IMG/VR virus record: IMGVR_UViG_3300031718_000001 | Location: 101,086 to 165,085 of that record | Reading direction: 5' to 3' (one strand) | Source: a virus | Length of the DNA: 64,000 nucleotides | Shown here: positions 1 through 64,000 of the stretch, piece after piece | How the letters are laid out: each line of letters starts with the position of its first letter | Position numbering within the stretch: the stretch's first letter is position 1 | The notes under the pieces: generated by a model | Seen by the model: only the letters and a program-made list of their open reading frames with translations | The model's database searches: none | Told to the model about the DNA's origin: nothing | Translations under genes and position numbers: made by a program

Positions 1-201
1 TTCGCGGGGAACAGCGGCGATTCCAGCGCCAACACCGGCAACAACATGGTCTCGATGCAGATCATCCCGTCGGTCTCTGCCGGCCAGCACGTAATCGGCG
101 TGCAGCCGCAGATCTCCAGCTCCTACAAGGTCGCCGTCAACCTGGTGGGCGTGAAGATCCTGGCGATGATGGCCGTCTACGCCTCGGGGAATGCCCTGTG
201 A
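1..201 (+). CDS. C-terminal fragment of an upstream head gene, possibly major capsid protein
   Basis: The window opens inside a reading frame that runs from base 1 and stops with TGA at 199-201, giving 66 residues of C-terminus. The end is rich in beta-branched and small residues (a stretch like NLVGVKILAMMAVYASG). It sits directly before head-tail connector genes. In myovirus gene order the major capsid or a decoration protein usually occupies this place, so a capsid role is an inference from position only. Its stop is followed one base later by the ATG of the next gene, so the two are probably co-translated. Confidence 0.6.
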   Translation, partial: FAGNSGDSSANTGNNMVSMQIIPSVSAGQHVIGVQPQISSSYKVAVNLVGVKILAMMAVYASGNAL

Positions 202-202
202 C

Positions 203-1102
203 ATGACCATCACCGATCCCGGGCTGATCGACTGGCGCGAGCGCCAGTACCTGTCCCAGTTCTCCCGGCCGCCGCTCGGGTTCACGGTGTACATCGGCGG
301 CCAGCCGGCTGACCCGGACGGGGCGGCGATGACGGCCCGCCTGCTGCGCCAGAATCCAGACGGCACCTCAACCCTGATCAACACCTACTCTGCTGCCCGC
401 GAGCAGCCGGGGGTCTACGAGGTAACCCCATCCTCGGCCGACACCCAGAACCCTGGCTACGCCGACCTGATCTGGATGTACACCGTCAGCGGCCAGCCGC
501 AGCAGTACGCCTCCTACCTGGAGATCGGACCCGCGAACCCGTCCTACGACATGCTGCCGCTGCTGATGCAGGACTTCCTGAATGACCAGGTGTGGGTGCG
601 GTTCGCCGACCTCTTCGACTCGGCCGGGGGCGGCCCCAATCTCCAGAGCTACTTCCAGGCGCACTGGAGCCGCGGGCGCGTCGCCCAGCTCATGGGCATC
701 GCCCTGAGCAAGATCAACGCCGCCGCCCAGCCGTGGTCGAACTACACCCTCGACGGCAACGGCGGTCCCCTGTACCAGATCCAGTTCTGGGGCGGCCTGC
801 TGGCCAGCTACACCTACATCGAGTGCGTCAAGCAGCTCATCCGCGCCTACACCGAGCAGGCCGCCTTCCAGGGACCGCCGATCGCCCGGCAGGACCGGCG
901 CGACTACACCGACCGGTGGCGGGCAGCGCTCCAGGACGAGATGGCCGAGCTGAAGTCCATGCTCGACGTGTTCAAGATCCGGCACATCCTGAACGGCTCG
1001 CCCCGGGTCCTGGTCTCCGGAGGCACTTACGGACGTTATGCGCCGACGCGCATCGCTGGCTCGGTCGCAGCGCGCCCCCGGATGTGGGCTCGTTGGTATT
1101 AG
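203..1102 (+). CDS. Probable head-tail connector / neck protein
   Basis: A 299-residue protein. ATG at 203 was preferred to the in-frame ATG at 191 because 191 overlaps the previous gene and 203 follows that gene's stop immediately. Residues about 15-115 look like an Ig/beta-type domain (PPLGFTVYIGG, GVYEVTPSS). The rest looks mainly helical, with many aromatic residues. No catalytic motif is visible. Lying between the presumed capsid gene and the other connector genes, it is most simply a virion neck or adaptor protein. The family was not recognised, so the role is inferred from synteny. Confidence 0.6.
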   Translation: MTITDPGLIDWRERQYLSQFSRPPLGFTVYIGGQPADPDGAAMTARLLRQNPDGTSTLINTYSAAREQPGVYEVTPSSADTQNPGYADLIWMYTVSGQPQQYASYLEIGPANPSYDMLPLLMQDFLNDQVWVRFADLFDSAGGGPNLQSYFQAHWSRGRVAQLMGIALSKINAAAQPWSNYTLDGNGGPLYQIQFWGGLLASYTYIECVKQLIRAYTEQAAFQGPPIARQDRRDYTDRWRAALQDEMAELKSMLDVFKIRHILNGSPRVLVSGGTYGRYAPTRIAGSVAARPRMWARWY

Positions 1103-1115
1103 GGTACGTAGCGGC

Positions 1116-1316
1116 ATGGACGATCCGCAGGAGAGGCTTACCGGGCTGACCCCCGAGGAGGCCGAGGGACTGCGCGCACTCAGCTCGTTCGTCCGGGCGG
1201 TGACGCCGGAGGAAGCCGAGCGCCGGGCCAGGCCGTACACGATGAGTGAGGGCGGGCACCTCACGCGGGACCAGATAATCCTGACGCTGCTGGAGATCGA
1301 CGCAGGCTGGGCATAG
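1116..1316 (+). CDS. Small acidic hypothetical protein
   Basis: A 66-residue frame beginning at ATG 1116 (MDDPQERLTGLTPEEAEG). The frame is open further upstream, but the upstream codons overlap the preceding gene and have the Arg/Ala composition of a shadow. Two copies of a short T-P-E-E-A-E sequence are visible about 24 residues apart, so a small helical repeat is possible. It sits in the gap between two structural genes and has only a weak ribosome binding site. No function can be given. Confidence 0.5.
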   Translation: MDDPQERLTGLTPEEAEGLRALSSFVRAVTPEEAERRARPYTMSEGGHLTRDQIILTLLEIDAGWA

Positions 1317-1339
1317 CTGCTGATGTAGCCTTCCTTGCC

Positions 1340-1978
1340 ATGACCGGAATCACCGACATTGCCGGCGTCTACTGCCCGATGGGCTGCGGCCGGACGCTTC
1401 ACCTGATGCCCAGCGGAATGATCCAGTGCCTGGAGAAGGACTGCCCGAATCCGGGGGCAGCGCAGACGATCCTGTCCAATCCTGAGACCACCGACATCGT
1501 GGTGTTCGGAACGGACAGCTACACCGTGCTGCACCCGCTCAAGGAAAGGCTCGGCGACCTTTTCTCGTGCGAGGTTCACGCGGCATGCGGCCGGCTCCCG
1601 GGGCCGCCAGGCGGAGAGCCCGGCCGGTACCGCGCCACCTATACGGGCGATGAGCTGTCCCTGGCGCCGATCGACGAGGACCCGCTGGCACTCACGCTCA
1701 ACCCGGCCCGGCTGAGTGCCGTCCTGACCCTGATCGACGGCACGGCCGTGGAGATCCCCGAGATCCCGCCTGCCCGGCCGGTGCCCGGCGGCCCGGTCAA
1801 GGTGGACATCCCGTACCCCGCCAGTGCCAGGATCGCCACGGTGACCAGGGCCGTCATCATCAACAGGGACCTGGGCATCAGTTTCCCGCAGGATGTCTGG
1901 CCGCAGATGACCCTCCGGCCCGGCGACATGCTGACCCTGACCTTCGCGCTGGGCATGGACGCGGCCTCGGCCACGTAA
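1340..1978 (+). CDS. Two-domain hypothetical protein with N-terminal Cys-rich (DUF6085-like) domain
   Basis: 212 residues from ATG 1340. The first ~75 residues contain MGCG, a later CLEKDCPNP and a HPLKERLGDLFSCEVH segment. This pattern of paired cysteines plus an H-P-L-(K/R)-E-R motif is widespread in actinophage small proteins, which I recall as DUF6085; the cysteines probably bind zinc. Residues about 110-212 form a separate beta-rich domain with no recognised motif. A degenerate copy of the phage promoter element (TAGCCTTCCTTGCCATGA) overlaps the start codon, so it may have its own transcription start. Confidence 0.6.
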   Translation: MTGITDIAGVYCPMGCGRTLHLMPSGMIQCLEKDCPNPGAAQTILSNPETTDIVVFGTDSYTVLHPLKERLGDLFSCEVHAACGRLPGPPGGEPGRYRATYTGDELSLAPIDEDPLALTLNPARLSAVLTLIDGTAVEIPEIPPARPVPGGPVKVDIPYPASARIATVTRAVIINRDLGISFPQDVWPQMTLRPGDMLTLTFALGMDAASAT

Positions 1979-2039
1979 AGCCCGCGCTCTCCGCGCCCAG
2001 GTGCGCTACAGTGGCCACACAACGTCATAGCCTAGCTTC

Positions 2040-2059
2040 GCGGCCCCCCCCAGGGCCGC
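2040..2059 (+). terminator. GC hairpin upstream of terminator
   Basis: GCGGCCC (2040-2046) pairs with GGGCCGC (2053-2059) across a short loop. It lies 18 bases before a second, stronger hairpin. It has no T tract of its own, so it may only help the following terminator. Confidence 0.4.
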
Positions 2060-2077
2060 GGCGCTGAAGCCCCACAG

Positions 2078-2115
2078 GACCCCGCCTCTCCCCCCGATGG
2101 CGGGGTCTTTCTTTT
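2078..2115 (+). terminator. Rho-independent terminator
   Basis: A perfect 9-bp stem, GACCCCGCC at 2078-2086 and GGCGGGGTC at 2099-2107, is followed by TTTCTTTT. This is the clearest intrinsic terminator in the left part of the window. It separates the 1340 gene from the 2148 gene, so transcription of the downstream structural genes needs read-through or a new promoter. Confidence 0.8.
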
Positions 2116-2147
2116 CCCCCGGAAGGTGCGAGACCGGAAGGGGAACC

Positions 2148-2528
2148 ATGGCGGAGATCACGATGCCGGGGGCGACAGAGGCCCCGACCTCGAAGCTCGA
2201 CCGCTCGCTGGGCTACATCCCGCGGGCGCTGGCCAGTCACTCGCACGTCATCCTGCTGCTGCTGCTGGGCCTTTACCTGATCGTGCTGCCGCTGTTCAGC
2301 GTCCACGTCTCCGCTGGCGCCGAGCTGATCGGCGGCAACTACTGCAACGTCACATCAGACATCGGCGCGTGCATCGCCGCCGGCGGGACGCTCACCATCC
2401 TGCACCGCACCCGCAGGCAGCACCGGGTCCAGGAGGCAACCCACCGGATCATCGCCGACCTGTACTTCCATCACGTCGGCGAGCGCCACGAGGCGGCCAT
2501 CCCGGAGATCGTCACCCCGCAGGAGTAG
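2148..2528 (+). CDS. Small membrane protein, one or two TM segments
   Basis: 126 residues from ATG 2148, chosen because GGAAGGGG lies just upstream; the frame is open back to 2097 but without a ribosome site there. A strong hydrophobic helix (HVILLLLLGLYLIVLPLF) spans residues about 38-57. A weaker one follows around residues 78-92 (IGACIAAGGTLTIL). A basic, His-rich tail comes after. It ends four bases before the next gene. A holin-like role is possible by size and topology, but the endolysin is 35 kb away, so I make no firm assignment. Confidence 0.6.
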   Translation: MAEITMPGATEAPTSKLDRSLGYIPRALASHSHVILLLLLGLYLIVLPLFSVHVSAGAELIGGNYCNVTSDIGACIAAGGTLTILHRTRRQHRVQEATHRIIADLYFHHVGERHEAAIPEIVTPQE

Positions 2529-2531
2529 CCC

Positions 2532-4553
2532 GTGGCCACCCAGAACGCCGCGGCTGCCTTCAGCGCGAACGCCAGGCTCACCGCGTCGGGCGGCTTCATC
2601 CAGAAGGGTGCAGCCGTCCTGTCCGCCGCGGCCGTGCTCGGCGTGTCCGGAACCGGCACCGCGCTGGCAGCAGCTCCCCGGCTGACCGTCTCCGGCCGGG
2701 TCATCAAGAACGCACAGGCCACGTTCTCGGCTGCGGCCGTGCTCGGGGCCAGGGCCTACGTGCCGACGCTCTCCGCGAGGGCCGTGCTGACGGCCGCCCC
2801 GCTGGTCACCCACCTGGCGGCAGCTCACCTGGCAGCGGCGTCCGCCCTGACGGCCGCCTGGTCGTCGTCGTCGGCCCACCTGCATGCCGCGCCTGTGCTG
2901 CTCGTCCCCGGCCGCGCCGGCGCCGTCGTCATGACGGCAGGCACCCAGCTCACCGCGACGGCCCAGCGGTTCATGCCGGGGGCCGCCAGCCTGTCCGCGA
3001 ACGCCGTGCTGGGGGCCTCGGGCAGGGTCACCGAGCAGGCCAGGGCCGCGCTGTCGGCCGCCACGGCCCTGGCCGCACAGCCGCTGGTCACTCAGCACCC
3101 GGCTGCCCGCCTGTCCGCTTCCGCGTCGCTGACGGCGTACTTCTCGTCCGCTTCCGCGGCGCTGCACGCGGTCCCGGTACTCAGTGCCCCCGCGTCGGCC
3201 ATCAGGGCCGCCCAGGCGCACTTCTCCGCCTCGGCCCACCTCTCTGCCCCCGCCGTGGTCACCGAGCGCGCTACGGCCGTCCTGGGCGCGCACAGCACCC
3301 TCTCGGCGTCAGCCCGCCTGACCCAGCACGCCCAGGCCGCCCTGCACGCCCAGCCAGCCCTCACTGCCAACGCGCACCATACCGTCGCAGCCGCTGCTGC
3401 ACTCAGCGCCGCTGCTGTGCTGCGCGGTACTGCCACGCGCTCCGCAGCAGCTCATGCCGCCCTGTCCGCCTCCGCTGCCTGCGTTGCAGCGGCTGCAACA
3501 CTGCCCGGGGTCCACCTGCACGCGGCCCCTGTCCTGCTGGCAGCGGGAAAGATCAGCCGGGCCGGCCATGCCGCGCTGGCCGCCCAGCCCGCCCTGACGG
3601 CGACCGCCCACGGCACCACGCACCCGCACGCCACCCTGGCCGCCGGCCCGGTGCTCTCGGCCGTCCCGCTGGACATCATCGTCAGCCAGGCCTCGATGTC
3701 AGCCGCAGCCAGCCTCGCCGCGGTTGCGGAGACCAGGTTCAGACCTCCGGTCCCGCAACTGCCGGACGGCCCCCAGCCCACCTGGCAGCGCGATGTCCAG
3801 CATTACGCGGTCGTCCAGGAACGCCAGCGCCACGCCCAGGCGCTGTGGCAGTACGGTGAGCTGGTCATCTTCGCCCTGCTGTGGCGGCCGGAGGACATCG
3901 GCGCCGGGTTCGCGCAGCGCTGCACCCGCTGCTACACCCCGTCGGCGGTGATCCCGCAGAACCCGCCGCTGCGGGACTCCAGCCCGGCCGCCGAAGCCCA
4001 GATCAGCGCCGCCTACGGCCAGGGCAACCAGTACAGGTGCACCCTGTGCTACGGCACCCAGATCATCTGCGCACGCCCGGCAGCGGTGCCCGGTGTCCGC
4101 GCCCTGCTGGTCCGCCCGGCGATCCTCACCGACACCGACCAGAACCAGCAGCGCAGCGCCAAGGGCGTGGTCAACCCCGGCTCGGTCGGCATCCAGGCCA
4201 CGCCGGACTTCCGGGCGCACACCATGGATTACATGTTCCGCGGCGACGGCCGCCGGTATCAGCTCGCCGTACCCGGCCGCGTGACCCTGCGCACCGGCTT
4301 CGCCAGCCCGTGGCAGCAGGCCGAAGGTGTCGCCTACAACCTGCTGAACGCCAGCCTGGAAGATCCCCGGGCATCGGTGGCCTACGTCATCCCGCCCGCG
4401 CGCCAGGAGCTGGAGCAGGCACTCGGAACCTACACCAGGATCCCTGCTGACTACGCCTGGATCGAGCAGGTCAACGGGCCGCTGATCCCCGAGGAGGCGC
4501 CGCCTCCGGCCGCCTCGGGCAGCTACCAGGCCCCGGTCACCCTGGGCTCGTAG
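2532..4553 (+). CDS. Virion protein with long Ala-rich repeat region and Cys-containing C-terminal domain
   Basis: 673 residues from GTG 2532. Residues about 1-395 are low-complexity and strikingly Ala-rich. They are built from imperfect units resembling L-S-A-x-A-x-L-x-A, each 20-35 residues long. Residues about 400-673 are ordinary in composition and carry two CxxC pairs (CTRCY and CTLCY), a possible zinc site. The gene overlaps the following neck protein by TAGTG, so it belongs to the connector/neck operon. The C-terminal half is probably the conserved structural part and the repeats an added fibrous or decoration segment; this is inference. No known family was recognised with confidence. 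Confidence 0.65.
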   Translation: MATQNAAAAFSANARLTASGGFIQKGAAVLSAAAVLGVSGTGTALAAAPRLTVSGRVIKNAQATFSAAAVLGARAYVPTLSARAVLTAAPLVTHLAAAHLAAASALTAAWSSSSAHLHAAPVLLVPGRAGAVVMTAGTQLTATAQRFMPGAASLSANAVLGASGRVTEQARAALSAATALAAQPLVTQHPAARLSASASLTAYFSSASAALHAVPVLSAPASAIRAAQAHFSASAHLSAPAVVTERATAVLGAHSTLSASARLTQHAQAALHAQPALTANAHHTVAAAAALSAAAVLRGTATRSAAAHAALSASAACVAAAATLPGVHLHAAPVLLAAGKISRAGHAALAAQPALTATAHGTTHPHATLAAGPVLSAVPLDIIVSQASMSAAASLAAVAETRFRPPVPQLPDGPQPTWQRDVQHYAVVQERQRHAQALWQYGELVIFALLWRPEDIGAGFAQRCTRCYTPSAVIPQNPPLRDSSPAAEAQISAAYGQGNQYRCTLCYGTQIICARPAAVPGVRALLVRPAILTDTDQNQQRSAKGVVNPGSVGIQATPDFRAHTMDYMFRGDGRRYQLAVPGRVTLRTGFASPWQQAEGVAYNLLNASLEDPRASVAYVIPPARQELEQALGTYTRIPADYAWIEQVNGPLIPEEAPPPAASGSYQAPVTLGS

Positions 4554-5254
4554 TGCCTGGCCTGCTCCAGACCCAGGAGATGGTGATCGCCGCCCATCCC
4601 GACCGGCTGATCATGATGGTCGGCGGCCTGCGCGGCCCGCGCGCCCGCAACATGGCCAACACCGCGCTGCGGGAGGCCCGCCGGGTCATGCCCAGCCTCA
4701 CCGGCCGGTCGGCGTCCCGCCTGTTCCCGATATACGGCTCGGGCTACTTCGGCATCGGCTGGCTCGACAACTACGTGTGGTTCCAGGAGCAGGGAATCCG
4801 CCCGTTCACCATGTTCAGCCTGGCCGGCAAGACCATCCCGATGTGGGTGGACGACCCGACCGGAACCGAGCGGCAGAAGAACCCCAAGGCCCAGGTGCGC
4901 ACCACCATGTCGGGCAAGACCCAGGTGCTCATCTTCCGCCGTGCGGCCATGCCCGGTGAGCGCCGGAGCCGGCGCCGCAAGATCGCCGACGGAACCTGGC
5001 AGGAGTACTCGGTACCCGCCAGCTACCCGGGTGCCCCCGGCCGGATCAGCAAGCGCGAGGCCGCCCAGCCGTACACCACTCCCGGCCGGACCCCGGGTGC
5101 CATCGCCCGCGGCAACATCGGCGTCCGCTGGCGCCACCCTGGCCTTGCCCCCCGGCTGTTCCTGAACCATGCGATGACCCTGGCGGCCGAGCAGGGAGGT
5201 GTCATCCCGACCAGGATCTACGCGGCTGACCGCGGCTGGCGGGCCAGGTTCTGA
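4553..5254 (+). CDS. HK97 gp10-like neck / tail-completion protein
   Basis: 233 residues from GTG 4553, which overlaps the TAG of the previous gene by one base. The N-terminal third (TALREARRVMPSLTG followed by YGSGYFGIGWLDNYVW) resembles the gp10-like tail-completion family, in which a basic helix precedes a G-x-L-x-x-S/N motif. The C-terminal half is basic with Pro and Gly. Position between connector genes and the tail terminator/sheath genes fits a protein that joins head and tail. A strong hairpin follows the stop codon. Confidence 0.6.
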   Translation: MPGLLQTQEMVIAAHPDRLIMMVGGLRGPRARNMANTALREARRVMPSLTGRSASRLFPIYGSGYFGIGWLDNYVWFQEQGIRPFTMFSLAGKTIPMWVDDPTGTERQKNPKAQVRTTMSGKTQVLIFRRAAMPGERRSRRRKIADGTWQEYSVPASYPGAPGRISKREAAQPYTTPGRTPGAIARGNIGVRWRHPGLAPRLFLNHAMTLAAEQGGVIPTRIYAADRGWRARF

Positions 5255-5262
5255 AGACAGAA

Positions 5263-5293
5263 ATGCCCTCCCCCTGCTCGGAGGGGAGGGCAT
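5263..5293 (+). terminator. Terminator-like hairpin after neck gene
   Basis: ATGCCCTCCCC (5263-5273) pairs perfectly with GGGGAGGGCAT (5283-5293), an 11-bp stem with a 9-base loop. No T tract follows, so it may be an attenuator or RNA-stabilising structure rather than a full terminator. Confidence 0.55.
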
Positions 5294-5401
5294 CGGGCCG
5301 AGGGGCTTAACCCCCGGCGGGGTACCCCAGAGAATAGCCGTGCCCCGGGCGGCTTTGCAGTGCAGAGGCGGACCCGGGGCGTACATCGGCAGTGTACGCC
5401 C

Positions 5402-5434
5402 GGAAGGTATGTGAGCGGCTACCTCCGGACAAAG
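5402..5434 (+). pseudogene. Remnant 5' end of the tail gene displaced by the HNH insertion
   Basis: GGAAGGTAT is followed by GTG at 5411, encoding V-S-G-Y-L-R-T. The same peptide (S-G-Y-L-R-T) begins the gene at 5967/5973 on the far side of the HNH endonuclease gene. The two DNA copies match at about 15 of the first 20 bases, with most changes synonymous. I read this as the original start of the tail gene, left behind when the endonuclease cassette inserted and supplied a recoded replacement start. Confidence 0.55.
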
Positions 5435-5925
5435 TTGAGCTTGGCTGCGCTTCCTCGTGCCTCTACAGCCGCATCATCACGCGCTCGCGCAGCAGCTTCT
5501 TCGGTGTCAAAGCTGCCGAGGTACTTGGTCTTCGGGCCAACGTGTATCGAGGCGCACCAGCTACTTGATCGAGCATGCCAGTATACGCCGATGTACTTGG
5601 AAGTAGATTTCGACTGTTTTCGACGATTGAAGTCGTTCCTTGGTCCAGACCCATCGCGCAGATTGAAACGTTGGTTGTCGAGGCCGTCGTGATTTTGATG
5701 ATCAACCCTGGCAAGGTCAGGCCGGATGACCCGATGCATCAGGACAGTCGTCTTCTTTCCGTCCAGCCTGACGGTGGCGATTGCGTAGGGACCGTTGGTA
5801 CGCAGTCCCGGCCGGGGGTTCTCCCAGATGTACCAGCGGTACTGCATGACCAGTTGGTAGTCCTCGTCGCTGATAAGCGCTACGCGCCCGGCTGCCTTCT
5901 TTCCATGCAAGGCGATCGTCTTAAT
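5419..5925 (-). CDS. HNH homing endonuclease with AP2-type DNA-binding domain
   Basis: The N-terminal part has the HNH signature: H-R in LMHRVI, then D-H-x-N in VDHQNHDGLDN and N-L-R. The C-terminal part has the AP2-like domain (KYIGVYWHARSSSWCA, then KYLGSFDTEEAAARARD). Such proteins are free-standing homing nucleases that nick or cut a phage site and spread by repair. The ordinary start options are poor. TTG at 5910 has no ribosome site, whereas ATT at 5923-5925 has GAGGAG six bases upstream and restores the usual family N-terminus (I-K-T-I-A-L-H-G-K-K), so I chose ATT. The gene is antisense in the tail operon and clearly more AT-rich than its neighbours, a sign of transfer. Confidence 0.85.
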   Translation of the reverse strand: MKTIALHGKKAAGRVALISDEDYQLVMQYRWYIWENPRPGLRTNGPYAIATVRLDGKKTTVLMHRVIRPDLARVDHQNHDGLDNQRFNLRDGSGPRNDFNRRKQSKSTSKYIGVYWHARSSSWCASIHVGPKTKYLGSFDTEEAAARARDDAAVEARGSAAKLNFVRR

Positions 5926-5966
5926 GATGGCTCCTCGACTGTCTTTAAAACCATTAACCGAAGGAT

Positions 5967-6599
5967 ATGCTGTTGAGCGGGTACTTGAGGACGATCAAGA
6001 CGACTGCGGTGCAGGCCATCCAGCAGTCCTTCCAGGTCAAGTACCCGGAGCCGGACGCGGAGGGGGGCACCAGGAACCCCTTCGTCTCGATCGAGTACCC
6101 GGTCGAGGAGGCCCAGTACCCGGCCATCTGGGTGGACTACGAGGGCGCTGAGCTGCGCACTGTCGGCATCGCCTACACCGAGATGGACGCCCAGGGCAAC
6201 GTCTACGCCCGCTGGCGGTTCGCCGGCCACATCGTGTTCACCGTGGTGGCGCTGTCCAGCAACGAGCGCGACATGATCTATGACCAGATGGTCGCGCTGA
6301 CCGCATTCGCTGCCCAGTCCGACTTCCCCAGCACGTTCCGCCAGGTGGTCGAGGAGGCGCCGCTGGTCGCCGCGGTATGGTCCTTCGACACGGTGGAGGA
6401 CCGCCAGCCCGCCGCCGCCCCGGGCACGCCGTGGGGCACCATGGACCTGATCTACGAGCGGGGGTTCGCGCTCCAGGTGATCGGCGAGTTCGTGTCCGAC
6501 CCGAACTCCTACGACCTGGTGAACCTGGCCGAGATCCAGGTGGTCGCGACTGAGCAGGGCTACCCCGACAACCAGTCCGTCATCAACATCACCTCCTAG
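5967..6599 (+). CDS. Probable tail terminator / tail-end protein
   Basis: 210 residues from ATG 5967; TTG at 5973 is equally likely because it has better spacing from GAAGG at 5960-5964 and matches the duplicated gene start at 5411. A mixed alpha/beta protein with SIEYPVEEAQYPAIWVDY and a central FAGHIVFTVVALSSNERD strand-helix. Its place between the gp10-like neck protein and the tail sheath is where myoviruses keep the tail terminator, so I infer that role. It stops 40 bases before the sheath start; the gap holds a CCCCGGAAGG leader motif and a five-codon mini-ORF. Confidence 0.55.
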   Translation: MLLSGYLRTIKTTAVQAIQQSFQVKYPEPDAEGGTRNPFVSIEYPVEEAQYPAIWVDYEGAELRTVGIAYTEMDAQGNVYARWRFAGHIVFTVVALSSNERDMIYDQMVALTAFAAQSDFPSTFRQVVEEAPLVAAVWSFDTVEDRQPAAAPGTPWGTMDLIYERGFALQVIGEFVSDPNSYDLVNLAEIQVVATEQGYPDNQSVINITS

Positions 6600-6600
6600 C

Positions 6601-6641
6601 CGTCCCGGCCCCGGAAGGGACGAGCATGAGGAGGGCTGCGT
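6601..6641 (+). promoter_or_regulatory. CCCCGGAAG leader with mini-ORF before sheath gene
   Basis: CGTCCCGGCCCCGGAAGG is followed by ATGAGGAGGGCTGCGTGA at 6626-6643. This five-codon frame (M-R-R-A-A) has a TGA that overlaps the GTG start of the sheath gene, a layout suited to translational coupling. Close copies of the leader occur before at least eight other virion or lysis genes. Confidence 0.45.
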
Positions 6642-8613
6642 GACCATTCCGAGCTTCACGACCTACCAGCCGCCTGGCACATACGTGCAGGATGTCAGCA
6701 CGGCGATCGTGGTGCCGACGCTTGTCCCGTCGCAGGTGCTGACCCTGGTAGGCCCGGCGCTGGGCTACCGCACCGCCGTCCAGTCGCTGCTGATCTCCGC
6801 CGGCACCCCGGTCGTGCTGACCTACATGGGCGTGTACACCACGGCCCAGCCGGGGCCGCCGCCGGTCTCGGCGCCGGTCGTGACGACGCTCACCGGCACC
6901 GTGCTGACCCCGGGTGTCGATTATGACCTGAGCACCGTGGCCGATCCGTCCGGCAACCCGGGGCTCGCCGTGACCTCGATCACCCGGGTGAACACGAGCA
7001 CGAACGTGTCCGACGGCCAGCAGGTCTCGGTCACCTACAACTACGCGGACGCCACGTACTTCCAGCCGCAGGTGTTCACCGATCCGCAGAGCGTTATCAA
7101 CGCCTACGGCCAGCCGTTCCTGACCACCGTCCCGCCGGGCGCGAACGCCTCGCAGGTCGCCAACCCGCTGTCGGCGGCGGCTCAGGTGGCTTTCGCCAAC
7201 GGGGCCACCACGCTGCTGTGCGTCGCGCTCAACCCGGCCAGCGGCAACCTGGAGGAGCAGTTCGAGGCCGCCTATTCCGCGGTCGCTACCCAGTCGGCGG
7301 CCACCATCGTCGTGCCGGTGTTCACCGATGACCTCAGCGTCAACTCGGGCACGGTCTCCGAGCTGTGCCAGACCCTGGCCCAGACTATGGACTCGGCGAT
7401 GTGGAGCGCCTACAACGACGGCTTCCCGCGCCAGGGGTTCTTCGGCTTCCCGCGGAACTACAGCGAGGCCGACGAGCCCATCCCGACCTTCGCCGGGAAC
7501 CTGGCCAGCCGCCGGACCATCCTGGCCTACCCCGAGATCGTCATGCTGTACAACAACTCGACGGGCCAGGCCTTCCAGGCGTCGGGCTGCTATCTCGCGG
7601 TCGCGCTCGGGGCGATCCTGTCCAGCCTGCCGATCGACACCGGCCTGACCAACCAGACGATCAAGGGATTCTCGGGCCTGACCCAGACCGAGCGCGCCAG
7701 CATGACCAACGCGTTCATGAACACGCTGGCCGCCTCGGGCGTGTCGGTGTGCTTCATCAATTACGCGGGCGCGCTCGTCTGCCGCCAGGGACTGACCACC
7801 GACATGTCGGCCCTGAACTACCAGGAGATCTCGATGGTCCGCCAGTCGGACTCGCTCCTGGTGGCGGTCCAGCAGGGCCTCCAGGGCAGCGGCCTGATCG
7901 GGCAGCCGATCACGAACAACACGATCACGGCCGTCCAGGAGGCGCTGCTCGGGGTGCTGGAGGCCGCAGTCACCAACAGCGTGATCCAGTCCTACACCAA
8001 CGTGTCGGTCACCCAGCAGACGTACCCCGGCGGCAGCCCGACAGTGATCACGGTCACCTTCAACTACCTGCCGGCCCTGCCGCTCAACTACATCACCGTC
8101 CAGATGTCGATTGACCTCTCGACCGGCCTGGTTGCCACCCAGAGCAACCAGAACGCCTCATCGACCGGCTCCAGCTCGTTAACCCAGGAGGTGAGGAGTA
8201 GTGGCGACCACCCAGGCACGGGTCGTAGGTTCCGGCTACACCGTCCTGTCCTACAATTCCCAGCCCATCGCGTACTGCGAGGGCTGGGAAGACTCAGGGC
8301 AGAGGGCTTTCTCGGACGTAGGCCAGCCCTATCAGTTCATTCAGCCCATCGGGGCCGAGCACCCGGTCGAGATCGCCACCTCACGCGTGATCTCCGGCGG
8401 CACGATCATGATCACGATCCGCGAGCTGTGGTCCCAGCCGGTCTGGTGGCAGCTCGCGGGCCTGGCCGGCACGTGGAACATGGTCGATATCTTCAACGCC
8501 CTGGCCGCCAACCCGAATTACGTCACTGCCAGCATGGTGATCAAGCCGCCGGGCACCGAGAACTCGCCCGGGAGCTGGCGCGGCAAGGTCTACCAGAACG
8601 TCACGGTAGTTGA
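6640..8613 (+). CDS. Contractile tail sheath protein
   Basis: GTG start at 6640. Residues 12-24 (PGTYVQDVSTAIV) and VGPALGYRT near residue 43 are typical of sheath N-termini. The C-terminal region around NYQEISMVRQSDSLLVAVQQ and PALPLNYITVQMSID fits the conserved sheath C-terminal domain that grips the tube. The normal protein end should be near residue 514. There the frame has TTA ACC, while TAA at 8180-8182 is present in the +1 frame. As sequenced, the frame instead runs another ~140 residues through the tail tube gene, with an Arg/His/Gly-rich shadow composition. A frameshift, or an indel in the sequence, is the likely explanation. Sheath identity is firm; the exact C-terminus is not. Confidence 0.85.
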   Translation: MTIPSFTTYQPPGTYVQDVSTAIVVPTLVPSQVLTLVGPALGYRTAVQSLLISAGTPVVLTYMGVYTTAQPGPPPVSAPVVTTLTGTVLTPGVDYDLSTVADPSGNPGLAVTSITRVNTSTNVSDGQQVSVTYNYADATYFQPQVFTDPQSVINAYGQPFLTTVPPGANASQVANPLSAAAQVAFANGATTLLCVALNPASGNLEEQFEAAYSAVATQSAATIVVPVFTDDLSVNSGTVSELCQTLAQTMDSAMWSAYNDGFPRQGFFGFPRNYSEADEPIPTFAGNLASRRTILAYPEIVMLYNNSTGQAFQASGCYLAVALGAILSSLPIDTGLTNQTIKGFSGLTQTERASMTNAFMNTLAASGVSVCFINYAGALVCRQGLTTDMSALNYQEISMVRQSDSLLVAVQQGLQGSGLIGQPITNNTITAVQEALLGVLEAAVTNSVIQSYTNVSVTQQTYPGGSPTVITVTFNYLPALPLNYITVQMSIDLSTGLVATQSNQNASSTGSSSLTQEVRSSGDHPGTGRRFRLHRPVLQFPAHRVLRGLGRLRAEGFLGRRPALSVHSAHRGRAPGRDRHLTRDLRRHDHDHDPRAVVPAGLVAARGPGRHVEHGRYLQRPGRQPELRHCQHGDQAAGHRELARELARQGLPERHGS

Positions 8614-8731
8614 CATCAACGACGGGGAAACCGTGACTGTCGGGGCGCTCGCAGTCACCAAGGGCATCACTGTCGCCTACACGCACTACCTGCCCCTCAA
8701 CTCCAACCAGTACGCCAACGCGAGCGGCTGA
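8201..8731 (+). CDS. Tail tube protein
   Basis: 176 residues from GTG 8201, with AGGAGGTGAGGAG immediately upstream. It follows the sheath gene, as tail tube genes of myoviruses do. The protein is mostly beta, with strands such as IMITIRELW and the C-terminal GALAVTKGITVAYTHY, and has a central helix. The phrase CEGWEDSGQRAFSDVGQP resembles the tube-protein loop region. It should form stacked hexameric rings inside the sheath. It overlaps the over-long sheath reading frame completely. The tube call rests on synteny and size, not on a search. Confidence 0.7.
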   Translation: MATTQARVVGSGYTVLSYNSQPIAYCEGWEDSGQRAFSDVGQPYQFIQPIGAEHPVEIATSRVISGGTIMITIRELWSQPVWWQLAGLAGTWNMVDIFNALAANPNYVTASMVIKPPGTENSPGSWRGKVYQNVTVVDINDGETVTVGALAVTKGITVAYTHYLPLNSNQYANASG

Positions 8732-8832
8732 CCCGGATCGGCGCCCTTTACCGCAAGCGCCAGGAAAAGTAAGTTCCGTCACCTTGCGTGTTATTGTTCC
8801 TTTTGGTCCGGCTAAGGGGCGTGAGGTGAGCG

Positions 8833-9180
8833 ATGGCAGTAGTGACGAGGCCGTACAAGGTAGATGACCTGGAAGTGCAGTCGGATCCGGCTGGTGAGGT
8901 CATCGCAGAGGCGACCATCCGGTTCGCCGTGAATGGCGCGGAATACGAGATCGACCTGAGCGACCAGAATGCCCGGACGTTCCTGGGGATTCTCAGGCCA
9001 TATCAGGAGGCGGGGCGGCGCATTAAAGGCGCTGGCAAGGCACGGCCGGCGGCAGACAGGGAACAGACCGCCCGCATCCGCGAGTGGGCGAAGAGCCAGC
9101 CGGATATCACGCTGAGTGACTTCGGCCGGCTGCCCGGCTGGGTCATCGTCAGGTACAACGAGGCCAATCCCGCAGCGTGA
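8833..9180 (+). CDS. lsr2: Lsr2-like nucleoid-associated protein
   Basis: 115 residues, close to the usual Lsr2 length. The N-terminal dimerisation domain is clear: EATIRFAVNGAEYEIDLS then NARTFLGILRPYQEAGRR. The C-terminal DNA-binding domain is also clear: QTARIREWAKSQPDITLSDFGRLP and a final Y-N-E/A. Lsr2 proteins coat AT-rich DNA in actinobacteria and silence foreign genes; phage copies may silence competitors or disturb the host Lsr2. The AT-hook-like Arg-Gly-Arg of the family reads Phe-Gly-Arg here, which could weaken or change DNA recognition. The gene sits among tail genes, 100 bp after the tube gene, with an AT-richer upstream gap that may hold its own promoter. Confidence 0.85.
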   Translation: MAVVTRPYKVDDLEVQSDPAGEVIAEATIRFAVNGAEYEIDLSDQNARTFLGILRPYQEAGRRIKGAGKARPAADREQTARIREWAKSQPDITLSDFGRLPGWVIVRYNEANPAA

Positions 9181-9237
9181 CCCGCGGGCTCCGCCCGGAA
9201 GATATGGAACCCCATGTCGATCCGGGAGGAGCCCGTC

Positions 9238-9549
9238 TTGACCACCCCAGTGCCCGCAGCGGTCACCGTCACTACCGATAAGGCCAACTACAACCCTGGT
9301 GACCCGATCCAGGTCACCGTCGAGTACACAGACCCGGCCAACCCCGGCACCGTGCTGACCGTCACTGCGTCGGTTACCACGCCCAGCGGCGCGGTCACCG
9401 GCACTACCCAGGTCACGGTCGGCGCCACCCCGGCGACGCCGTTCCCGGTGACCGTGACCGACTCGCTCGGCGACACCTTCACCCAGCAGTCCAACGACCC
9501 GGGCACCGCTGTGTTCAGCGGAACGGTCGGCACGCCGCCCGCCTCGTGA
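9238..9549 (+). CDS. Small Ig-like beta-sandwich virion protein
   Basis: 103 residues if started at TTG 9238, which has GGGAGGAG six bases upstream; ATG 9214 is in frame and gives 111 residues. The sequence is Thr/Val/Pro-rich, with an extension-type Ig pattern (TVTTDKANYNPGDPIQVTVEY). This resembles bacterial Ig-like or MG-type domains found as decorations on phage tails. It overlaps the next start by GTGA. A decoration role is inferred from composition and context. Confidence 0.6.
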   Translation: MTTPVPAAVTVTTDKANYNPGDPIQVTVEYTDPANPGTVLTVTASVTTPSGAVTGTTQVTVGATPATPFPVTVTDSLGDTFTQQSNDPGTAVFSGTVGTPPAS

Positions 9550-9740
9550 TCCTTCAGATCGACGTGACTGTTACCGGGCCGGACGGGGTGATGACCGGCT
9601 CTACGGCGGTAACAGTCAATGATCCGCCGGCGGCCGTCATCCCGGCCGCCCAGGCCCAGGCCGCTTCCCCGGGCGACCTGGCCACCATGCGCATGCGCCA
9701 GCGCGCTCAGGCGCTGCGAGGGGGGAGGGACAGGGCATGA
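9546..9740 (+). CDS. Small protein with one beta-hairpin and basic tail
   Basis: 64 residues from GTG 9546, overlapping the previous stop by four bases. The first 25 residues (IDVTVTGPDGVMTGSTAVTV) look like two strands of the same Ig-type fold as the preceding gene; the rest is Ala/Arg-rich. It may be a split-off piece of a duplicated Ig domain. It overlaps the next start by ATGA, so it is part of one tightly packed operon. Confidence 0.45.
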   Translation: MILQIDVTVTGPDGVMTGSTAVTVNDPPAAVIPAAQAQAASPGDLATMRMRQRAQALRGGRDRA

Positions 9741-9880
9741 ACATCAACGTCAAGGCCGAGCAGCGGCCCGACGGTCATGTCCGGTGCAAGGTCGAGTGCG
9801 ACGGCCAGGTGGCCACGCTCATCTTCACCGGATCCGAGGTCATGGTCGAGGTGCCCGAGCCTGCCCAGGCGAGCACGTGA
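9737..9880 (+). CDS. 47-residue hypothetical protein
   Basis: ATG 9737 to TGA 9880, overlapping the preceding stop (ATGA) and the following GTG start (GTGA). The product is MNINVKAEQRPDGHVRCKVE and then a short beta-type continuation (ATLIFTGSEVMVEV). The tight four-base overlaps on both sides are the best evidence that it is translated. No function is visible. Confidence 0.5.
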   Translation: MNINVKAEQRPDGHVRCKVECDGQVATLIFTGSEVMVEVPEPAQAST

Positions 9881-10437
9881 CCGCTCCTGCTGATGTAGCC
9901 GTAGCCGGCGAGTTCCCTGACGAGGCCTCGCCGGCCGGCGGAAGCACCGCCGGGCCGCAGGGCGAGCACGTCACCGAGATCCATGTCGATAAGCCCGAGA
10001 CCGGCCGGTGGCAGGAGGACTTCTCCGGCCTGCTGACTCTAGGCTCGCTGCACGCCTGGTTCGAGTGGTGCGGCCACCGGATATCGATCAAGACCCTGAC
10101 CACCGACGAGGAGCTGCTCGTCGGCCAGCTCATCCGCGAATTCGAGGGCGGCATGGCCGGAGCCAAGGCCTACGCCACCGCCACCGCGGGCCTGGCCGTC
10201 GAGTCGGTCGATCACCAGCCGATGCCGGCCCCGCTCGGGGAACATCCAAACCAGACCTACAAGTGGGCGCTGGAGCGCTTCAACTATGCGCGCAGGTGGT
10301 TCCCTCCGACCATCGACGCGATCCTGGACGCCTACTTCCAGCTTGAGATCCGCCAGCGCGAGGTGATGGCGGAACTGGGAAAAGCATCGGGCCTGGGGGA
10401 AGATGCGACCCCTGGGTTGAGCGCCAGCTCCGCCTAG
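9877..10437 (+). CDS. Tail assembly chaperone (G product)
   Basis: 186 residues from GTG 9877; upstream in-frame sequence is a shadow of the preceding genes. The fold-bearing part (residues ~55-165) contains TLGSLHAWFEWCGHRISIKTL and YKWALERFNYARRWFPPTID. Its position just before the tape measure, and the slippery heptamer at 10377-10383 near its 3' end, identify it as the G-type chaperone that coats the tape measure during tail assembly. Termination at 10437 gives the short product; -1 frameshifting gives the longer G-T fusion. Confidence 0.75.
   Translation: MTAPADVAVAGEFPDEASPAGGSTAGPQGEHVTEIHVDKPETGRWQEDFSGLLTLGSLHAWFEWCGHRISIKTLTTDEELLVGQLIREFEGGMAGAKAYATATAGLAVESVDHQPMPAPLGEHPNQTYKWALERFNYARRWFPPTIDAILDAYFQLEIRQREVMAELGKASGLGEDATPGLSASSA
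10377..10383 (+). other. -1 programmed frameshift slippery site GGGAAAA
   Basis: The heptamer G-GGA-AAA is in the zero frame of the 9877 gene and fits the canonical X-XXY-YYZ form. The -1 frame is open from here to 10814 with no stop. This matches the known conserved frameshift in tail assembly genes of long-tailed phages. Confidence 0.85.
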
Positions 10438-10814
10438 CGGAGCGCCGCGGGCTGCTGTCCGGCCGCAGCCTCAGCCGGGTCCAGGAAGCGGCCCTGGACA
10501 TCCTGTACTTCCTCGACGGCCTGGCCGTGAGCCGGGACCGGCGCGACATGGTGCTGGCCTCCGCAGTCGCCTCGGGCGTGATCACTGCGGTTCAGGCGTG
10601 GCCGGAGTACTTCGATCTGCCCGAGGGAGATACAGGAGCCTTCCCGTCGAAGGACGCCGACATGTCCGGCTTCGAGCTGGAGCGGGCCACGCCGGAGTCC
10701 GTCCTGGCCGACATGGCTGCCCTGGTGCAGGCCAGCCAGCAGATCACCATCCGCGAGGAGGATCCGCCGCCCTTCCCGGTGTTCCCGGCCGAGCCCGACC
10801 CGGAGTGGCCGTAA
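10383..10814 (+). CDS. T-extension of the tail assembly chaperone (G-T fusion by -1 frameshift)
   Basis: This frame is reached by slipping back one base at GGGAAAA; the full product would be join(9877..10383,10383..10814), about 312 residues. The extension begins S-I-G-P-G-G-R and continues through QLRLAERRGLLSGRSLSRVQ, then a helical stretch and a Pro-rich acidic end. An independent start at GTG 10527 is open but has no ribosome site, supporting the fusion. G-T proteins recruit tail tube protein to the chaperone-coated tape measure. Confidence 0.75.
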   Translation, partial: SIGPGGRCDPWVERQLRLAERRGLLSGRSLSRVQEAALDILYFLDGLAVSRDRRDMVLASAVASGVITAVQAWPEYFDLPEGDTGAFPSKDADMSGFELERATPESVLADMAALVQASQQITIREEDPPPFPVFPAEPDPEWP

Positions 10815-10877
10815 AAATTCCGTAAAGACGTGCTCACGTCCGTGGGGTAAACGGGACTTACTCACATAGGAGGAGAT

Positions 10878-11048
10878 GTGAGCACGAACTGCACGCACGA
10901 TAAGTGCGAACCCTATAACTCCTGCCAGGCCGCCACCGACTACGAGCGCCGCGGTGAGTTCTGGTGGCGCCGGGCACGGAACCGGCCGACGGATGACATG
11001 GGCACCGACCCGGTGGCCTGGCTGAACGGAGACACGCCCGGCAAGTAG
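10878..11048 (+). CDS. 56-residue Cys-containing protein before the tape measure
   Basis: GTG 10878 follows TAGGAGGAGAT, a strong ribosome site. The product starts STNCTHDKCEPYNSC, so three cysteines and one histidine lie within 15 residues and could bind zinc. Trp-rich and Arg-rich sequence (GEFWWRRARNR) follows. It ends just before the leader motif of the tape measure gene. Function unknown. Confidence 0.55.
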   Translation: MSTNCTHDKCEPYNSCQAATDYERRGEFWWRRARNRPTDDMGTDPVAWLNGDTPGK

Positions 11049-11067
11049 CCCCGGAAGGTCTGGGAGG
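11048..11067 (+). promoter_or_regulatory. CCCCGGAAG leader before tape measure gene
   Basis: GCCCCGGAAGGTCTGGGAGG lies just upstream of ATG 11075. It combines the conserved leader seen before other late genes with a GGGAGG ribosome site. Confidence 0.4.
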
Positions 11068-11074
11068 AAATCTC

Positions 11075-13477
11075 ATGACCATTCCGTTCCCGGAGGGGCG
11101 TCCGGACACCTCCGTCGGCAGCGATTCGGGTGCCCAGCTCACCCAGGGCTTCCAGGTCCTCAGCCGCCAGATGCAGACACTGGAGCGCGTCATCTCGACG
11201 CAGACGGCGATGATGGAGCGCACCCTCAACGCCAACCAGCGCTTCCAGATGGCGGGCAACCCGCAGCTCCGCCAGGACGTGATGGCGTCGGTCGCGGCCA
11301 CGGGCGGCTCGCTGCACGGCGCCAGGCTCACCCAGGTGTCGCCGATGGGCGCCATGTCCAGCATGGAGAACCTCCAGGCCTACGGTGCCCAGAAGCTCGG
11401 CCAGTGGATCGCCGGCACGCCGCTGTACGAGATGCCCACCGGTTCCCAGCAGGCAGGCGGTACGGGCGGTACCCCAGCAGGCACGCCGACCTCGACCGGC
11501 ACCGGCTGGCCAGGCGGAGGAGCCGGCGGCGGCACTCCCGTCGGCACGCCTACTTCGGCCGGGCGCGCACCCGGGGCGGGGGCGGGCGGGTCGGGCGGCG
11601 CAGGAGGAGGCCCGGTAAGCCCGACGGCACCGATGGGCCAGGGCGGGGGACCGCCAGGCGGGGGCGGCCGTTCCGGCCTGCCCGGGATGATCTGGGGCTC
11701 GGGCTCGCGCGGCGGGTCCTCGACCGGGATGGCGGCGCTCCAGCAGGTCGGCGCCCGGGTGGCCATGTCCGGCGGCACCCTCAGCGGCCTCACCAGCGCG
11801 CTGCACTCGATCCCCGGCGTCGGCCTGATCATGGATGCGGTCAGCGGCGGAGCCAACGCCTACCTCAACCAGCGCGAGGCGGGCCGGGTCTACCAGGAGG
11901 TCGAGGGCGGCTCGAACCTCTCGGCCCAGACCGAGCGGCTGCACGCCGCCGCCTACCAGGCGAGCATGTACGGCCTGATGCCGTCGGGGGCCGCGGCCCA
12001 GTCCTTCGGCGCGGTCACGGCCATGGGCTACAACCAGGCCGCCGCCAACGAGGGCGGCCAGATGCAGAACCGGCAGTCAGCCCTCAACTTCGTCTACCAC
12101 AACTACACCGGTACCGGGATGGACGTGAACCAGTCCCTCCAGGTCCTCCAGTCGGCCAGCTCGGATGCCAACGTCAACCTGAGCCAGCTCAGCTCCACCC
12201 TCAACTCGCTGTCGGCCGCCGCAGGCCAGGCCGGGACCAACGCCGAGACGGCCCGGAACCAGTTCAACAGCTACTTCCAGGCCGCGCTCGGCCAGGGCAT
12301 GAGCAACGGCGCCACCACGGTGGCCGGCGGGATCAGCTCGATGCAGGCGTCGATGGGCAAGGAGTTCTCCGGCGTCAACTTCTCCGGCGAGCTGTCCCAG
12401 TCCCGCCAGTACCTGCTGTCCGGGATGAGCGGCATGAGCCCTGCTCAGCTCCAGTACACCGCGCGCACTAACCCGGGCGCCTACAACCAGCTCCTGGCCG
12501 GCCAGAATATGCAGTTCCTGACCCAGGGCGGCCTGATGACGCCGCAGCTCACGTCCTCGCTCAACAAGGACATCGCTGCCGCCGGAGGCGGCACTGCTCT
12601 CATGTCCAACCCGACGCTGCGCGACCAGGTTGCCACCCAGTTCCTCAACCAGAACCAGGTCAGCGGCAACATCAACGAGAACCTGTGGGCGCAGGAGATC
12701 TCGGCCCTGACCGGCGTCAACATGAACGCCACCCAGGCATTCCAGTGGATCGTCAGCCAGTCGTCCGGCAACAACGAGGCCTCGCACAATGCCGGGCTGG
12801 GTGTCGGGTCCACCCCCGGCGCGAGCGTCTCCGCCAGCAAGAAGACGCCCAGCGGCACCCCGGTCGGCCAGTACGGCCTGGCCCAGCCCAAGACCAGTGT
12901 CGTCAGCCGGATCTCCTCGCTGTTCGAGCACGGCAATCTCTCCGGCGAGTCGTGGCAGAACGTGCTGAAGGGCGCCAATGCACCGTCCGCGAACGCCTAC
13001 CTGTCCCAGGAGTCCAAGAGCGGCCAGCGCAGCCCGGTCCTGGAAGGCCTGATCCAGAACACCTCCAGCAGCGACCAGGTGATGGTCAACACCTCCAGCG
13101 GCCAGCGGGTGATGTCCATGGCCGACGCGATGAAGTACTACCCGAACGAGCTGGCGGGCGGGAACGTCGAGTTCTACGGGTCCAAGGGCCAAGCGCTCGG
13201 CAGCACGAGTTCCCTCACCCACGGCTTGGTCAATGCTGCGGCGAACGTCACGTCCGAGGAGAAGCAGAAGGCAGGAGCCAACCTCGGCGTCACCGCGTCA
13301 GCCTGGGAGAAGTCCCACCCGAACACGACGGCCGCGGCCGGAGGAGGCCAGGCGGTCACGATCAACCTGTCGAGCGAGGCCGCCCAGCTCCTCAAGCTGC
13401 TGCCGTCCAACAACGACGTGGCCGCGGCCACCTCGACCGTCCCCGCGAACCCGGTGGTGTCTCAGGCGAGCCGCTGA
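11075..13477 (+). CDS. Tape measure protein
   Basis: 800 residues, the first large gene after the G/G-T chaperones, where the tape measure always lies. It begins with a helical region, then residues ~120-215 are a flexible Gly/Pro/Thr-rich linker. A long Ala/Ser/Gln-rich helical body follows with no globular enzyme motif. If the usual ~1.5 angstrom per residue holds, the tail would be about 120 nm. Its end overlaps the convergent SLOG gene by 16 bases. No peptidoglycan hydrolase motif is seen in it, unlike many tape measures. Confidence 0.75.
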   Translation: MTIPFPEGRPDTSVGSDSGAQLTQGFQVLSRQMQTLERVISTQTAMMERTLNANQRFQMAGNPQLRQDVMASVAATGGSLHGARLTQVSPMGAMSSMENLQAYGAQKLGQWIAGTPLYEMPTGSQQAGGTGGTPAGTPTSTGTGWPGGGAGGGTPVGTPTSAGRAPGAGAGGSGGAGGGPVSPTAPMGQGGGPPGGGGRSGLPGMIWGSGSRGGSSTGMAALQQVGARVAMSGGTLSGLTSALHSIPGVGLIMDAVSGGANAYLNQREAGRVYQEVEGGSNLSAQTERLHAAAYQASMYGLMPSGAAAQSFGAVTAMGYNQAAANEGGQMQNRQSALNFVYHNYTGTGMDVNQSLQVLQSASSDANVNLSQLSSTLNSLSAAAGQAGTNAETARNQFNSYFQAALGQGMSNGATTVAGGISSMQASMGKEFSGVNFSGELSQSRQYLLSGMSGMSPAQLQYTARTNPGAYNQLLAGQNMQFLTQGGLMTPQLTSSLNKDIAAAGGGTALMSNPTLRDQVATQFLNQNQVSGNINENLWAQEISALTGVNMNATQAFQWIVSQSSGNNEASHNAGLGVGSTPGASVSASKKTPSGTPVGQYGLAQPKTSVVSRISSLFEHGNLSGESWQNVLKGANAPSANAYLSQESKSGQRSPVLEGLIQNTSSSDQVMVNTSSGQRVMSMADAMKYYPNELAGGNVEFYGSKGQALGSTSSLTHGLVNAAANVTSEEKQKAGANLGVTASAWEKSHPNTTAAAGGGQAVTINLSSEAAQLLKLLPSNNDVAAATSTVPANPVVSQASR

Positions 13478-13974
13478 CCTGAGATCAGGTCCTCGGGCAG
13501 GCCGCTGGCCCGGCCCTCGACCACGATCTGGAACCGGATGCCGTGCGCGAGCATGCGCTTCATGCAGTCCTTCGTGCCGGTGCTCCTGGTGCCGACCTTC
13601 AGCGCGGCCAGGCCCCAGTCGGCCCCCTCCGCGCACATCTCCTCGTTGCGGTACGGCCCGGCCGCAGGGCAGACCGGTATGCCGCGGACCATCTTCCGGT
13701 GGCCGGGCTCGCACCCTGGCCGGCACGGGCCTTCCCAGTCTGCCGGGTGCGGGTCCTGCCGTACCGGCAGGCCGTCGCCTTCCATCTCCAGCGCCCACTC
13801 CTGGGCCATCCGGTCGGCGTTCGTGGACCAGTCGGGGTTCTCGTGCCCGCCGTGCACCACGATCAGCACCACGTCAGCCGGCAGCGAGTCGAAGATGGTG
13901 TTCAGCGCGGTGCGCAGCGACAGCGGATCGCCCCACTCGCGGCTGCCGGTGACGATCAGCCTGAATTCACGCAT
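13462..13974 (-). CDS. SLOG-domain protein (YspA/DUF2493 type)
   Basis: 170 residues on the minus strand. The N-terminus LIVTGSREWGD, followed by VVLIVVHGG and then DRMAQEWA, is the pattern of the SLOG nucleotide-ligand-binding superfamily, YspA branch. An insertion with C-R-P-G-C and P-V-C (residues ~83-102) is unusual and might bind metal. SLOG proteins often sense or cleave nucleotide-derived signals and occur in phage-defence cassettes next to membrane effectors. Here the same minus-strand unit encodes a winged-helix protein, an unknown protein and a two-TM protein. The ligand cannot be told from sequence. Confidence 0.75.
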   Translation of the reverse strand: MREFRLIVTGSREWGDPLSLRTALNTIFDSLPADVVLIVVHGGHENPDWSTNADRMAQEWALEMEGDGLPVRQDPHPADWEGPCRPGCEPGHRKMVRGIPVCPAAGPYRNEEMCAEGADWGLAALKVGTRSTGTKDCMKRMLAHGIRFQIVVEGRASGLPEDLISGQRLA

Positions 13975-14263
13975 AAGGCGGCAGCCCGAGCAGCTCCATG
14001 ATCATCCGGTAGCCGTATGCCGTGACGGTGTAGCAGCGGCGGCCGTCCTCGGCGCGGCTGGGCTTGACCCACGCCTGGGATTCCATCTTCCACAAGGCCC
14101 GCTGTACGCCCGCGTAGCCCTGCGTGTGTCCTGCCCTGGCGAGCTGGCTGGATGACATCGGCGCTGGCCTGGTCGCGAGCACGAGCATGGCCTTGCGGTG
14201 ACTGGACGGCAGGAACCGGCGGCCGTACAGCCGCCGGACCCGCGCCGAGCGCTTTTCCTTCAC
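13967..14263 (-). CDS. Winged-helix DNA-binding protein
   Basis: 98 residues from GTG 14263, which overlaps the stop of the upstream gene (GTGA); the longer open frame to 14365 is a shadow. The segment HRKAMLVLATRPAPMSSSQLAR, then YAGVQRALWKME, then a wing with RCYTVTAYG looks like a MarR/PadR-type winged helix. It probably regulates its own cassette. It overlaps the SLOG gene by eight bases, so the two should be made together. Confidence 0.6.
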   Translation of the reverse strand: MKEKRSARVRRLYGRRFLPSSHRKAMLVLATRPAPMSSSQLARAGHTQGYAGVQRALWKMESQAWVKPSRAEDGRRCYTVTAYGYRMIMELLGLPPYA

Positions 14264-14688
14264 TCCACTCCGTCCTCGGTGCGGGTGCGCAGGATCACTG
14301 GCCGTCCCAGGAACTCGGGGCTGTGCAGGAAGAACTGGTCGATGCTGTCGAACGAGTTCTCCCACCAGGCCTGCTTGCCGTTCACCTCGATGGCCACGCC
14401 GTCGTTCACATTGTCGTGCACGAGCGTCAGGACCGGCAGCCGGCGCTCAGGAGGCATCAGCCGGGGAACCCGGTGGCCAAGCTCCATCGGCGGGGATGAC
14501 TCGCTGCCACTCTCGTCGCGGTGCGGGAACCGCATCAGGCCCGGGTTCAGATCGCGGTCGTACTCGTCCGTGTTGCGGAACGCCGGCCCGGTGATGACGC
14601 AGACGCCGCCCATAGACCACACGTGGTCGCCCTCGGCGATATCTGACCACTTGACCAGCTCGAACTGCTCAGGAAGGTGTTCGCTCAT
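14260..14688 (-). CDS. Hypothetical protein of the antisense cassette
   Basis: 142 residues, beginning MSEHLPEQFELVKWSDIAEG. The N-terminal ~60 residues look beta-rich (DHVWSMGGVCVITGP) and a second mixed region follows. It overlaps both neighbours by four bases (with the 2-TM gene upstream and the winged-helix gene downstream), so it is part of the four-gene minus-strand operon. No family recognised. Confidence 0.55.
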   Translation of the reverse strand: MSEHLPEQFELVKWSDIAEGDHVWSMGGVCVITGPAFRNTDEYDRDLNPGLMRFPHRDESGSESSPPMELGHRVPRLMPPERRLPVLTLVHDNVNDGVAIEVNGKQAWWENSFDSIDQFFLHSPEFLGRPVILRTRTEDGVE

Positions 14689-15101
14689 GGCTCTCTTTTC
14701 TCGCCCATCACGCTCTCGGTGAGGCGGGCGCTTTCCTTGCGGTTGTGGTCACGCCAGGCGATGTGCGCGGCTTCGAGGCCCAGGACCTCGGCGATCCCGA
14801 CGGCGAGACGCTGCCGCGGGGTCAGCGTGCGCTTCCACGCCCGGTAGCTCCGGCTCAGTACCCGGATGGCGATGAGCGCGAGCACGATCAGCGGAGCCCC
14901 GATCAGCACGGCCGAGGCCAGGCCCAGCCATAGGCCGGTACCCAGGTCGGCAGCATCGCCGTATGGCGAGTACTGGAACAGGTCGTACAGCGCGAACGGG
15001 GCTATGGCCCCGCCTGCGATCAGCGAGATGCTCCCGGCGAGCAGGCCGGCGCCAAGGCGCGAGGTCTTTACTTCACCGCTGCTGTGTCTTCCGCTCATCA
15101 T
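14685..15101 (-). CDS. Two-TM membrane protein, first gene of the antisense cassette
   Basis: 138 residues from ATG 15101 (ATG 15098 also possible), with GGAGG directly upstream. Two hydrophobic segments lie at residues ~18-42 and ~56-82, followed by a basic cytoplasmic tail of ~55 residues. TATACT six bases before the ribosome site could be the -10 of the cassette promoter; the conserved 20-bp element starts there on the other strand. Paired with a SLOG protein it may act as a membrane effector, as in SLOG-SLATT type systems; a holin-like role is an alternative. Both are inference. Confidence 0.6.
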   Translation of the reverse strand: MMSGRHSSGEVKTSRLGAGLLAGSISLIAGGAIAPFALYDLFQYSPYGDAADLGTGLWLGLASAVLIGAPLIVLALIAIRVLSRSYRAWKRTLTPRQRLAVGIAEVLGLEAAHIAWRDHNRKESARLTESVMGEKREP

Positions 15102-15110
15102 GCCTCCAGT

Positions 15111-15130
15111 ATACAGCTTTTCTTGCTAAT
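15111..15130 (+). promoter_or_regulatory. Conserved promoter/operator element, copy A
   Basis: ATACAGCTTTTCTTGCTAAT, the exact consensus. It lies between the divergent 2-TM gene (minus) and the tail gene starting at 15195 (plus). It offers an extended -10 (TTGC-TAATAG) rightward and TATACT leftward. Confidence 0.65.
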
Positions 15131-15194
15131 AGCGACCGCACCGCCAGGCAGGCCGCGCCCCAGAAGGATAGAGACGGGCTGCGAGGAGGTGCTG

Positions 15195-15809
15195 GTGGGA
15201 ACGGCGACGCTGGGCTACCCGGGCGGCCCGAACATCGCCTTCAGGATCGACCCCGAGATGATCACCTGGAACTGGCAGGTGCTGACCAATGTCACCGAGA
15301 CGATCGGCGGCCGGGTCATCCAGGTACTGGGGGCACGCCTGGAGGACCTCACTGTCCAGGGCTCGATGGGCCAGAACCACGCCGATCCGGCCAGCGGGGA
15401 GAGCTGGCAGATGGTCGAGGCCTTCGTCGCCACGATTACCCAGATCATGGAGGCTCAGTCGGCTGATAGCAACCAGCAGGCCCAGATGCACCCTCCGGCG
15501 GTCTTCAACTACCCGCCCAAAGGCTGGCGGTTCAATGTCTACGTCAAGTCGCTCACCGACCCCGACGGCCAGAACTCGGCGATCCTGCGGACGGGCAAGA
15601 TCAACCAGCGCTACTCCCTCTCCCTGTTCATCGTCCAGGACGGATCCTCGGCCCTGGTCAAGGCCGGCACCACCAACGGGGTGTTCAGCCAGAAGGCCTA
15701 CGACGCCGTGTCCGCGTTCATGGCCCGTATCTCCGACGGCGTGGGCTGGCACTTTACCCAGTACAACGGCCAGGTCACAGGCGTGATCGGCAATCCGGGA
15801 GGAAGCTGA
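15195..15809 (+). CDS. Tail/baseplate protein
   Basis: 204 residues from GTG 15195, which has GAGGAGG five bases upstream. The protein begins with a glycine-rich beta pattern (GTATLGYPGGPNIAFRID). It contains a helical stretch (SWQMVEAFVATITQIMEA) and ends in another beta segment. Its place after the tape measure suggests a distal-tail or baseplate-hub adaptor; the family was not recognised. It overlaps the next gene by one base (TGATG). Confidence 0.55.
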   Translation: MGTATLGYPGGPNIAFRIDPEMITWNWQVLTNVTETIGGRVIQVLGARLEDLTVQGSMGQNHADPASGESWQMVEAFVATITQIMEAQSADSNQQAQMHPPAVFNYPPKGWRFNVYVKSLTDPDGQNSAILRTGKINQRYSLSLFIVQDGSSALVKAGTTNGVFSQKAYDAVSAFMARISDGVGWHFTQYNGQVTGVIGNPGGS

Positions 15810-16051
15810 TGGCCGTTACCGACCGCCCCGCATGGGGAGCTGACGTGCCGATCTCGATGCCGGTGCCGGCCAGCGAGGCGCCCATGGTGGAGATGCACGG
15901 CTTCGCCATGACCCAGTTCCGCCTGGTGCACGACCTGACCTCGGCCGAGTACGAGGCCCTGTCCGTGCCGGTCTACGCCCCGGCGCAGCCCAACGGCAAC
16001 GTGGTGGCAGGCGACGCTGCGATCGATTCCAGGTCAGCGGCCAGTGGCTAG
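15809..16051 (+). CDS. Small tail-cluster protein
   Basis: 80 residues from ATG 15809, overlapping the previous stop. The N-terminal half is Pro-rich (PISMPVPASEAPMVEM) and the second half has RLVHDLTSAEYEALSVPV. It overlaps the next start by eight bases. Probably co-translated with its neighbours; function unknown. Confidence 0.5.
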   Translation: MAVTDRPAWGADVPISMPVPASEAPMVEMHGFAMTQFRLVHDLTSAEYEALSVPVYAPAQPNGNVVAGDAAIDSRSAASG

Positions 16052-16694
16052 GCAGGGACTGAACTGCACGCTGTCCTACGTCAACGGCGGCACGACCTAC
16101 ACCTACCGGGTGCGCGCGGGGGACCTGTCCTACGGCGTGCAGATGGTCTCGGCCGAGGACGAGGGCCGGGTCACGCGCGCCTATTACCCGCACAAGAGCG
16201 CCAATCAGCAGTTCAGCGTCCAGGTCCTGCTCAAGGACTGGGACGAGCGCTCCGACTTCATGAACTGGCTGACCAGCTACGCCCAGTGGGCGCTCGACCC
16301 GAATGCCGCGCGCACCGTGTTCCCGTTCATGACCGTCTCGGTGCCTGTCCGGAACTACCAGCAGACCGGTCTCCCCCTGACCGGGTACGAGTGGGGCGCG
16401 CACACCGCGATGATGTCGTTCTCTCCCACCATCGTGTTCGAGACCGGACTGTCGCCGGGCCAGAACGGGACCGGGATAACGGTCAGCTCGGTGATCAACC
16501 AGTGGAGCGCGTTCTCCGCGGACCCGGCCATCCAGTACTTCTACCCGTTCGGCACCCAGCTCTCGGCCAGCCAGGTACCGGAGGACTACAGCCAGGTCAT
16601 CCCGGCCGCCTCGACGCCGCCTGCCGCTACGAGCACCCCGCCCTACGCCCCGGGCTACAAGCCGCCGCCCAACTACTTCGACGTGACGGGGTGA
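16044..16694 (+). CDS. Tail/baseplate protein, Pro-rich C-terminus
   Basis: 216 residues from GTG 16044. The N-terminal ~150 residues are mixed (TTYTYRVRAGDLSYGVQ, DWDERSDFMNWLTSY) and the last ~45 are rich in Pro, Ala and Ser with a final PPPNYFDVTG. It precedes the hub lysin by four bases. Genes here in myoviruses often encode LysM-like or hub-adaptor proteins, but no LysM signature is evident, so only a virion role is inferred. Confidence 0.55.
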   Translation: MARQGLNCTLSYVNGGTTYTYRVRAGDLSYGVQMVSAEDEGRVTRAYYPHKSANQQFSVQVLLKDWDERSDFMNWLTSYAQWALDPNAARTVFPFMTVSVPVRNYQQTGLPLTGYEWGAHTAMMSFSPTIVFETGLSPGQNGTGITVSSVINQWSAFSADPAIQYFYPFGTQLSASQVPEDYSQVIPAASTPPAATSTPPYAPGYKPPPNYFDVTG

Positions 16695-16698
16695 GCTG

Positions 16699-19287
16699 AT
16701 GGCCGTCTTTATGTATTCGCCAGGGATAAAGGTCTACATCTCAACCCAGAGCAACGGCATCGTGGACGTGTCCGACGACGTGACCCAGGGCAACATGGTG
16801 CGCCGGTCGGATGGGGTATCGAGCTTCAGCTTCCAGCTCCAGAACCCGTTCCGGAAGTACTCGGGCATCTTCACGCCGAACGACCGGATCATCGTGATGA
16901 TGAAGCGCATTAGCTGGCTGCGCGTCTTCACCGGCTACCTGAACGCTGTCCCGCTCGTCACGGCCTGGCCGTCGAGCGTGCAGATCACCGCGAGCTGCTC
17001 GCTCAAGCGGCTCCAGTACTGGTTCTGGGATCCGGGGCTGCCCGCCAGCCAGAACATGGTCGCCCAGGCGATGGCCACGGCCACCACCAACCCCGACGAC
17101 GGGGGCGTGACCAACGCGGTGATGGCGATCCTCCAGAACGTCGTCGGCTGGCCGGCCGCTAACGTGCACATCGCAGGCATCCCGCAGGCCTGGTCCACCT
17201 GGGCCTACAAGATCGCCCAGGCTGTCCAGGCGGAGACGGCCGAGGCCGACGCGCTCGCCCAGCAGTTCTACGCCACCCTCGGTGCCGGGGGAACCGTCGG
17301 CGGCACGACCGGCGGGGGCGTCACCGTGACCAGCGGGGCGCTGAAGGCCGGCACCTACGGCGGCGTCCAGCTCACTTCCAGCCAGTGCAGCTACGCGATC
17401 CTCATCTACAACGTCTGCATGCAAATGGGCGGCACTACCCGGGATGCTGCCGTCGGCATCATGACCGCCTACCAGGAGTCGCGCCTCCAGAACCTCAACT
17501 ATGGCACCGGCAGCTCGCTCGGGCTCTTCCAGCAGGAGAACAACGGGGCATGGGGGACCACGGCGCAGCGGCTCAACCCGACGCACGCGGCCCAGGCGTT
17601 CTTCCAGGTGCTGCTGGCAATCAGCAACCGCGACAGCATGACCATGGACCAGGAGGCCCAGGCCGTCCAGCGCAGCGGCTACCCCACTGCCTACGCCCAG
17701 TGGCAGACGATGGCCACCCAGGTGGTCAACATCATGGCCAACGGCCAGGGCGCCAGCTCGCTGGGCAACGCCGCAGCGTTCAGCGCGCTGATGGCCAACG
17801 GCAAGGCCGGCAAGACCGACTGCACCCAGCTCCTGGGCACCGCGCTCGGCCTGGTGGAGAGCAACACGAGCATCACCTACCAGGAAGGCGGCGACTCTGC
17901 CCCGAACGTCGCCGATCCGACGCTGCTCGACTGCTCGTCCTTCGTGCAGTGGTGCATCTACCACACCCTCGGCTCGCTCAACAACTGCCCGCGGACCTCC
18001 CAGGACCAGAGCGCCTGGTGCCAGGCCTCGGGGAAGATCGTCACCGTCGAGGAAGGCCTCAACATCCCGGGCGCCCTGATGTTCATCGGCAGTCCGGGCA
18101 GCGCGACCCACGTCGAGATCTCCTGCGGCACCGGCCAGAACACGGTCGGAGCCCACCACAGTGGCACCTACGCGGGCGTCGTGACGGCCGGCAGTGCTGT
18201 CTGGGGCTGCGCGGGCCTGGTTCCCGGCTTCGACTACTCGGCGTTCAGCGGCAAGGCCCCCGCCTACAAGGCCGTGCCCACCGGCAGCTCGCTGGCTTCG
18301 GGCAGCTTCACTGCGGTGAGCGCCCAGGGACTTCAGACCAGCCCGGCCAGCACTGAGCCCTGGTACAACCCGAACGACCAGTTCGACACGCTCTTCGGGT
18401 CCAATCCGTGGTTTCCGGTCTTCGATACCGAGGCTGCCACTGAGTCCTCGGTGTTCACCGGCCCGCGCGCCCTGCTGAACGACCAGCCGCTGCTGCCGTA
18501 CCTGAAGAACCTGTTCGGGTCGGTCATGCGGTCCTACTGCTCAGGCCCCAATGGCGACCTGATCGCCTGGTTCCCCGACTACTACGGGATCTGGGGCACG
18601 GCTGCGATCATGCGAGTCGAGCCGATCGAGTTGCAGGACTTCACCGTCTACTGGGACGACACCAACCTGGTCACCCACCAGTACACCGTGGCCCCGCCCG
18701 CCCAGCAGATGGACCTGGGCAGCGGCCAGAGCCTCGGCATCACCCTCCCGGCCACTGGCCAGACCATCCCGCTCGACGTGATCTACGCGATGACCACCAC
18801 CGGCATAGCCACCATCGACATCCCGGCGATCATGTACGCCCTGTTCGGCCTGGAGCCGACCAAGGCAGCGGCCCAGGCCTTCATCGACTACATCTACAAC
18901 CGGTTCGGCGCGCGGCCCGACCTGGAGCAACTCCCGGGCGTGATCGGCCCGCAAGGCGAGTTCTTCTCCGCGCTGTTCCTGTTCATGAGGTCCTGGGCCT
19001 ACCAGTACAACGCGGATATCCCGCTGACCTTCATGCCCGAGCTGTGGCCGGGCATGCTGATCCAGATCCCGGCCTTCAGCTTCCAGGCCTACGTGACCAC
19101 GGTGACCCACAGCTTCCAGATGGGGCCGGGCGGGTTCTTCAACACCACCGTGAACATCGCGGCGCCCGCGCGCCTGCCAGGCAGCGGCAACGACTCAGGC
19201 GGCCAGCTCATCGGCCTGCCGGTAGCCGGCGGCCTTACCGCGGGCACCAACCTGCCGATCCCCGGCGCCGGTACCGGGAGCACCTGA
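16699..19287 (+). CDS. Baseplate hub protein with two peptidoglycan hydrolase domains
   Basis: 862 residues. Residues ~1-110 and ~560-840 look like the two halves of a gp27-type hub (VDVSDDVTQGNMVRR at the start; MPELWPGMLIQIPAFSFQAYVTTV near the end). Between them are two enzyme domains. A lytic-transglycosylase-like domain has Glu260 in AVGIMTAYQESRLQNL followed by SLGLFQQ. An NlpC/P60 domain has Cys412 (LDCSSFVQWC), His471 (THVEIS) and His486/487 (GAHHSG). Together they would cut glycan strands and peptide stems during penetration of the actinobacterial wall. Its stop overlaps the next start (TGATG). Domain limits are approximate. Confidence 0.75.
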   Translation: MAVFMYSPGIKVYISTQSNGIVDVSDDVTQGNMVRRSDGVSSFSFQLQNPFRKYSGIFTPNDRIIVMMKRISWLRVFTGYLNAVPLVTAWPSSVQITASCSLKRLQYWFWDPGLPASQNMVAQAMATATTNPDDGGVTNAVMAILQNVVGWPAANVHIAGIPQAWSTWAYKIAQAVQAETAEADALAQQFYATLGAGGTVGGTTGGGVTVTSGALKAGTYGGVQLTSSQCSYAILIYNVCMQMGGTTRDAAVGIMTAYQESRLQNLNYGTGSSLGLFQQENNGAWGTTAQRLNPTHAAQAFFQVLLAISNRDSMTMDQEAQAVQRSGYPTAYAQWQTMATQVVNIMANGQGASSLGNAAAFSALMANGKAGKTDCTQLLGTALGLVESNTSITYQEGGDSAPNVADPTLLDCSSFVQWCIYHTLGSLNNCPRTSQDQSAWCQASGKIVTVEEGLNIPGALMFIGSPGSATHVEISCGTGQNTVGAHHSGTYAGVVTAGSAVWGCAGLVPGFDYSAFSGKAPAYKAVPTGSSLASGSFTAVSAQGLQTSPASTEPWYNPNDQFDTLFGSNPWFPVFDTEAATESSVFTGPRALLNDQPLLPYLKNLFGSVMRSYCSGPNGDLIAWFPDYYGIWGTAAIMRVEPIELQDFTVYWDDTNLVTHQYTVAPPAQQMDLGSGQSLGITLPATGQTIPLDVIYAMTTTGIATIDIPAIMYALFGLEPTKAAAQAFIDYIYNRFGARPDLEQLPGVIGPQGEFFSALFLFMRSWAYQYNADIPLTFMPELWPGMLIQIPAFSFQAYVTTVTHSFQMGPGGFFNTTVNIAAPARLPGSGNDSGGQLIGLPVAGGLTAGTNLPIPGAGTGST

Positions 19288-22200
19288 TGGCGCCGCCCCG
19301 GGCAACCGTCAACGCGGCCACCCAGTCCGTCGGCTTCACCGCGAAGCTGGTCACGGTCCAGTCCGTCAGCGCCGACGGCACCCAGGCCGTGTGCGTGGAC
19401 CGGCAGAACACCCAGACCACCGTCAGCATGCTGGTGGAGCGCAGCAAGGGGCCGCTCCCGGCCGCGGGCGAGACCTGGCTCCTCGACCAGGCCCTGGGCA
19501 TGTGGACCTTTGCTGCCTTCGTGGCGACCTCCTCCGGCCAGTTCGCCGGGGGATCTAGCGGCTCGACGGCCGGGGGGTCGAAGATCACCGTGTCGTCCGA
19601 GTCCCCGGTCAACCCGCAGACGGATGACATCTGGGTCAACGGGTCCTCGGGCAACGCGATCTTCTGGTGGTCCGGCAACGCCTGGGTGGCTACCCAGTTC
19701 GGCACCGCGGCGCTCGCCAACGGCGCGGTCACCGCGGCGAAGATCGCCAGCAGCACCATCACCTCCGCGCAGATCTCTCCCGACGCCGGGATCACGGCCG
19801 GGCAGGTCGCCTTCACGGTTGGCGAGATCGGCGGCTCGCGGGTATGGACCGAGACATCCCAGCCGCAGGATCCGGGCATCGGCGACCTGTGGATTAACCC
19901 GGCCAACGGCAACATGGTCTCGACATGGAACGGCCAGCAGTGGACGGCCATCCAGTTCGGTGCGTCAGCGATCCAGCCGGAGAGCCTGACCGCCGCGCAG
20001 ATCTCGGCAGAGGCAGGTATCGGACCAGGGCAGGTCAGCTTCACGGCCAGCGACATCGGCGGAGTCACCACGTCGGTTTCGTCAGCCCAGCCGGCCAACC
20101 CGAATCTGGGCGACCTGTGGTTCAACGGCGCGGCCTCCTACGCCCTCTACGAGTGGAACGGCGCGGCCTGGGTGCCCTACCAGTTCGGCACTCAGGCGAT
20201 TGCGGCCGGGAGCGTCACGGCTGCGCTCATCGCGGCTAACACGATTACCGCCACCCAGATCGCCTCGGGAACGATCACCTCGGCCCAGATCGCCGCCGGG
20301 ACGATCACCGCGCAGAGCCTGGCCGTCGGCGGTGCAGTCAACTTCAACCCGTACTTCGCCGGCGGCTCGGTCACCGGCTGGGCCGGGTACCAGGGCGCGA
20401 TCACCGCGATACAGCCCAGCGGCTCGCCGTACCCCTGGGCCGCTCAGCTTGTCCCCAACGGCACCGGGTCGCTGCCTGCGATCCAGGGGTCGCCAGCACC
20501 GTTCCCGGTCATCCCCGGCCAGTACTACCTGGTGTCGGCTGTCGTCAATACCCCCGCGACGGGCGTGCAGCTCGGGTTCACCTGGGAGAACTCATCCCAG
20601 GGATTCCTGTCCACCTCGGCCGCCTCGATCGCCGTGCCGTCCAGCACGTGGGAGGTCATCTCCGCCATCCAGCAGGCACCGGCCGGGGCTGCCTTCGCCT
20701 ACCCCCTCGTCGCCCTGCCCGGCACGCCGCCGCCGAGCACCACGCTCGCCGTCGAGGCCTTCCTCGTGCTCACCCCGCTGAACGGCGGGATCATCGAGGC
20801 CGGCACGATCACGGCCGCGCAGATCGCCGCTGGCACCATCATTGCCGGGATCATCAACGGAACCACAGTGACCGGCGCGACCCTCCAGAACAGCGCGACG
20901 TTCCCGCGTACCTCGATCAATCCGGACGGATCGCTCACCATCACCAACAGCTCTGGCTCTGTCATCTTCAAAATCGGCCCGGACGGCACCATGTACTGGT
21001 ACAACCCGTCAGGGACCGAGTTGCAGATGGAACTCCAGCCCGGCGGTACCACGCTGATCTACCAGTCAGCTACCGGCCCGGTCGAGTTCGACTTCGAGGG
21101 CACCGGCACAGGCTCAACCGACAGCTTCACCCCGCAGAACGCCACCCTGGCCGCATCGAGCGCCTGGAGCTACACCGGCCAGTGGTCCCTGCTGATCACC
21201 TCGACGGGCGCCAGCACGTACGGAGCGACCTCGCCCGCCTTCGCGGTAGTCGCCGGAACCACCGTAACGGGCAGGCTCACGGTCTACGCCAGCATCCTGC
21301 TGAACGCCGTCTCGATCGGCGTCACCTTCTGGTCCGGCACCAACGGCACCGGCACCAACCTCGGCACGGTGAACGGAGACCTGGGCACCACGTCGATCGC
21401 CGCGACGGCCAACCAGGTGCTGACGATCACCGGGGCGGCCGTGCCGGCAGGCGCGCAGAGTGCCACGTTCTTTATCGAGGAGTCGTACGCCGACCCGTCC
21501 GGTACCCAGATCTGGATCGATACCGTGCTCTTCGCCGGCGGCCTGATCTACTCCAGCTCCCCGACAGCAGGAACTGACAGCTTCGGGAACACCGTCGAGC
21601 AGGGCACCAACTTCCGCGGCCTGCCGGGCCTGACCAATGTCTTTGGCGTCGAGGACCCCTATGGCCGCCAGCTCATGAAGGTGGACGCCTCGGGGAACAT
21701 CTCCGGCCAGCTCGTCAGCGCGGCTACCGATGTACAGATCGCCGGCAACTCGGTGTCTGCCCTGCTGGCCGACGCCCCCCAGGGCATCATCAACGCCGGG
21801 TGGACGCCAGTCGGCCCGTGGCCTTCTGCCGCGATCGGCTCGACTGAGACGGCGATCCTCGAACTCGACCAGTACCTCCAGGCCGGACGCTCGTACACGC
21901 TTCAGGTGCAGCCCTTCGACATCCAGGGCTCGAACGGCGGCAATTACCGGACCTACATCACCGTGCGCGCGACCTCGAACGGGACTACCCCGACCACCTC
22001 ATCGCCGGCGCTCGTCAGCAACACGCCGCTCAACTTCTCCGGCACCACCCAGGGCTCCTGCTGGATGCTGCACCCCGGCTACACCATCGTCATCAACCCG
22101 ACGGCTACCGGCCTCTACCGGTTCCTGGTCACCGGGAACACGAGCGGAGGCGGAGGCACGTTCCAGCTTGCCAGCTCGATGGTCGTGACGATCGAGGACA

Positions 22201-22787
22201 ACGGCATCCAGACCAACAACAACACGGCCAACAACGGGATCGCGCTGGGCACTGGCACCAGCGGGGCTGCGGGGGGCGCCCAGAACTGGACCGAGACTTT
22301 CACTCCTGCCGCCACCTGGTCTTACGGCCCGGGTGGCTCCCTGGTCTCCAGCGATGATGTCCTGTACCAGGGCGACTACGGGGGGAACAGCGGCTACGCC
22401 TATCACTCGTGGATCGAGTGGGGAGTCGGGTCGCTCGGCGACAATCTCAACACCGTCCTCAACTACTCGGTCCAGTCGGTGACCCTCACCCTGACCAACA
22501 TGTACAGCTACTACGCCGACGGTACGACCGTCTCGTTCCACAGTGGCACCACCCTGGGCAACCTGACGACCGTCTCGAACGAGTTGCAGAACTGGGCGAT
22601 GGGCGAGGGGCAGACCCTGGCGACCGAACTCATCGGGACGGCGTGGGCTCCCTTCAAGGCAGGCGGCCTGACGTATACCGTCCTGCACCCGCCCAGCAGC
22701 AGCCTCGCCCTCAACTACGCGGGATACTGGGCCGGCCCCGACATACCCGCTCAGCAGCCCCTCCTCACGGTCAAGTACAACCACTGA
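19287..22787 (+). CDS. Large tail spike/fibre with repeated GDLW domains
   Basis: 1166 residues from ATG 19287; the frame is open upstream to 19044 but overlaps the hub gene. Residues ~105-320 hold three similar units, each with a G-D-(L/I)-W-(I/F)-N motif and a W-N-G-x-x-W pair. Between and after them come T-x-x-Q-I-A-x-G-T-I-T type hexapeptide repeats expected to form a trimeric beta-helix. The C-terminal ~600 residues include several beta-sandwich regions, the last with SVQSVTLTLTNMYSYYADG, which may bind cell-wall glycans. It directly follows the hub gene, so a central spike or fibre attached to the baseplate is likely. Confidence 0.65.
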   Translation: MAPPRATVNAATQSVGFTAKLVTVQSVSADGTQAVCVDRQNTQTTVSMLVERSKGPLPAAGETWLLDQALGMWTFAAFVATSSGQFAGGSSGSTAGGSKITVSSESPVNPQTDDIWVNGSSGNAIFWWSGNAWVATQFGTAALANGAVTAAKIASSTITSAQISPDAGITAGQVAFTVGEIGGSRVWTETSQPQDPGIGDLWINPANGNMVSTWNGQQWTAIQFGASAIQPESLTAAQISAEAGIGPGQVSFTASDIGGVTTSVSSAQPANPNLGDLWFNGAASYALYEWNGAAWVPYQFGTQAIAAGSVTAALIAANTITATQIASGTITSAQIAAGTITAQSLAVGGAVNFNPYFAGGSVTGWAGYQGAITAIQPSGSPYPWAAQLVPNGTGSLPAIQGSPAPFPVIPGQYYLVSAVVNTPATGVQLGFTWENSSQGFLSTSAASIAVPSSTWEVISAIQQAPAGAAFAYPLVALPGTPPPSTTLAVEAFLVLTPLNGGIIEAGTITAAQIAAGTIIAGIINGTTVTGATLQNSATFPRTSINPDGSLTITNSSGSVIFKIGPDGTMYWYNPSGTELQMELQPGGTTLIYQSATGPVEFDFEGTGTGSTDSFTPQNATLAASSAWSYTGQWSLLITSTGASTYGATSPAFAVVAGTTVTGRLTVYASILLNAVSIGVTFWSGTNGTGTNLGTVNGDLGTTSIAATANQVLTITGAAVPAGAQSATFFIEESYADPSGTQIWIDTVLFAGGLIYSSSPTAGTDSFGNTVEQGTNFRGLPGLTNVFGVEDPYGRQLMKVDASGNISGQLVSAATDVQIAGNSVSALLADAPQGIINAGWTPVGPWPSAAIGSTETAILELDQYLQAGRSYTLQVQPFDIQGSNGGNYRTYITVRATSNGTTPTTSSPALVSNTPLNFSGTTQGSCWMLHPGYTIVINPTATGLYRFLVTGNTSGGGGTFQLASSMVVTIEDNGIQTNNNTANNGIALGTGTSGAAGGAQNWTETFTPAATWSYGPGGSLVSSDDVLYQGDYGGNSGYAYHSWIEWGVGSLGDNLNTVLNYSVQSVTLTLTNMYSYYADGTTVSFHSGTTLGNLTTVSNELQNWAMGEGQTLATELIGTAWAPFKAGGLTYTVLHPPSSSLALNYAGYWAGPDIPAQQPLLTVKYNH

Positions 22788-22790
22788 CCG

Positions 22791-22813
22791 CCGGCCCGGA
22801 AGAAATGAGGAGG
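22791..22813 (+). promoter_or_regulatory. CCCGGAAG leader before wedge gene
   Basis: CCGGCCCGGAAG, then AAATGAGGAGG. An almost identical copy stands at 25641-25661. The AGGAGG is the ribosome site of the downstream gene. Confidence 0.4.
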
Positions 22814-23259
22814 TGGGCGCCATCAGGGACCTACAGCTCGTCGGCGGCGACCTGTTCGCATCCGGCCGCGGATTCGCCACCGTCACCGGGGTGAACTACG
22901 TGCGCCAGCGCGTGGCCACGGCCCTGTCCGAGCCGTACGGCTCCGACCCGTACAACCCCGCCTGGGGCTCGGCCCTGTCCGGGTACCTGGGCGGCCCGCA
23001 GGTCGCCGGGACCTCCGCGCTGATCACCTCCGAGGTGTCCCGCGTGCTGGCCGGCCTGATCGCCGCGCAGCAGCTCATGATCACCTCCAGCGCCATGCAG
23101 GGTACCCGGAGCCAGCTCGCCGCGGCCGACACGATCGCCTCGGTGGACAGCGTGAATGCCTCGGCCGGGATCAGGCCCGACGCCATCGCCGTGGCGGTCT
23201 CCCTCACGACCCAGGGCGGCCAGCAGTTCCAGGTCGCGCGGATGGTGACCGGCTCATGA
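22813..23259 (+). CDS. gp25-like baseplate wedge protein
   Basis: 148 residues from GTG 22813. IRDLQLVGGDLFASGRGFATVTG, followed by VRQRVATALSEPYG and then PAWGSALSGYLGG, is the pattern of T4 gp25/P2 gpW wedge proteins, which nucleate sheath assembly at the baseplate. Size fits the family (about 130-150). It overlaps the gpJ-like gene by ATGA, the usual gp25-gpJ order. Confidence 0.75.
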   Translation: MGAIRDLQLVGGDLFASGRGFATVTGVNYVRQRVATALSEPYGSDPYNPAWGSALSGYLGGPQVAGTSALITSEVSRVLAGLIAAQQLMITSSAMQGTRSQLAAADTIASVDSVNASAGIRPDAIAVAVSLTTQGGQQFQVARMVTGS

Positions 23260-25103
23260 CCACGCCCGCCGTCGCGACCATGCAGAGTACCCAGGCCGGC
23301 TGGTCCTCCCAGATCTGCGCCGCGCTGGCCGTCAGCGACCCGGACCTCGACACCTCGGTCGGCTCGGTTACCCGGAAGATCGTCGATGCGGCGGCGGCCT
23401 CGCTCGCCGCGGCCACGCTCGATACCCAGATGCTGAGCTACCAGTACGACATCAACTCGATGACGGGGGCCGCGCTCGACGCCTTTGTCCAGCAGTTCGG
23501 CATGACCCGCTATCCGGCGCTGCGGGCTACCGGCACGGTGACGTTCACCCGCGGCACGGCTACTGACGTAGTGACGGTACCGGTTGCCGCGCAGGTCGGG
23601 TCATCTGACGGCACCGTGGTGGTGCAGACGCTCACGGCAGGCATCCTGGAGCCCGCCGCGCTCTCGGTCACGGTGCCCGTCCAGGCGGTCGTATCCGGCC
23701 CGCAGGGAAACGTCGCGGCCGGGGCGCTCACCCAGATCATGACCGCGGTCAGCGAGGTCACCTCGTGCACCAACGTGAACGCCCTGACCGGCGGGGCCAA
23801 CCAGGAGACCGATACCCAGCTCATCGCCCGGTGGAAGGCGACCGTCTTCAAGAACATGGCCGGGACCAGCCAGATGTTCCTGGGCATCGCGCTGAACGAC
23901 CAGGACTGCACCGCGGCCAACGTGATCGACGGCCAGACCAGGTTCCGCGAGCAGCTCCAGATCAGCAGCAACCAGGCCGTTTCCACCGTCTCTGACGCCC
24001 AGTACGTGTACCCGGCTGGCCAGGTGGTCGGCCAGGACATCGACAACGGCAACATCGCGGCGCCGGGCATCCAGTACACCTGGGACTACTCGGCTATCCC
24101 GCCGGTCGTGCAGGTCATCGACCAGTCCTACTTCCCTCCGGGGCAGCTCATCGACGTGAGCTTCCTGTACATCGACGAGTTCAGCCGCAACTCCCCGGCC
24201 GCGGGCATCTACAGCCGGGTGGACGTGTGGTGCGCCGGCCAGCGGCCGGAGAACGCGGCGGCCACGGTCAAGTACACCAACGCGACCACGTTCCAGGCCT
24301 CGTCCTCGTCGAGCTGGTACACCGGCAACTTCATCCGCCCCGACGGCACCCAGCCGGCCGCGGGCAACATCTTCGTGCCGCTGCCCTTCGGGCCGATCCT
24401 CACCGTCGATAGCGTCGTGGTGCTCAACGGCACCACGTACGGCCTGGCCAGCGAGGCCAACCCGCTGGGGACCTCCGCGAGCGGCGTCGATTACGCCTAC
24501 CAGATCGTGCACCGTACCGGGGCCTACGGATTCAGCCCCTACTCGGACTTCGGTCTGGAGTGGGCCGCCTCGATGCAGCCGGCCACCGGCACCCCGATCA
24601 CGATCAGCGAGGACTACACCTACAACGACGTGCCGAACGCCATCCAGTCCAACCTGGAGAACTGGCGGATGGCCGGCTTCGACGCGCAGGCCCACCAGGG
24701 CATCCAGGTGCAGCTCCAGTTCAGTCTGGCCGTCATCTACGACCCGTCGGTTACCCAGTCGGTCACGCAGGCGGCGATCAGCACCGCGATCCAGTCCTAC
24801 CTCTCCCAGCTCGGCTTCAACAGCCGGATCTACCCGTCCAGCGTGCTCCAGGCGGTCGAGAACACTCCAGGTGTCACGGCCTGCCGGTTCCTCACCGCCC
24901 TGGACTACCCGGGCTGGAACCCGGAGGCGCCCGACGACTTCAATGTTGGCATCCAGGCGGTCTACGGCGGCGTCGTGATGACCAGCTACGTGGACTCCAG
25001 CGGCAATCCGACCGATATCGAGTTCGGTGCAGCGCAGATGCCCGCCTTCGGCGGCACGGTGCTGGTCACGAAGGCGGGCAACACGATGGGCTCGTTCGCC
25101 TAG
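23256..25103 (+). CDS. Baseplate J-like wedge protein (T4 gp6 / P2 gpJ family)
   Basis: 615 residues from ATG 23256. The N-terminal TGAALDAFVQQFGMTR and the central block (VPVQAVVSGPQGNVAAGALTQ then GGANQETDTQLIARWK) are the Baseplate_J hallmarks; ordinary gpJ proteins are shorter, so a beta-rich insertion around residues 240-440 is extra. The C-terminal helix-strand region (AAISTAIQSYLSQLGFNSRIY) is also typical. With the gp25-like and 25666 proteins it should form the wedge ring that links sheath, hub and fibres. Confidence 0.8.
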   Translation: MTTPAVATMQSTQAGWSSQICAALAVSDPDLDTSVGSVTRKIVDAAAASLAAATLDTQMLSYQYDINSMTGAALDAFVQQFGMTRYPALRATGTVTFTRGTATDVVTVPVAAQVGSSDGTVVVQTLTAGILEPAALSVTVPVQAVVSGPQGNVAAGALTQIMTAVSEVTSCTNVNALTGGANQETDTQLIARWKATVFKNMAGTSQMFLGIALNDQDCTAANVIDGQTRFREQLQISSNQAVSTVSDAQYVYPAGQVVGQDIDNGNIAAPGIQYTWDYSAIPPVVQVIDQSYFPPGQLIDVSFLYIDEFSRNSPAAGIYSRVDVWCAGQRPENAAATVKYTNATTFQASSSSSWYTGNFIRPDGTQPAAGNIFVPLPFGPILTVDSVVVLNGTTYGLASEANPLGTSASGVDYAYQIVHRTGAYGFSPYSDFGLEWAASMQPATGTPITISEDYTYNDVPNAIQSNLENWRMAGFDAQAHQGIQVQLQFSLAVIYDPSVTQSVTQAAISTAIQSYLSQLGFNSRIYPSSVLQAVENTPGVTACRFLTALDYPGWNPEAPDDFNVGIQAVYGGVVMTSYVDSSGNPTDIEFGAAQMPAFGGTVLVTKAGNTMGSFA

Positions 25104-25564
25104 TCGTTCTCCCAGACGCCGGACAGGGCGGCGAAGGCCTCCTCCGGCGTGCCCTGGTGGGCTCCTGCGCCGTCGAACCACCAGCCCATCTCGGCGAACT
25201 GCTTCCGGGTGGCCATGACGTGATCCCTGGCGGTCGAGCGATTCATTTCCGCCTGATCGGCTATGGCAGCCCAGCTCAGCCCGTACTGATCCCGGGCGGC
25301 CAGCAGGAGCATCTCCATCCGGTTGCGGCATATGCCCGCGACGAAAGCGAACTCGCCGAGCATCGAGCGGGCGTAAGCTGCATCCTCGGCCGGGAACTCC
25401 ATCGGCCGCGGGTAGATCCGCAGGAACGTCTCCAGCCGGTCGCGCATCAGCAGGCCGACGATGTGGCCGTCCGGATCCTCGCCCGCGTCGATGGTGATCA
25501 CGATCTGGCTGGCCCGGCGCTCGCCGTTGCCCAGCATGTGCCCGAGCGTGTACTTCACGTCCAT
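25100..25564 (-). CDS. HTH regulator, antisense in the baseplate operon
   Basis: 154 residues from ATG 25564, with GAGGAGGAAAC upstream; the longer open frame to 25624 reads through the operator repeats. The C-terminal part LSWAAIADQAEMNRSTARDHV is a helix-turn-helix of the AsnC/sigma-4 general kind, and the N-terminal half contains a helix-rich region (RMEMLLLAARDQYG). Two perfect or near-perfect inverted repeats (TACGG-TTT-CCGTA) lie within 60 bases upstream, which suggests autoregulation. It overlaps the end of the gpJ-like gene by four bases. Target genes are unknown; the plus-strand gene at 25666 may also be affected. Confidence 0.65.
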   Translation of the reverse strand: MDVKYTLGHMLGNGERRASQIVITIDAGEDPDGHIVGLLMRDRLETFLRIYPRPMEFPAEDAAYARSMLGEFAFVAGICRNRMEMLLLAARDQYGLSWAAIADQAEMNRSTARDHVMATRKQFAEMGWWFDGAGAHQGTPEEAFAALSGVWEND

Positions 25565-25577
25565 GTTTCCTCCTCTG

Positions 25578-25620
25578 GTGTACGGTTTCCGTACACCTCC
25601 TACTGTACGGTTTCCGTATA
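25578..25620. promoter_or_regulatory. Paired operator, two TACGG-TTT-CCGTA inverted repeats
   Basis: Copy 1 at 25578-25596 has perfect 8-bp arms GTGTACGG and CCGTACAC around TTT. Copy 2 at 25604-25620 has arms TGTACGG and CCGTATA. Centres are 25 bp apart. They sit just upstream of the HTH gene, so they are probably its binding sites. Confidence 0.75.
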
Positions 25621-25640
25621 GCAAAGGGAAGTCCGGGACG

Positions 25641-25661
25641 GCCCCGGAAGAAATGAGGAGG
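25641..25661 (+). promoter_or_regulatory. CCCCGGAAG leader before 25666 gene
   Basis: GCCCCGGAAGAAATGAGGAG ends five bases before ATG 25666 and is nearly identical to 22793-22812. Confidence 0.4.
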
Positions 25662-25665
25662 GAGC

Positions 25666-27042
25666 ATGCCGCAGGTACTCACCGACACGATGAACACGGG
25701 CGTGATCAGCAACGGCGGGACCGACCTGTTCTCGTACCCGAACGTCAGGCCCGCCAGCATCCTGGGACTCCAGACCCCATCGACTCAGCCGCTGCCGCCG
25801 GGAACTGACACTGCTACTAACCTGCTCAATCCTGACTACCAGGTGGCCGCCCAGCTCAGGAACTTCCCGGGCAACGTCTACAACCTCAATCCCACCAGCC
25901 TGCTAGTCCACTTCATGACCGCGCTGCTGGGCAACTCCGGCATAGGGCAGCTCCGCAAGCGGCAGATGGTCTCCCGGCTCCAGCAGGCCGTCAGCTCGAC
26001 CCAGTTCTACGACCTGGACTCGTTCTACGGCGCCCTGTTCGGCGCGCAGCGCGGCCCTTCCGGCGCCCTGCCGGTCAATCCGAGCACCGGCCTCCCGGTG
26101 AGCCCCTACACCGACCTGGCGAGCCCGGACGCCTGGGACGAGATACAGGCGATCGACGCCACCTTCCGCGAGCGCATCATCCAGCTCGCCCGCGCGATCA
26201 CCCTGGGCGCGACCGTGCCGGGGATGCAGGCCCTGGCCGAGGCGATCACGGGAGTCGAGTGCTCGGTCTACGAGGTCTGGCGCCTGCTCGACCAGGCCGA
26301 AGGCCCGGCGCCGGGGTACCAGACCTGGGAGCAGGTCATGGCCGCTAACCCGTACTGGTCCTCGTTCCCGGCGTCGGAGACGTGGCAGGCCGTCGAGGGG
26401 GTGGTGAGCTTCGCCGGCCTGATGGGCAACGGCACGCCGCAGGAGATCGTGCTCCAGCCGAAGAAGAACTATCCCTCGACACTAGCCGGACAGCAGGAGC
26501 AGGGCGCCGACATGTTCGGCATCCTGTCCGTTGTCGAGGTGCTCCGCCCCGCTGCCTCGCTGATCACGGTAGACACCACGGCACCGCAGATTGCCGTGCC
26601 CGCCCAGGTCGCGTCTGCCTGGGCCGACAGCCAGTACTGGGAGATCGTCCAGCTCGTCACGCCCGCTAACGCCGCGAGCCCGGCCTACCAGGCCATCGCG
26701 GGCTCCTACCAGGGCAGCAACGCCAGCGAGCTGCCGCCAGGCACCTACGTCGCGCCGAGCCCGCCGATGAGCCGCTCGTCCGGCAGCCAGTACAGCTACG
26801 CGGGCGACGTGACCACGGTCACGGCCGCGGCCACCTCCGGCGGCGACCCGAACAGCGCTGTGGTCAGCGACGGCCAGGACTTCGAGACCGTGGTGTTCCC
26901 GGGCGCGAGCACCGTCCAGTACCCGCCCGTCCAGGCAGTTATCCCGCCGGACCAGGCCCAGACCGCGCGCACCGCGTCGGCCGTCACGGTCATGGCTGCC
27001 CCCTATTCCGGCCCGCGGGTGCCGGTAATGCGGGCATCGTGA
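25666..27042 (+). CDS. Baseplate/fibre-adaptor protein
   Basis: 458 residues. It opens with a region lacking a signal peptide (TDTMNTGVISNGGTDLFSYP). A helical middle (LLVHFMTALLGNSGIGQLRKR, DEIQAIDATFRERIIQLARA) and a Ser/Pro/Ala-rich tail follow. It comes directly after the gpJ-like protein, where the gpI/gp7-type tail protein that carries fibres is usually encoded. I therefore propose a wedge or fibre adaptor, without a family match. It overlaps the next gene by four bases (GTGA). Confidence 0.55.
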   Translation: MPQVLTDTMNTGVISNGGTDLFSYPNVRPASILGLQTPSTQPLPPGTDTATNLLNPDYQVAAQLRNFPGNVYNLNPTSLLVHFMTALLGNSGIGQLRKRQMVSRLQQAVSSTQFYDLDSFYGALFGAQRGPSGALPVNPSTGLPVSPYTDLASPDAWDEIQAIDATFRERIIQLARAITLGATVPGMQALAEAITGVECSVYEVWRLLDQAEGPAPGYQTWEQVMAANPYWSSFPASETWQAVEGVVSFAGLMGNGTPQEIVLQPKKNYPSTLAGQQEQGADMFGILSVVEVLRPAASLITVDTTAPQIAVPAQVASAWADSQYWEIVQLVTPANAASPAYQAIAGSYQGSNASELPPGTYVAPSPPMSRSSGSQYSYAGDVTTVTAAATSGGDPNSAVVSDGQDFETVVFPGASTVQYPPVQAVIPPDQAQTARTASAVTVMAAPYSGPRVPVMRAS

Positions 27043-30000
27043 CCACCCCCGGAATCCAGCTCCCGGGCAACTTCGCCATCCCCGTGATCGCCCCGGTCTA
27101 CGTGGACGGCATCCCGGTCGGCCAGGCGGGCACGTCGGGGGCGAGCACGGCAGGTACCCAGGACTTCTGGAGTACCCAGCCGAGACTGGCCGGAGATTCC
27201 ACAGCCGAGCAGCTCACCGTCACCCTCGGGCAGCAGCGCCTGGTCAACTACATCGCACTCGACCTGCCGCACTTCCCGCATACCGTGACCTTCTACTGGT
27301 GGGACGGCTCCCAGTGGCAGCCGGTTAACGGGAACAGCGGCGCCCCGCTGACGGTCATCACCAGCGGATCGGTGCCGGCCGTAGTGGACAACCCGGCCGC
27401 GCTGAACGCCCGGCAGAACCCTTACCACTACGGCGCCGGGCACTGGGTGCACTACGACGAGCAGGTGCAGCCGTTCACCGCCAGCAAGCTGCTGCTCTGC
27501 GCCGTGCGCCCGGCCCCGGCACCGGGCATGCAGCTCCCGGTCAACCCGTCCGGGGCGGTCGTCCCCTACCCGCTTGGAGTCCGCAACCTCGACTTCGGCT
27601 CGCGCATGCTGTCGGCCGCTGATGTCCCGCCCGCGCTGCGCAGCCCGGTGACCCTCTCGATGCGGCAGCCGTTCACCACCACAACGGACGTGAACGGGTC
27701 GCCGGTCCAGGTGGCCATGCGGGAGAACCGGGCGAGCGACATGCTGAACGGCGGCACGTGGCGGTGCGGCCCGCAGCCGACCGCCGACGCGGTTACCTGC
27801 CTGTATCTCGACTCGCGGGACGCCAGCGGCAATGCCCAGGTGACCGACCGGTTCTACCTGGAGCCAATCACCAGCGGCGTCCGGTTCAACCTCTACTACT
27901 CGCCCGACCCGCCTCCGGCTGGCACTGCCTTCGAGGCGCTCGACGACCCGCTGCTGCCGTCGCTGCTGAACGCGGCCGGAACCCAGCTTCCGGTGCCTGC
28001 ACCCGACGGCATAATCTTCAGCCAGTGGCCGGGCTGGCTCACCATGGACAACCAGGCCGCAGGCACCGTCGCCGATGTCCCCTGGTGGACCGGGATCGAG
28101 GTAATCCCGTCGTTCAGCTCATCGGCCGAGGCCACCTACATCATCGCCGACGCCGGGCTCCTCCAGCTCTCCTACGCCGGCGGATCGTGGACCGTCACCA
28201 TGCCGACCCCGGATGCACCCGGGACGGTCAACCAGCCGTCAGGCGGTGTCCTCGGCCAATGGGATTTCGAGTTCTCCCCCGGCGACCGCCTCCAGTTCGT
28301 CGCCGGGTATGACGGGCAGGACTTCTTTGCCTGGAGCCCGCTCGGCCCCATGTTCCAGACCCCGGTCACGCCGCCTGTGCCGCCAGCCCCCTCGATCCGC
28401 TTCGGCGGCCTCCAGGGCATTGACCCGTCCGACGAGGTGCTGGCCGGCAACTACGAGCTGACTGCGTTCATCCTCAAGCAGGAGATCATCGACCTGACCG
28501 TCGGAGGCCAGGGGGGCATCCCGCCGGACTTCCTTTCCTTTGCCTCCGATCCGGCCGGGTACGTCAGCCCGGCTCTCGGCACCGACCAGTCCAGCACGCT
28601 GAACGCGGTCGCCCGGTTCAGCCCGGACTGGATCCTCGGCACAGTCTGCCCCTGGGGGTTCGTCGGCGGGCTCGGGTCGGCCTACGAGGCCTGCAACTGG
28701 GTGCCCGTGCCACGGTCCTACGTCCTTGCCCGCGGCTTCGCCGAGTTCGACCCGGTGCTCGCCTCCGCCTGGAAGTTCGAGTTCACTAACCTGGTGCCGG
28801 AGCCGTATGAGTATCTCCAGCCTCCGCAGCTCACGGCCCAGTACTTCCCGCCGCAGGCCCAGCCGACTGCCGAGCAGTCCGACCCGAGCAGTCCCGCGAC
28901 GCTGGATACCGGCCTTACCGTCAACCAGAGCGTCGCCCCCTCTGTCAACTTCAATGACGCGCCCCCGCCGGACCCGGACGCGACACCGGGCGTGGCGCTG
29001 CCCACCGAGGCGCTGTACGCCACCGACCCGTCGGCCGCAGCCCAGATGTCCGCCCTCGGGGGAGCGCTGTACAACTTCCAGCGGTGGCAGGCGCCCAGCC
29101 AGGTCCCCATCATCCCGGCGGGAGGGCCAAGCTCCTACCAGGAGCAGACGATCACCGTAACCACGAGGGTCGCCTACTTCGTCGCGATCAGCTCGATCGT
29201 CATGTACCGGATCGACTACACGGCAACCGACGACACCGCCCAGTACACCGAGCCTTTCGCCGATACCCGGTTCATCGACTCCAGTGCCCTGACCACGGGC
29301 GGGTGGACCTTCGTGCCCGGCACCGGCCTGGTCGCCCCGTCCAACCTCCCGGCGGGCGGCGCCAGCGTGCAGAGCCAGGTCTTCAACAGCGTGCACGCGG
29401 TGACCGGCGTCCAGTTCGCGACCATCCAGTCCGATCCGGTCCAGCTCCTGGCGGACTCTGACTTCTCTGACCCAGGCTTCGCCAACTGGGGGCCGGTCGG
29501 CGACGCGCTGCCGCTCGCCGAGTCACCCAACAGCGCTCAGCTCGGCATCATGGCCCAGGTATCCCGCGGCGCCGGGGCACCCGGGTACGACACGCTCAGC
29601 CCGCCGGCGAGCTGGGCCTACCTGGAGTCCGCCTATGCAACGTGGGCAGCGCTTGAAGCCGGGATACCGTCCTGGTACGACTTCGGCCAGCAGGTGGCTA
29701 CCAGCGCCATGGGCGGTATCGCCTACATCGGCCAGCCGGTCCCCTCGGTAGGCGGCGGCCGTCTGTACGTAGCGGCCCGTGTGTTCTCCTCCGTCGCCCT
29801 GACCGCCCCGCTCTACCTCCAGCTCATCGACGGTGCCACCGGTACCGTCATCGCCGAGGCCGAGCAGTCCGTCTCCGGCGGGTCGGTGACTGAGTGGTTC
29901 GCCGGCTTTACCCTGGGCGAAGGCGAGATCTCGGAGAACACCTGGGCGGGCGTCCAGGCCGCCTACCCGACCTGGGCATCATTCGCGGAAGACAACGCCA

Positions 30001-31535
30001 CCTGGGATGACGCGGACACCAGCACGGCCCCGCTCGGGGCCACGATCACGGCCCAGCTCATCCAGAAGGTGTCCACGGGCGACACCTGGGACGTGGACAG
30101 CATTGCGGTCTTCGAGGACGCGCTGGTCTGGTCGTTCAGCAACGACGGCGGGGCGACCTGGTACCCCGCCTACGACGTGCGCAACGACCCGCACGGGGTC
30201 GTCACCTTCCCTGTCGCCCAGCCCGGCGACGGAACCCAGCTTGTATGGCAGGTGAGTGCCTACCAGCCGGGCCTGACCGTCGCCGCGCTGGCTATCCGGC
30301 CATGGTACGTGACCTGGCCGCGCGGCATCATGCCCCGGGTAGCAGGCATCGGGCACGGCCCGAACATGAGCCCCCAGGACCAGTACGGCCCGATCGAGAA
30401 CGACCCCCGCTGGGCGCTCTCCTCCTCGCCCGTGCCGGACTCGTGGTTCTTCTCCGTCCGCCAGGCCCTCGGCATCTCTTCCCCCGCCAGCGATTTCCCC
30501 GGGCCGCCCCAGCCGGTGCCGGAGATCACCCTCGGCAACGCCCTGGTCTGGGAGGGGGCCGCAGCGGTAACGGGGGAGCCGCAGACCTACTCCGACCTGT
30601 ACACCGACACCTACACCGACCAGTACGCCCTGGCCGACGGCGGCGACATCTACACCGACGCCTACTGCGACATCTACGGCGAGAACTACCTGGTCCTGAC
30701 CGGCACGCAATGGCAGGGCGCCGCGGCGCTGTCGGCCGCCAGCGTGCTGTCGGCGGCTGGCTTGCACATCCCGCTGCCCGCGTACGGGCTCGGTGCCGAC
30801 CTCGGCCCGGTAGCCGCCTCCAGTTCCCAGGTGACTGCCTGGATCACCGGCACGGTCGAGACTCTTCCTGCCCGGCGAATCGCCCTGGGCAACCAGATCC
30901 CGGCTACCCTCGCCGTCTCCCTCGCCGCGGGCGATGCCGGGGTCCGGCGCGTGCTGTTCGACGTGCGCCCGGATTCGACCACGACCCCCGCGCAGCTTGC
31001 CGCCTTCCTCGCGAGCTGCCAGGCCGGCGGCCTGGAGGCCTCCGTGTCCATCTGGGCCGGAGCCGACACGGCGTTCGGCAATATCGGCGACTGGCTGGCC
31101 CTGCTGCCTGCCTACGCCGCGGCCGTGCACGGCGCCGGGTACCAGGTCGTGCTTACCGTGGATAATCACTCGATCGCCGCGAACTGGCTGGCATCCTGGT
31201 ACCCGGGCGACCAGATCATCGACGTGATCGCCCCGTCTTACTGGTGCACCGGCCCAGCGCCGGGCTCGGGTGCCGATACCCTCGCAGTCGCCCAGTCTTT
31301 TGCCGACGCCCATGGCAAGCCGCTGGGGCTGGCCCAGTTCGGCGTGGACCACACCCAGTTCACCGTGGCCCAGGCCCAGGGGTTCATCTCCTACATCCAG
31401 GCCCTGTTCACCGCGCGGAAGGCAGCCGCCAAGCAGAGCTATGACCTGATCTGGCTCGGCACCGGCAGCTACTCGGTGCTGACTGCCCCCTCCGGCCTGC
31501 TGGCCGCGTACCGGACCCTGGACGCGGCTATCTAG
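27039..31535 (+). CDS. Giant tail fibre with GH-like C-terminal barrel
   Basis: 1498 residues from GTG 27039. The N-terminus (residues ~1-170) has beta-sandwich character (GIPVGQAGTSGAS, VTFYWWDGSQWQPV). The middle has Trp-rich units such as TWAALEAGIPSWYDF and TWAGVQAAYPTWASF, and a Tyr-Thr-Asp repeat around residue 1185 (LYTDTYTDQY, DIYTDAYCDIYG). The last ~240 residues look like a TIM barrel related to GH26/GH5 enzymes: VLFDVRP, SVSIWAGAD, WYPGDQIIDVIAPSYWC, GKPLGLAQFGVDH. The expected catalytic glutamates are missing (the usual A-E-F-G reads A-Q-F-G), so it may bind rather than cut a polysaccharide. It is probably a receptor-binding fibre. Confidence 0.65.
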   Translation: MTTPGIQLPGNFAIPVIAPVYVDGIPVGQAGTSGASTAGTQDFWSTQPRLAGDSTAEQLTVTLGQQRLVNYIALDLPHFPHTVTFYWWDGSQWQPVNGNSGAPLTVITSGSVPAVVDNPAALNARQNPYHYGAGHWVHYDEQVQPFTASKLLLCAVRPAPAPGMQLPVNPSGAVVPYPLGVRNLDFGSRMLSAADVPPALRSPVTLSMRQPFTTTTDVNGSPVQVAMRENRASDMLNGGTWRCGPQPTADAVTCLYLDSRDASGNAQVTDRFYLEPITSGVRFNLYYSPDPPPAGTAFEALDDPLLPSLLNAAGTQLPVPAPDGIIFSQWPGWLTMDNQAAGTVADVPWWTGIEVIPSFSSSAEATYIIADAGLLQLSYAGGSWTVTMPTPDAPGTVNQPSGGVLGQWDFEFSPGDRLQFVAGYDGQDFFAWSPLGPMFQTPVTPPVPPAPSIRFGGLQGIDPSDEVLAGNYELTAFILKQEIIDLTVGGQGGIPPDFLSFASDPAGYVSPALGTDQSSTLNAVARFSPDWILGTVCPWGFVGGLGSAYEACNWVPVPRSYVLARGFAEFDPVLASAWKFEFTNLVPEPYEYLQPPQLTAQYFPPQAQPTAEQSDPSSPATLDTGLTVNQSVAPSVNFNDAPPPDPDATPGVALPTEALYATDPSAAAQMSALGGALYNFQRWQAPSQVPIIPAGGPSSYQEQTITVTTRVAYFVAISSIVMYRIDYTATDDTAQYTEPFADTRFIDSSALTTGGWTFVPGTGLVAPSNLPAGGASVQSQVFNSVHAVTGVQFATIQSDPVQLLADSDFSDPGFANWGPVGDALPLAESPNSAQLGIMAQVSRGAGAPGYDTLSPPASWAYLESAYATWAALEAGIPSWYDFGQQVATSAMGGIAYIGQPVPSVGGGRLYVAARVFSSVALTAPLYLQLIDGATGTVIAEAEQSVSGGSVTEWFAGFTLGEGEISENTWAGVQAAYPTWASFAEDNATWDDADTSTAPLGATITAQLIQKVSTGDTWDVDSIAVFEDALVWSFSNDGGATWYPAYDVRNDPHGVVTFPVAQPGDGTQLVWQVSAYQPGLTVAALAIRPWYVTWPRGIMPRVAGIGHGPNMSPQDQYGPIENDPRWALSSSPVPDSWFFSVRQALGISSPASDFPGPPQPVPEITLGNALVWEGAAAVTGEPQTYSDLYTDTYTDQYALADGGDIYTDAYCDIYGENYLVLTGTQWQGAAALSAASVLSAAGLHIPLPAYGLGADLGPVAASSSQVTAWITGTVETLPARRIALGNQIPATLAVSLAAGDAGVRRVLFDVRPDSTTTPAQLAAFLASCQAGGLEASVSIWAGADTAFGNIGDWLALLPAYAAAVHGAGYQVVLTVDNHSIAANWLASWYPGDQIIDVIAPSYWCTGPAPGSGADTLAVAQSFADAHGKPLGLAQFGVDHTQFTVAQAQGFISYIQALFTARKAAAKQSYDLIWLGTGSYSVLTAPSGLLAAYRTLDAAI

Positions 31536-31779
31536 CTTGGTCGATCCTCATGCCGACCACACGGGATCCGGCTTCCACGATCCCGATGTCCTGGCGCACC
31601 GAGAGGCTGCGCGGGGCCATGGCAAGCAGGACCAGGAGCCGCAGTGATCCGAGGCTGATAGAGGCGTCCTCATCGGCAGCTCCTGCCTGGAGAACCAGGA
31701 GCCGGCTGTCGCTGAAGTCCCGGCATGCATCAAGGAGATCAACCGCGTCGTCGAGGGCTACCTGCTGCTGTGGTGTCAT
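31528..31779 (-). CDS. Small antisense protein with leaderless start
   Basis: 83 residues from ATG 31779 (MTPQQQVALDDAVDLLDACRD). The -10 TATTGT of the conserved promoter element lies six bases before the ATG, so the mRNA should start at or next to the start codon. The predicted protein is helical and Leu/Ala/Asp-rich (LGSLRLLVLLAMAPRSLSVRQ). It overlaps the giant fibre's 3' end by eight bases. Function unknown; it is one of three antisense units in the virion region. Confidence 0.55.
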   Translation of the reverse strand: MTPQQQVALDDAVDLLDACRDFSDSRLLVLQAGAADEDASISLGSLRLLVLLAMAPRSLSVRQDIGIVEAGSRVVGMRIDQAR

Positions 31780-31787
31780 GAGCAAAC

Positions 31788-31807
31788 AATAGCAAGAAAA
31801 GCTGTAT
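31788..31807 (-). promoter_or_regulatory. Conserved promoter/operator element, copy B
   Basis: Minus-strand ATACAGCTTTTCTTGCTATT, with -10 TATTGT preceded by TTGC, six bases upstream of ATG 31779. The element also lies 45 bp upstream of the plus-strand fibre gene at 31852. Confidence 0.7.
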
Positions 31808-31851
31808 AGATGGTAGTCCTCAGTTTAGCCCAGAAGCACTGAGGAGGCCGC

Positions 31852-33453
31852 ATGCGAGCGCACTACCGGGCACCAGTCCAGGACGACGCGGGCAACCTGC
31901 TGCCGGGGTCGGTGATCACGATCCTGGTCAACGGCACGACCAGCCCGCTCGGCCTGCCCATCTACAGCGATGACTCCACGACCAACCTGCTGTCCAACCC
32001 GTGGACTAGCCCCGACGGCAATATCGACTTCTACCTCGACGCCCCGCAGCGAGTGGACCTCCAGGTCGCCCCGCCCGGCCAGTCGGCCGCCATCTTCCCC
32101 GACATCGACGTAGAAGTATCCGGCGTTACCACGGTGAGCCTGACCTTCGTCTCCACCGGCACCCAGTCCACGGCCGTAGGCAGCAACGCCTCGGCAGCCG
32201 GAGCCTACGCGGCGGCCTTCGGCGACACCTCCACAGCCTCGGGCAACGACTCGGTGGCCGTCGGGCAGTCTGCCAGCGCTACCGGGCTCGACGCCGTGGC
32301 CGTCGGCCAGCAGGCCCAGGTGCCCGGCAATGCCTCGACCGCCCTCGGCCAGCGCTCGGCCGCCACCGGCCAGCAGGCCGTCGCCATCGGCACGGCCGCG
32401 GTCGCCGAAGCTAACGACACGGTGGTGCTCGGGGCCGATGCCTCGGCCAGCGGAACCGGCGCGGTCGCCCTCGGGCAGGGCGCCAACGCCACCGGAGCCG
32501 GAGCCGTCGCCATCGGCCAGGGCGCGAGCGCTACCAGTCCGGGTGAGGTCGTGCTCGGCACCGCGGGGTCCACGGTCAGCATTCCGGGCACGCTCAGCGC
32601 CCCCAACGCCATCGCCTTCTACGGCCTGTTCGGCAGCGGCTCCGGCGGGGCTATCACCCTGGACGGGACTACCACTTACCCGGCGCTCACCCTGACCGGC
32701 AGCACCTACACGCTCACCCCGGCCTTCCTGGCGAACCCGTCGTCGGCGCTCACCATCAACTCCGGGGTCACCCTGGATACGGCGGGCCTGCCTCTCCAGG
32801 TAGACGGCCCGGTTATCAACAACGGCACGATCGCCAATTCCGGTTCTCCAGGGTCGGGCGCCTCGCCCGGCAACCTGGCCGGCTCGCAGATGTACCTGGC
32901 GGGAGCTGGCGCTGCCGGAACCGTGAACGCGGGCGCCGCGGCTCCGGCCATGTCCTCGATCGCCGCGGGGTCCGGCGGCCAGGGCGGTTCGAGCCCGGCC
33001 AAGGGCAATGGCGGGCTCGGCGGCGTCGTCTCGTCCTCGCCCGGCACGGCACCTTACTGCCTGCCATGGGCGGCCCTGACGGGGGTCTGCCTGTGGCAGG
33101 GACAGCTCGCGCTCCTCGGCGGCGGCGCGGGCGGCGGCTCCGGCTCGGGAGACGGGACTAACACGGGCGGCGGCGGCGGTTCCGGCGGGGGCGTGGTGGT
33201 CATCGCCGCCAGGTCGGTGGTCAACAACGGGCTGATCACGGCCAGGGGCGGCAACGGGGCCACGCCCATCACCGGCAACACGGGCGGCGGAGGAGCGGGC
33301 GGCGGAGGCCTGGTCGTGATTTTCACCCTTACCCCGGTTACCGGCACAGGCTCGGTATCGGTGGTGGCCGGCTCCGGCGGCGGCAGCCACGGCACGGGCG
33401 TGGCGGGCGGCCCAGGGTCCGCAGGGGTAGTTATAGAGCAGCTAGTGGCATAA
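31852..33453 (+). CDS. Trimeric tail fibre with YadA-head-like (Hep_Hag) repeats
   Basis: 533 residues from ATG 31852 with GAGGAGG upstream. Residues 1-95 form a beta domain likely to bind the baseplate (GNLLPGSVITILVNGTT). Residues ~100-235 are a run of 14-residue repeats of the A-x-A-x-G-x-x-A-x-A-x-G type (SVAVGQSASATG, AVAIGTAAVAE, AVAIGQGASATS). These are the left-handed trimeric beta-roll of YadA-like adhesins and several phage fibres. The C-terminal ~200 residues are Gly-rich with two paired hydrophobic strands (GGGVVVIAARSVV, GGGLVVIFTL), like phage fibre tips. A receptor-binding role is likely. Confidence 0.7.
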   Translation: MRAHYRAPVQDDAGNLLPGSVITILVNGTTSPLGLPIYSDDSTTNLLSNPWTSPDGNIDFYLDAPQRVDLQVAPPGQSAAIFPDIDVEVSGVTTVSLTFVSTGTQSTAVGSNASAAGAYAAAFGDTSTASGNDSVAVGQSASATGLDAVAVGQQAQVPGNASTALGQRSAATGQQAVAIGTAAVAEANDTVVLGADASASGTGAVALGQGANATGAGAVAIGQGASATSPGEVVLGTAGSTVSIPGTLSAPNAIAFYGLFGSGSGGAITLDGTTTYPALTLTGSTYTLTPAFLANPSSALTINSGVTLDTAGLPLQVDGPVINNGTIANSGSPGSGASPGNLAGSQMYLAGAGAAGTVNAGAAAPAMSSIAAGSGGQGGSSPAKGNGGLGGVVSSSPGTAPYCLPWAALTGVCLWQGQLALLGGGAGGGSGSGDGTNTGGGGGSGGGVVVIAARSVVNNGLITARGGNGATPITGNTGGGGAGGGGLVVIFTLTPVTGTGSVSVVAGSGGGSHGTGVAGGPGSAGVVIEQLVA

Positions 33454-33514
33454 CGCCCAGCCGGAATCAAACCGGTCTATGGTACTCTTTCTGCCGAGGA
33501 TCAAAAGGAATAAC

Positions 33515-33555
33515 GTGAAGAGGCCCCCGTCCGATGCGTTCCGGGGGCCTCTTGC
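33515..33555. terminator. Bidirectional terminator between convergent fibre and helicase genes
   Basis: AAGAGGCCCCCG and CGGGGGCCTCTT form a 12-bp stem around TCCGATGCGTTC; TTGCGTTG follows on the plus side. It lies between the 33453 stop and the minus-strand helicase stop at 33567. Confidence 0.8.
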
Positions 33556-33566
33556 GTTGCCGGGGG

Positions 33567-35576
33567 TTACCTGGCGTTCTTCAGGAACCTCGCGACGGCC
33601 CCCATGTCACTCGTGCGCTGCGCCGGGGGCAGGGCGCTGATGATCTGCTTGCCGTAGCGCTTGGTCTCCAGGCGGTTGTCGAGGATTGCCACCACGCCCT
33701 TGTCATCGCGGTGCCGGATCAGACGGCCGAAAGCCTGGGTGAGCACCAGGATCATGGACGGGATGGCTAGCCTGGTGAACCCTGCCCACTCGTCGCGGTA
33801 CCGGCGCTTGATCGCTTCCTCGCGGGCCTGGTACACCAGGTCCGTCGGGACAGCGAACGGGAGCTTGTCGAGAACGACCAGCCGGAGCGCCTGGCCCTGG
33901 ATGTCCACGCCCTCGAAGAAGGTCCGCAGCCCGAACAGCACCGCGTTGCCGTCGGCCTTGAAGGCCCGGATCAGCTCGCTGTTCGGGGCGTCGCCCTGGC
34001 GCAGCACGGTCAGGCCATTGCGGCGGAACCGGGCGGCCAGAGCCTGGTAGGACTCGTTCATCGCGGTGCGCGAGGTGAACAGCAGCATCGCGCCGCCGGC
34101 CGCCGCGTCCACCAGGTCGTAGGAGACCGCCTGTGCGTAGGACTTCCACGCGGCCGGGTTCTTGGATGGGTCCGGCGCGTTCGCGTCGGGGACGAACATC
34201 AGCACCTGGCGCGGGTAGTCGAACGGCGAGCCCGCGTCGTAGGTCATGGCCTCGTCCCGGCCCAGGCCCAGGGAGTCAGCCAGGTAGCTGAAGTCCTTCC
34301 CGGCCGCCAGGGTGGCCGACGAGAGGATGGCAGGCATCTTGTCCCACAGCGCGGTGCGCAGGAACGGCGCGACGCTGACCGGGGCGCTGCGCAGGTACAG
34401 CCGCTTGCGCTCCTGCCCGCGGAAGGTGCTGCTCTCCTGCTCGATCCAGCGCACCGTCTTGTCGGCCGGGTCGGTGGCGTAGGCCTCCAGCCGGGCCATC
34501 TGGTTGCTGGAGCGGCGCAGCAGCCGCGAGCGGGCTATCCGGCCGGAGTCGTCATCGGCCGGGTGGGCCTTGACCTCATCGCGGACTAGCTCGATTGCCT
34601 GGTAGAGGCGGATGATGTGCGGGCCGAGAGCGTTTGAGCTGATCAGCGTATTGGGGTTGAGCGGTAGCGGCTCAACCTTCCCCTTGAGCCGGGCGAGGAA
34701 CTCAGCGTGCATGGCGCCGAGCTGCTCCCACAGATTGCGGGCTGCCTGCTCAACCTGGATGGCCACCTCCTCATCGCCGCCCTGGCGGAAAAGGTAACCG
34801 CCCATGTCCCGGGCCAGCTTGGCGAAGGAGCCCTCGCCCAGGGTGTCTTCGAGAGCGCTGGTGGCCACGTCGGGCAGGGTGTGCGCCTCGTCGATGATGA
34901 GCTGCTCGATGTCGCCCAGCAGCGCGACGTTGCCGTCGGTGGCTGACCGGAGCATCAGGTCCTGGAGCAGGTACGCCGTGTTCGTGATGACGATCTGGGC
35001 CTCGGCCGCGGCGGCCTTGGCTCGCTCGGTGATGCACTTCTCCCCGAACGGGCAGGAGCTGGCGCCGGGACACTCGGCGGATGACATCGAGAAGGCCCGC
35101 CACTCCTCCTCGGGCAGCGACGGGAAGTCCTCGCGGTCGGTGATGTCCAGGTTCTTGATGGCCTCGGGGGTGTCCAGCTCGGCCATCCGGGCGAGCACGG
35201 CCGCCTGGCCGTTCGTGGGGGAGGTGACCTCGGGGACCTTGGCATAGCACGGGTAGTTGGCCCGGCCCTTGAGCACGGCCCAGGTGAACTCGACGCCGAG
35301 GTGCTCCTTGAGCCAGGGCAGGTCCTTGAGCGCGTACTGGGACTGGAGCGCCTTGTTGAAGGTGGCGACCACCGTGTCCAGCCCGCTCAGGATGGCGGGG
35401 ATCAGGAGGGCCATCGACTTGCCGGTGCCGGTGCCGGCCTGGAAGAGCGCTGGCTTCCGGTCGGCAATCGCGGTCTCGACCTGCTCGGCAAGGGCCATCT
35501 GGTGCGTCCGGCGGGTGTATCCCGGCAGATTCTCGGCCAGTGCTTCCTGGGCCTCGGCGAACGTGGTTGGTGTCAT
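33567..35576 (-). CDS. DinG/XPD-family iron-sulfur DNA helicase
   Basis: 669 residues from ATG 35576. Motif I is AGTGTGKS (residues ~47-54), motif II is DEAH (IIDEAHTLPD) and motif VI is QAFGRLIRHRDD. Four cysteines, in YPCYAK and CPGASSCPFGEKC, are spaced as in the 4Fe-4S cluster domain of XPD/DinG 5'-3' helicases. These unwind R-loops, D-loops and forked DNA, so it probably serves phage replication or recombination. Two tandem copies of the conserved promoter element lie upstream on this strand (35637-35701). The gene is convergent with the fibre gene. Confidence 0.85.
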   Translation of the reverse strand: MTPTTFAEAQEALAENLPGYTRRTHQMALAEQVETAIADRKPALFQAGTGTGKSMALLIPAILSGLDTVVATFNKALQSQYALKDLPWLKEHLGVEFTWAVLKGRANYPCYAKVPEVTSPTNGQAAVLARMAELDTPEAIKNLDITDREDFPSLPEEEWRAFSMSSAECPGASSCPFGEKCITERAKAAAAEAQIVITNTAYLLQDLMLRSATDGNVALLGDIEQLIIDEAHTLPDVATSALEDTLGEGSFAKLARDMGGYLFRQGGDEEVAIQVEQAARNLWEQLGAMHAEFLARLKGKVEPLPLNPNTLISSNALGPHIIRLYQAIELVRDEVKAHPADDDSGRIARSRLLRRSSNQMARLEAYATDPADKTVRWIEQESSTFRGQERKRLYLRSAPVSVAPFLRTALWDKMPAILSSATLAAGKDFSYLADSLGLGRDEAMTYDAGSPFDYPRQVLMFVPDANAPDPSKNPAAWKSYAQAVSYDLVDAAAGGAMLLFTSRTAMNESYQALAARFRRNGLTVLRQGDAPNSELIRAFKADGNAVLFGLRTFFEGVDIQGQALRLVVLDKLPFAVPTDLVYQAREEAIKRRYRDEWAGFTRLAIPSMILVLTQAFGRLIRHRDDKGVVAILDNRLETKRYGKQIISALPPAQRTSDMGAVARFLKNAR

Positions 35577-35636
35577 CTGGATGTCCCTTCCCTGGCTGTC
35601 TCAGCGGCCCGGTCGTCCGGGCGGTAGTTAGATTCT

Positions 35637-35656
35637 ATTGGCAAGAAACCCTGTAT
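35637..35656 (-). promoter_or_regulatory. Conserved promoter/operator element, copy C
   Basis: Minus-strand ATACAGGGTTTCTTGCCAAT followed by AGAAT, so TAGAAT can serve as -10 for the helicase gene. It differs from consensus at three positions. Confidence 0.6.
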
Positions 35657-35681
35657 AGCAACTCGATCGGCCAGGAAACCG

Positions 35682-35701
35682 GCTACCAATAAAACCTGTA
35701 T
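35682..35701 (-). promoter_or_regulatory. Conserved promoter/operator element, copy D
   Basis: Minus-strand ATACAGGTTTTATTGGTAGC, 45 bp upstream of copy C. On the plus strand its edge gives TATCAT six bases before the GTG 35711 of the SNF2-like gene, a leaderless-type arrangement. Confidence 0.55.
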
Positions 35702-35710
35702 CATCGGGAT

Positions 35711-37291
35711 GTGACGGCGGTGATTCAGGAAACAGAGCACGACTGGCCCGAGGGGCTGCTGTTCTGGCCATCGCGCCAGATCGGCTGGCAGACCGACTAC
35801 ATCGCGCGCATGTACCTTATGGGTGCCGCGCTGCTGGCGGCCGACATGGGCACCGGCAAGTCGGTCATGACGCTCGGCGTCGCCGGGCTCGCCTTCGAGC
35901 AGGGCTCGATTGACCACGTGCTGATCGTCTGCGAGCCCAGCAAGCTGGCCGGCAGCGAGTGGCCTGCCGACTTCCGCCGGTTCACGCGGATCGAGGCCGC
36001 GGTCTACCACGGCCCCAAGCGCAAGAAGATGCTCGACGCCCTCCCCCCGGCGATCATCACGACCTACGAGACCTGCCGTGATGACGTGGCCGTCTTCCCG
36101 CCGAAGGGCAGCAGGGCAAAGACCCCGGCGCCCGGCCCGCTGATCGAGGCGCTCCGCGGCAAGCGGGTCCTGGTCGTCTACGACGAGATCACCAAGCTCG
36201 GCCGCCGTACCAGCAAGCTGTACAAGGCGCATCACTGGATGCTCGCCCAGCTCCGCAAGGCCAGCAAGGGAACCCGGGTGCTCGGGCTGAGCGCCACGCC
36301 GATGGACACCGACCTGGAGAACATCTTCAGCGAGCTGCGCCTGGTCGTGCCCTGGGCCATGCCGACGGTTGCCGAGTTCGAGCGCCGGGTGGTCAGGAGC
36401 CGTGACCCGTGGGGACGGCCGCACTACAGCCAGGAGGGCAAGGAGTGGTTCCGGTCGCTGTGCGAGCCGTGGATCCTCCGCAAGCGCAAGTCCGATCCCG
36501 ACGTGCGTGGCCTGTTCCCGCCGCTGGAGGAGAAGTTCACGCGCATCCGCATGCATGCCGACCAGTACCGGATCTACCAGCTCCTGGAGGACCTGGCCTG
36601 GGATCCGCAGACGCACGAGCACCGCGAGGTGCCCGGCCTGGGCGTGCTGCTGCGCCAGCTCGCCGGCGACCCGTGGGCTGTACTCGAAGCCGCCCGGACG
36701 GGCGAATCCGAGCTGACGCGCATGGTCGCCGAGGAAATGCACGACGATCTGGTGAAGTGCTCCTCGGCCAAGGCCCAGGAGCTGATCGAGCTGTGCGACC
36801 TGGTGATGTCCTCGGGCGGCAAGCTGGCTGTATTCTCGTTCTTCACCACGGTGATCGCCGCGCTCCAGCGGCGCCTGGGCGACCGACCGGTTTACCTCTA
36901 TCACGGCGGGCTCAGCGAGGCCGAGCGCGAGCACCAGAAGATGCTGTTCAAGGCGCATGACGGCGGGGCCGTCCTGCTGCTCAGCGACGCGGGGAAGCGG
37001 GGCATCAACCTGCCCTGGCTCGATTACGTCGTCGAGTACGAGGCAGCCCGCACCCATGCTGACCGGCTCCAGCGTTCCGGCCGCGGCCACCGGCTCGGCC
37101 AGGAGAACCCGCTGACCTTCATCACCTTCGTGCTAGATTCCTCGATCGAGGGAGCGAACGCCATCCGTACCCTGATGAGCCGGAATGCCGACCAGGATTT
37201 CATCCTCGGCGACGAGGGAGCCGACGGCTACACCACGGCTAAGGACCGGCGCGAGATGTTCGCCCAGGCACGGGTAAGGAAGGCAAGCTGA
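35711..37291 (+). CDS. SNF2-family helicase/ATPase
   Basis: 526 residues from GTG 35711. Motif I AADMGTGKS (residues ~43-51), motif II VYDEIT, motif III LSATPMD and motif VI RLQRSGRGHRLGQ are all intact, as in SNF2/RAD54-like ATPases of phages. The first and second RecA-like halves are complete; no extra nuclease domain is seen. Such proteins move along duplex DNA or remodel bound proteins during phage replication. TATCAT six bases before GTG suggests a leaderless mRNA. It overlaps the next start by one base (TGATG). Confidence 0.85.
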   Translation: MTAVIQETEHDWPEGLLFWPSRQIGWQTDYIARMYLMGAALLAADMGTGKSVMTLGVAGLAFEQGSIDHVLIVCEPSKLAGSEWPADFRRFTRIEAAVYHGPKRKKMLDALPPAIITTYETCRDDVAVFPPKGSRAKTPAPGPLIEALRGKRVLVVYDEITKLGRRTSKLYKAHHWMLAQLRKASKGTRVLGLSATPMDTDLENIFSELRLVVPWAMPTVAEFERRVVRSRDPWGRPHYSQEGKEWFRSLCEPWILRKRKSDPDVRGLFPPLEEKFTRIRMHADQYRIYQLLEDLAWDPQTHEHREVPGLGVLLRQLAGDPWAVLEAARTGESELTRMVAEEMHDDLVKCSSAKAQELIELCDLVMSSGGKLAVFSFFTTVIAALQRRLGDRPVYLYHGGLSEAEREHQKMLFKAHDGGAVLLLSDAGKRGINLPWLDYVVEYEAARTHADRLQRSGRGHRLGQENPLTFITFVLDSSIEGANAIRTLMSRNADQDFILGDEGADGYTTAKDRREMFAQARVRKAS

Positions 37292-37656
37292 TGTACCGGA
37301 TCTCCGATCGGGTCCAGGCCAAGGTCATCGCGGGCATCAAGGCCCTGGGCCTGCCTGCCGAGGATGAGGAGCAGATCGGCTGGGAGATCAATCCCATCCT
37401 GCTCTCACGGCCCGGCGCCATCCCGCAGCTCGGCTTCGTCGTCGGCATCTCGGTGCCCGTGCCCGCCACTGAGGACGACTTCATCCTGCACCTGGAGCCG
37501 CTGACCGACGCGCATGCCGGGCAGGAAGCCGTCACCGAGCTGATCGCCAAGCTGTACGGCAGCGCCTCGTCCGAGGCCCGCGAGCAGCATGTCCGGATCA
37601 CGGTCGCATCCAACGGGGAGAAGCGCACCGAAGGCGGGCTGGTCATCCCCGAGTAA
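37291..37656 (+). CDS. Hypothetical protein coupled to the SNF2-like helicase
   Basis: 121 residues from ATG 37291, overlapping the helicase stop. It begins MYRISDRVQAKVIAGIKALG and contains a beta region (QLGFVVGISVPVPATEDDFILHL) and a helix (EAVTELIAKLYG). No family recognised. Tight coupling suggests it acts with, or at the same time as, the helicase. Confidence 0.55.
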   Translation: MYRISDRVQAKVIAGIKALGLPAEDEEQIGWEINPILLSRPGAIPQLGFVVGISVPVPATEDDFILHLEPLTDAHAGQEAVTELIAKLYGSASSEAREQHVRITVASNGEKRTEGGLVIPE

Positions 37657-37670
37657 CCGCCTGGCCGTCC

Positions 37671-37690
37671 CGGCCCCGGAAGGTATGTGA
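37671..37690 (+). promoter_or_regulatory. CCCCGGAAG leader before endolysin gene
   Basis: CGGCCCCGGAAGGTATGTGA; the same GGAAGGTATGTGA occurs at 5402-5414. GTG at 37687 is the endolysin start and lies only three bases after GGAAGG, while ATGTGA is a start-stop pair. Confidence 0.45.
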
Positions 37691-38778
37691 CCGGGACAGT
37701 TTCTTTCGTCGTTGACTGCGCGTCCTTCCAGGGCCGCCCCGACTGGGCTCGCGTCGCCGCGGTGTGCATCGGCGGGGCCGAGAAGGTCACCGAGGGCACC
37801 AGCTACATCAATCCGGAGTGGGCTGCTGCCAAGCCCGCCATGCAGGCCCTGCACGGCTTCACCCCGCTGGCTTACCTGTTCCTGGATGCTGTCGAGCCGG
37901 GGGCAGCCCAGGCCCGGTACTTCGCCCAGGCCGCCGGCGAGCTGACCGGTTTCGCCATCGTCGCCGACTTCGAGCGCGCCCCGAACGGCTCCCCCACGCT
38001 CGCCCAGGCCCAGGACGCCGTGGCCGAGCTGCGGCGCCTCTACCCGGGAACTCCCGTCGGCGGCTACTGCCCGCACTGGTACACGGGCGGCGAGGACCTG
38101 ACCTTCATCGACTGGCTGTGGGCCAGCGACTACGTGGACGGCTCCGGCGACCCGGGCATGCTCTACCCGCAGGTCCCGGCCTCCTGGTGGGCGCCGTACG
38201 GCGGCCGGTCCCCGCTGATGCTCCAGTTCACCTCCTCGGCGACCGTGGCCGGCATCGGCGGCCACGCGGACTGCTCGGCCTACCATGGCGACGCCTCGTC
38301 TTTCGCCGCGCACGTGCTCGCGGCATCGTCAGCTACCCCCGTGCTCAGCGAGGCCGCCGCCGGCCCGGCCGTCCGCACCGCGCAGAACCGGCTGAACGCC
38401 TGGGGCTCGCGGCTCACCGTGGACGGCGACTTCGGCGCGATGACCCTGGCGGCCGTCCGGTCCTTCCAGTCCGTCCGCAAGCTCAAGGTCACCGGGGTGA
38501 TCGAGGGGAGTACCTGGGCGGCCCTGCTGAAGGACGCGCCCTCCTCCGGCACTGCCGGGATACCGCGCACCCTCGCCCAGGGAGCTACCGGCTCGGCCGT
38601 GCGCACGCTCCAGGTCCGGCTGGACACGTGGGGCGCCAGGCTCGCCGTGGACGGCGACTTCGGGCTCAGGACCGAGATCGCCGTCCGGTCCTTCCAGCGG
38701 CAGCACGGGCTCCACCCGGATGGCATCGCCGGGGCGGCCACCTGGATCGCCCTGCTGAGGAAACCCCCGGCCAGGTAG
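37687..38778 (+). CDS. Endolysin: GH25 muramidase with two peptidoglycan-binding domains
   Basis: 363 residues from GTG 37687. The catalytic domain (residues ~1-205) starts VVDCASFQGRPDWARV with Asp10, and carries IVADFERA with Asp94 and Glu96, the acidic pair of GH25 muramidases. Two PG_binding_1 repeats follow at ~215-280 and ~290-360, each with a W-G-x-x-L-x-V-D-G-D-F-G core and V-R-S-F-Q. No signal peptide is present, so a holin or another route must deliver it. It cleaves the MurNAc-GlcNAc bond to lyse the host. No obvious holin lies beside it. Confidence 0.85.
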   Translation: MTGTVSFVVDCASFQGRPDWARVAAVCIGGAEKVTEGTSYINPEWAAAKPAMQALHGFTPLAYLFLDAVEPGAAQARYFAQAAGELTGFAIVADFERAPNGSPTLAQAQDAVAELRRLYPGTPVGGYCPHWYTGGEDLTFIDWLWASDYVDGSGDPGMLYPQVPASWWAPYGGRSPLMLQFTSSATVAGIGGHADCSAYHGDASSFAAHVLAASSATPVLSEAAAGPAVRTAQNRLNAWGSRLTVDGDFGAMTLAAVRSFQSVRKLKVTGVIEGSTWAALLKDAPSSGTAGIPRTLAQGATGSAVRTLQVRLDTWGARLAVDGDFGLRTEIAVRSFQRQHGLHPDGIAGAATWIALLRKPPAR

Positions 38779-38799
38779 CTATCCCGGTGCCCCCAGGCA

Positions 38800-38820
38800 G
38801 GCCCCAGAAGGATCAGGAGG
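38800..38820 (+). promoter_or_regulatory. CCCCAGAAG variant leader
   Basis: GGCCCCAGAAGGATCAGGAGG precedes ATG 38825. It has A in place of the second G of the core, a variant shared with 15155-15170. Confidence 0.35.
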
Positions 38821-38824
38821 ACCC

Positions 38825-39019
38825 ATGACCGTGCAGCCCGAGCGCGTGCAGCGCGAGTGCGATGAGTGCCACGAGGTGGACGACCAGCCGCACCACCAGG
38901 TGGTCGTGCCGGAGGAGGGCGGCCTGGTGATGTACAGCCGTCACTTCCGCTGCTGCGTGCGCGTCGGGTGCCCGGACGGAAGCTGCGTCACGATCCTGAA
39001 CAGGAGTGCAGGTGTCTAA
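38825..39019 (+). CDS. Small Cys/His-rich protein, probable zinc binder
   Basis: 64 residues from ATG 38825, with CAGGAGGACCC upstream. It contains RECDECHEVDDQPHHQVVV, then HFRCCVRVGC and SCVTI. Pairs of cysteines separated by two residues plus histidines suggest a small zinc finger. It lies between the endolysin and a beta-sandwich protein. Function unknown. Confidence 0.55.
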   Translation: MTVQPERVQRECDECHEVDDQPHHQVVVPEEGGLVMYSRHFRCCVRVGCPDGSCVTILNRSAGV

Positions 39020-39404
39020 CCTCGACCAGACGTTCAGCAACAAGCTGCTCAACGCCAGCGTTGGCGGGGCCTTCACTCCGCCGACCACCCCGATCACGTG
39101 CCGGCTGATGACGGCGAACGGCACGAACACCTCCAACGGCACCGAGCTGGCCACTTCGGGCGGGTACACCTCCGGCACGGGTGCTCCCCAGGTGACCTTC
39201 GCCGCTGCCTCCGGCGGGTCGGTGGCCTCCAACGTGGCCGTCACCGTCACCAACATGCCGGCCACGACCATTGTCGGGGTCGAGCTGTGGGACTCCGAGG
39301 GCACGCCGATCCGGCTGTGGTGGGGGCCGCTGACCGCCAGCAAGACCACCAATGCGGGCGACACGTTCACCATCGCGAGCGGGTCGCTCACCCTGGCGAT
39401 GTGA
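39012..39404 (+). CDS. Beta-rich small virion or lysis-cluster protein
   Basis: 130 residues from GTG 39012, chosen over GTG 39006 because CAGGAG is better spaced. The sequence is Thr/Ser/Gly-rich beta protein: LMTANGTNTSNGTELATSGG then VAVTVTNMPATTIVGVELWD and RLWWGPLTA. Similar proteins occur in many actinophages near fibre genes and are usually called minor tail or head-fibre proteins; I recall this rather than having checked it. It is followed by two further small genes. Confidence 0.6.
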   Translation: MSNLDQTFSNKLLNASVGGAFTPPTTPITCRLMTANGTNTSNGTELATSGGYTSGTGAPQVTFAAASGGSVASNVAVTVTNMPATTIVGVELWDSEGTPIRLWWGPLTASKTTNAGDTFTIASGSLTLAM

Positions 39405-39405
39405 C

Positions 39406-39669
39406 ATGGCGGAGAGCCCGACGACGCTGACCTACCCGCTGGAGACTTCCGCCGACCAGCTCAACGGCGGGAAGACCTTCAGCACGACCACCAACACCTG
39501 GGTGCCGGACGCGGGAGCCGTCGTCCTGGCGGACCCGGCTGCGGCTACCCGGGATCCGGGCGACCCCTATGAGTGCCAGCTCGCGGACGGCACCAGTGCC
39601 GGGTTCACGGACACGACGTATACCCTGACCGCCGCGCAGACCGCGGCCGGGAGCCTGATGGGGGCCTGA
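39406..39669 (+). CDS. Small hypothetical protein
   Basis: 87 residues from ATG 39406 (MAESPTTLTYPLETSADQLN); the upstream open frame is a shadow. It ends with a helix-strand region (TYTLTAAQTAAGSLMGA) and overlaps the next start (TGATG). Possibly a virion accessory protein, judged by its neighbours. Confidence 0.5.
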   Translation: MAESPTTLTYPLETSADQLNGGKTFSTTTNTWVPDAGAVVLADPAAATRDPGDPYECQLADGTSAGFTDTTYTLTAAQTAAGSLMGA

Positions 39670-39854
39670 TGGCACAGGTGGCTGCACAGGTGTCCCTGGC
39701 CGCGCAGCCCTTTCTGGCCTGCACGGTACTTGCCCAGCGGATCACCATAACCCCGGGTAACGTATCCCCCGATCAGATGGACACCTACGGCTCGCTCGTC
39801 CCTGAGCCCTACGTTGAGGTGCCCGGAGTCATCGACGGCATTTACAGCACCTGA
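39669..39854 (+). CDS. Small hypothetical protein
   Basis: 61 residues from ATG 39669, overlapping the previous stop by one base (MAQVAAQVSLAAQPFLACTV). The C-terminal half (TYGSLVPEPYVEVPGVIDG) is Pro/Val-rich. Co-translated with the preceding gene; function unknown. Confidence 0.5.
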   Translation: MAQVAAQVSLAAQPFLACTVLAQRITITPGNVSPDQMDTYGSLVPEPYVEVPGVIDGIYST

Positions 39855-39868
39855 ACCGGAGGTCTCCC

Positions 39869-40495
39869 ATGGCCCATGCCCAGTCCCTGCCCCCGACGGA
39901 TACCCAGTCCGGCCTGCCGTTCTTTGAGCGCGTCTCCCACGGCTACTCGATGCACCAGGTGGATGACTACATCCGCCAGGCGCTGGCCCGGCTGCATCAG
40001 CAGGAGCAGGATCTCCTCGGCCATGCCGAGCAGCTCGCGACCGCCGCGGTGCACAGCCCGCAGGCCGAGCAGATGATTGACGAGCTGATGAAGCTGGCAC
40101 TCGATGAGATCCTCGGCCAGAAGGCAGCCGCCATCACCGAGGCCGAGCAGTTCCTGTCGTCCGCCCGCCAGGAGGCGGAGCAGATCATCGCCGCGGCCAG
40201 GGACGAGTCGGAGTCCATGGTCTCGGGCGCCCGCGAGCAGTCCGGTTCGCTGCTGGCCGATGCCCGCAGCAGTGCCCGGAAGATGCTTGACGATGCCGCG
40301 AGCCGGGTGGATGAGGCCGAGCAGCACATCGCCGCGCTGGCCAGGACCCACGAGGAGACGCTCTCCCGCCTGGATGAGATCAGCCGGGTGACTACCCGGC
40401 TGCTCGGCTCGGAGCGCGAGCGCGGTCTGCCCGGGTCGGTGTCCGGCGCTGTCCAGGCGAACGCTCCGGCCCAGCTCCTGGCAGCCCCCGAGTAA
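39869..40495 (+). CDS. DivIVA-like coiled-coil protein
   Basis: 208 residues from ATG 39869 with GGAGGT upstream. Residues 18-43 (PFFERVSHGYSMHQVDDY then IRQALARL) match the DivIVA/Wag31 N-terminal membrane-curvature motif, F-x-x-x-x-x-G-Y-x-x-x-x-V-D-x-(F/Y)-(L/I). Residues ~45-185 are a long charged coiled coil (AEQFLSSARQEAEQIIAAAR). In actinobacteria DivIVA marks growing poles and hyphal tips and recruits wall synthesis and transfer machinery. A phage copy next to an FtsK/Tra-like ATPase could target that ATPase, or phage DNA, to the pole, or hijack tip growth. Both are inference; the motif itself is visible. Confidence 0.7.
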   Translation: MAHAQSLPPTDTQSGLPFFERVSHGYSMHQVDDYIRQALARLHQQEQDLLGHAEQLATAAVHSPQAEQMIDELMKLALDEILGQKAAAITEAEQFLSSARQEAEQIIAAARDESESMVSGAREQSGSLLADARSSARKMLDDAASRVDEAEQHIAALARTHEETLSRLDEISRVTTRLLGSERERGLPGSVSGAVQANAPAQLLAAPE

Positions 40496-40497
40496 AA

Positions 40498-40546
40498 GGG
40501 TGGCGGGCCTCCCCCGTAGCCCACGGTGAAAGCCCGCCACCCAGCT
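40498..40546. terminator. Bidirectional hairpin between DivIVA-like and FtsK-like genes
   Basis: GGGTGGCGGGC (from 40499) pairs with GCCCGCCACCC across a ~23-base loop. It stands between convergent genes. No T tract; still a good candidate terminator. Confidence 0.65.
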
Positions 40547-40586
40547 CGCGGAAGCCTGCCAAGACTATCCCGGCTGGATCTCCATC

Positions 40587-42554
40587 CTAAGCCGCCTGGT
40601 CATCCTGCTTCGGCCCGTACTTCCACCGGCTGTAGTCCGGGTTGTGCACGATGCCCTGGGTCTCGTCGTCCTTCAGCCACCGCTGGACGGTCTCCCGCGC
40701 GACGGTGATCTTCTCGTCGGCCAGCCACTGGTGGAGCTGGGCGGGGGTCGCGCCCCGGGCACCGCGGCCGGCGAGCAGCTCGCGCATCCGCTTCCGTGCC
40801 GGATGCAGCTTGCTCTCCGGGTCCTCGAAGCCGGCGACGATCGCCTCGAACTGGCTGGTGTCCACGTCGGCTACCGCGGTCGCCGTCCGGCCGCTGCCGC
40901 TGAACATCCGGGCCAGTGACGGCTGCTGGGCGGCGCGCACCCAGCGCTCGGTGTAGTCGCTGCCCAGCGAGTCGGCGGTGAGCTTGTCCAGCCGCGGCCG
41001 GATCGACCCGACATCCAGTGTGGTCTGGTAGACAGGGCAGCCGGCAACGCAGCCTTCGTTCTCGTTCTCGCTGCACTCACCTTCCAGGTGGTCGTGCAGG
41101 AAGAACTTGCTCATCATGGAGGCCTTGCGGCCGACCGCGGCCACGCCGACGCCGGGAGTGCTGGCCATCACCGAGAGCTGCTTCTGGGCCATGTGCGCGT
41201 CCGGGATGACATACCGCAGGTCTCCCTCGGTAGCCGCGCCCAGGGCCAGCCGCAGCTTGCACAGGGACTTGAGGTTGCCGCTGCCGGCGAAGTCCACGGT
41301 GCCCCGCTGGGTCGCCCAGATCGAGGTGACCGCTTCCGACCGGGCGAGCTGGACGCCCTCCTCGGCCATGTGGATGAACTGCCGGTTGGTGACGGCATCC
41401 TCGCCGACATCCTTGCGGGTGCCGCGGTCGCCGCCGAACAGGACCGACATCTCATCGCACAGCAGGATGATCTGGGGCATCGAAGCGCTCGGCGTGATCT
41501 TGGATCCGCCGATGCCGGAGTTCATCCTGGTCTCGATCGACTTCTTGAAGGCCGTCATCATGAGGGCGGCCTCCTCGCGGGTGGTGGCTACCCAGTCGAG
41601 CGCGGGCGCCTCGGCGTTGCCCTCGCACCAGGCCTGGAGCCAGGCCTTGACCGTCCGGCCGCCCTTCATGTCGATGGCCCAGATCACGGTGTCCACGCAG
41701 TAGGAGAGCTGCGCCAGGATCACGTTGATCAGGTTGCTCTTGCCGGCGCCCGTGGTCCCGACGATGTACATGTGCAGCTCGCGCAGCGAGATCTTCAGGA
41801 CCGTGCCGTCCTCCTGGACGCCGATCGCGAAGGGCTCGTTGACCGTGCTGGCGTGCAGTTCCTTCTTCAGCGTCGGCGAGTCGATGAGTACTTCATGCTC
41901 GCGCAGCCGCAGGATGATGTCGCCGGAGTGCTCGCCGATCGAGAACTCCACCGCGCCGGGCTTGAGCCGCAGGATGACCGCGATCTGCCCGGCGCAGCCC
42001 TCCAGGGTGGAGAGGGTGATCTTGCCTGACCGGGGGAGCTGGAGCCGGAGCACCCGGCCGGAGCGCTCGCTGGCCAGGCCCAGGACCTGGACGCCGGAGC
42101 AGCCGACCTCGCGGAACATGTGCTCGAACTTGGTCATCTCCTCCTGGAGGTCCTCCTCCGGCGGAGCGCCCGCGGTGAGTTCCTTCGGGGCCGCGGGCTG
42201 GTCGGGGACCAGCCCGGACAGCGCGGCGTGGGCCGAGAGCGGGGCGCAGATGATCATCCCGATGATCCACGCGGTGACCACCCCGGAGTCCCACAGGCGG
42301 GTCATCTCGGCCCACAGGGTCCACAGGCCGAGGTAGAAGCCGAAAAAGGCAATGAATGACGAGATCGCGCCGCGGCCTGTGGACGCCCACACCGACAGGG
42401 CAATGACGATGCCGAGCATCATCTCCACGAGCGGCATAAGCCACAGCGGCAGGCCCGTGCCGGGGAGCACGGCCACGGCTGCGAGCGCGAGGGAACCCAG
42501 GAGGACGACCGTCTCCACGGCGTGCTCCCAGATCCTGCGCTTCTTGTGGCTCAA
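40587..42554 (-). CDS. Membrane-anchored FtsK/SpoIIIE (Tra)-type DNA translocase
   Basis: 655 residues from TTG 42554, which has GGGAGA upstream. The N-terminal ~115 residues hold about four hydrophobic helices. The motor domain has Walker A GTTGAGKS (residues 266-273), Walker B QIILLCDEM (361-369) and a Q-R-G-T sensor region (SIWATQRGT). The last ~70 residues (RMRELLAGRGARGATPAQLHQW, VARETVQRWLKDDE) look like a winged-helix module, comparable with the DNA-recognition gamma domain of FtsK and TraB. Such ATPases pump double-stranded DNA across membranes; Streptomyces plasmids use one for conjugation between mycelia. Divergent from the DUF2637 gene across an iteron-rich control region. Confidence 0.8.
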   Translation of the reverse strand: MSHKKRRIWEHAVETVVLLGSLALAAVAVLPGTGLPLWLMPLVEMMLGIVIALSVWASTGRGAISSFIAFFGFYLGLWTLWAEMTRLWDSGVVTAWIIGMIICAPLSAHAALSGLVPDQPAAPKELTAGAPPEEDLQEEMTKFEHMFREVGCSGVQVLGLASERSGRVLRLQLPRSGKITLSTLEGCAGQIAVILRLKPGAVEFSIGEHSGDIILRLREHEVLIDSPTLKKELHASTVNEPFAIGVQEDGTVLKISLRELHMYIVGTTGAGKSNLINVILAQLSYCVDTVIWAIDMKGGRTVKAWLQAWCEGNAEAPALDWVATTREEAALMMTAFKKSIETRMNSGIGGSKITPSASMPQIILLCDEMSVLFGGDRGTRKDVGEDAVTNRQFIHMAEEGVQLARSEAVTSIWATQRGTVDFAGSGNLKSLCKLRLALGAATEGDLRYVIPDAHMAQKQLSVMASTPGVGVAAVGRKASMMSKFFLHDHLEGECSENENEGCVAGCPVYQTTLDVGSIRPRLDKLTADSLGSDYTERWVRAAQQPSLARMFSGSGRTATAVADVDTSQFEAIVAGFEDPESKLHPARKRMRELLAGRGARGATPAQLHQWLADEKITVARETVQRWLKDDETQGIVHNPDYSRWKYGPKQDDQAA

Positions 42555-42688
42555 GTTCTCTCCCTGGACTGGTGTTCTTTAACATCAGGTGCTCTACGTA
42601 CAACCAGGAAAATATCAAGTTCATTGCTAAGCAGTCAGCAGTGGTACCCTCCGCTCACCCTCCGAGACCCCGGGAGGCGGCTCACACC

Positions 42689-42860
42689 TGTGATCCGGAT
42701 GTGTGACTGTGATCGGCGCTTAGCAAGGTTCCTTGCTGTGACGCAGGTGTGATCCGGTCACACCGGTACAAATCACACTTGTGACTTACCGCAGGTCAGA
42801 AGGTGTGACTGTGATCCGCGAGGCAGGAAACGCCCGGGAAACGGCACGCCGGGGCTGTGA
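42689..42860. repeat. TGTGA iteron cluster
   Basis: By hand count, TGTGA or its complement occurs 11 times in 172 bp (9 direct, 2 inverted). GTGTGACTGTGATC occurs twice (42701, 42803), and GGTGTGA-TCCGG-TCACACC (42747-42765) is a perfect inverted repeat. Such clusters are typical of plasmid origins, transfer regions or multi-site operators. Confidence 0.75.
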
Positions 42861-42871
42861 CCGGTAGACGA

Positions 42872-42891
42872 ATACAGCTTTTCTTGATAAT
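42872..42891 (+). promoter_or_regulatory. Conserved promoter/operator element, copy E
   Basis: ATACAGCTTTTCTTGATAAT, one mismatch from consensus. TAGACG-17-TAATCT can be read as -35 and -10 for the DUF2637 gene at 42929, leaving a 37-base leader with a GAGGAGG ribosome site. Confidence 0.7.
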
Positions 42892-42928
42892 CTGAATCAA
42901 CTCCGCACCTACTACCGAGGAGGCCAAG

Positions 42929-44056
42929 ATGACCGCCACGGAATCCGTCAAGGCAAACTGGCGTGCATACGCTGCGGCTATCCCCGTGGTCTTTGTCAAC
43001 ACGACCGCGTTTATCGGCCAGTTTGCTTTCCTCCAGGCCCACGTGCGCTGGATTATCCCGGGCATCGTCCTGATTGCCGTCTCGATCGAGAGCGTCGGCA
43101 TCTACTACGCCTTTCACGCCCACCTGGCGATGCTGGCCAACGACTCCGCGATGCGCCTCAAGCTGGCTGCCTACTCTTTCGCGGCCGTGATCGGCGTCAT
43201 GAACTACAGCCACTATGCGGCGCCGCACTGGCGGCCGACCGCGCTGGCCGTGATCATGCTCATCGCCTCGTCCATCTCGCCCTGGCTGTGGGGCGTGCAC
43301 TCACGCCGTGCCAGCCGCGACAAGCTGATGGCACGCAAGCTGGTCGATGAGCACGCTGTCCGGCTCGGCGCCAATCGGTGGACGTGGCACCCGGCACGCT
43401 CGATCCGCGTGACCCGCTGGTCTGCCTGGCACGGCGTCAACGACCCGGCACGCGCCATCGCCCACTTCGCTGACCGGTACGGCACGGCCGACACGGATCC
43501 CGGCGCGCTGGACCGGGCAGCGCTGCGCGTGCCAGCCGCTGTGCCAGCCAGCGAGCCAGAGGCTCTTCCGCTTGGCGCGGCCGTGGCACACGCCATCGAG
43601 AGCGTGCCAGTCGCTGCGGCGGCCATTTCCCCCGTGGCACAGGCCGTGCTCGGCGCGGGTGGCACGCTGGCGAACGGCCCGGCGGCCGTCGTTCCCGAGC
43701 CAGCCGCACAGGTGCTCTCCGCTGATGCCCACCTGGAGGCCGAGGCCAGCCTGTCCGGAGGCAAGCCCACGGCGGAGACCATCGCGAGCGTCGAGCTGTG
43801 GCTGATGGGCGTCGGGCTCGATGACCTGCCCTCTGTCCGCGCCGTGGCGCGGAAGCTGGGCGACCAGAACCAGCGTCGCCTGGCCAGGAAGCTGCTGGAT
43901 GCCCGCGTGGCAGCCGGTACCTCGTTCGTCTCGGCACCCCCGAGCGGACAGATCAATGCCAGCGGGAGCCGCACCCAGGTCAGTGACCAGGGCAACGGAC
44001 TGATCGCCTCCCCGCTGGCCTACCGCCCAGGAGGTGTAAATGGCGGAGACAACTGA
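42929..44056 (+). CDS. DUF2637-like four-TM membrane protein (plasmid spread type)
   Basis: 375 residues from ATG 42929 with GAGGAGG upstream. Four hydrophobic helices lie within the first ~120 residues (IPVVFVNTTAFIGQFAFL, IIPGIVLIAVSIESVGIYYAF, YSFAAVIGVMNYSHYA, ALAVIMLIASSISPWLWGV). A basic W-x-W-H-P segment and RWSAWHGVNDP follow, then a Pro/Ala-rich linker and a C-terminal helical domain (LDDLPSVRAVARKLGDQNQRR). This matches the DUF2637 type of membrane protein common on Streptomyces plasmids, where such proteins help plasmid spread. It overlaps the next gene by 17 bases. Its 3' half begins the TGGCAC repeat cluster. Confidence 0.7.
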   Translation: MTATESVKANWRAYAAAIPVVFVNTTAFIGQFAFLQAHVRWIIPGIVLIAVSIESVGIYYAFHAHLAMLANDSAMRLKLAAYSFAAVIGVMNYSHYAAPHWRPTALAVIMLIASSISPWLWGVHSRRASRDKLMARKLVDEHAVRLGANRWTWHPARSIRVTRWSAWHGVNDPARAIAHFADRYGTADTDPGALDRAALRVPAAVPASEPEALPLGAAVAHAIESVPVAAAAISPVAQAVLGAGGTLANGPAAVVPEPAAQVLSADAHLEAEASLSGGKPTAETIASVELWLMGVGLDDLPSVRAVARKLGDQNQRRLARKLLDARVAAGTSFVSAPPSGQINASGSRTQVSDQGNGLIASPLAYRPGGVNGGDN

Positions 44057-45455
44057 GGAGGCAGAGCTGCCGCCGCAGCCCGCTCATCAGGGAGAATACC
44101 GGCGGTCCCCCGCGTCGCGATGGCGGCGCCGGGGGACCGCCAGTGGCTTGCTGACGGCTGGCGGCAGTCTCATGCTTCACATGCTAGGAGGGCCTATGTC
44201 CCTCCTGATCGGCGGCGGCGTGGTGCTCGCCGGAGGAGGCGGGCTGGCCCTGTGGCACCTGCCGAGGATCCGTCACCACCTCAATGACGGCCGCCGGGAG
44301 AAGAAGACCCGCACCAGGACCCGCACCCGCGGGAGCCGGGGCGGGTCACGCGGTGCCAGGGCGGGCCGGGGCGGCCGGCTGTTCGGGGGAGCTGGCACGC
44401 GCCGGGGTGGCACGGCACGCTCTCCTCTGGGCGGCCGTGCCAGGGGTGGCACGGCACGCCGTGCCACCGGGCCGGGTCGCGGGCGTGCCAGCGGCACAGG
44501 AGCCCGGCGCGCTGGCGCGGCACGCGGGCCGCTGGCACGGCGCGCTGGCACGGGCCGTACCGGCACGAGGTCTGGCACAGCGCTCAGGCGGCGCGGTGGC
44601 GCGGCACGTTCCGGGGCTGGCACGGCACGCCGCCGGTCTGGTGGCACGGGAGCGGGGCGCCGCTTCGGACGTACCGCGCCGGCACGCGCCGGCACGCGGT
44701 TCCGTCCCGGCTCGCGCCGGGGCGGGGCATACGGCCGCCGTGGCACAGCGGGCAGCCGCTGGCGTCGCGGTCCAGGTGGCCGGCACGGCCGGACTCGTCC
44801 CGGCAGCCGGGCTCGTCCGGGCGGCCGGGGTACGCGGGCGTACGGACGCCGGTTCGGCATGTTCGGCCGTCGCCGGTCGATGCCGCCGCCCAGGATGCGC
44901 GCTCGCCGGACCAGGAGCGGCCGGGGTGCCGGCTCAGGCGGCGGTCGCCGTCTGGGCTCGGGCCGAAGGATGGGTCGCCGCCGGTTCCTGCTCTTCGGCA
45001 AGCGCAGGCCGGTACGTGCCAGGGTGCGGCGCCCGGCAGCTCATGGCCGGGGCCGGCACGCGGCTGGCGCGCGGTCGAGAATGGGCCGGTTCCGTGCCGC
45101 GCGCTGGCGCCTCCGCAGGCCTCCGGGCAAGTGGATCCCCCGGTTCCGGCGCACCAGGAGTGGCACCAAGCCGATCCGGATGAAGACCGACTTCCGTCGC
45201 GTCCGCGCGATGGGACGCCGGTACCGGCGTGCCAGGTCGCATCTGGGCCGCGCCAGGCGCAGGTTCCACGCTGCCCGGCGCAGGCGTGCCACCTGGCGTG
45301 TCACGCGCCGGTTCTTCCACCGGCTCACCCCCGCCGGCATGCGAGCCAGGCTGGCACGCCGGTTCGGGCACCGGGTGCGGACACGCCGCATGGGAAGGCG
45401 CATGGGCGGCGCGATACTAGGTTCCTTGCTATTCTGGAAATGGCACAGGAGGAGG
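43330..45455. repeat. TGGCAC/GTGCCA motif cluster embedded in coding DNA
   Basis: About 29 copies of TGGCAC or GTGCCA were counted by eye over ~2.1 kb, against one or two expected at this base composition. They run through two genes, in both orientations and more than one reading frame, so amino-acid composition alone does not explain them. They could be recognition sites for the adjacent FtsK/Tra-like ATPase. Confidence 0.65.
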
Positions 45456-46004
45456 CGGGCACCAGGTCGGCACGGCGCTGGCGCAAAGCCAGCCACGCCT
45501 GGCGTGAAGTACCGGATCCGGCCTCCGGGGCCAGACCCGCACGACAGCTCAATGCCTCGTCCGGCAGCGGCAGCGGGTCACCGGGAGCCGTTCCCGGGCC
45601 GGTTCGGTGTACCGACAGGGACCAGCTACCCTGCACGACCATCAGGAGGACACAGTTCCATGGCATCACCAATTCAGGATGCGGCCGAGGCCGTTACCGC
45701 GGGGTTCGCCGGGTTCCACCCGGAGAACGCCGCGCAGCTCCGCGGCATGTTCGACGACATGCCGGGGTTCTTCGAGGAGCTGGCCAGTGGCGTAGCCCGG
45801 CTGGCCGAGAAGTTCGACTCGGAACTCCCGGTTGACCGCAGGGTCGCCGAGGGCGTCCGGGAGATGGTCAGCGCGCTAGCCGGCCTGGGCGACCAGGCCA
45901 ATGAGCTGAACGGCCTGTTCAAGGCTGCCCACGAGACCGAGCTGAAGCGGCTCGACGAGCCGCGTCCGCAGGAGGAACTCTGGGACGTGCGCAATAACGA
46001 GTAG
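44040..46004 (+). CDS. Very Arg/Gly-rich membrane-anchored protein with a separate C-terminal helical domain
   Basis: 654 residues from ATG 44040 (AGGAGGTGTAA upstream). Residues ~36-75 are hydrophobic and Gly-rich (GLLTAGGSLMLHMLGG, SLLIGGGVVLAGGGGLALW) and probably span the membrane. Residues ~85-470 are almost entirely Arg, Gly, Ala, Thr and Ser, an extraordinarily basic region able to bind DNA without sequence specificity. Residues 541-654 form a normal acidic helical domain. AGGAGG at 45643-45648 before ATG 45660 suggests that this domain is also made alone. The protein lies between the DUF2637 and ArdC genes, so a role in handling DNA at the membrane is inferred. The homolog family was not recognised with certainty. 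Confidence 0.65.
   Translation: MAETTEEAELPPQPAHQGEYRRSPASRWRRRGTASGLLTAGGSLMLHMLGGPMSLLIGGGVVLAGGGGLALWHLPRIRHHLNDGRREKKTRTRTRTRGSRGGSRGARAGRGGRLFGGAGTRRGGTARSPLGGRARGGTARRATGPGRGRASGTGARRAGAARGPLARRAGTGRTGTRSGTALRRRGGAARSGAGTARRRSGGTGAGRRFGRTAPARAGTRFRPGSRRGGAYGRRGTAGSRWRRGPGGRHGRTRPGSRARPGGRGTRAYGRRFGMFGRRRSMPPPRMRARRTRSGRGAGSGGGRRLGSGRRMGRRRFLLFGKRRPVRARVRRPAAHGRGRHAAGARSRMGRFRAARWRLRRPPGKWIPRFRRTRSGTKPIRMKTDFRRVRAMGRRYRRARSHLGRARRRFHAARRRRATWRVTRRFFHRLTPAGMRARLARRFGHRVRTRRMGRRMGGAILGSLLFWKWHRRRRAPGRHGAGAKPATPGVKYRIRPPGPDPHDSSMPRPAAAAGHREPFPGRFGVPTGTSYPARPSGGHSSMASPIQDAAEAVTAGFAGFHPENAAQLRGMFDDMPGFFEELASGVARLAEKFDSELPVDRRVAEGVREMVSALAGLGDQANELNGLFKAAHETELKRLDEPRPQEELWDVRNNE
45660..46004 (+). 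CDS. Probable internal-start product of the 44040 gene (C-terminal domain alone)
   Basis: In-frame ATG 45660 has AGGAGG 11 bases upstream and gives 114 residues (MASPIQDAAEAVTAGFAGFH). The domain is helical and acidic, ending RPQEELWDVRNNE. I recall similar small proteins in Streptomyces plasmid transfer regions, but this was not checked. It could regulate or cap the full-length protein. Listed separately because the ribosome site is clear. Confidence 0.5.
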   Translation: MASPIQDAAEAVTAGFAGFHPENAAQLRGMFDDMPGFFEELASGVARLAEKFDSELPVDRRVAEGVREMVSALAGLGDQANELNGLFKAAHETELKRLDEPRPQEELWDVRNNE

Positions 46005-46016
46005 GCCCCCGGAACC

Positions 46017-46054
46017 AGCCCGGCCCCGCCTCCCCAGGGGCCGGGCTGTTTTCT
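46017..46054 (+). terminator. Rho-independent terminator
   Basis: AGCCCGGCCCC (46017-46027) and GGGGCCGGGCT (46037-46047) form an 11-bp stem, followed by GTTTTCT. It ends the transfer-like operon just before the ArdC promoter. Confidence 0.8.
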
Positions 46055-46061
46055 GACCAGG

Positions 46062-46090
46062 TTGCCCAATACAGCTTTTCTTGCTAAGAT
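46062..46090 (+). promoter_or_regulatory. Promoter with conserved element, copy F (ArdC gene)
   Basis: -35 TTGCCC at 46062-46067, 17-base spacer, -10 TAAGAT at 46085-46090. The element ATACAGCTTTTCTTGCTAAG covers 46069-46088. ATG 46097 lies six bases after the -10, so the mRNA is probably leaderless. Confidence 0.8.
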
Positions 46091-46096
46091 GAACTC

Positions 46097-47032
46097 ATGA
46101 CAAGGAATCGTAAGGACAGCAGGACCTCCTCGTTCGCCGCCGCCAAGGCAGCCCGGATCAGCGAGCTGACCGACCAGCTTTCCGCCGGCATCCAGGACCT
46201 TTCCACGACTGAGACGTGGCGGGACTACCTGGACTTCCAGGCCAAGTTCCCCCGCTATTCCTTCGGCAACGTGATGCTCATCCTGTGCCAGCTCCCGAGC
46301 GCCAGCATGGTGATGCCGTACGGCAAGCCGGGTAAGCCGGGCACCTGGATGAGCATCGGCCGGCACGCCAGGACCGGCGAGAAGGCCCTGTACATCCGCA
46401 AGCCGTCCATGCGGAAGATCGCCGCCGAGGACTCGGCCGACGGCCAGGAGCACATGGTCCGCAGCTTCGTCTGGGTTCCGGTCTTCGACGTATCGCAGAC
46501 CGACGGCGACCCCATCCCCGAGAACGGCGTGCAGCTCCTCGACGGCGACGACCCAGACGGCATCCTCGCCCTGGTCGTGAAGTTCATCGAGTCGCACGGC
46601 CTGGCCGTCGAGTTCGTCCCCGAGATCCCCGGCAGCAGCGCGAACGGCGACTGCGCCCCCGGAAGGGTCCGGGTCTGCACCTCCGGCCGCACCCCGCTCC
46701 AGCAGGTCAAGACGGCCATCCACGAGGCAGCCCACATGCTGCTGCACCTGGACTCGATCCTGTCCCGCGGGCTCGAGGAGCTCGAAGCCGAGTCGGTCGC
46801 CTATGTGGTCGCCCAGTACCTCGGCCTCCAGACCAGCGAGTACAGCTTCGGCTACGTGCTCGGCTGGGCCGGCGGCGCTGATCGCGCCGGCAAGGCGATC
46901 AGGGAGTCCGGCAACCGGATCCAGGACGCCGCCAAGAAAATCCTCACCGGGCTCGGCGCGATCGAGGCTGCCGGGTACGACGAGCCGGCCGCCGGCTCCG
47001 CGCCCGTCCTCGAAGAGGCTGTGGCCGCATGA
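46097..47032 (+). CDS. ardC: ArdC-type antirestriction protein
   Basis: 311 residues from ATG 46097. The N-terminal domain (W-x-x-Y-L with FPRYSFGNVMLILCQLPSAS, then PGTWMSIGRHARTGEKALYI) is the ssDNA-binding DUF1738 domain of ArdC. The C-terminal zincin has HEAAH (His209, Glu210, His213) and a later E-A-E-S-V-A-Y (Glu232) as third ligand. ArdC proteins on conjugative plasmids protect incoming DNA from restriction. Here the gene follows a transfer-like operon but has its own promoter without a leader, suited to immediate expression after entry. It overlaps the next gene by ATGA. Confidence 0.8.
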   Translation: MTRNRKDSRTSSFAAAKAARISELTDQLSAGIQDLSTTETWRDYLDFQAKFPRYSFGNVMLILCQLPSASMVMPYGKPGKPGTWMSIGRHARTGEKALYIRKPSMRKIAAEDSADGQEHMVRSFVWVPVFDVSQTDGDPIPENGVQLLDGDDPDGILALVVKFIESHGLAVEFVPEIPGSSANGDCAPGRVRVCTSGRTPLQQVKTAIHEAAHMLLHLDSILSRGLEELEAESVAYVVAQYLGLQTSEYSFGYVLGWAGGADRAGKAIRESGNRIQDAAKKILTGLGAIEAAGYDEPAAGSAPVLEEAVAA

Positions 47033-47451
47033 CTCTCCTGCTCGCCGAGCCCCAGGCAGCGGTCCTGGGGCTCGACCCCTCCCAGGTCGATGAGCTGCCC
47101 CTCGGCACCGTCTACCTGCTCCACCTGAACACCCCGGTACGGGCCTACACCAGCGACTACACCTGGAGCCACTACATCGGCCACGCCGACCAGGGGCGCC
47201 TTGTCATCCGCCTCGGCCAGCACGAGAAGGGCCACGGCGCCAGGTTCCTCCGCAAGGCCCTGGCCCAGGGCTGCACCTGGCACCTGGCCCGGGTGTGGAC
47301 CGGCGCCGACTACAAGCGCGAGCGCCAGATCAAGAAGCAGGGCGGCGCCAGCCGGTTCTGCCCTTCGTGCGGCATCATCACCGCGGCCGAGCGCCAGGAG
47401 TTCCGTGACCTGCTCGGCCGCTACATCACACCACCTGCGAGGACCCAGTGA
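47029..47451 (+). CDS. GIY-YIG-like nuclease
   Basis: 140 residues from ATG 47029. LGTVYLLHLNTP and HYIGHADQG stand for the GIY and YIG motifs; RLGQHEKGHGARFLR and KRERQIKKQGG follow, and it ends in a CPSC zinc-type pair. This layout matches small GIY-YIG proteins common in actinobacteria. They are metal-dependent endonucleases, and this one may act in DNA repair or in attacking competing DNA. Overlaps the ArdC stop by four bases and the next start by GTGA. Confidence 0.65.
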   Translation: MTLLLAEPQAAVLGLDPSQVDELPLGTVYLLHLNTPVRAYTSDYTWSHYIGHADQGRLVIRLGQHEKGHGARFLRKALAQGCTWHLARVWTGADYKRERQIKKQGGASRFCPSCGIITAAERQEFRDLLGRYITPPARTQ

Positions 47452-47867
47452 ACAAGGACGCATATACGAAAATCGAGCAGGCCAACGGCCTGATCGGCGA
47501 GGTCCACCAGCTCCTCAAGGAGTACCGCGACGGCCTCGTAGCCGACGGCGTGGACGACGGCCGCCTGGCCCAGGCCCAGGAAGCGCTCGACTCGGTGCAC
47601 AGCACCTGGTCGGCCATGCCCTTGACCCGTTCCCTGGTCTGGAAGATCGCAGAGCAGCACGGCAAGCCGCCTGCGATCGAGACCGTTCAGGTCGAGGTGA
47701 CCATCGAGCCCCGGTTCCGCGACGGCTGCTACACCGAGAACACGCTCCTGGAGATCCCGGCAGGCCTGAGCGGCCAGGCCCGGGAGGACGCCATTATCGA
47801 TGCCGCCGCCAGCGAGGTCGTGAACGAGCAGGTGCCATGGGGCGCCCAGGAAGTCGAGGAGTCATGA
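47448..47867 (+). CDS. Hypothetical early protein
   Basis: 139 residues from GTG 47448 (overlapping the previous TGA). The N-terminal half is helical (YTKIEQANGLIGEVHQLLKEY) and the C-terminal half mixed (VQVEVTIEPRFRDGC). It overlaps the next start by ATGA, so the four genes from 46097 to 48190 form one operon. Function unknown. Confidence 0.5.
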   Translation: MNKDAYTKIEQANGLIGEVHQLLKEYRDGLVADGVDDGRLAQAQEALDSVHSTWSAMPLTRSLVWKIAEQHGKPPAIETVQVEVTIEPRFRDGCYTENTLLEIPAGLSGQAREDAIIDAAASEVVNEQVPWGAQEVEES

Positions 47868-48190
47868 GGGCGGCGTTCGTCCCGGAGACCGGCCAGCGTG
47901 TCCGCGTGCGGCGCTGGGAGGTGCCGTGCCCGGAACTGGAGGGCGGCCCCCAGCGCACGCTGGCCGTCGAGCTGACTGGTACCGTGCAGCGCGTTGACGA
48001 CGGCCGGAGCGCCCGGCCGATGCACGATCCCGTCATCTACCTGGACATCGCCACCATGGATGTCACCTTTGACGCGCTCGGCGACGAGCCGGGCGATAAC
48101 TGGATGATCTGCCTGGGTGATGTCTTCCTGGGCCAGGAGCCGGATCACGGCTACTCCTGGACGTTCCAGACCGAGGTGGAAACGCTGTGA
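47864..48190 (+). CDS. Hypothetical early protein, beta-rich
   Basis: 108 residues from ATG 47864 (overlap ATGA); the in-frame upstream sequence is a shadow. The pattern (RRWEVPCPELEGG, VELTGTVQRVDD, DPVIYLDIATMDVTF) suggests a small beta-barrel. It overlaps the next gene by GTGA. Function unknown. Confidence 0.5.
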   Translation: MRAAFVPETGQRVRVRRWEVPCPELEGGPQRTLAVELTGTVQRVDDGRSARPMHDPVIYLDIATMDVTFDALGDEPGDNWMICLGDVFLGQEPDHGYSWTFQTEVETL

Positions 48191-48360
48191 ACGAGCGGGA
48201 CTGGCGCGACCTGGCCAAGGTGCTCACCGAAGGCGAGCGGCGTACCTGGAGTGTCCAGGACGCCACTACGCACCACCTCGGCAGCGTGCTCCGGGCGATG
48301 GCCCAGCGCTGCACCGAGATCGCCGATGAGCGCCAGGCCGAGGCGGGGAACTCGCTATGA
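48187..48360 (+). CDS. 57-residue hypothetical protein
   Basis: GTG 48187 to TGA 48360, joined to both neighbours by four-base overlaps. The product (MNERDWRDLAKVLTEGERRT) is helical, with a central VQDATTHHLGSVLRAMAQRC. Supported mainly by the overlaps. Confidence 0.5.
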   Translation: MNERDWRDLAKVLTEGERRTWSVQDATTHHLGSVLRAMAQRCTEIADERQAEAGNSL

Positions 48361-48638
48361 GCACGACGACGCTCACGGTCCTCGGGGCGACCGCCAGGCG
48401 CGGCCGGGAGATCGTCGCCCGCATGCGGTACTCGGGCAAGGTAATCACCATCCTGACGCCCGACGGGCATGCGCTCGGCCGGCTGATCCCCGTCGGCTAC
48501 CTCAAGGGATCCCTGGACAACCCCGACAGCTTCGACGTGTGGACGGCCAGGCACCCGGCCGTGCACACGCCCAGCGACACCACGCTGGCGTACGGCCTGC
48601 CCAAGGCCGAGGCCATCCAGTTCCTGCTCGATCTCTAG
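48357..48638 (+). CDS. Small protein resembling Phd/YefM antitoxins
   Basis: 93 residues from ATG 48357 (ATGA overlap). The segment LGATARRGREIVARMRYSGKV followed by ITILTPDGHALGRLIP has the order of the Phd/YefM fold: helix, then a strand containing a nucleic-acid-binding surface. Such proteins repress their own operon and neutralise a toxin, but no toxin gene follows. A simple DNA-binding role is equally possible. Modest confidence. Confidence 0.45.
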   Translation: MSTTTLTVLGATARRGREIVARMRYSGKVITILTPDGHALGRLIPVGYLKGSLDNPDSFDVWTARHPAVHTPSDTTLAYGLPKAEAIQFLLDL

Positions 48639-48641
48639 GAC

Positions 48642-48670
48642 TTGTGCAATACAGCTTTTCTTGCTAATGT
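48642..48670 (+). promoter_or_regulatory. Promoter with conserved element, copy G
   Basis: -35 TTGTGC at 48642-48647, 17-base spacer, -10 TAATGT at 48665-48670. The element ATACAGCTTTTCTTGCTAAT covers 48649-48668. ATG 48678 lies seven bases after the -10, a leaderless arrangement. Confidence 0.8.
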
Positions 48671-48677
48671 GGCTTCT

Positions 48678-48998
48678 ATGCAAGGAACCCAGCCGGAAGG
48701 AAGCCCGATGATCAGCCGCGTTATCGTCACCACCGAACCGAACGCCGTTTCCCAGCGCGCCTGGGACGACTTCTGCCACGCCCGCGGCCTGGTCCTCCAG
48801 CCCAGCGGCTACTTCAAGTCCGAGAGCGGTCTGCGTGCCGGCTGCCAGAAGGGCCGGGTCTCGTTCTTCTCCCGGACCACCGGCTACCCGTCGGTCACCA
48901 CCGACCTGCTCGCCCTCTACGCGGGCAAGTTCATTGCCGAGTTCGGCGGCCGGATCACCCGCACCGACAACATGCCAGTCAGCCTGGTCGGTGCCTGA
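48678..48998 (+). CDS. Hypothetical early protein with two possible starts
   Basis: 106 residues if translated from the leaderless ATG 48678 (MQGTQPEGSP). ATG 48708 (MISRVIVTTEPN) has GGAAGGAA six bases upstream and would give 96 residues. The protein has an alpha/beta look (TTEPNAVSQRAWDDFCHARG, VTTDLLALYAGKFIAEFGG). It overlaps the next start by TGATG. The presence of both a leaderless start and a ribosome site in frame is unusual. Confidence 0.55.
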   Translation: MQGTQPEGSPMISRVIVTTEPNAVSQRAWDDFCHARGLVLQPSGYFKSESGLRAGCQKGRVSFFSRTTGYPSVTTDLLALYAGKFIAEFGGRITRTDNMPVSLVGA

Positions 48999-49483
48999 TG
49001 CCGGAAATGGTGGGCTGGGACACCAGCGACTACGAGCCCGAGGATCTCACGGTCGAGGCCGTCGTCGATATGGTCAAGGGCTGCGGCGACTATGAGGACC
49101 AGGTGGCCGTCACCGACCACGAGGGCAACGCGCTCAGGGTCCTGGGAGTCCGCAGCCACGACTACCGCGTGGAGATCGTCACCGACGTTCCCGGCCGTAC
49201 GCCCTACGTCCAGGACGACAGCAAGCCGGATGACCGGCCTGCTCCGTCCGGTGAGGGCAACGACTCCCGGCTGCTGCGCTGGGTCCGCGAGAATGTGCCC
49301 GACCGGCGCATCCGCCGCAGCGGCATCGATCCAGTCACCCTGACCGGCGGCGAGATCTTCGACCTGCTCTTCGAGGTCGCCGAGAGCTTCTACGGCCGGG
49401 GCGGCGCCGACTACCAGGCGGCCGACGAGCGCGATCCGATGCGCCGCGTGAGCGCCATCCTGCGGGCCAAGGGCCTGTTATGA
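48998..49483 (+). CDS. Hypothetical early protein
   Basis: 161 residues from ATG 48998. Acidic N-terminal part (VEAVVDMVKGCGDYEDQVAV), then basic (SRLLRWVRENVPDRRIRRSG), then a helix with GGEIFDLLFEVAESFYG. No family recognised. It overlaps the next start by ATGA. Confidence 0.5.
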   Translation: MPEMVGWDTSDYEPEDLTVEAVVDMVKGCGDYEDQVAVTDHEGNALRVLGVRSHDYRVEIVTDVPGRTPYVQDDSKPDDRPAPSGEGNDSRLLRWVRENVPDRRIRRSGIDPVTLTGGEIFDLLFEVAESFYGRGGADYQAADERDPMRRVSAILRAKGLL

Positions 49484-49830
49484 ACGACGACTACGACGCC
49501 AGCCGTCTGCCCAGGCGCGGGCAGGCGGCTGTTGCCGCGTTGCGGGACGAGATCGAGCGGCTGAATAAGGAGGTCGAGCGCCTCCGCGGGCGCCTGGAAG
49601 CTAGCGCGGCCGGCAGCGATACCTTTGCCGAGCCCTACGACGACACTCCGCAACCGCTCGGCCGGGGGACGATGGTCCGGTTCAACGGGGCCGACACCAC
49701 GGGCGACACCTACGACGTGCAGATGCGCGACGGCGACCTGTACGTCCTGGTGAACGGGATGCAGGGTGACACCGCGATCGTTCCGCAGTCCAACAACACC
49801 ATCCGTATCCGCAAGATCTCCCGGCGCTGA
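49480..49830 (+). CDS. Coiled-coil plus beta-domain early protein
   Basis: 116 residues from ATG 49480. Residues ~13-42 (AAVAALRDEIERLNKEVER) form a coiled coil; residues ~62-116 form a small beta domain (TMVRFNGADTTGDTYDVQMR, DTAIVPQSNNTIRIRKI) with a basic end. Probably oligomeric; function unknown. It ends next to the following promoter. Confidence 0.5.
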   Translation: MNDDYDASRLPRRGQAAVAALRDEIERLNKEVERLRGRLEASAAGSDTFAEPYDDTPQPLGRGTMVRFNGADTTGDTYDVQMRDGDLYVLVNGMQGDTAIVPQSNNTIRIRKISRR

Positions 49831-49831
49831 G

Positions 49832-49861
49832 TTGCGCCATTACAGGTTTTCTTGCTAAGCT
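49832..49861 (+). promoter_or_regulatory. Promoter with conserved element, copy H
   Basis: -35 TTGCGC at 49832-49837, 18-base spacer, -10 TAAGCT at 49856-49861. The spacer holds TTACAGGTTTTCTTGC, a two-change version of the element. It drives the 49897 gene with a 30-base leader. Confidence 0.7.
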
Positions 49862-49896
49862 GTAGCTACAACATCAACCCGATGAAGGGACAGAAA

Positions 49897-50643
49897 ATGA
49901 CCGAGACGACCGAGCGCGCTGCGGGCACTGCCGAACTGGCGCAGGTAGCCCCCGGTGTCCTCGCCCGCGTGCGGGACGCAAAGCCCTGGACGATCGCCGA
50001 GCTGGCCGACCTGATGGCCGCCCCCGCTCGCGAGCTGCCAGAGGACGCGCCGTTCCCCGCTCCCGCGGAGCCCGTCACGTTCACCGACAAGCTACGCAAG
50101 GCGCTCCGCAGCCTGCCTGCTGTCTTCGGCCAGGTCGCTCCCCTGAAGAACCGAGCCCTGGACGAGACCGAGCTGGTGCGCCTGACCGAGGAGATCAACG
50201 CGATCGATGAGCTGTCTGGTCAGCTCGGCGACCGCAGGAAGTCCATCCAGGAGTACCTGCGGACGCACATGGACTTCGCGGCCGAGGCCCAGGGCCTGAC
50301 CCCCCTGTGCGACCGCGTGGCCGAGGGCGTGGCCGAGGGCCACTACCTCATCGCCTCACCGGGCGTGCCGTTCGAGGTGCCGGTCGAGGGTTACACCGAC
50401 TCCTGGCAGCAGCGTTACGTCAAGGGCAAGGTCTCGCAGAGCCTGGCCACCCTGAACGAGCTGCTGGACGCCGGCACGATCACCCAGGCCGAGTTCAACG
50501 CCTGCACCGCCACCGTCCGCATCCTGGACGAGGACAAGATCAAGCTCCTCATCAAGCGGACTCCCCGCCGCGGCCTGGCCATCCTGGCCGCGATCACCCA
50601 CCGCAGCGCACCCACCGCGTCGCTGTACGCCCCGAAGAAGTAA
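49897..50643 (+). CDS. Hypothetical early protein
   Basis: 248 residues from ATG 49897, chosen for AAGGGACAG upstream. The sequence is largely helical with charged segments (KPWTIAELADLMAAPARELP, VRLTEEINAIDELSGQLGDR), ending in a basic tail (RTPRRGLAILAAITHRSAP). It is the first gene of a unit ended by a strong hairpin. No family recognised; its place at the head of the replication region suggests an accessory role there. Confidence 0.5.
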   Translation: MTETTERAAGTAELAQVAPGVLARVRDAKPWTIAELADLMAAPARELPEDAPFPAPAEPVTFTDKLRKALRSLPAVFGQVAPLKNRALDETELVRLTEEINAIDELSGQLGDRRKSIQEYLRTHMDFAAEAQGLTPLCDRVAEGVAEGHYLIASPGVPFEVPVEGYTDSWQQRYVKGKVSQSLATLNELLDAGTITQAEFNACTATVRILDEDKIKLLIKRTPRRGLAILAAITHRSAPTASLYAPKK

Positions 50644-50656
50644 CCACGATGCACAC

Positions 50657-50687
50657 GGCCGCCGGGTGGATCACTCACCCGGCGGCC
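50657..50687 (+). terminator. Strong hairpin after the 49897 gene
   Basis: GGCCGCCGGGTG (50657-50668) and CACCCGGCGGCC (50676-50687) form a perfect 12-bp stem with a seven-base loop. No T tract follows, so it may attenuate or process rather than fully terminate. Confidence 0.6.
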
Positions 50688-50716
50688 TCTGCACGACAGG
50701 AGAGGATCACCCGACA

Positions 50717-51166
50717 ATGGCATCCCAGCAGGCCGCCGAACCGGTGTACATGGTCACCGAGGCGCGGCTGATCGCGATCAACTGGCGCAGGCGCCAGGCG
50801 CCGTTCTACCGCGTCGAGGAGCTGGCCAAGGGGTTCTTCGGCATGTCCGCCTCCTGGCTCCGGCTCAAGCTGAACCCGGACGCTGACCACCCGGAGACCT
50901 GGTTCGTGCGGAACGGCCAGAGGATGGAGTTCCGGCGCGCTGACCCGGAGCGGGCCGACAGCGCCCGCATCTTCACTCTGGCCGATGTCGAGCCGATGGC
51001 CTACAGCCTGGCTAACTTCGGCGCCATCGAGCCGGCTCGGCTCGCCCGGATCCTGGCCATCGTCCAGGCCGTGGGCGCGCTCTACGGACTGTTCGACGCC
51101 CCGGCTACTGAGCCCGGCGACGACCCGGATGCGGACGCCGAGCGCGACCTGGAGACCCGCGGCTGA
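50717..51166 (+). CDS. HTH protein, MerR/excisionase-like
   Basis: 149 residues from ATG 50717 (AGGAGAGG upstream at long spacing). The segment YRVEELAKGFFGMSASWLRL, followed by NGQRMEFRRADPE, has the spacing of a MerR/excisionase-type winged helix. A hydrophobic helical C-terminal half follows (ARILAIVQAVGALYGLF). Probable early transcription regulator or small DNA-binding protein. It overlaps the exonuclease start (TGATG). Confidence 0.55.
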   Translation: MASQQAAEPVYMVTEARLIAINWRRRQAPFYRVEELAKGFFGMSASWLRLKLNPDADHPETWFVRNGQRMEFRRADPERADSARIFTLADVEPMAYSLANFGAIEPARLARILAIVQAVGALYGLFDAPATEPGDDPDADAERDLETRG

Positions 51167-52119
51167 TGACTGCGAGCATCACCGATTCGAGCCCGGCCGG
51201 GTTCCGGGCTCTAGCCGGCGAGACCTGGCCCGGGTCGAAGGTCCTCGCCGTGGACGGTACCGGCATGCTGGTCCGCTGCCACAAGGCAGCCCAGCACACC
51301 GGCCAGCCGCTGACGGCCGCCGACGGGACGCCTACCGGCACGCTGATGATGTTCATCGGCTCGCTGGCCAAGAAGCTGCGCGTGCTCCGGCCCGCTTACG
51401 CGGTGATCACCTGGGACGGGCCGCACGCCCGCATGTGGCGCCAGGACCTGTATCCCGGCTACAAGGCGAACCGGAACCCGCAGCCCGAGGACGGCCCCGA
51501 GCAGCGGCTGGCCGTGGAGTTCTGCCACGCTGCCGGGCTCCGCCAGCTCGCGGTACCCGGCTACGAGGCCGATGACCTGCTGGCCGCGGTGCAGCGCTGG
51601 ATCATCGCGAGCATGCCCGACACGCTCCTGGACATCTGCACCGATGACGCCGACCTGCTCCAGCTCCTGTTCCATCCCACAACCGCGGTCACCGGGCTGT
51701 CTTTTGACGCCATCCGCCTGGCGGAGGATGTCCAGGCGGAGTGGGGGGTCCATCCGCGGTTCCTGCCGTGCGCACGGGCACTGGCCGGGGACCAGAGCGA
51801 CAACATCCCCGGCTTGCCGGGGATCGGCATCCAGCGGGCCGCCAGGATGATCCGCGACTGCGGCTATGAGTGGCCGCTGCCGGACTGGATGCTGCCCGAC
51901 CCGGAACAGCGGCGCCTGGTGGGGGTGTGGCGCGACGTGATGGAGCTAGCCGAGCCACCCCATAAGCCGGAAGATGAACATAATGTCGGAATGGACTTTT
52001 TCGCCCTTAGCGGGCGCGCTGAGTGGAATCGCGAACTGAGGGAAGAACTGTTCACTTTCCTCGCGAAGTACCAGTTGTCCCGTCTGTCCGAAAGGGCTTT
52101 GAATGGGAAGTTGTGGTAG
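51166..52119 (+). CDS. 5'-3' exonuclease / flap endonuclease (Pol I N-domain type)
   Basis: 317 residues from ATG 51166. Typical motifs in order: KVLAVDGTGMLVRCH, AVITWDGP, LYPGYKANR, GYEADDLLAAV, CTDDADLLQLL and GDQSDNIPGLPGIG. These supply the acidic metal ligands and the helix-hairpin-helix of PIN/FEN exonucleases. It would remove RNA primers or trim flaps in phage replication. No polymerase domain is attached. A promoter for the next unit lies directly downstream. Confidence 0.85.
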   Translation: MTASITDSSPAGFRALAGETWPGSKVLAVDGTGMLVRCHKAAQHTGQPLTAADGTPTGTLMMFIGSLAKKLRVLRPAYAVITWDGPHARMWRQDLYPGYKANRNPQPEDGPEQRLAVEFCHAAGLRQLAVPGYEADDLLAAVQRWIIASMPDTLLDICTDDADLLQLLFHPTTAVTGLSFDAIRLAEDVQAEWGVHPRFLPCARALAGDQSDNIPGLPGIGIQRAARMIRDCGYEWPLPDWMLPDPEQRRLVGVWRDVMELAEPPHKPEDEHNVGMDFFALSGRAEWNRELREELFTFLAKYQLSRLSERALNGKLW

Positions 52120-52130
52120 CGTCTGGATAC

Positions 52131-52160
52131 TTGACCCGGCCGCCCGGCCGGGCCTAGCCT
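52131..52160 (+). promoter_or_regulatory. Putative promoter before the 52255 gene
   Basis: TTGACC at 52131-52136, an 18-base spacer containing a GGCCGCCCGGCC hairpin, and TAGCCT at 52155-52160. It lacks the conserved element, so it may answer to different control. The gap 52120-52254 holds no gene. Confidence 0.5.
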
Positions 52161-52254
52161 CACGAACGGGGGACTGATCACCGGCTCAGGCCGGCAAACA
52201 GCCTCTCAGCAGGTAAAACTCCTTTCGATCCTCAATCTGGAAGGTGGCCGCCAC

Positions 52255-52569
52255 GTGGCACAGGCATCCCTTCTTTCGGCATCTCCACGGCCGGACGTTA
52301 TTACCAGCGAGTCACTTGCAGCGCACATCCTGGCGGAGATCGCCCGAACGGGCGGTCCCCAGCTTCCTTGCTATCGGTCCCCGGAGATCCTGAATGGATT
52401 CTTCGAGCGGTTCGGGCCGGACGACGGAATGGCGATCTGCGATCAGGCATTCGGCATCCACAACGGCATGTGGCGCAGCGCGCCCGTGACCGTGTGGAGG
52501 TTCCAGGACACCCACGACACGTACTTCGCCAACCCTCTGCTGGAGGAAGCACGCGGTAGCGGTCAGTAA
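52255..52569 (+). CDS. Hypothetical protein upstream of the primase
   Basis: 104 residues from GTG 52255 (GGAAGG upstream). Central alpha/beta region ESLAAHILAEIARTGGPQLP and FGPDDGMAICDQAFGIHNG; ends LLEEARGSGQ. A degenerate promoter-element match (CAGCTTCCTTGCTATC, 52359-52374) lies inside it. Function unknown; it is 19 bases before the primase-helicase gene. Confidence 0.55.
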   Translation: MAQASLLSASPRPDVITSESLAAHILAEIARTGGPQLPCYRSPEILNGFFERFGPDDGMAICDQAFGIHNGMWRSAPVTVWRFQDTHDTYFANPLLEEARGSGQ

Positions 52570-52588
52570 CAGATGACTGGGGAGAACC

Positions 52589-55087
52589 ATGACTGACAAA
52601 AACGAACCCCCCGCAAACTCCGCAGATGCAGGGGGTCCGGACAAAGAGGCCAAACGTCTCGACAGCCAGGATACTGGCGAGCTTGATGAGCTGCAACAAC
52701 CAGCGGGCCTGACCGGCGCCGTCCTGAACTCGGAGGAGGACGAGCGGCGCCGGGAACTGCTCGCGGCGGCCGTCGCCTACGCCCAGCGCGGCTGGGGAGT
52801 CATCCCCGTCCGGTGGGTGGAACCTGACGGATCGTGTGCATGCGCCCGGGGAGCCGAGTGCGCGAGCCCGGCGAAGCACCCGGTGCACGACGACTGGCCG
52901 GACGTGGCTACCTGCGACCCGGTGACCGTTGCCTCCTGGTGGCGGCCGGAGCCGGAGGGGATCGCCCGCGAGTGGTTCCCCCGCGCCAACATCGGCATCG
53001 TGACCGGCCGCAAGTCGGGCATCTTCGTGCTGGACGTGGACACCTACGCGGGCGGAAGCCAGACGCTCGGCGCCTACGAGCGCCGTAACGGCGAGCTGCC
53101 CGAGACCAGGGTGCACCAGACCGGCCGCGGGGGAACGCACTACATCTTCCCTCACCCGGGCTTCGACGTGCGCAACAGCGCCAAGAAGGTGCTCGGGCCG
53201 GGCCTTGATGTAAAGGGCGAGCGGGGCTTCATCGTCGCGCCGCCCTCGGAGTCCTCGTACGGCCCGTACGAGATCAACCCGGCCCATGACATCGATCCCC
53301 AGCCGGCCCCGGAATGGCTGCTCGACCTGCTGCGCAACTATGACAAGAGCCAGAACGGCAGCGCGATCTCCGGCGGTACCCCGACGGAGGCAACCGGAGC
53401 GGCGCGGCGCTATACCGAGGCTGCCGTCGCGGCCGAGTCCGAGCGGATGCGCAACTCGGAGTCGGGCAGCCGCAACGACACGCTCAACGAGTGCGCGTTC
53501 GCGCTGGGAACCCTGGGCGGAGCCGGCCTGCTGACCGAGGAAGTGGCGTACGCGGCGCTGAAGGACGCCGCCATGGCGGCCGGGCTGACCGAGACCGAGA
53601 TCCGCGGCACGTTCCTGTCCGGCTGGCGCAGCGGCCTCGACAACCCGCGCCAGGTCCAGTGGAAGTCGCTCCAGATCGAGTGGCCGACGCGCCCCTACAC
53701 CGAGTTCGGGCTGGCCGACCGGATGGCCGACCACTACGGCGATACCCTGCGGTGGTGCCCTGAGCTGTCCACCTGGATGGTGTACGAGCGGGGCGTGTGG
53801 AGGACCGGCGTGAAGGACGCCGGCGAGTGGTATGCCCAGGCGATGATCCGGCGCCTGGAAGATACCGAGGCGCTCAGCTACGACGAGACCCCGGAGACCG
53901 CCCCCGACGACACCGAGCTGCCCTCGCCGCGTGCCAGGTTCCTGGAGTGGGTGGGCAAGCAGCAGACCAGGAAGGCCGTCTCGGCCGCCGCGCGCCTAGC
54001 GACAGGAGTCCCGCTGATGCGCATGAACCAGTCCACCTTCGACGCCAGCCCGACGCTGCTGAACTGCCAGAACGGCGTAGTGGACCTGAGCACGGGGGAG
54101 CTGCTGCGGCACACGCCCGAGCAGCGCATGACGCTCCAGGCGGCTGCGGCGTACCACGAGGAGGGCGCCCCCCGCTGGGAGGCCTTCCTGCGGCGTGTGC
54201 AGCCCGAGCCCGAGATGCGGGCCTACCTCCAGCGGGTTGCCGGGTACTGCGCGACCGGCCTGACTACCGAGCAGGTCTTCTTCCTCTGGCACGGGAGCGG
54301 AGCCAACGGCAAGTCGGTCGCGCAGAACGTGCTGGCACACGTGCTCGGCACCTACGCCCAGACGCTGCCGGTGGACACGCTGATGGCCAGCTCGGTAGAC
54401 GGCCGGATCCCCAACGACGTGGCACGGATGGCCGGCCGCCGGTTCCTGGTGGCCAGCGAGACCAAGGCCGGCAAGGCGCTGGACGAGCAGCGCCTCAAGC
54501 AGCTAACCGGCGGCGACACGATCTCGGCGCGGTACATGCGGGCGGAGTGGTTCGAGTTCAGGCCGGTCGGCAAGATCCAGCTCACCACCAACCACCTGCC
54601 GCGCATGTCGGATGACTCGGCCACCTGGCGCCGCATCCACCTGATCACCTGGCCGGTGGCCATCCCGGAGGAGGAGCGCGACGGCTTCCTCCAGGAGCGG
54701 ATGCTGGCCGAGGAGTCGGCCGGGATCCTGTGGTGGATCGTCCAGGGCGCCCTGGCCTGGTCCCAGGAGGGCCTGAACCCGCCGCTGGCCGTCTACGAGG
54801 CGCGCGAGTCCTACCAGCGCGACGAGGACGTGGTTGGCCAGTTCGTCGAGGAGTGCCTCGACGTGGTGAAGCCGATGATCGGCGCCGTCGGCCGCGATAC
54901 GCGGACAATCTGGAACGCCTACGCCAACTGGGCGCGAAGCGAGGGGTACACGGTGGTGGGCCAGAAGATGCTCACCACCAGGCTGCGGAAGAAGTACGAG
55001 TACAAGCGCTCCAACGGCTGGGCCGGCTTCCCCGAGCTTCAGCTCAAGACCTACCTCGGAGGCCCGGACGGGAGCGTCAGTGCATAA
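52589..55087 (+). CDS. Prim-pol / D5-type SF3 helicase fusion
   Basis: 832 residues from ATG 52589 (GGGGAGAACC upstream). After an acidic, disordered ~55 residues comes a bifunctional primase-polymerase domain: AYAQRGWGVIPVRW, FVLDVDTYAGG (catalytic D-x-D), GGTHYIFPHPG. From ~residue 350 a D5-N region leads to the helicase domain, with Walker A HGSGANGKS (569-576) and QLTGGDTISARYMR. A winged-helix end (VVGQKMLTTRLRKKYEYKR) follows. Such proteins melt the origin, unwind and prime. The iteron-like AGTGCA palindrome begins at its last codons, so this may be its origin. Confidence 0.9.
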   Translation: MTDKNEPPANSADAGGPDKEAKRLDSQDTGELDELQQPAGLTGAVLNSEEDERRRELLAAAVAYAQRGWGVIPVRWVEPDGSCACARGAECASPAKHPVHDDWPDVATCDPVTVASWWRPEPEGIAREWFPRANIGIVTGRKSGIFVLDVDTYAGGSQTLGAYERRNGELPETRVHQTGRGGTHYIFPHPGFDVRNSAKKVLGPGLDVKGERGFIVAPPSESSYGPYEINPAHDIDPQPAPEWLLDLLRNYDKSQNGSAISGGTPTEATGAARRYTEAAVAAESERMRNSESGSRNDTLNECAFALGTLGGAGLLTEEVAYAALKDAAMAAGLTETEIRGTFLSGWRSGLDNPRQVQWKSLQIEWPTRPYTEFGLADRMADHYGDTLRWCPELSTWMVYERGVWRTGVKDAGEWYAQAMIRRLEDTEALSYDETPETAPDDTELPSPRARFLEWVGKQQTRKAVSAAARLATGVPLMRMNQSTFDASPTLLNCQNGVVDLSTGELLRHTPEQRMTLQAAAAYHEEGAPRWEAFLRRVQPEPEMRAYLQRVAGYCATGLTTEQVFFLWHGSGANGKSVAQNVLAHVLGTYAQTLPVDTLMASSVDGRIPNDVARMAGRRFLVASETKAGKALDEQRLKQLTGGDTISARYMRAEWFEFRPVGKIQLTTNHLPRMSDDSATWRRIHLITWPVAIPEEERDGFLQERMLAEESAGILWWIVQGALAWSQEGLNPPLAVYEARESYQRDEDVVGQFVEECLDVVKPMIGAVGRDTRTIWNAYANWARSEGYTVVGQKMLTTRLRKKYEYKRSNGWAGFPELQLKTYLGGPDGSVSA

Positions 55088-55182
55088 GTTCCTGGCGGAT
55101 GTGCACTGCCAGTGCACATCCAGTGCAGAACTGCCGGTCGAATTAGCGCTGGGACCGGCCAGCAGTGCAATAGTGCACATCC
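55079..55182. repeat. AGTGCA repeat cluster with 25-bp perfect palindrome (candidate origin/operator)
   Basis: GGATGTGCACTG and CAGTGCACATCC form 12-bp arms around a single C at 55097-55121. Further AGTGCA copies lie at 55079, 55122 and 55164, and AGTGCACATCC recurs at 55172-55182. Six copies of AGTGCA or its complement fall in about 100 bp. Confidence 0.75.
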
Positions 55183-55194
55183 TGGCCGGTTTTA
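55153..55194 (+). terminator. Hairpin with T tract after the repeat cluster
   Basis: ACCGGCCAG (55153-55161) pairs with CTGGCCGGT (55182-55190) across a 20-base loop, followed by TTTTAG. The loop contains two of the AGTGCA repeats, so termination may be modulated by protein binding. Confidence 0.5.
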
Positions 55195-55231
55195 GCGCGA
55201 CGAAAACATCCGGAGGGAGGAACCGGGGCAC

Positions 55232-55507
55232 ATGCCACGCCCGTCACAGGACGAGATCGATCCCTACTCGCCCGGCCGCGCCTGTCCGCAGTGCTCGGCC
55301 GAGGGCGCGCAGCCGCACTACCATGAGCGCCCGGTCCTCATCGTGTTCGGCCGGACCCCGGACTGGCCGTGCTCGGGGAAAGACGGGACGCTGGGCGTGC
55401 ACATGTGCATCAGGTGCGGATCGTGCGGCTACGCGTGGACTGAATCAGCCCAGCCCGGAATGGATCCGGAACTGCCGCAGGCGGCTGCCCCGCAGATAGG
55501 CTCTTAA
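55232..55507 (+). CDS. Small zinc-ribbon-like protein
   Basis: 91 residues from ATG 55232 (GGAGGGAGG upstream at long spacing). CPQCSAEGAQPHYHE and MCIRCGSCGYAWTES supply CxxC pairs in ribbon order, suggesting zinc binding. It is common for such small ribbons to accompany phage replication genes. Function unknown. Confidence 0.6.
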   Translation: MPRPSQDEIDPYSPGRACPQCSAEGAQPHYHERPVLIVFGRTPDWPCSGKDGTLGVHMCIRCGSCGYAWTESAQPGMDPELPQAAAPQIGS

Positions 55508-55540
55508 CGAGGAACCCTGCTAACCAGGAGGTATTCGGCA

Positions 55541-55702
55541 ATGACCATCCGCAAGACCGCCGCGTCCGGCGTGGTGACCGGAGTGGAGCAGCAGGGCATG
55601 GCGCACGAGGCATCCGCCGGCGGCCAGGACGGCGAGTGGACCGACGCCGATGCCCGGGAGCTGGCGGCCGAGAACACGGCGGCCGACGGGGCCGATGACT
55701 GA
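55541..55702 (+). CDS. 53-residue acidic protein
   Basis: ATG 55541 has AGGAGG nine bases upstream; TGA ends at 55702. The product is acidic and Ala-rich (GGQDGEWTDADARELAAE), probably disordered or helical. It overlaps the next start (ATGACTGA), supporting co-translation. Function unknown. Confidence 0.55.
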   Translation: MTIRKTAASGVVTGVEQQGMAHEASAGGQDGEWTDADARELAAENTAADGADD

Positions 55703-56804
55703 GCCGTTCCACTACCGCAATGCCGATGGCAGCCTCCGCCTGGACGAGATGCTCGGCGAGCGCTGCGTCCGGCACTACACCAGGATCCTGAGCAGCTCGA
55801 ACGATCAGTTCGCGGCCATGCAGCTCGCCATGGCGCCCGTGGAGGCCGGGGACGTACCGGACGCCTGGACACCCTGGCAGGAGCCTCTTCAGGGCGTCCG
55901 GACCCCCGAGGGCTGGGTGGTGGCGCCCCGCGGTGCCGCCGAGCGCGAGGCCTCCTCGTGCCAGGAGCTGGCGCCGCTGCCCGCATTCGTCTGGGACGTG
56001 TGCGGCTACTACCGGCGCCTGGGCGTGCACTGGAAGGCCACCAGGACGCAGATCCGGCTGGCCTACCTGGCCAAGGACCCGATGAGCAGGAGCGAGCCGC
56101 TGCACTACGCCATGACCCAGCTCCTCGACCCGCTGATCCGCCGGGCCTACGACCTGATGCCGCTGGGCGGCCTGTTCATGGGCGACCGCGAGGTGCGCGA
56201 GCTGATCGAGCGCCAGGCGGCGATGGCCGCCTCCGCCCGCAACGCGGAGGCGTTCTTCGACGATGAGCAGGTCAGCCAGGATGACGTGCTGAAGGAGTGG
56301 GGCTTCGAGAAGGGCCTGTCGGAGGAGGAGGCGCGCGAGCGGCTGGACGGCGGGTTCCGCTACGGCCGCGGCTCTGACGAGCTGGGCAGCTCGCTGCCGG
56401 ACTGGGAGACCTCCTGGGGCTGGTACTGGATGTCCGACCCGGACGACTGCTGGACTGACGAGCCGTTCGAGGACATCGCCCTGCTGGAGACGTGGCAGGC
56501 CATGGTGGCGTCCGCGCTGACGGCCGCCGGGGTCCGCACCAGGTTCGCGGTGGGAATCTGGCAGGGAAATGGTGCCAGGAGTTGGCGCGATGGCAATAAA
56601 GGCTGTATCTTCTTCATTGGAAGGGGACGGTGTACGCAAAGAGAGGCAACTGAGGCCGTGAGGGCGTACATCGTCAAAGAGAACACCAGGGCAACCAGGG
56701 AAAGCAGGGACTTATGCCGATCCTCGACAAGGGCGCAGAAGAGGCCGAGCGGATCTCCGACGAGAACAAGCGCGGCGGCGGTATCCGGATCAAGCAGCTC
56801 GTGA
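55695..56804 (+). CDS. J-domain-like protein
   Basis: 369 residues from ATG 55695, overlapping the previous gene by eight bases. Around residues 105-155, GYYRRLGVHWKATRTQIRLAY followed by LLDPLIRRAYDLMPLG resembles the helices of a DnaJ J-domain. The HPD triad needed to stimulate Hsp70 is missing (KDPMS instead). Acidic, Trp-rich sequence follows (DWETSWGWYW). The last ~30 residues overlap the next gene by 91 bases, so the true C-terminus may be shorter. It may be a replication-complex loader that kept the J fold without Hsp70 activation; this is inference. Confidence 0.55.
   Translation: MTEPFHYRNADGSLRLDEMLGERCVRHYTRILSSSNDQFAAMQLAMAPVEAGDVPDAWTPWQEPLQGVRTPEGWVVAPRGAAEREASSCQELAPLPAFVWDVCGYYRRLGVHWKATRTQIRLAYLAKDPMSRSEPLHYAMTQLLDPLIRRAYDLMPLGGLFMGDREVRELIERQAAMAASARNAEAFFDDEQVSQDDVLKEWGFEKGLSEEEARERLDGGFRYGRGSDELGSSLPDWETSWGWYWMSDPDDCWTDEPFEDIALLETWQAMVASALTAAGVRTRFAVGIWQGNGARSWRDGNKGCIFFIGRGRCTQREATEAVRAYIVKENTRATRESRDLCRSSTRAQKRPSGSPTRTSAAAVSGSSSS
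56589..56608 (-). promoter_or_regulatory. Conserved promoter/operator element, weak copy
   Basis: Minus-strand ATACAGCCTTTATTGCCATC. On the plus strand TTGGCG-18-TATCTT (56582-56611) could be a promoter for the gene at 56714. It lies inside the preceding gene in an AT-richer patch. Confidence 0.4.
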
Positions 56805-57679
56805 TCAAGGACGGGGAGTCGTACGCCGTCCACTTCGTGACCGAGCAGACCAAGCTGGTGCCGCTGCCGGTGCACCAGTTCATCCCCACCAAGGAGAAGC
56901 CGGCCGCGTGGCCGGGAGACAAGTACCCCGAGACCATGTGGGCCATCTGCCAGAACGGCAAGGCGTTCCGGCTGCGGGACGAGGCCGGCAACCCGACCGA
57001 CGCATTCGAGGAGGGCTACGGCAACTGCTATATCCACACCGCGTTTGCCGGCGTCAAGGACCCGAAGTACGGCACCGACCGGGCCAAGCCGGCGGACCAG
57101 GTGTTCGGCCTGGCGGTCCTCCGCGAGCCGACCTTCGACTCGGCCACCAACGAGGTCACCGGCTTCCGCGACAAGACCATCGAGTTCAAGGCCGAGGACG
57201 GCACGATCACCGTGCTCCCCGAGATGGTCATCGTCAACCAGAAGTACTCCAACTTCTGGCACCCGGTGAAGGCGACCGCCTACACCGCGCCGCACACCAT
57301 CCTGGACAAGGACTTCCTGATCAGCCGCAAGGGCAAGGAGTACACCGTAGGCGTCGCCTGCCACACTCCGGACCTCCGGCCGGGCACTCCGGCGTGGAAG
57401 AAGTACGAGGAGGCCCTGGTCCTGATGGACTTCGACCTCGACGGGTACCTGCTGGACCACGCGACGCCGGACCACTACGCCCGGTTCTTCATCCCCGGTG
57501 TCGATCCGGCTGGCGGCTACGGCCGGCGCAATGATGACACCGCGGAAGAGGGCGCGGCCGGCGAGGCCCCGGCGGCGCCTGCCGCTGCTGCGACCGCCGG
57601 GCCGGTGGTTGACCAGGCGGTACTGGCCGGCTTCCGTGACAGCCTGAAGGGCCGGGGCCAGCCGGCCAAGGCCTCCTGA
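56714..57679 (+). CDS. Probable phage DNA-binding protein (ssDNA-binding type)
   Basis: 321 residues from ATG 56714. An alpha/beta core with many aromatic and basic residues (DGESYAVHFVTEQTKLVPLP, YGNCYIHTAFAGVKDPKYG, YSNFWHPVKATAYTAPH) is followed by a flexible Ala/Pro tail from ~residue 275 and a short basic end. Genes in this place, between the helicase and polymerase, usually encode single-strand binding proteins, so I suggest that role. The acidic C-terminal tip common in SSBs is not seen. Family not recognised with certainty. Confidence 0.5.
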   Translation: MPILDKGAEEAERISDENKRGGGIRIKQLVIKDGESYAVHFVTEQTKLVPLPVHQFIPTKEKPAAWPGDKYPETMWAICQNGKAFRLRDEAGNPTDAFEEGYGNCYIHTAFAGVKDPKYGTDRAKPADQVFGLAVLREPTFDSATNEVTGFRDKTIEFKAEDGTITVLPEMVIVNQKYSNFWHPVKATAYTAPHTILDKDFLISRKGKEYTVGVACHTPDLRPGTPAWKKYEEALVLMDFDLDGYLLDHATPDHYARFFIPGVDPAGGYGRRNDDTAEEGAAGEAPAAPAAAATAGPVVDQAVLAGFRDSLKGRGQPAKAS

Positions 57680-57694
57680 CCCGTCACCCCCGAC

Positions 57695-57737
57695 GAGGGC
57701 CGCGTCGCATCCCACCCGCGGCGCGGCCCTCCTGCTT
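57695..57737 (+). terminator. Hairpin before the polymerase gene
   Basis: GAGGGCCGCG (57695-57704) pairs with CGCGGCCCTC (57722-57731), with CTGCTTTCC after it. Weak T tract; probably an attenuator or partial terminator. Confidence 0.6.
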
Positions 57738-57766
57738 TCCGTGACGATCCTCGACGGAGACGGCTG

Positions 57767-60700
57767 ATGGCTCTCGTAGACCTGCACACCCACACCGAGT
57801 ACAGCCCGCTGGACGGGCTCTCGACGTGCGCCGAGGCGATCGGCCGCGCCGCCGAGAACGGCAGCCCCGCCCTGGCGATCACCGACCACGGCACCTGTGC
57901 CGGGCACATCCAGTTCCAGCAGGAAGCCGGCAAGGCCGGGATCAAGCCGATCTTCGGCATCGAGACCTACTTCCAGCCGGATCGCCTGATCCGGCCGCCG
58001 GACACCGGCTCCCAGCGGTCGCGCCTGGATGCCCTGACCAAGGGCAAGGACACGCTGGTAACGCCGGAGATCCAGGCGCTGGAGCGCGAGGTCCAGGCAG
58101 CCAAGGATGCCCAGAAAACCCTGGCCCGGGGCCGTCACCTGATCCTGCTGGCCCAGGGCGATAAGGGCCTGCACGACCTGTGGGCGGCATCGACGGAGGC
58201 CTTTGCCACCGGCTTCTATCACAAGCCCAGGATGGACTGGAACCTGCTCGAAGAGCGCGGCAGCGACCTGATCGCCACCACCTCGTGCCTGGGCGGGATG
58301 CTCTCCCAGGACCTGCTGGCCGGCCGCTTCGACGAGGCCTGGGCCACTCTCGACCGGCTGCGGGCCACCTTCGGCGACCGGCTGTACCTGGAGATCCAGG
58401 CCAATGAGCTGCCGTTGCAGATGCAGCTCAACGAGATGCTGGCGCTGATGTCCGAGCAGACCGGCGTGCCGCTGATCGCCGCCTGCGACGCGCACTACCC
58501 GGCCGAGGAGGACAATGCGCTGCACAAGCTGTGGATGCTGTGCCAGTCCGGCAGCGGCAAGGACGATTACTGGCACTTCAGCGCCATGCTCTCCGAGCAG
58601 CGCGTCCGCGAGATGCTGGCCTATCTCGACCCGAAGACGGTCGATGCGGCGATCCGGAACACCACCGAGGTCGCCAGCCGGTGTACAGCCAAGATCGAGG
58701 GCTACGCCGACCCGCCTGTCTTCACCCCCGGCGGCACGGCTGACGATGATGCCCGGCGGCTGCGCGAGCTGTGCGAGGCCAACTGGGGCAGGATCAAGAA
58801 CCCCGGCCAGGACTACCGGGACCGGATGGAGTTCGAGTTCGCGACGGTCGCCTCCAAGGGCCTGGCCGGCTGTTACCTGATCGTCGAGGACATCGTGCGG
58901 TGGGTGCGCGACCAGGGCTGGCTGGTCGGCCCCGGCCGTGGCTCGGCCGCGGGCTCGCTGATGTCCTACCTGTGCGACATCACCTCCATTGACCCGCTCC
59001 AGGCGGGCCTGATGTTCGAGCGCTTCCTGACCCCCGGCCGGGTGTCGCTGCCCGACTTCGACCTGGACTTCGCCAGCAGCAAGCGCACCGCGATCCAGGA
59101 CTACGCGATCCGCACGTACGGCGCCGACCACGTGGTCCGCGTCGGCACGGTCATGCGCTACGGCGCCAAGGGCATCCTGAACAAGCTGTTCAGCGTCCTG
59201 GCCGACAAGCTGCCCGAGGCGGCCGTGGCCGATTCCAAGCAGATCGCCGGGCTGATCGACGAGGCCGAGATCGGCACGGCCGGCCTGGGCCTGCCGTGGG
59301 ATGAGATCGTCAGCGACCAGGCCATTGCCGAGTTCGTGAAGAAGTACGAGGTGATCTTCCAGATTGCCCAGGCGCTGCACGGCCGCCTGTACGCCCTCGG
59401 CCAGCACCCGGCCGGCCTGATCATCTCTCCCGGGCGACCGCTGGCCGGCACCATGCCGATGCGGACGACGGACACCTCCAAGAACAAGGGCCTGCTGGTC
59501 AGCCAGTGGGACTACCGCGCTGCCGACGAGTTCGGCTACCTGAAGCTTGACTTCCTGACGCTGCGGAACCTGGACTCCGCCCAGGTCTGCATCGACCTGA
59601 TCGAGCAGCGGACGGGGGAGCGGCTCGACCCGCGGAACTGGGATATAGAGCACGAGGACCCGCAGGTCTTCGCCGACATCTCCACGGGGGACACGCTGGG
59701 CATCTTCCAGCTAGAGACCTCGCTCTGCAAGGACTACTGCCGCCGTCACCAGCCGCGCACCATCGGGCACCTGGCCGACCTCACCACCTACATCCGGCCC
59801 GGCCCGCGGAACTCCGGCGCCACCGAGCAGTACCTCCGGCGCCGCGCCGGGCTGGAGGAGGACACCCCGCTGCACCCGCTGCTGGCGGAGCACCTGAGCC
59901 GCTCCTACGGGGTCATGCTCTACCAGGAGGACATCCTGTTCGCTGTCCGGGTGCTGGCCGGCTACGACGACCTCGAAGCCGACGGCGTGCGGAAGATCCT
60001 GGGCAAGAAGCTCACGGCCAAGATCGCCGCGGCCGGAGACGAGTTCGTGCGCCGCTGCACCGAACGCGGCCACGACGAGGCCGAGATGCGCGCGATCTGG
60101 GAGAAGATCGCCGAGTTCGGCAAGTACGCGTTCAACCGGGCGCACGCCTACAGCTACGCCACCCTGAGCTACTGGACGGCGTGGCTGCGCACCCACTACC
60201 CGGTCGAGATGACGGCCGCCATCCTATCCACCGTCGATATGGACCGGATGGCCGACTTCAGCACCGAGGCCCGCAGGAAGGGAATCGCGGTGCTGCCGCC
60301 GGATGTCCGCTTCTCCGGCGCTGACTTCGCCATCGGGCCGCTCTCGATCCGGTACGGGCTGTCGGCTATCCCGAAGGTCGGCCCGCAGGCTATCGCCAGG
60401 ATCACCGCGCACCAGCCCTACGCCTCGTACGAGGACTTCGTGCAGCGCTCGGGGGTGAACGCCGGGGTGCTCTACGCCCTGGCGCGAGCGGGCGCCCTGG
60501 ACGCCCTGGTGGCATCCCGCCGGGGGCTGGTCCGGCTGATCGAGGCCGACCGGGACGGGTCCTCGGTGCGCTGCATCCACACGGAGACGGATCCGCTGGC
60601 GGCCGGCCCGAACGGGCTGCCGTGCTCCTACGACTGGGAGAACGAGCCGCAGCCGCCAGCACGGATCGGCGCCCGGGGCAAGCCGCTGAAGCTGATCGTG

Positions 60701-61210
60701 AAGCCGCCGCCCGCGCAGTGCCGCCGGTCGTGCCGCCGGTACACGCCGCCGGCCTCGATGGACCCGGCCGCCTACAGCGAGTACCGGCCGGACGAGCTGT
60801 TCCGCCAGGACTTCGAGGCCTACGGCTGCTGGATGAGCGACGCTCCGTTCGAGCAGCTCAACCAGCTCGCGCCGGGGATGCGCGACCAGGCCCGCCACAT
60901 CGCCCTGATGCTGCACGGCGCCCCGGAGGGCTCCTACCCGATGGCCGCCATCTACGCGGGCGCCCACGCGGCCCGGACCAAGGCCGGGAACATCATGTGG
61001 TGGGTGAACCTGATCACCGAGGTGTCCACGCTCGACCTGGCCTGCTTCTCGCCGCGCCGGGATGACGAGATCGACGTGCCCTCGCTGCTGCGCCAGCTCC
61101 GGGTGGGCACCCTGGTGAACGCCGAGGTGGTCAAGCGCAGCTACACCGTTCCCGGCCGCGGCACCCGGATGGGCTGGCGGCTGACTGATATCTGGGTGAC
61201 GGGGAGCTGA
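57767..61210 (+). CDS. dnaE: DNA polymerase III alpha subunit (DnaE type) with PHP domain
   Basis: 1147 residues from ATG 57767, close to bacterial DnaE length. The PHP domain begins DLHTHTEYSPLDG and continues LAITDHGTCAG, with intact-looking metal ligands. The palm has GPGRGSAAGSLMSYL and the catalytic PDFDLDF (Asp430, Asp432). Helix-hairpin and C-terminal regions follow (YALARAGALDALV). A phage that carries a C-family polymerase replicates its DNA independently of host DnaE while probably borrowing the host clamp. The neighbouring prim-pol, exonuclease and RecA-like genes complete a replication set. Confidence 0.9.
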   Translation: MALVDLHTHTEYSPLDGLSTCAEAIGRAAENGSPALAITDHGTCAGHIQFQQEAGKAGIKPIFGIETYFQPDRLIRPPDTGSQRSRLDALTKGKDTLVTPEIQALEREVQAAKDAQKTLARGRHLILLAQGDKGLHDLWAASTEAFATGFYHKPRMDWNLLEERGSDLIATTSCLGGMLSQDLLAGRFDEAWATLDRLRATFGDRLYLEIQANELPLQMQLNEMLALMSEQTGVPLIAACDAHYPAEEDNALHKLWMLCQSGSGKDDYWHFSAMLSEQRVREMLAYLDPKTVDAAIRNTTEVASRCTAKIEGYADPPVFTPGGTADDDARRLRELCEANWGRIKNPGQDYRDRMEFEFATVASKGLAGCYLIVEDIVRWVRDQGWLVGPGRGSAAGSLMSYLCDITSIDPLQAGLMFERFLTPGRVSLPDFDLDFASSKRTAIQDYAIRTYGADHVVRVGTVMRYGAKGILNKLFSVLADKLPEAAVADSKQIAGLIDEAEIGTAGLGLPWDEIVSDQAIAEFVKKYEVIFQIAQALHGRLYALGQHPAGLIISPGRPLAGTMPMRTTDTSKNKGLLVSQWDYRAADEFGYLKLDFLTLRNLDSAQVCIDLIEQRTGERLDPRNWDIEHEDPQVFADISTGDTLGIFQLETSLCKDYCRRHQPRTIGHLADLTTYIRPGPRNSGATEQYLRRRAGLEEDTPLHPLLAEHLSRSYGVMLYQEDILFAVRVLAGYDDLEADGVRKILGKKLTAKIAAAGDEFVRRCTERGHDEAEMRAIWEKIAEFGKYAFNRAHAYSYATLSYWTAWLRTHYPVEMTAAILSTVDMDRMADFSTEARRKGIAVLPPDVRFSGADFAIGPLSIRYGLSAIPKVGPQAIARITAHQPYASYEDFVQRSGVNAGVLYALARAGALDALVASRRGLVRLIEADRDGSSVRCIHTETDPLAAGPNGLPCSYDWENEPQPPARIGARGKPLKLIVKPPPAQCRRSCRRYTPPASMDPAAYSEYRPDELFRQDFEAYGCWMSDAPFEQLNQLAPGMRDQARHIALMLHGAPEGSYPMAAIYAGAHAARTKAGNIMWWVNLITEVSTLDLACFSPRRDDEIDVPSLLRQLRVGTLVNAEVVKRSYTVPGRGTRMGWRLTDIWVTGS

Positions 61211-61212
61211 CG

Positions 61213-61461
61213 GTGACCGCGGCGGAAGAGTGGTGCGAGTTCGGGGGCCTGCCGGCCAGTTCATGCGCGCACTGCCGGGCGGGGACAAAAACTCTCCCAG
61301 CGGATACAATGTTTCAAGCTAATGAAAACGTCTCGATGGGTCCTTGGATAACGGCTAAATGGCCCGGGAAGTGCACGTCCTGCGGATGTGCCATCGTCCC
61401 GGGAAGGCAGATCCGGGCAGACGGCATCGGAGGGTGGGTATGCGAGGAATGCGGCACGTAA
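61213..61461 (+). CDS. Small zinc-ribbon-like protein
   Basis: 82 residues from GTG 61213. EWCEFGGLPASSCAHC and later CTSCGCAIVPG and VCEECG give three CxxC-type pairs. An AT-rich patch in the middle (61290-61350) contains GGGACA-18-TACAAT, a possible promoter, and ATG 61336 would start a 41-residue form. It overlaps the next gene by 22 bases. Confidence 0.6.
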   Translation: MTAAEEWCEFGGLPASSCAHCRAGTKTLPADTMFQANENVSMGPWITAKWPGKCTSCGCAIVPGRQIRADGIGGWVCEECGT

Positions 61462-61733
61462 CCGGGTTCGCCCGGTACTGGAACCGGCCGCTCGACCAGA
61501 AGACGCGCCGGAGCCTCTGGTACCAGATCGCCGTGATGGCGCTCCTGGGCCTGCTGCTCGGGGTCTTCGGAGCCTATTTCGGGCTCTGGTACTTCATGAT
61601 CTCGATCGCGAGCTGGACGGGCGGCTCAGTGCGCGGGTACCGCAGGTCCCTGGCGGGTGACGAGCCCCCGGCCGGCGACCGCTTCAAGGTCTACGACCGG
61701 AACGACATATGGGGAGGAAGGTGGCCGTTTTGA
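61440..61733 (+). CDS. Two-TM membrane protein
   Basis: 97 residues from ATG 61440 (GGAGG upstream; ATG 61449 is also possible). A long hydrophobic stretch (IAVMALLGLLLGVFGAYFGL then WYFMISIAS) gives one long or two short membrane helices; an acidic/basic tail follows. It overlaps the recombinase start by TTGA. Function unknown. Confidence 0.5.
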   Translation: MRGMRHVTGFARYWNRPLDQKTRRSLWYQIAVMALLGLLLGVFGAYFGLWYFMISIASWTGGSVRGYRRSLAGDEPPAGDRFKVYDRNDIWGGRWPF

Positions 61734-62794
61734 GCGGGTCACGGGCACTCGCCGCGCATGCGGCGGCAATGAGGAGCAAGTACGGGGAGCAGCGGATCTC
61801 CAACGGGCTGCCCCCGGTGATCGTGCCGACCGGCTCGGCGGCCACCGACTGGGCGCTCCGGGTCGGCGGATGGCAGCTCGGGCGCGTCTACGAGATCTAC
61901 GGGCCGAAGGACTCCGGCAAGTCGTCCCTGGCCATCGCGAGCATGGTCCAGCACCTGGAGATGTTCCCTGACCGGGGCGTCTGCTACATCAACATGGAGA
62001 ACACGTTCGACCCGGATCGGGCCGCGGAAATGGGCCTGGACTGCTCGGGCGAGGCCATTTCCGCAGGCCGCTGGTGCCCGATGCTGCCTGAGCACAGCGA
62101 GCACGTCTCGGACATGGCCCGGGACATGGTGACCTCCGGCGTGATCTCGTGCGTGGTCGTGGACTCGATCGGCGCGATGGAGTCGGACAAGGTGCTCGGC
62201 AAGGAAGCCGCGAAGGCAGCCGATGCGGTCGGCAGGAACGCCAAGATCATCACCCAGATGAACAAGGCGCTGGCCACCTTCGCCCGGCTCAACAACTGCA
62301 CGGTGCTGCTGATCAACCAGCCCCGTGCTGCCATCGGGTCGATGATGTCGGGGGATGTGTCGGCCGGCCCGAAGCACATGCAGCACGCCACGACCGCGAA
62401 GATCGACATGTACGGCCTCGGCGGCGACGAGAACGTCCGGAAGCTGAAGCTGCCCGGTGAGCAGGACGCCCTGGTAGTCAGCGCCAAGACGCGCATCCGG
62501 GTCTCCCGGATGAAGAACGGCCTGCCCGGCCGCGTGGTCGAGTCCTACGTCAACCGGGTCACCACCGCTGAGTACGGGCCGGCCGGCATCGATATCGCCG
62601 ACGAGTACATCACCCTGGCCGTCAGGGCGAATCTCGTCAAGCAGGGCGGCGCCTGGTACACGATGCCTGACGGTCACCGGGTGAACGGGCGCATCGCCTT
62701 CGCCCGCTATATCCGCGAGAACCCGGACGCCCGCAAGGTGCTCCGCGAGGCGCTCACATTCGAGGCTCCTGCCGACCCTCTGGAGGATGACTGA
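61730..62794 (+). CDS. recA: RecA-like recombinase
   Basis: 354 residues from TTG 61730, chosen for GGGGAGGAAGG upstream and the TTGA overlap; ATG 61709 is also open. Walker A GPKDSGKSS (residues 58-66), Walker B CVVVDSIGAM, the Y-I-N-M-E-N-T-F-D segment and the NQPRAAIGSMMSGD L2-type loop are typical of RecA. A C-terminal helical domain follows. It would catalyse strand exchange for phage recombination and repair. No lexA-like partner is nearby. The symbol marks family, not proven orthology. Confidence 0.85.
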   Translation: MSGSRALAAHAAAMRSKYGEQRISNGLPPVIVPTGSAATDWALRVGGWQLGRVYEIYGPKDSGKSSLAIASMVQHLEMFPDRGVCYINMENTFDPDRAAEMGLDCSGEAISAGRWCPMLPEHSEHVSDMARDMVTSGVISCVVVDSIGAMESDKVLGKEAAKAADAVGRNAKIITQMNKALATFARLNNCTVLLINQPRAAIGSMMSGDVSAGPKHMQHATTAKIDMYGLGGDENVRKLKLPGEQDALVVSAKTRIRVSRMKNGLPGRVVESYVNRVTTAEYGPAGIDIADEYITLAVRANLVKQGGAWYTMPDGHRVNGRIAFARYIRENPDARKVLREALTFEAPADPLEDD

Positions 62795-63747
62795 TGCCCG
62801 CTAACCCCACAACGCAGCGAATGGGCGAGCTGCACGAGATCCGCCTGGCCGAGATCAATCACGGAACCAAGACCCGTTCGAGCGGCAACCAGTGGCACGA
62901 CCAGGGCGACGGCCGCGACAACCACGACCGGCCGTTCGCCTTCTGCTGGGACGGCAAGAGCACCCGCGGCAAGCAGATCGCCGTCACCCTCGACATGATC
63001 GCCAAGATCCGCGAGCAGGCCCAGGGTGAGCGTCCGCAGATCGGCCTCCGCTGGTACGGCAACGACGCCCTGGACATCGTGCTCGAAGACTGGATCGCCG
63101 TCGCGGCCGTGGATTTCGAGGAGATGAAGCTGGCCGCTATCGAGTCTGTCCTGGCCGGGACCGAGACCGGCGACCTGAGAGACCAGGCGGCCATGATGGA
63201 CTCGCTCCAGGACACCCTGGGGAAGGCCGAGGAGGACCTGATCGGCGTCCGCAGCGAGCTGGGCGAGATCAGGGATCACCGGGACCACCTGCGCGAGGAG
63301 AACGAGCGGCTGCGCGCCCAGCTCGCCGCCGAGTCTGAGTCGGCCCTCGCGTACCGGCACGACCTGGAGCAGGCCCGCCACGGCTACGCGGGTGCCATGA
63401 CCATGCTGGAGGAGGCCAGGAGCGCCGCTGCGGCCACGTCAGCACCCGGTGCAGGCGACGGCACCCCGGGCCTGTTCGTCCCGCCATACGTCCCCGTGCT
63501 GCCGTGGACCGTGATCTACCAGATGGAGCTGCCCGGCCGCCGGGAGAGCGCGGGCATGCACTACGACGCCTCCGGCCGGGTCACGCACTTCGAGGTGCAG
63601 ACGGTGCGCATCGAGCGGTCGCTCGGCTCGGGCAACCGGCCGAGGCTGATCGTCAACGACAAGCGGGTGGCCGACGGGGACTGGTACCTCGACGGCAAGC
63701 TGAACACCCGCGCCTGGGACGCCCGGCCCGATGCCGAGGTCGGCTGA
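62794..63747 (+). CDS. Coiled-coil protein with possible PDDEXK/Holliday-junction resolvase-like N-domain
   Basis: 317 residues from ATG 62794 (TGATG overlap). The first ~100 residues (HGTKTRSSGNQWHDQGDG, FAFCWDGKSTRGKQI, DMIAKIREQAQG) resemble small PDDEXK resolvases, with Asp, then Asp-x-Lys in place of the usual Glu-x-Lys. A coiled coil spans ~125-205 (ELGEIRDHRDHLREENERLR). The end is beta-rich (THFEVQTVRIERSLG). Next to the RecA-like gene, a recombination role is sensible, but the nuclease call is tentative. Confidence 0.5.
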   Translation: MPANPTTQRMGELHEIRLAEINHGTKTRSSGNQWHDQGDGRDNHDRPFAFCWDGKSTRGKQIAVTLDMIAKIREQAQGERPQIGLRWYGNDALDIVLEDWIAVAAVDFEEMKLAAIESVLAGTETGDLRDQAAMMDSLQDTLGKAEEDLIGVRSELGEIRDHRDHLREENERLRAQLAAESESALAYRHDLEQARHGYAGAMTMLEEARSAAAATSAPGAGDGTPGLFVPPYVPVLPWTVIYQMELPGRRESAGMHYDASGRVTHFEVQTVRIERSLGSGNRPRLIVNDKRVADGDWYLDGKLNTRAWDARPDAEVG

Positions 63748-63748
63748 T

Positions 63749-64000
63749 ATGCCCACCCTGGAGAAGCTGGGCGAGATGGCGGCCGAGGGCTGCCTGGTCA
63801 AGCCGCTGTTCTACCAGTTCATCATGGACACCAGCCGGGAGGTGAGCCTCAACCTGATGGTGGACCGGCCGCTGCCCCGGCGGCCGGACGGCTGGTTCCA
63901 CGCCTCCCAGCACCCGATGGCGACAACCAAAGAGCTGTACCAGTGGATCGCCGGGCGCCAGCTCCCCGAGGAGATGGGATACGTCAGCCTCATGTCGGTG
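63749..64000 (+). CDS. Start of a further hypothetical gene (runs off the window)
   Basis: ATG 63749 opens one base after the previous TGA; 84 codons are visible (MPTLEKLGEMAAEGCLVKPL). The reading frame continues past the window end. No motif is visible in this part. Confidence 0.55.
   Translation, partial: MPTLEKLGEMAAEGCLVKPLFYQFIMDTSREVSLNLMVDRPLPRRPDGWFHASQHPMATTKELYQWIAGRQLPEEMGYVSLMSV

What the first reader, a model, noticed from the sequence alone, without database searches (positions are those of the whole stretch)
39869..40495. Phage-encoded DivIVA-like protein
The N-terminal G-Y-x-x-x-x-V-D signature and long coiled coil are clear. DivIVA organises tip growth in filamentous actinobacteria. 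A phage protein of this type could redirect tip growth, open a site for DNA movement or position the neighbouring motor. It is the last gene before a bidirectional hairpin and the ATPase gene.
Basis: partly seen in the sequence, partly recalled or inferred. Interest (0 to 1): 0.7.

Follow-up and report, generated by a model that had tools for sequence, protein, structure and literature searches.

The report
Phage-encoded DivIVA-like coiled-coil protein
A large soil phage of actinobacteria and four relatives carry a small, diverged copy of DivIVA, the protein that marks the growing tip of these bacteria, beside their late lysis and virion genes; this suggests, without proving it, that they interfere with the host's growing tip late in infection.

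Summary
ORF 39869-40495 (208 aa) has the F-x5-GY-x4-VD head and a long coil. It scores 36 bits against Pfam DivIVA (cut-off 28). The window is part of a 165-kb myovirus distantly related to mycobacteriophage cluster C. All five phages of the group that cover the locus carry the gene in the same place. At 28-39% identity the five F/G/Y/V/D residues are invariant. A profile built only from the phage head recovers DivIVA-domain proteins from actinobacterial genomes. Its closest cellular counterparts are small DivIVA-domain proteins of other actinobacteria; its coil most resembles the second coil of canonical DivIVA. No relative was found in 50,697 phage records or 72,556 plasmids.

The gene is last in a tightly packed run (endolysin, fibre genes) and is convergent with a TraB/FtsK-like ATPase. 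The 'motor positioning' idea is weak: five other phages with homologous ATPases lack any DivIVA gene. The layout (head plus second coil, no intercoil) matches an experimental minimal DivIVA that makes hyphal tips burst. My best reading is a late effector that joins the host's polar DivIVA assembly. This is inference; localisation, membrane binding, partner and host genus are untested.

The parts
39869..40495 (+). DivIVA-like coiled-coil protein, 208 aa
   Evidence: Pfam PF05103 36.4 bits; orthologues in four other phages
39914..40048 (+). DivIVA-like head and first coil (residues 16-60); F19, G25, Y26, V31, D32 invariant in five phages
40049..40420 (+). break with conserved Ser-Pro (63-64) then long coil to residue 184, most like the second coil of canonical DivIVA
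   Evidence: NCBIfam Wag31 match residues 54-169 to model 98-210; 28.3 bits to Streptomyces DivIVA against at most about 1 for heptad-preserving shuffles of the same protein; AlphaFold helix 64-184
40498..40542 (.). hairpin between the convergent genes, terminator-like; only in this phage of the five
   Evidence: gaps in relatives
37687..38778 (+). endolysin (GH25 plus peptidoglycan-binding repeats), in the same-strand run that ends with the DivIVA-like gene
   Evidence: Pfam and PHROGs
38825..39019 (+). small Cys/His-rich protein, conserved at this place in relatives
   Evidence: reading
39006..39404 (+). head decoration / fibre-like protein (Gp80-like, PHROG 240)
39573..39854 (+). short protein ending PGVIDGIYST, gene directly before the DivIVA-like gene (14 nt gap; ATGA overlap in two relatives)
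40587..42554 (-). FtsK/TraB-like membrane ATPase, convergent neighbour
   Evidence: PHROG 31069 3e-30, NCBIfam plasmid_TraB 5.5e-8, below cut-off, Walker A GTTGAGKSN
42929..44056 (+). multi-pass membrane protein paired with the ATPase; homologue of Keanu gp91

Best explanation
It is a small, diverged DivIVA-domain coiled-coil protein, most likely taken long ago from an actinobacterial host and kept by a group of large myoviruses. It is probably made late, with endolysin and virion fibre genes. I infer that it self-assembles through its coil and mixes with the host's polar DivIVA assembly as a minimal DivIVA (head plus second coil, without the intercoil region). It would thereby disturb or weaken the growing pole at the end of infection and help lysis and release. 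Shown: identity, conservation, domain layout, gene position. Inferred: late expression, pole localisation, mixing with host DivIVA, weakening of the pole.
For: DivIVA identity. Closest cellular counterparts are small DivIVA-domain proteins with a similar head and layout (L146, L164). The coil scores best against canonical DivIVA's second coil, far above heptad-preserving shuffles, and much lower against FilP. Position: last gene of a tight co-directional run after endolysin and fibre genes, with a 4-nt start/stop overlap with the fibre-like gene in two relatives. Precedent for the effect: an experimental DivIVA of only N-domain plus second coil gives wide hyphae and frequent tip bursting (PMC12585849). 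Precedent for the target: mycobacteriophage Fruitloop gp52 binds host DivIVA (PMC7474061). DivIVA-like proteins with such heads (FilP, SepIVA) interact with DivIVA (PMC11571769).
Against: No expression, localisation or binding data. In the tip-bursting experiment the minimal DivIVA replaced the wild type; mixing with it was not tested. The basic residue before GY, present in 27 of 29 distinct cellular signatures, is kept in 2 of 5 phage proteins, so membrane binding may be lost. The Phe-Arg pair that inserts Bacillus DivIVA in the membrane (known from memory) is not present. The host genus is unknown, so polar growth of the host is assumed.
Confidence: 0.37

Rival explanations
1. Adaptor for the neighbouring TraB/FtsK-like ATPase: the protein brings the phage DNA translocase and its membrane partner to the hyphal tip or septum so that phage DNA can move between compartments, as conjugative TraB with Spd proteins does.
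For: Adjacent in 5 of 5 covered phages; best NCBIfam match of the ATPase is plasmid TraB; TraB assembles at growing hyphal tips and with Spd proteins at septa (PMC5133688).
Against: Convergent genes, not one run; collinearity explains the adjacency; five other phages with homologous ATPases lack DivIVA, and one of them, Keanu, also has the membrane partner; no TraB-type clusters of 8-bp repeats except one inside an Arg/Gly-rich gene.
Confidence: 0.18
2. Virion or assembly protein: a coiled-coil head-fibre, scaffold or ejected protein that re-uses a DivIVA head for self-assembly only.
For: Overlaps a fibre-like gene by 4 nt in two phages and follows decoration/fibre genes in the same run.
Against: The DivIVA head residues are strictly kept; no match to any structural PHROG above noise; Mycobacterium phage Alice and Rhodococcus phage Finch, whose sheath genes are related, lack the domain.
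Confidence: 0.2
3. Superinfection exclusion: it poisons or masks the host DivIVA-dependent pole so that other phages cannot enter, as Fruitloop gp52 does with Wag31.
For: Fruitloop gp52 precedent (PMC7474061).
Against: The gene sits with late genes, whereas exclusion genes are usually early or lysogenic (general knowledge); gp52 was not compared here with this protein.
Confidence: 0.12
4. Generic alanine-rich coiled coil with a chance GYxxxxVD; not DivIVA.
For: Weak similarity to many coils; one relative scores below the Pfam cut-off in a genome search; PDB fold search gives nothing.
Against: Invariance of the signature in five diverged phages, reciprocal retrieval of DivIVA proteins, shuffled controls.
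Confidence: 0.04

Closest known systems
   Same: Similar length, N-terminal tail then F-x5-GY-x4-VD head, then an alanine-rich coil; profile match probability 95-97%
   Different: Cellular ones have RRGYD at the turn and a shorter linker; the phage ones have GY[HS] and a conserved Ser-Pro block before the second coil
Canonical DivIVA of Streptomyces / Wag31
   Same: Head signature and second coil (NCBIfam Wag31 E 5.7e-9; coil 28 bits)
   Different: 36 bits against an equivalog cut-off of 260; no intercoil or long C-terminal tail; lacks the longer TVRLREGY loop; 208-244 aa against about 390
FilP and Scy (polarisome coiled-coil proteins)
   Same: DivIVA-like head without the loop insertion, then coil
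   Different: Phage coil is much shorter and scores 6-9 bits against FilP
Minimal DivIVA construct (N-domain plus second coil, PMC12585849)
   Same: Same two-part layout and similar size (construct about 186 aa)
   Different: Engineered; phage protein has its own head sequence and no proven pole targeting
Mycobacteriophage Fruitloop gp52
   Same: Phage protein acting on host DivIVA (PMC7474061)
   Different: Described there as a DivIVA-binding protein; sequence not compared here

Membership tests
DivIVA domain family (Pfam PF05103) | Sequence score above curated cut-off | tested here: met
   36.4 against 28 bits; one relative reaches it with 28.2, others lower in genome searches
DivIVA domain family (Pfam PF05103) | N-terminal F-x5-GY-x4-V signature | tested here: met
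   Invariant residues in five phages; one relative has two extra residues between F and GY
DivIVA domain family (Pfam PF05103) | Coiled coil after the head | tested here: met
   AlphaFold helices 28-60 and 64-184
DivIVA domain family (Pfam PF05103) | Crossed head dimer fold bound to membrane | not testable with these tools
   Monomer model only; Foldseek uninformative
Canonical polar DivIVA / Wag31 orthologue | Equivalog score (NF050102 cut-off 260) | tested here: not met
   36.2 bits
Canonical polar DivIVA / Wag31 orthologue | Basic residue directly before GY | tested here: inconclusive
   His in this protein; R/K in 27 of 29 distinct cellular signatures and 2 of 5 phages, but Streptomyces DivIVA itself has Glu there (REGY)
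FilP | FilP-type long rod coil | tested here: not met
   208 aa; coil 6-9 bits against FilP
Polarisome component | Localises to the pole with host DivIVA | not testable with these tools
   needs microscopy

The most novel reading that the evidence does not exclude
A group of actinobacteriophages uses its own minimal DivIVA to take over the host polarisome late in infection, so that cells burst at the growing tip (a polarity-based lysis aid), and possibly to dock a TraB-like DNA pump at the same place.
Probability: 0.2. Interest if true: 0.8.

Novelty: new variant of a known kind. Interest (0 to 1): 0.52.

Why it matters
Phage proteins that bind DivIVA are known; a phage that carries its own DivIVA-like protein was not found in 50,697 phage records or in the open literature searched. 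If it acts at the pole it would be a natural probe of how DivIVA assemblies are built and broken, and would give filamentous actinobacteria a polarity-based step in lysis or DNA spread. It is also directly testable with one gene in laboratory Streptomyces or Mycolicibacterium smegmatis.

Tried and rejected
tblastn in phages and plasmids: none for the phage proteins. Canonical DivIVA against phages hits only unannotated Listeria and faecal records, which I take to be host DNA (not checked further). The one-protein scan of viral contigs and the 3-sequence scan of genome contigs found nothing. PDB sequence and fold searches gave only coil noise. Descent from FilP was considered because the head lacks the loop insertion; disfavoured by the coil. 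The motor link was tested by looking for DivIVA in phages with the ATPase: absent in 5 of 5. Absence from G004 is not a loss: that contig ends just after the lysin. TraB recognition-like 8-mer clusters: one, inside a coding repeat.

Full report
What the window is. The window is bases 101086-165085 of a 165,085-base IMG/VR virus record. It carries a contractile-tail module (sheath, chaperone, baseplate), a DnaE-type polymerase, primase, a UvsX-like recombinase and an endolysin. The sheath is about 27% identical to mycobacteriophages such as Alice (Ceeclamvirinae; cluster C from my own knowledge) and about 26% to Rhodococcus phage Finch. The polymerase and the ATPase are closest to Streptomyces phages. 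The virus is therefore most likely an actinobacterial myovirus of unknown host genus. A cluster of 38 tRNA genes lies upstream of the window.

The observation. ORF 39869-40495 encodes 208 aa with a ribosome site GGAGG. Pfam DivIVA matches at 36.4 bits, cut-off 28. In NCBIfam the best model is Wag31 DivIVA, E 5.7e-9, matching the coil, far below the equivalog cut-off of 260 bits. Because coiled coils give spurious matches, I tested the head separately.

Relatives. Scans of viral contigs with the ATPase, the DivIVA-like protein and the tail sheath gave five related phages. Four carry the DivIVA-like gene next to the ATPase gene. The fifth, 3300047585_000133, ends right after the lysin, so the locus is not covered. 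In the five proteins (this one and four relatives, 28-39% identical to this one) F19, G25, Y26, V31 and D32 are invariant; the chance of that, given 25 invariant columns out of 191, is 2.6e-5. All five match Pfam DivIVA and NCBIfam Wag31 at E of 0.01 or better. A caution: in the genome searches only some relatives reach the Pfam cut-off.

Reciprocal test. A profile of the phage N-terminal 80 residues alone was searched against 396 Actinomycetota genomes. Reading the 30 new loci, 29 encode a protein with the GY signature in the expected place; the exception is a frame without it. Two of the most similar in overall layout by profile alignment, L146 and L164, are small proteins (frames of 260 and 252 aa) with the same head-then-coil plan (95-97% probability). 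The phage coil (residues 61-190) scores 28 bits against Streptomyces DivIVA, where heptad-preserving shuffles of that protein reach at most about 1 bit (up to 5 for the other canonical copies), and 6-9 bits against FilP. So the head resembles accessory DivIVA-domain proteins and the coil resembles the second coil of canonical DivIVA.

Differences from cellular DivIVA. The residue before GY is Arg or Lys in 27 of 29 distinct cellular signatures, but in the phages it is H, G, R, G, R; the residue after GY is mostly Asp in cells and Ser or His in phages. Streptomyces DivIVA itself has Glu at the first position but a longer basic loop. Membrane binding is therefore uncertain. AlphaFold predicts a short turn at the signature, a helix 28-60, a break at the conserved Ser-Pro and a helix 64-184 (mean pLDDT 74). 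The fold search was uninformative, as expected for a lone helix.

Genomic setting. The gene is last in a same-strand run: SNF2 helicase, small protein, endolysin, Cys/His protein, Gp80-like decoration/fibre protein, short fibre-like protein, DivIVA-like. In two relatives it overlaps the fibre-like gene by 4 nt. It faces the ATPase gene tail to tail: 91 nt apart with a strong hairpin here, -4 to +1 nt apart in relatives. The ATPase is FtsK/TraB-like with membrane segments and a Walker A motif, and is paired with a membrane protein; both have homologues in Streptomyces phage Keanu. None of five phages with homologous ATPases has a DivIVA match. The adjacency alone is thus weak evidence for a working link.

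How it may work. Three published facts bear on it. A DivIVA reduced to head plus second coil supports walled growth but gives wide hyphae and frequent tip bursting (PMC12585849). [quoted passage not shown]). Phage Fruitloop gp52 binds Wag31 and blocks a DivIVA-dependent phage (PMC7474061). From this and the late position I infer a polar effector that mixes with host DivIVA and weakens or remodels the pole around lysis. Rivals are an adaptor for the TraB-like pump (TraB works at tips and septa, PMC5133688), a virion protein, or superinfection exclusion. None of these is excluded.

Novelty. No relative was found in 50,697 phage records or 72,556 plasmids by tblastn, and paper searches found no phage-encoded DivIVA-like protein (open-licence papers only). 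The domain is known; its presence as a conserved phage gene beside late genes appears new. I call it a new variant of a known kind.

Noticed in passing
40587-42554 (-) and 42929-44056 (+): TraB/FtsK-like membrane ATPase paired with a multi-pass membrane protein; both have homologues close together in Streptomyces phage Keanu (gp94, gp91), and the next Arg/Gly-rich gene has one in Thermobifida phage P1312. A recurring actinophage module of unknown role.
   Followed up: partly
6640-8613 and 8201-8731: The tail sheath ORF has no stop codon at the end of the sheath and runs about 412 nt into the next ORF (tail-tube-like by position) in another frame; the overlap seems kept in relative 3300036790_000425.
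   Followed up: partly
L007:7300-16873 (record 87300-96873, upstream of the window): Cluster of 38 tRNA genes covering most amino acids.
   Followed up: no
44040-46004: 654-aa Arg/Gly-rich protein with one predicted membrane segment; four copies of TGGCACGG within 117 bp inside the gene.
   Followed up: no
38825-39019: Small Cys/His-rich (zinc-like) protein between endolysin and fibre genes, conserved in the relatives read.
   Followed up: no
46097-47032: Protein with a match to an anti-restriction PHROG (7245, E 3e-8).
   Followed up: no

Follow-up and report, generated by a model that had tools for sequence, protein, structure and literature searches.

The window analysed here covers 64 kb of the 165,085-bp record of a large actinobacterial virus; since the final ~126 bases of this record are the same as its first ones, the assembly is probably complete. 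At positions 42682..42860 it holds a dense array of TGTGA repeats on both strands, comprising 12 copies of (A/G)(C/G)TGTGA(C/T), nine on the plus strand and three on the minus strand. Eleven of them lie within 42689-42860, exactly the number that the initial annotation had counted in these 172 bp, and the twelfth, on the minus strand, is at 42682. The sequence noted there as repeated twice is GTGTGACTGTGATC, a doublet with 6-bp phasing found on the plus strand at 42701..42714 and again at 42803..42816. The array also contains two TCACA-N2-TGTGA pairs and, as that annotation had claimed, the perfect inverted repeat GGTGTGA-TCCGG-TCACACC with a 5-bp centre (42746..42764). A further inverted repeat described as nearby, AGCAAGG-TT-CCTTGCT, is located inside the array (42722..42737), and AGCAAGGTTCCTTGCT was likewise confirmed. 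The second GTGTGACTGTGATC doublet is preceded on its 5' side by GCAGGTCAG (42791-42799), the GCAGGTCA core of which is largely kept in five genomes.

Such a density is far above expectation: ~0.2 TGTGA would be expected in this stretch from the window, versus 11 present (12 with 42682), and the maximum per 179 bp was five across 200 first-order Markov simulations. As the window contains only 28 TGTGA in total (versus 82 expected from dinucleotide shuffles), 12 of the 28 sit in 0.3% of the sequence. We do not take genome-wide TGTGA avoidance as a sign of site selection, since the depletion is mild (observed/expected 0.64 and 0.60) and other 5-mers, such as TGTGT, are more depleted. Pairing of the second doublet with the neighbouring promoter into a hairpin was also rejected, as no consistent fold emerged beyond shuffles.

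The array separates two divergent genes. To its left, on the minus strand, lies a gene for a 655-aa TraB/FtsK-like DNA translocase (40587..42554). This protein combines hydrophobic helices at its N-terminus with a motor of the FtsK/HerA type and, at the C-terminus, a predicted winged helix (residues 585-646) whose recognition helix reads VARETVQRWLK. The structure model, with a mean pLDDT of only 54 (about 63-76 in the winged helix), places helices at 4-113 and, within 585-646, three helices and two strands, and the motor fold matches TcpA (E 1.8e-12) and FtsK (5.6e-12). By this model, the protein has the N-terminal helices, RecA-like motor and C-terminal winged helix of an FtsK/TraB-type membrane translocase, the N-terminal helices being, as judged from sequence, the likely membrane helices. 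Its best curated name is plasmid TraB (NCBIfam NF041214), at 31.8 bits (E 5.5e-8), far below the 800-bit cut-off of this family, and five of the six aligned members match NF041214. By sequence we class it as TraB-like, outside the NF041214 equivalog. It is closer to Streptomyces plasmid proteins (E 2e-34) than to phage proteins of the named collection (3e-15).

To the right of the array, on the plus strand, a gene for a DUF2637-like membrane protein (42929..44056) is followed by one for an R/K-rich basic membrane protein (44040..46004). The structure model of the former confidently shows a three-helix HTH-like domain in the C-terminal part (residues 282-331). The Pfam model of DUF2637 (PF10935) left the window protein unmatched and hit one of the six aligned proteins (1.4e-5), and a Foldseek search with the structure model returned nothing significant. 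Family searches with the basic protein gave no match; by position and character it corresponds to the basic protein that TraB modules encode. Finally, a DivIVA-domain coiled-coil protein (39869..40495, plus strand; Pfam DivIVA 6.1e-9, over cut-off) is encoded by a gene converging on that of the translocase, and a similar coiled-coil protein occupies the same spot in G006, a genome of the window family. With this neighbour, a link to poles or septa is attractive, if unproven. Elsewhere, the phage encodes a small MerR/BldC-like DNA-binding protein (L036:6716-6970, record 86716-86970; HTH_17 1.4e-13). Of two giant proteins that look like polyvalent phage proteins (L032:11507-15598 and L032:6661-11517), one combines a rifampin ADP-ribosyltransferase-like domain (Arr-ms, 2.9e-15) with a NUDIX domain, and the other matches ParB_N weakly.

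Non-conservation in close relatives had been named as grounds for abandoning the original reading. Six further genomes (IMG/VR 3300031823_000001, 3300050821_005779, 3300050821_010487, 3300036790_000425, 3300025916_000008 and 3300005458_000014) carry the array at the orthologous position, and all keep the divergent ftsK/DUF2637-like pair with TGTGA repeats between, their FtsK proteins being 42-49% identical where measurable. The site consensus across these relatives is R[CG]TGTGAY, and six of the seven genomes have an exact copy of the TGTGACTGTGAY doublet, the version in 3300025916_000008 being degenerate. A common layout recurs in several of them: minus-strand sites come first, the doublet follows after about 31-32 bp, and another 46-47 bp on, at the promoter, is the last site. 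Two other genomes, G002 and G003, carry the DUF2637-like gene, with no detectable ftsK and no array. The pattern GGTCA..TGTGACTGTGAY was discarded as a specific tag, with matches in at least 119 stretches, mostly by chance.

Whole-genome scans of G000, G001 and G006 (window family) and of a fourth phage genome, G011, found TGTGA doublets with 6-bp phasing in the array only. Another reading is that a cluster of sites for a host regulator (CRP-like, MtrA-like or BldC-like) lies here by chance. CRP half-sites resemble TGTGA, and CRP requires TGTGA-N6-TCACA, a pattern absent from the array, whose sole palindrome of this kind has a 5-bp centre. BldC is described as binding direct repeats (PMC5859096), and G000 does encode a MerR/BldC-like protein. 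With the array unique to one place per genome, we consider a chance cluster of host sites highly improbable.

The last TGTGA of the array belongs to a copy of a rightward phage promoter (42856..42893, plus strand; ATACAGCTTTTCTTGATAATCT), in which TGTGA at about -44 precedes a putative -35 (TAGACG), a 17-bp conserved spacer and a putative -10 (TAATCT). The promoter-like motif aATACAGSTTTTCTTGMTAANNT occurs in about 24 copies in G000, 22 in G001 and 21 in G006 (in the window, for example, at 42873-42893, 15113, 46071, 48651 and 49842). Many copies are directly 5' of genes, and the motif is probably the main promoter class of the phage. At the array it reads TTGATAA, versus TTGCTAA in 22 of the 24 G000 copies and 20 of the 21 G006 copies. 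We do not infer an activator from a degenerate -35, since the element here, TNGAC(A/G), is not clearly weaker. Downstream of the promoter motif, a GCAAGGAAC-like word is repeated in 5' leaders (e.g. record 34018, minus strand, and 149736, plus strand), and the array holds an inverted repeat related to it.

These features define the main rival of the reading that we favour below, namely a multi-site operator, at which a phage or module protein bound to the TGTGA sites would control both divergent promoters. Possible readers are the translocase itself and the HTH domain of the DUF2637-like protein. The array of the window family does lie between divergent promoters, the classic place of an operator, which counts against a loading site for the translocase. 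In addition, G000, G005 and G006 have a TGTGA directly next to the -35 of the rightward promoter, the spacing of 46-47 bp from doublet to last site recurs in several genomes, the array promoter is a variant of the genome-wide motif, and the HTH-like domain of the DUF2637-like protein is kept in array carriers of the window family while divergent in G002 and G003. However, G001 and G007 have no site abutting the promoter, and none of the ~23 other promoter copies is accompanied by a TGTGA cluster.

Carriers outside the window family provide a further view of where the array may lie. Motif scans of viral contigs, conducted without use of proteins, led to G011 and to Streptomyces phage Hiyaa, both of which encode FtsK relatives (E 3e-46 and 4e-32, respectively). 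In the 45.7-kb G011, nine TGTGA within 200 bp separate two convergent genes at their 3' ends, and downstream of them follow a DUF2637-like protein (a label resting on character, not on a family match), a basic protein and FtsK. The Hiyaa operon encodes, in order, a membrane protein, a small protein, a basic protein and FtsK, and its array (five hexamer steps in one run, one of them degenerate) is inside the module, just 5' of the basic-protein gene; Keanu and Galactica show the same arrangement. These locations, between convergent genes in G011 and inside the module in Hiyaavirus, argue against a simple promoter operator. Moreover, the DUF2637-like protein of the array-bearing G011 lacks the HTH motif, and this domain was therefore rejected as a common reader.

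TGTGAC tandems also exist without FtsK: among 12 further contigs from the scans, tested together, an FtsK match was obtained only in Hiyaa and G015, and G012-G014, G016, G017 and G019 have TGTGAC tandem repeats without detectable FtsK. Likewise, four apparently related GC-rich contigs (L222, L231, L267 and L269) carry three to five TGTGAC in tandem beside repeated tttgccat words, with FtsK undetectable, and represent a different use of the TGTGAC word. Several other candidates were set aside. In P1312, five TGTGA in 200 bp straddle the end of ftsK, and it was not counted as a carrier since only one TGTGA lies in the gap 3' of ftsK as cut. The dense TGTGA loci of two lower-GC contigs (L230 and L258) look like simple microsatellites, and the tandem repeat of L245 (GC 0.63) has no detectable FtsK.

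The distribution of carriers also weighs on the idea that the phage uses these repeats as iterons of a replication origin. After detrending, GC skew reaches its minimum about 10 kb (G000), 8 kb (G001) and 3 kb (G006) away from the array, although gene orientation is a confounder of skew; in G000 and G006 the surroundings of the array rank among the most AT-rich stretches, but the very highest AT content is found elsewhere in G000, G001 and G006. Replication genes are found downstream, whereas no Rep-type initiator was recognised nearby in searches that were not Rep-directed. Since array and TraB module go together in phages of 45-165 kb whose backbones differ, an origin appears quite improbable.

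We then compared the repeat word with the recognition helix, by aligning FtsK C-termini and scanning intergenic DNA for periodicity to obtain tandem words. A tandem window just 5' of the basic-protein gene or beside the DUF2637 gene topped the intergenic DNA in most of the plasmid modules that yielded one, and such a window ranked first in nine of the annotated loci. Plasmid modules of the same kind have tandem arrays near the same place, with other words. The helix RET(V/I/L)xRW (RETxxRW) goes with TGTGA in the window family and Hiyaavirus; [ST]RQ[AS]VS[KA]WFA with GTTGAC in NA02950 and MMBL 11-1; SDTA[IV]Q[NK]WFA with NTTGG in S. anulatus, S. atratus and S. albidoflavus; APRTV[SG]GWL with GCGAGG in S. 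uncialis and pFRL3; and TRQAVGDWL with TGACGCAA in pFQ12. Hiyaavirus and the window family occupy separate clades of the motor tree (23-26% identity), with the helix RETxxRW and the word TGTGA common to both. Conversely, the GTTGAC and NTTGG plasmid clades are sisters (53-58% identity), yet differ in both helix and word.

From these sequences, the repeat word appears to track the recognition helix of the C-terminal winged helix of the translocase, a match that was found post hoc, with a repeat caller not blind to the helix. Plasmid members within a helix type have motors 72-88% identical, so that the independent evidence comes from few lineages. There is also one exception, as G011 combines a TGTGA array with the helix GQKAVYRHL; in addition, one of five window-family helices reads RES instead of RET. 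NBC_01353, with an SDTA helix, was left out of the word pairing (its gap is unresolved), and ZL12, PIS136 and pTH1 showed no clear array. The TGACGCAA array of Frankia pFQ12 (L299:6940-7080) and a GCGAACC array of Kitasatospora fiedleri plasmid 3 (L030:9165-9320), directly 3' of the FtsK or DUF2637-like gene, are candidate clt loci of their plasmids. An operator alone leaves both the G011 position and the helix-repeat match unexplained, and we consider it unlikely as the full explanation; however, an operator role may coexist in the window family, given that the last site abuts the promoter in G000, G005 and G006.

Known systems offer a precedent. In pSVH1, helix alpha3 of the C-terminal wHTH of TraB reads repeated 8-bp motifs, and clt loci differ among plasmids while holding multiple short direct or inverted repeats (PMC3583192, PMC5133688, PMC10191066). 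Like these loci (PMC3583192, PMC5133688), the window array gathers short direct and inverted repeats beside the gene for a membrane translocase of FtsK/TraB type ending in a wHTH, and the repeat word differs per element. Described Streptomyces clt/TRS words are GACCCGGA in pSVH1 (absent from the window array and present twice in G001), TGACACC (four copies) in pWTY27 and CCGCACASS (nine copies) in pJV1; the TGTGAY of the window, with its 6-bp phasing, is none of these. Unlike those loci, the window array lies in a large virus genome, between divergent genes, and its role in transfer is putative. In the FtsK gamma/KOPS system, the C-terminal winged helix of a DNA motor reads short oriented words scattered over chromosomes. 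A winged helix at the end of a DNA motor and short words are common to both cases, their reading being predicted in the window, where the words, unlike KOPS, form one cluster in both orientations. The plasmid-phage pZL12 has the same three-gene order, namely membrane protein (73c), large protein (72c) and FtsK (71c), which are probably its described transfer genes. It differs in that its ftsK is flipped relative to that of the window phage and in that ZL12 has no clear repeat array. The window phage in turn lacks integrase, recombinase and ParA among the families tested, and no integrase, serine recombinase or ParA family was found in four genomes.

The initial annotation had offered an origin, a transfer locus or a multi-site operator. 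The transfer locus is best supported, owing to the TraB-like module, the changing position of the array around this module and the word tracking the recognition helix; the operator is kept as the main rival and the origin finds weak support. We thus propose, with moderate confidence, that the array is a clt/TRS-like recognition and loading site of a phage-borne TraB/FtsK-type dsDNA translocation module. What the sequences document is the array, its conservation, its presence with the module in unrelated phages, its shifting position and the helix-word match. The winged helix at the C-terminus of the membrane-anchored translocase would read TGTGAY hexamers, and tandem and inverted units would let several subunits or hexamers assemble on phage DNA. 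With the DUF2637-like and basic proteins, the motor would then transport phage DNA through a septum or membrane, as TraB and Spd proteins of Streptomyces plasmids do. The phage might gain from spread of its DNA through septa, tip localisation or segregation.

A broader scenario is conceivable, though on balance doubtful: large actinobacterial phages would be equipped with all parts of a plasmid-type module for conjugation or spreading (a TraB-like motor, membrane proteins of DUF2637-like and basic character, a DivIVA-domain neighbour and its own clt), moving phage DNA through hyphal septa or tips before lysis, and the TraB modules of phages and plasmids would follow a readable helix-word code. 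The helix-word match would also allow clt prediction for FtsK/TraB modules annotated only as 'hypothetical' or 'DNA translocase'. These ideas are directly testable, as carriers are in culture (Keanu and Hiyaa on S. lividans, Galactica on S. mirabilis). Streptomyces and their relatives grow as long multicellular hyphae, and plasmids move between their compartments. Thus, if the proposal is true, a phage pumping its DNA from compartment to compartment, as a plasmid does, could infect a colony from within, without ever leaving it.

Follow-up and report, generated by a model that had tools for sequence, protein, structure and literature searches.

The window analysed here is a 64,000-nucleotide stretch of DNA from a large soil phage, bases 101086-165085 of a 165,085-bp actinophage record from IMG/VR, whose records may be fragments. 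The terminase of this phage shares 31-34% identity with its counterparts in Mycobacterium, Gordonia, and Rhodococcus phages, whose genomes are 135-158 kb long. Genes in unannotated contigs were found with a simple purpose-written caller, which overlooks some genes of atypical codon usage (B in several phages; Galactica gene 98). Positions below are those of the window unless the record or another contig is named.

Three genes make up the module of interest. An FtsK/TraB-like motor of 655 residues is encoded on the minus strand (40587-42554), divergently from gene A. Its AF2 model is FtsK-type, with N-terminal helices and a C-terminal winged helix, and Foldseek matches it to FtsK (2e-14) and TcpA (6e-13), in agreement with the original prediction of an adjoining FtsK-type ATPase that ends in such a domain. 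Gene A (42929-44056, plus strand) encodes a membrane-like protein of 375 residues, a distant relative of DUF2637: one of seven A homologues matches PF10935 (DUF2637) at 1.4e-5, and the window protein itself is unmatched. The AF2 model of A, whose overall confidence is low, contains four long N-terminal helices, a low-confidence linker (residues 185-276), and a confident, small helical C-terminal domain (about 280-333), for which a Foldseek search returned no structural match. Gene B (44040-46004, plus strand) overlaps A and encodes 654 residues with an N-terminal hydrophobic stretch, an Arg/Gly-rich middle, and a conserved C-terminal domain of ~115 residues that is common to relatives; Pfam and PHROG searches with B gave no match. 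The C-terminal domain of B (45660-46004) also matches stretches of two very large proteins (record 11200-11493 and 15281-15532), and by eye a protein at L006:6945-7700 closes with a similar ending (..RLDRPRPAEETWDV). For the gene 3' of B (46097-47032), the N-terminal domain of the anti-restriction protein ArdC is a weak match that falls short of the cut-off (0.038).

The region between the motor gene and A holds a second, conventional array, made of TGTGAY/RTCACA repeats (42678-42820). It occupies the same place in all eight phages that share the module and may be an operator or a clt; the element TTTTCTTGATA accompanies it just upstream of A. A promoter-like element, AATACAGCTTTTCTTGATAA, lies upstream of A on the plus strand (42871-42890). 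Similar 20-bp elements, near AATACAGCTTTTCTTGCTAA, are present about 30 times in the record, most of them 30-60 bp ahead of a gene (in the window at 42871, 46068, 48648, 49839, and 15110), and this recurring sequence is likely a phage promoter. GAYCCGGA is found 21 times in the window (8.7 expected), with one copy in the motor/A intergenic region (42692-42699). In the related phage G001, the word GACCCGGA, which is the TRS of plasmid pSVH1, occurs 9 times in 18 kb near the motor gene (1.6 expected), two of these copies being in the intergenic array (L014:7927-7946). An Rfam search of 40000-48000 returned no family.

TGGCAC islands within coding DNA

The window contains 66 copies of TGGCAC or its complement GTGCCA, where dinucleotide shuffles average 48 and reach at most 64, and 30 of these sites start between 43308 and 45441 (span to 45446), where 1.27 would be expected from the remainder of the window. 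The resulting density is ~23 times that of the remainder. The sites lie in both orientations, in all reading frames, and in two genes, 10 in A and 20 in B. The original prediction had described about 29 copies in ~2.1 kb, a ~20-fold excess, with just this spread over orientations, frames, and genes; the cluster stands, although its start had been placed about 20 bp late, at 43330 in a span ending at 45455.

The excess is not a product of the encoded proteins. When codons were shuffled with protein and codon usage kept, 1000 shuffles gave an average of 3.3 sites in A (maximum 8) and 3.95 in B (maximum 10), so that counts similar to those observed, named beforehand as what would speak against selection on the DNA, were never reached. 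Shuffles confined to 40-codon blocks also fall short. At the 2-kb scale TGGCAC clusters more strongly than any other 6-mer in the 165-kb record, and in a record-wide window scan against a codon-shuffled null, the kind of count proposed earlier, the 1e-5 level is passed by TGGCAC, in B and in one second gene, and otherwise only by the overlapping GGCACG. The second strongest short-range word cluster of the record is AGTGCA/TGCACT, with 14 copies in about 500 bp (L009:5593-6093; record 85593).

The sites form islands. The island in gene A (43308-43665, A residues about 127-246) holds 10 sites, 6 sense and 4 antisense, in 358 bp and uses 10 of the 14 places that the protein permits; that in gene B (44253-45446) holds 20, of which 13 are sense and 7 antisense. 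Three further islands lie elsewhere in the record, in the whiB region, in a repeat gene, and in a large gene of 1554 codons (record 44228-44689, 66273-66675, and 69497-70251, with 8, 11, and 14 sites). Within islands the base 3' of TGGCAC is G in 71% of sites, A in 22%, and never T, and outside islands it is unrestricted; the full word in this phage is TGGCACR and not TGGCACY. The clustering noted for the hexamer is real, but both this extension and the islands outside the window had been missed. TGGCACR is non-palindromic. The island sites (42 sense, 21 antisense) are variably spaced, no fixed pairing or spacing is seen, and helical phasing is weak and inconsistent.

A direct measure of codon choice is the fraction of protein-permitted places at which the word is actually used. 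For TGGCAC this is 63/96 in islands and 69/1078 elsewhere; since island edges were drawn around matches, island fractions are somewhat inflated, and whole-gene fractions are lower (A 10/18, B 20/38, the large gene 18/48, gene W, which adjoins whiB, 4/5, and the repeat gene 11/38). Control words are used similarly inside and outside islands: CGGCAC at 23/113 and 253/1498, TGGCCC at 7/58 and 151/1120, and TGGCGC at 15/83 and 211/1403. Each of four codon contexts is enriched for TGGCAC (p from 4e-8 to 3e-19): Val-Pro (8/13 in islands versus 4/190 elsewhere), (Arg/Gly/Ser/Cys)-Ala-x (11/26 versus 13/334), (Leu/Met/Val)-Ala-x (11/12 versus 8/233), and x-Gly-Thr (25/37 versus 12/277). The non-repetitive islands by themselves use 32 of 44 permitted places.

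The word in related phages and plasmids

In seven of the eight phages that share the motor/A/B module (G000, which is the present record, and G017, G001, G004, G007, G008, and L138), TGGC(A/G)CG is a leading word of gene A, and the A homologues that carry it are 40-50% identical. A ranking of all words within A puts TGGCAC first among 6-mers in G000; among 7-mers, TGGCACG comes first in G017 and L138, and TGGCGCG comes first in G001, G004, and G007 and shares first place in G008. Both forms, TGGCACG and TGGCGCG, are used in G007 and in G008. The word of the group is therefore TGGC(A/G)CG, and the idea that the one-base divergence acts as a specificity switch was dropped. It was likewise rejected that an Asn/Asp switch in the A C-terminal domain decides between TGGCAC and TGGCGC, as L138 has Asp together with TGGCAC. 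Among 86 scored genes of 280-520 codons from five phages, A of G007, G004, and G001 ranks first to third.

Island positions other than A are conserved in part. Of 196 genes, 83 have homologues in G001 (161,740 bp); the gene A of G001 contains 13 copies of TGGCGCG (3.5 expected), and for TGGYGCG its large, whiB, and repeat genes come next in rank with low scores (z 3.0, 2.1, and 2.1). In gene W, TGGCAC is the top 6-mer in G000, G007, and G017, and G007 uses all 7 of its 7 permitted TGGCACG places. The large gene carries TGGCAC in G000 and G019 and TGGCGC in G004. In G001 and G004, sites are also present in the non-coding DNA upstream of A. One protein (L009:20-751, record 80020-80751; G001 44414-45439) is 99% identical between G000 and G001, where most others are 40-80% identical, and may reflect recent exchange or strong constraint.

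G006 (166 kb, portal 77%) lacks A, B, and the motor by tblastn and has no islands, and G002 and G003, related in gene A only, have no TGGCACR islands. G005 has the whole module, including the TGTGAY array, and no TGGCRCG; the linker of its gene A (L092:7654-8769) contains repeats of GCACCCCCTGTGCA-like DNA, either a word of its own or only a peptide repeat. In several relatives the A linker contains many Ala-Pro or Val-Pro repeats.

The original prediction had proposed that the word may drive the odd Arg/Gly/Ala/Thr composition of the protein that starts at 44040. The eight B homologues refute this: Arg makes up 16-26% and Gly 16-20% of their Arg/Gly-rich part. Since all eight keep the composition and only two, G000 (20/38) and G017 (7/22), use the word often, the word does not drive it.

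Other coding-embedded words are found beside FtsK genes in a plasmid and, more weakly, in cultured Streptomyces phages. In Kitasatospora fiedleri plasmid 3, an A-like gene next to an FtsK gene contains 15 copies of CGGTTCG versus 2.3 expected, in all six codon contexts; 20 of the 33 copies on the plasmid lie in 8818-9533, and six of these 20 are non-coding, past the stop codon. The Streptomyces phages Galactica and Keanu share the A-B-FtsK gene order and over-use GGTCCGG in B (13 versus 2.4 and 9 versus 1.9), a word that is common throughout Galactica (61/301 permitted places). More distant A-like/DUF2637 genes have clustered words of their own: GGTGACA in G003 (9 versus 0.8), TGGCGGG in L146 (7/12 versus 1/31), and GCGGGCA in L152 from Micromonospora (12/34 versus 4/45). 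In a survey of 59 DUF2637 genes and 52 neighbours, the median top-word z was 2.8 versus 2.0, and z reached at least 4 in 9/59 versus 0/52, a modest excess that is confounded by length (287 versus 220 residues). A plasmid of Streptomyces sp. YIM 121038 (L220:2350-6185) has whiB close to a DUF2637 gene, recalling the A and whiB-region islands of the phage, and this gene over-uses CGGAACG (10 versus 2.3). It is tentatively suggested that FtsK/DUF2637 modules of actinobacterial phages and plasmids commonly hold their own docking array in the synonymous codons of their own genes, the word being system-specific (TGGCRCG, CGGTTCG, GGTGACA, GCGGGCA, and others); these would form a class of coding-embedded centromere or transfer loci.

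Comparison with known systems and possible readers of the word

FtsK of bacterial chromosomes reads KOPS, a short asymmetric word in coding DNA that is polar and spread over the chromosome. The phage resembles this system in its FtsK-fold motor and in a short asymmetric word within genes; it differs in that its sites are clustered and of mixed orientation, without strand polarity. The Hiyaavirus phages Galactica and Keanu share the order of A-like, B-like, and FtsK genes, a word-rich B gene, and, by inspection of the Keanu protein, the same type of B C-terminal domain, but their word is another one and is found in B instead of A, and elsewhere in Galactica it is frequent as well. The TraB proteins of Streptomyces conjugative plasmids act at clt, whose TRS in pSVH1 is GACCCGGA (PMC5133688). 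Here the likeness includes an FtsK-type membrane motor with a C-terminal winged helix and clusters of a short non-palindromic word; the phage word is TGGCACR, however, and not the pSVH1 TRS, the only one compared, and its sites lie within genes, in both orientations, at several loci, and on a phage. In pIJ101 and related Streptomyces plasmids, the sps sites that SpdA2 binds lie within the coding region of SpdA2 itself, next to TraB; each is a 12-bp palindrome, there are 1-3 copies, and the system affects segregational stability (PMC4170104). Both systems place sites within the coding region of a module gene on elements with an FtsK-like TraB, and DNA binding by A is a prediction. Unlike sps, the phage word is a 7-bp non-palindrome with 10-30 copies at several loci, and A resembles a membrane protein, which SpdA2 does not. 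A search of openly licensed papers found no report of such arrays in phages.

Selection on double-stranded DNA inside coding DNA is well supported, because use of the word is independent of orientation and codon context, is conserved in place, and sometimes crosses into non-coding DNA. Computation establishes a conserved word, several conserved island positions, orientation independence, and an association with the module, for which the single module-free genome, G006, is thin evidence. An RNA-level element is disfavoured by the presence of both orientations. It is very improbable that the DNA has no function and that local codon bias, together with repeat duplication in low-complexity protein linkers, made the clusters. 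Peptide repeats do occur in the A linkers of relatives, in the repeat gene at 66 kb, and in G005, and DUF2637 genes in general show only the modest excess; yet the non-repetitive islands fill most of their permitted places, enrichment extends over several unrelated codon contexts and over both strands, the excess survives block shuffling with control words unchanged, and sites continue past coding DNA.

The best reading, to which a probability of roughly 0.55 is given, is that the TGGCAC array is a clt- or centromere-like docking array, written in synonymous codons, for a membrane DNA-handling module. It draws on the association with the module, on the intragenic sps (PMC4170104), and on TraB and its TRS (PMC5133688). 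The islands would be arrays of protein-binding sites of about 7 bp, non-palindromic and created through synonymous codon choice, that dock phage DNA to a membrane-bound module of the FtsK/TraB-like motor, membrane protein A, and the Arg-rich protein B. Like a clt or a centromere locus, the array would load or tether DNA destined for movement or segregation, perhaps across hyphal septa, as the resemblance to Tra/Spd systems alone would suggest. The reader of the word may be the C-terminal domain of A, the motor winged helix, or another protein. A is the most likely candidate by a small margin, since every TGGCRCG phage has the array in A and since the intergenic TGTGAY array may be a conventional clt or operator. 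Against docking stand G005, with its whole module and no TGGCRCG, the repetitive A linkers of relatives, where part of the signal could come from local duplication, and the TGTGAY array, which may be the real site of the motor.

Two other kinds of reader were weighed. As originally proposed, the motor might itself recognise the word with the winged helix at its C-terminus, in the manner of TraB at TRS or FtsK at KOPS: the motor gene adjoins the array, the model ends in the appropriate domain, the word resembles TRS and KOPS in being short and non-palindromic, and motors accompany the arrays of the plasmid and the Streptomyces phages. This is nonetheless unlikely, given a word that differs from GACCCGGA, mixed orientations and variable spacing that do not resemble KOPS polarity, and a rival motor site in the TGTGAY array, which all eight phages have, G005 included. 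A loading or docking array, as originally proposed, stands as the best reading, without KOPS-type polarity and with a word other than the pSVH1 TRS; as its reader, membrane protein A is no worse a candidate than the motor. It is also rather improbable that an unrelated phage or host protein (nucleoid-type, a regulator, or a partition protein) binds the sites for transcription control or DNA organisation, the motor being near by coincidence. Such a protein would suit the islands that lie at a distance from the module, in whiB-region, repeat, and structural-type genes, but the densest and most conserved island sits in the module gene A, and the module-free G006 has none. Host AdpA and sigma-54 sites were rejected as an identity for the word, as TGGCSNGWWY and TGGCAC-N4-6-TTGC have 0 matches in the islands.

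If docking is correct, the array would be a cis-acting phage/plasmid DNA element hidden in synonymous codons, of a kind that ordinary annotation overlooks, and the comparison of realised with permitted sites offers a simple way to find such coding-embedded elements. It would also provide a concrete candidate substrate for the FtsK-like genes, as yet without a known function, of many Streptomyces phages. Finally, a module that moved DNA from one hyphal compartment to another would represent a new route of phage spread within the mycelium.
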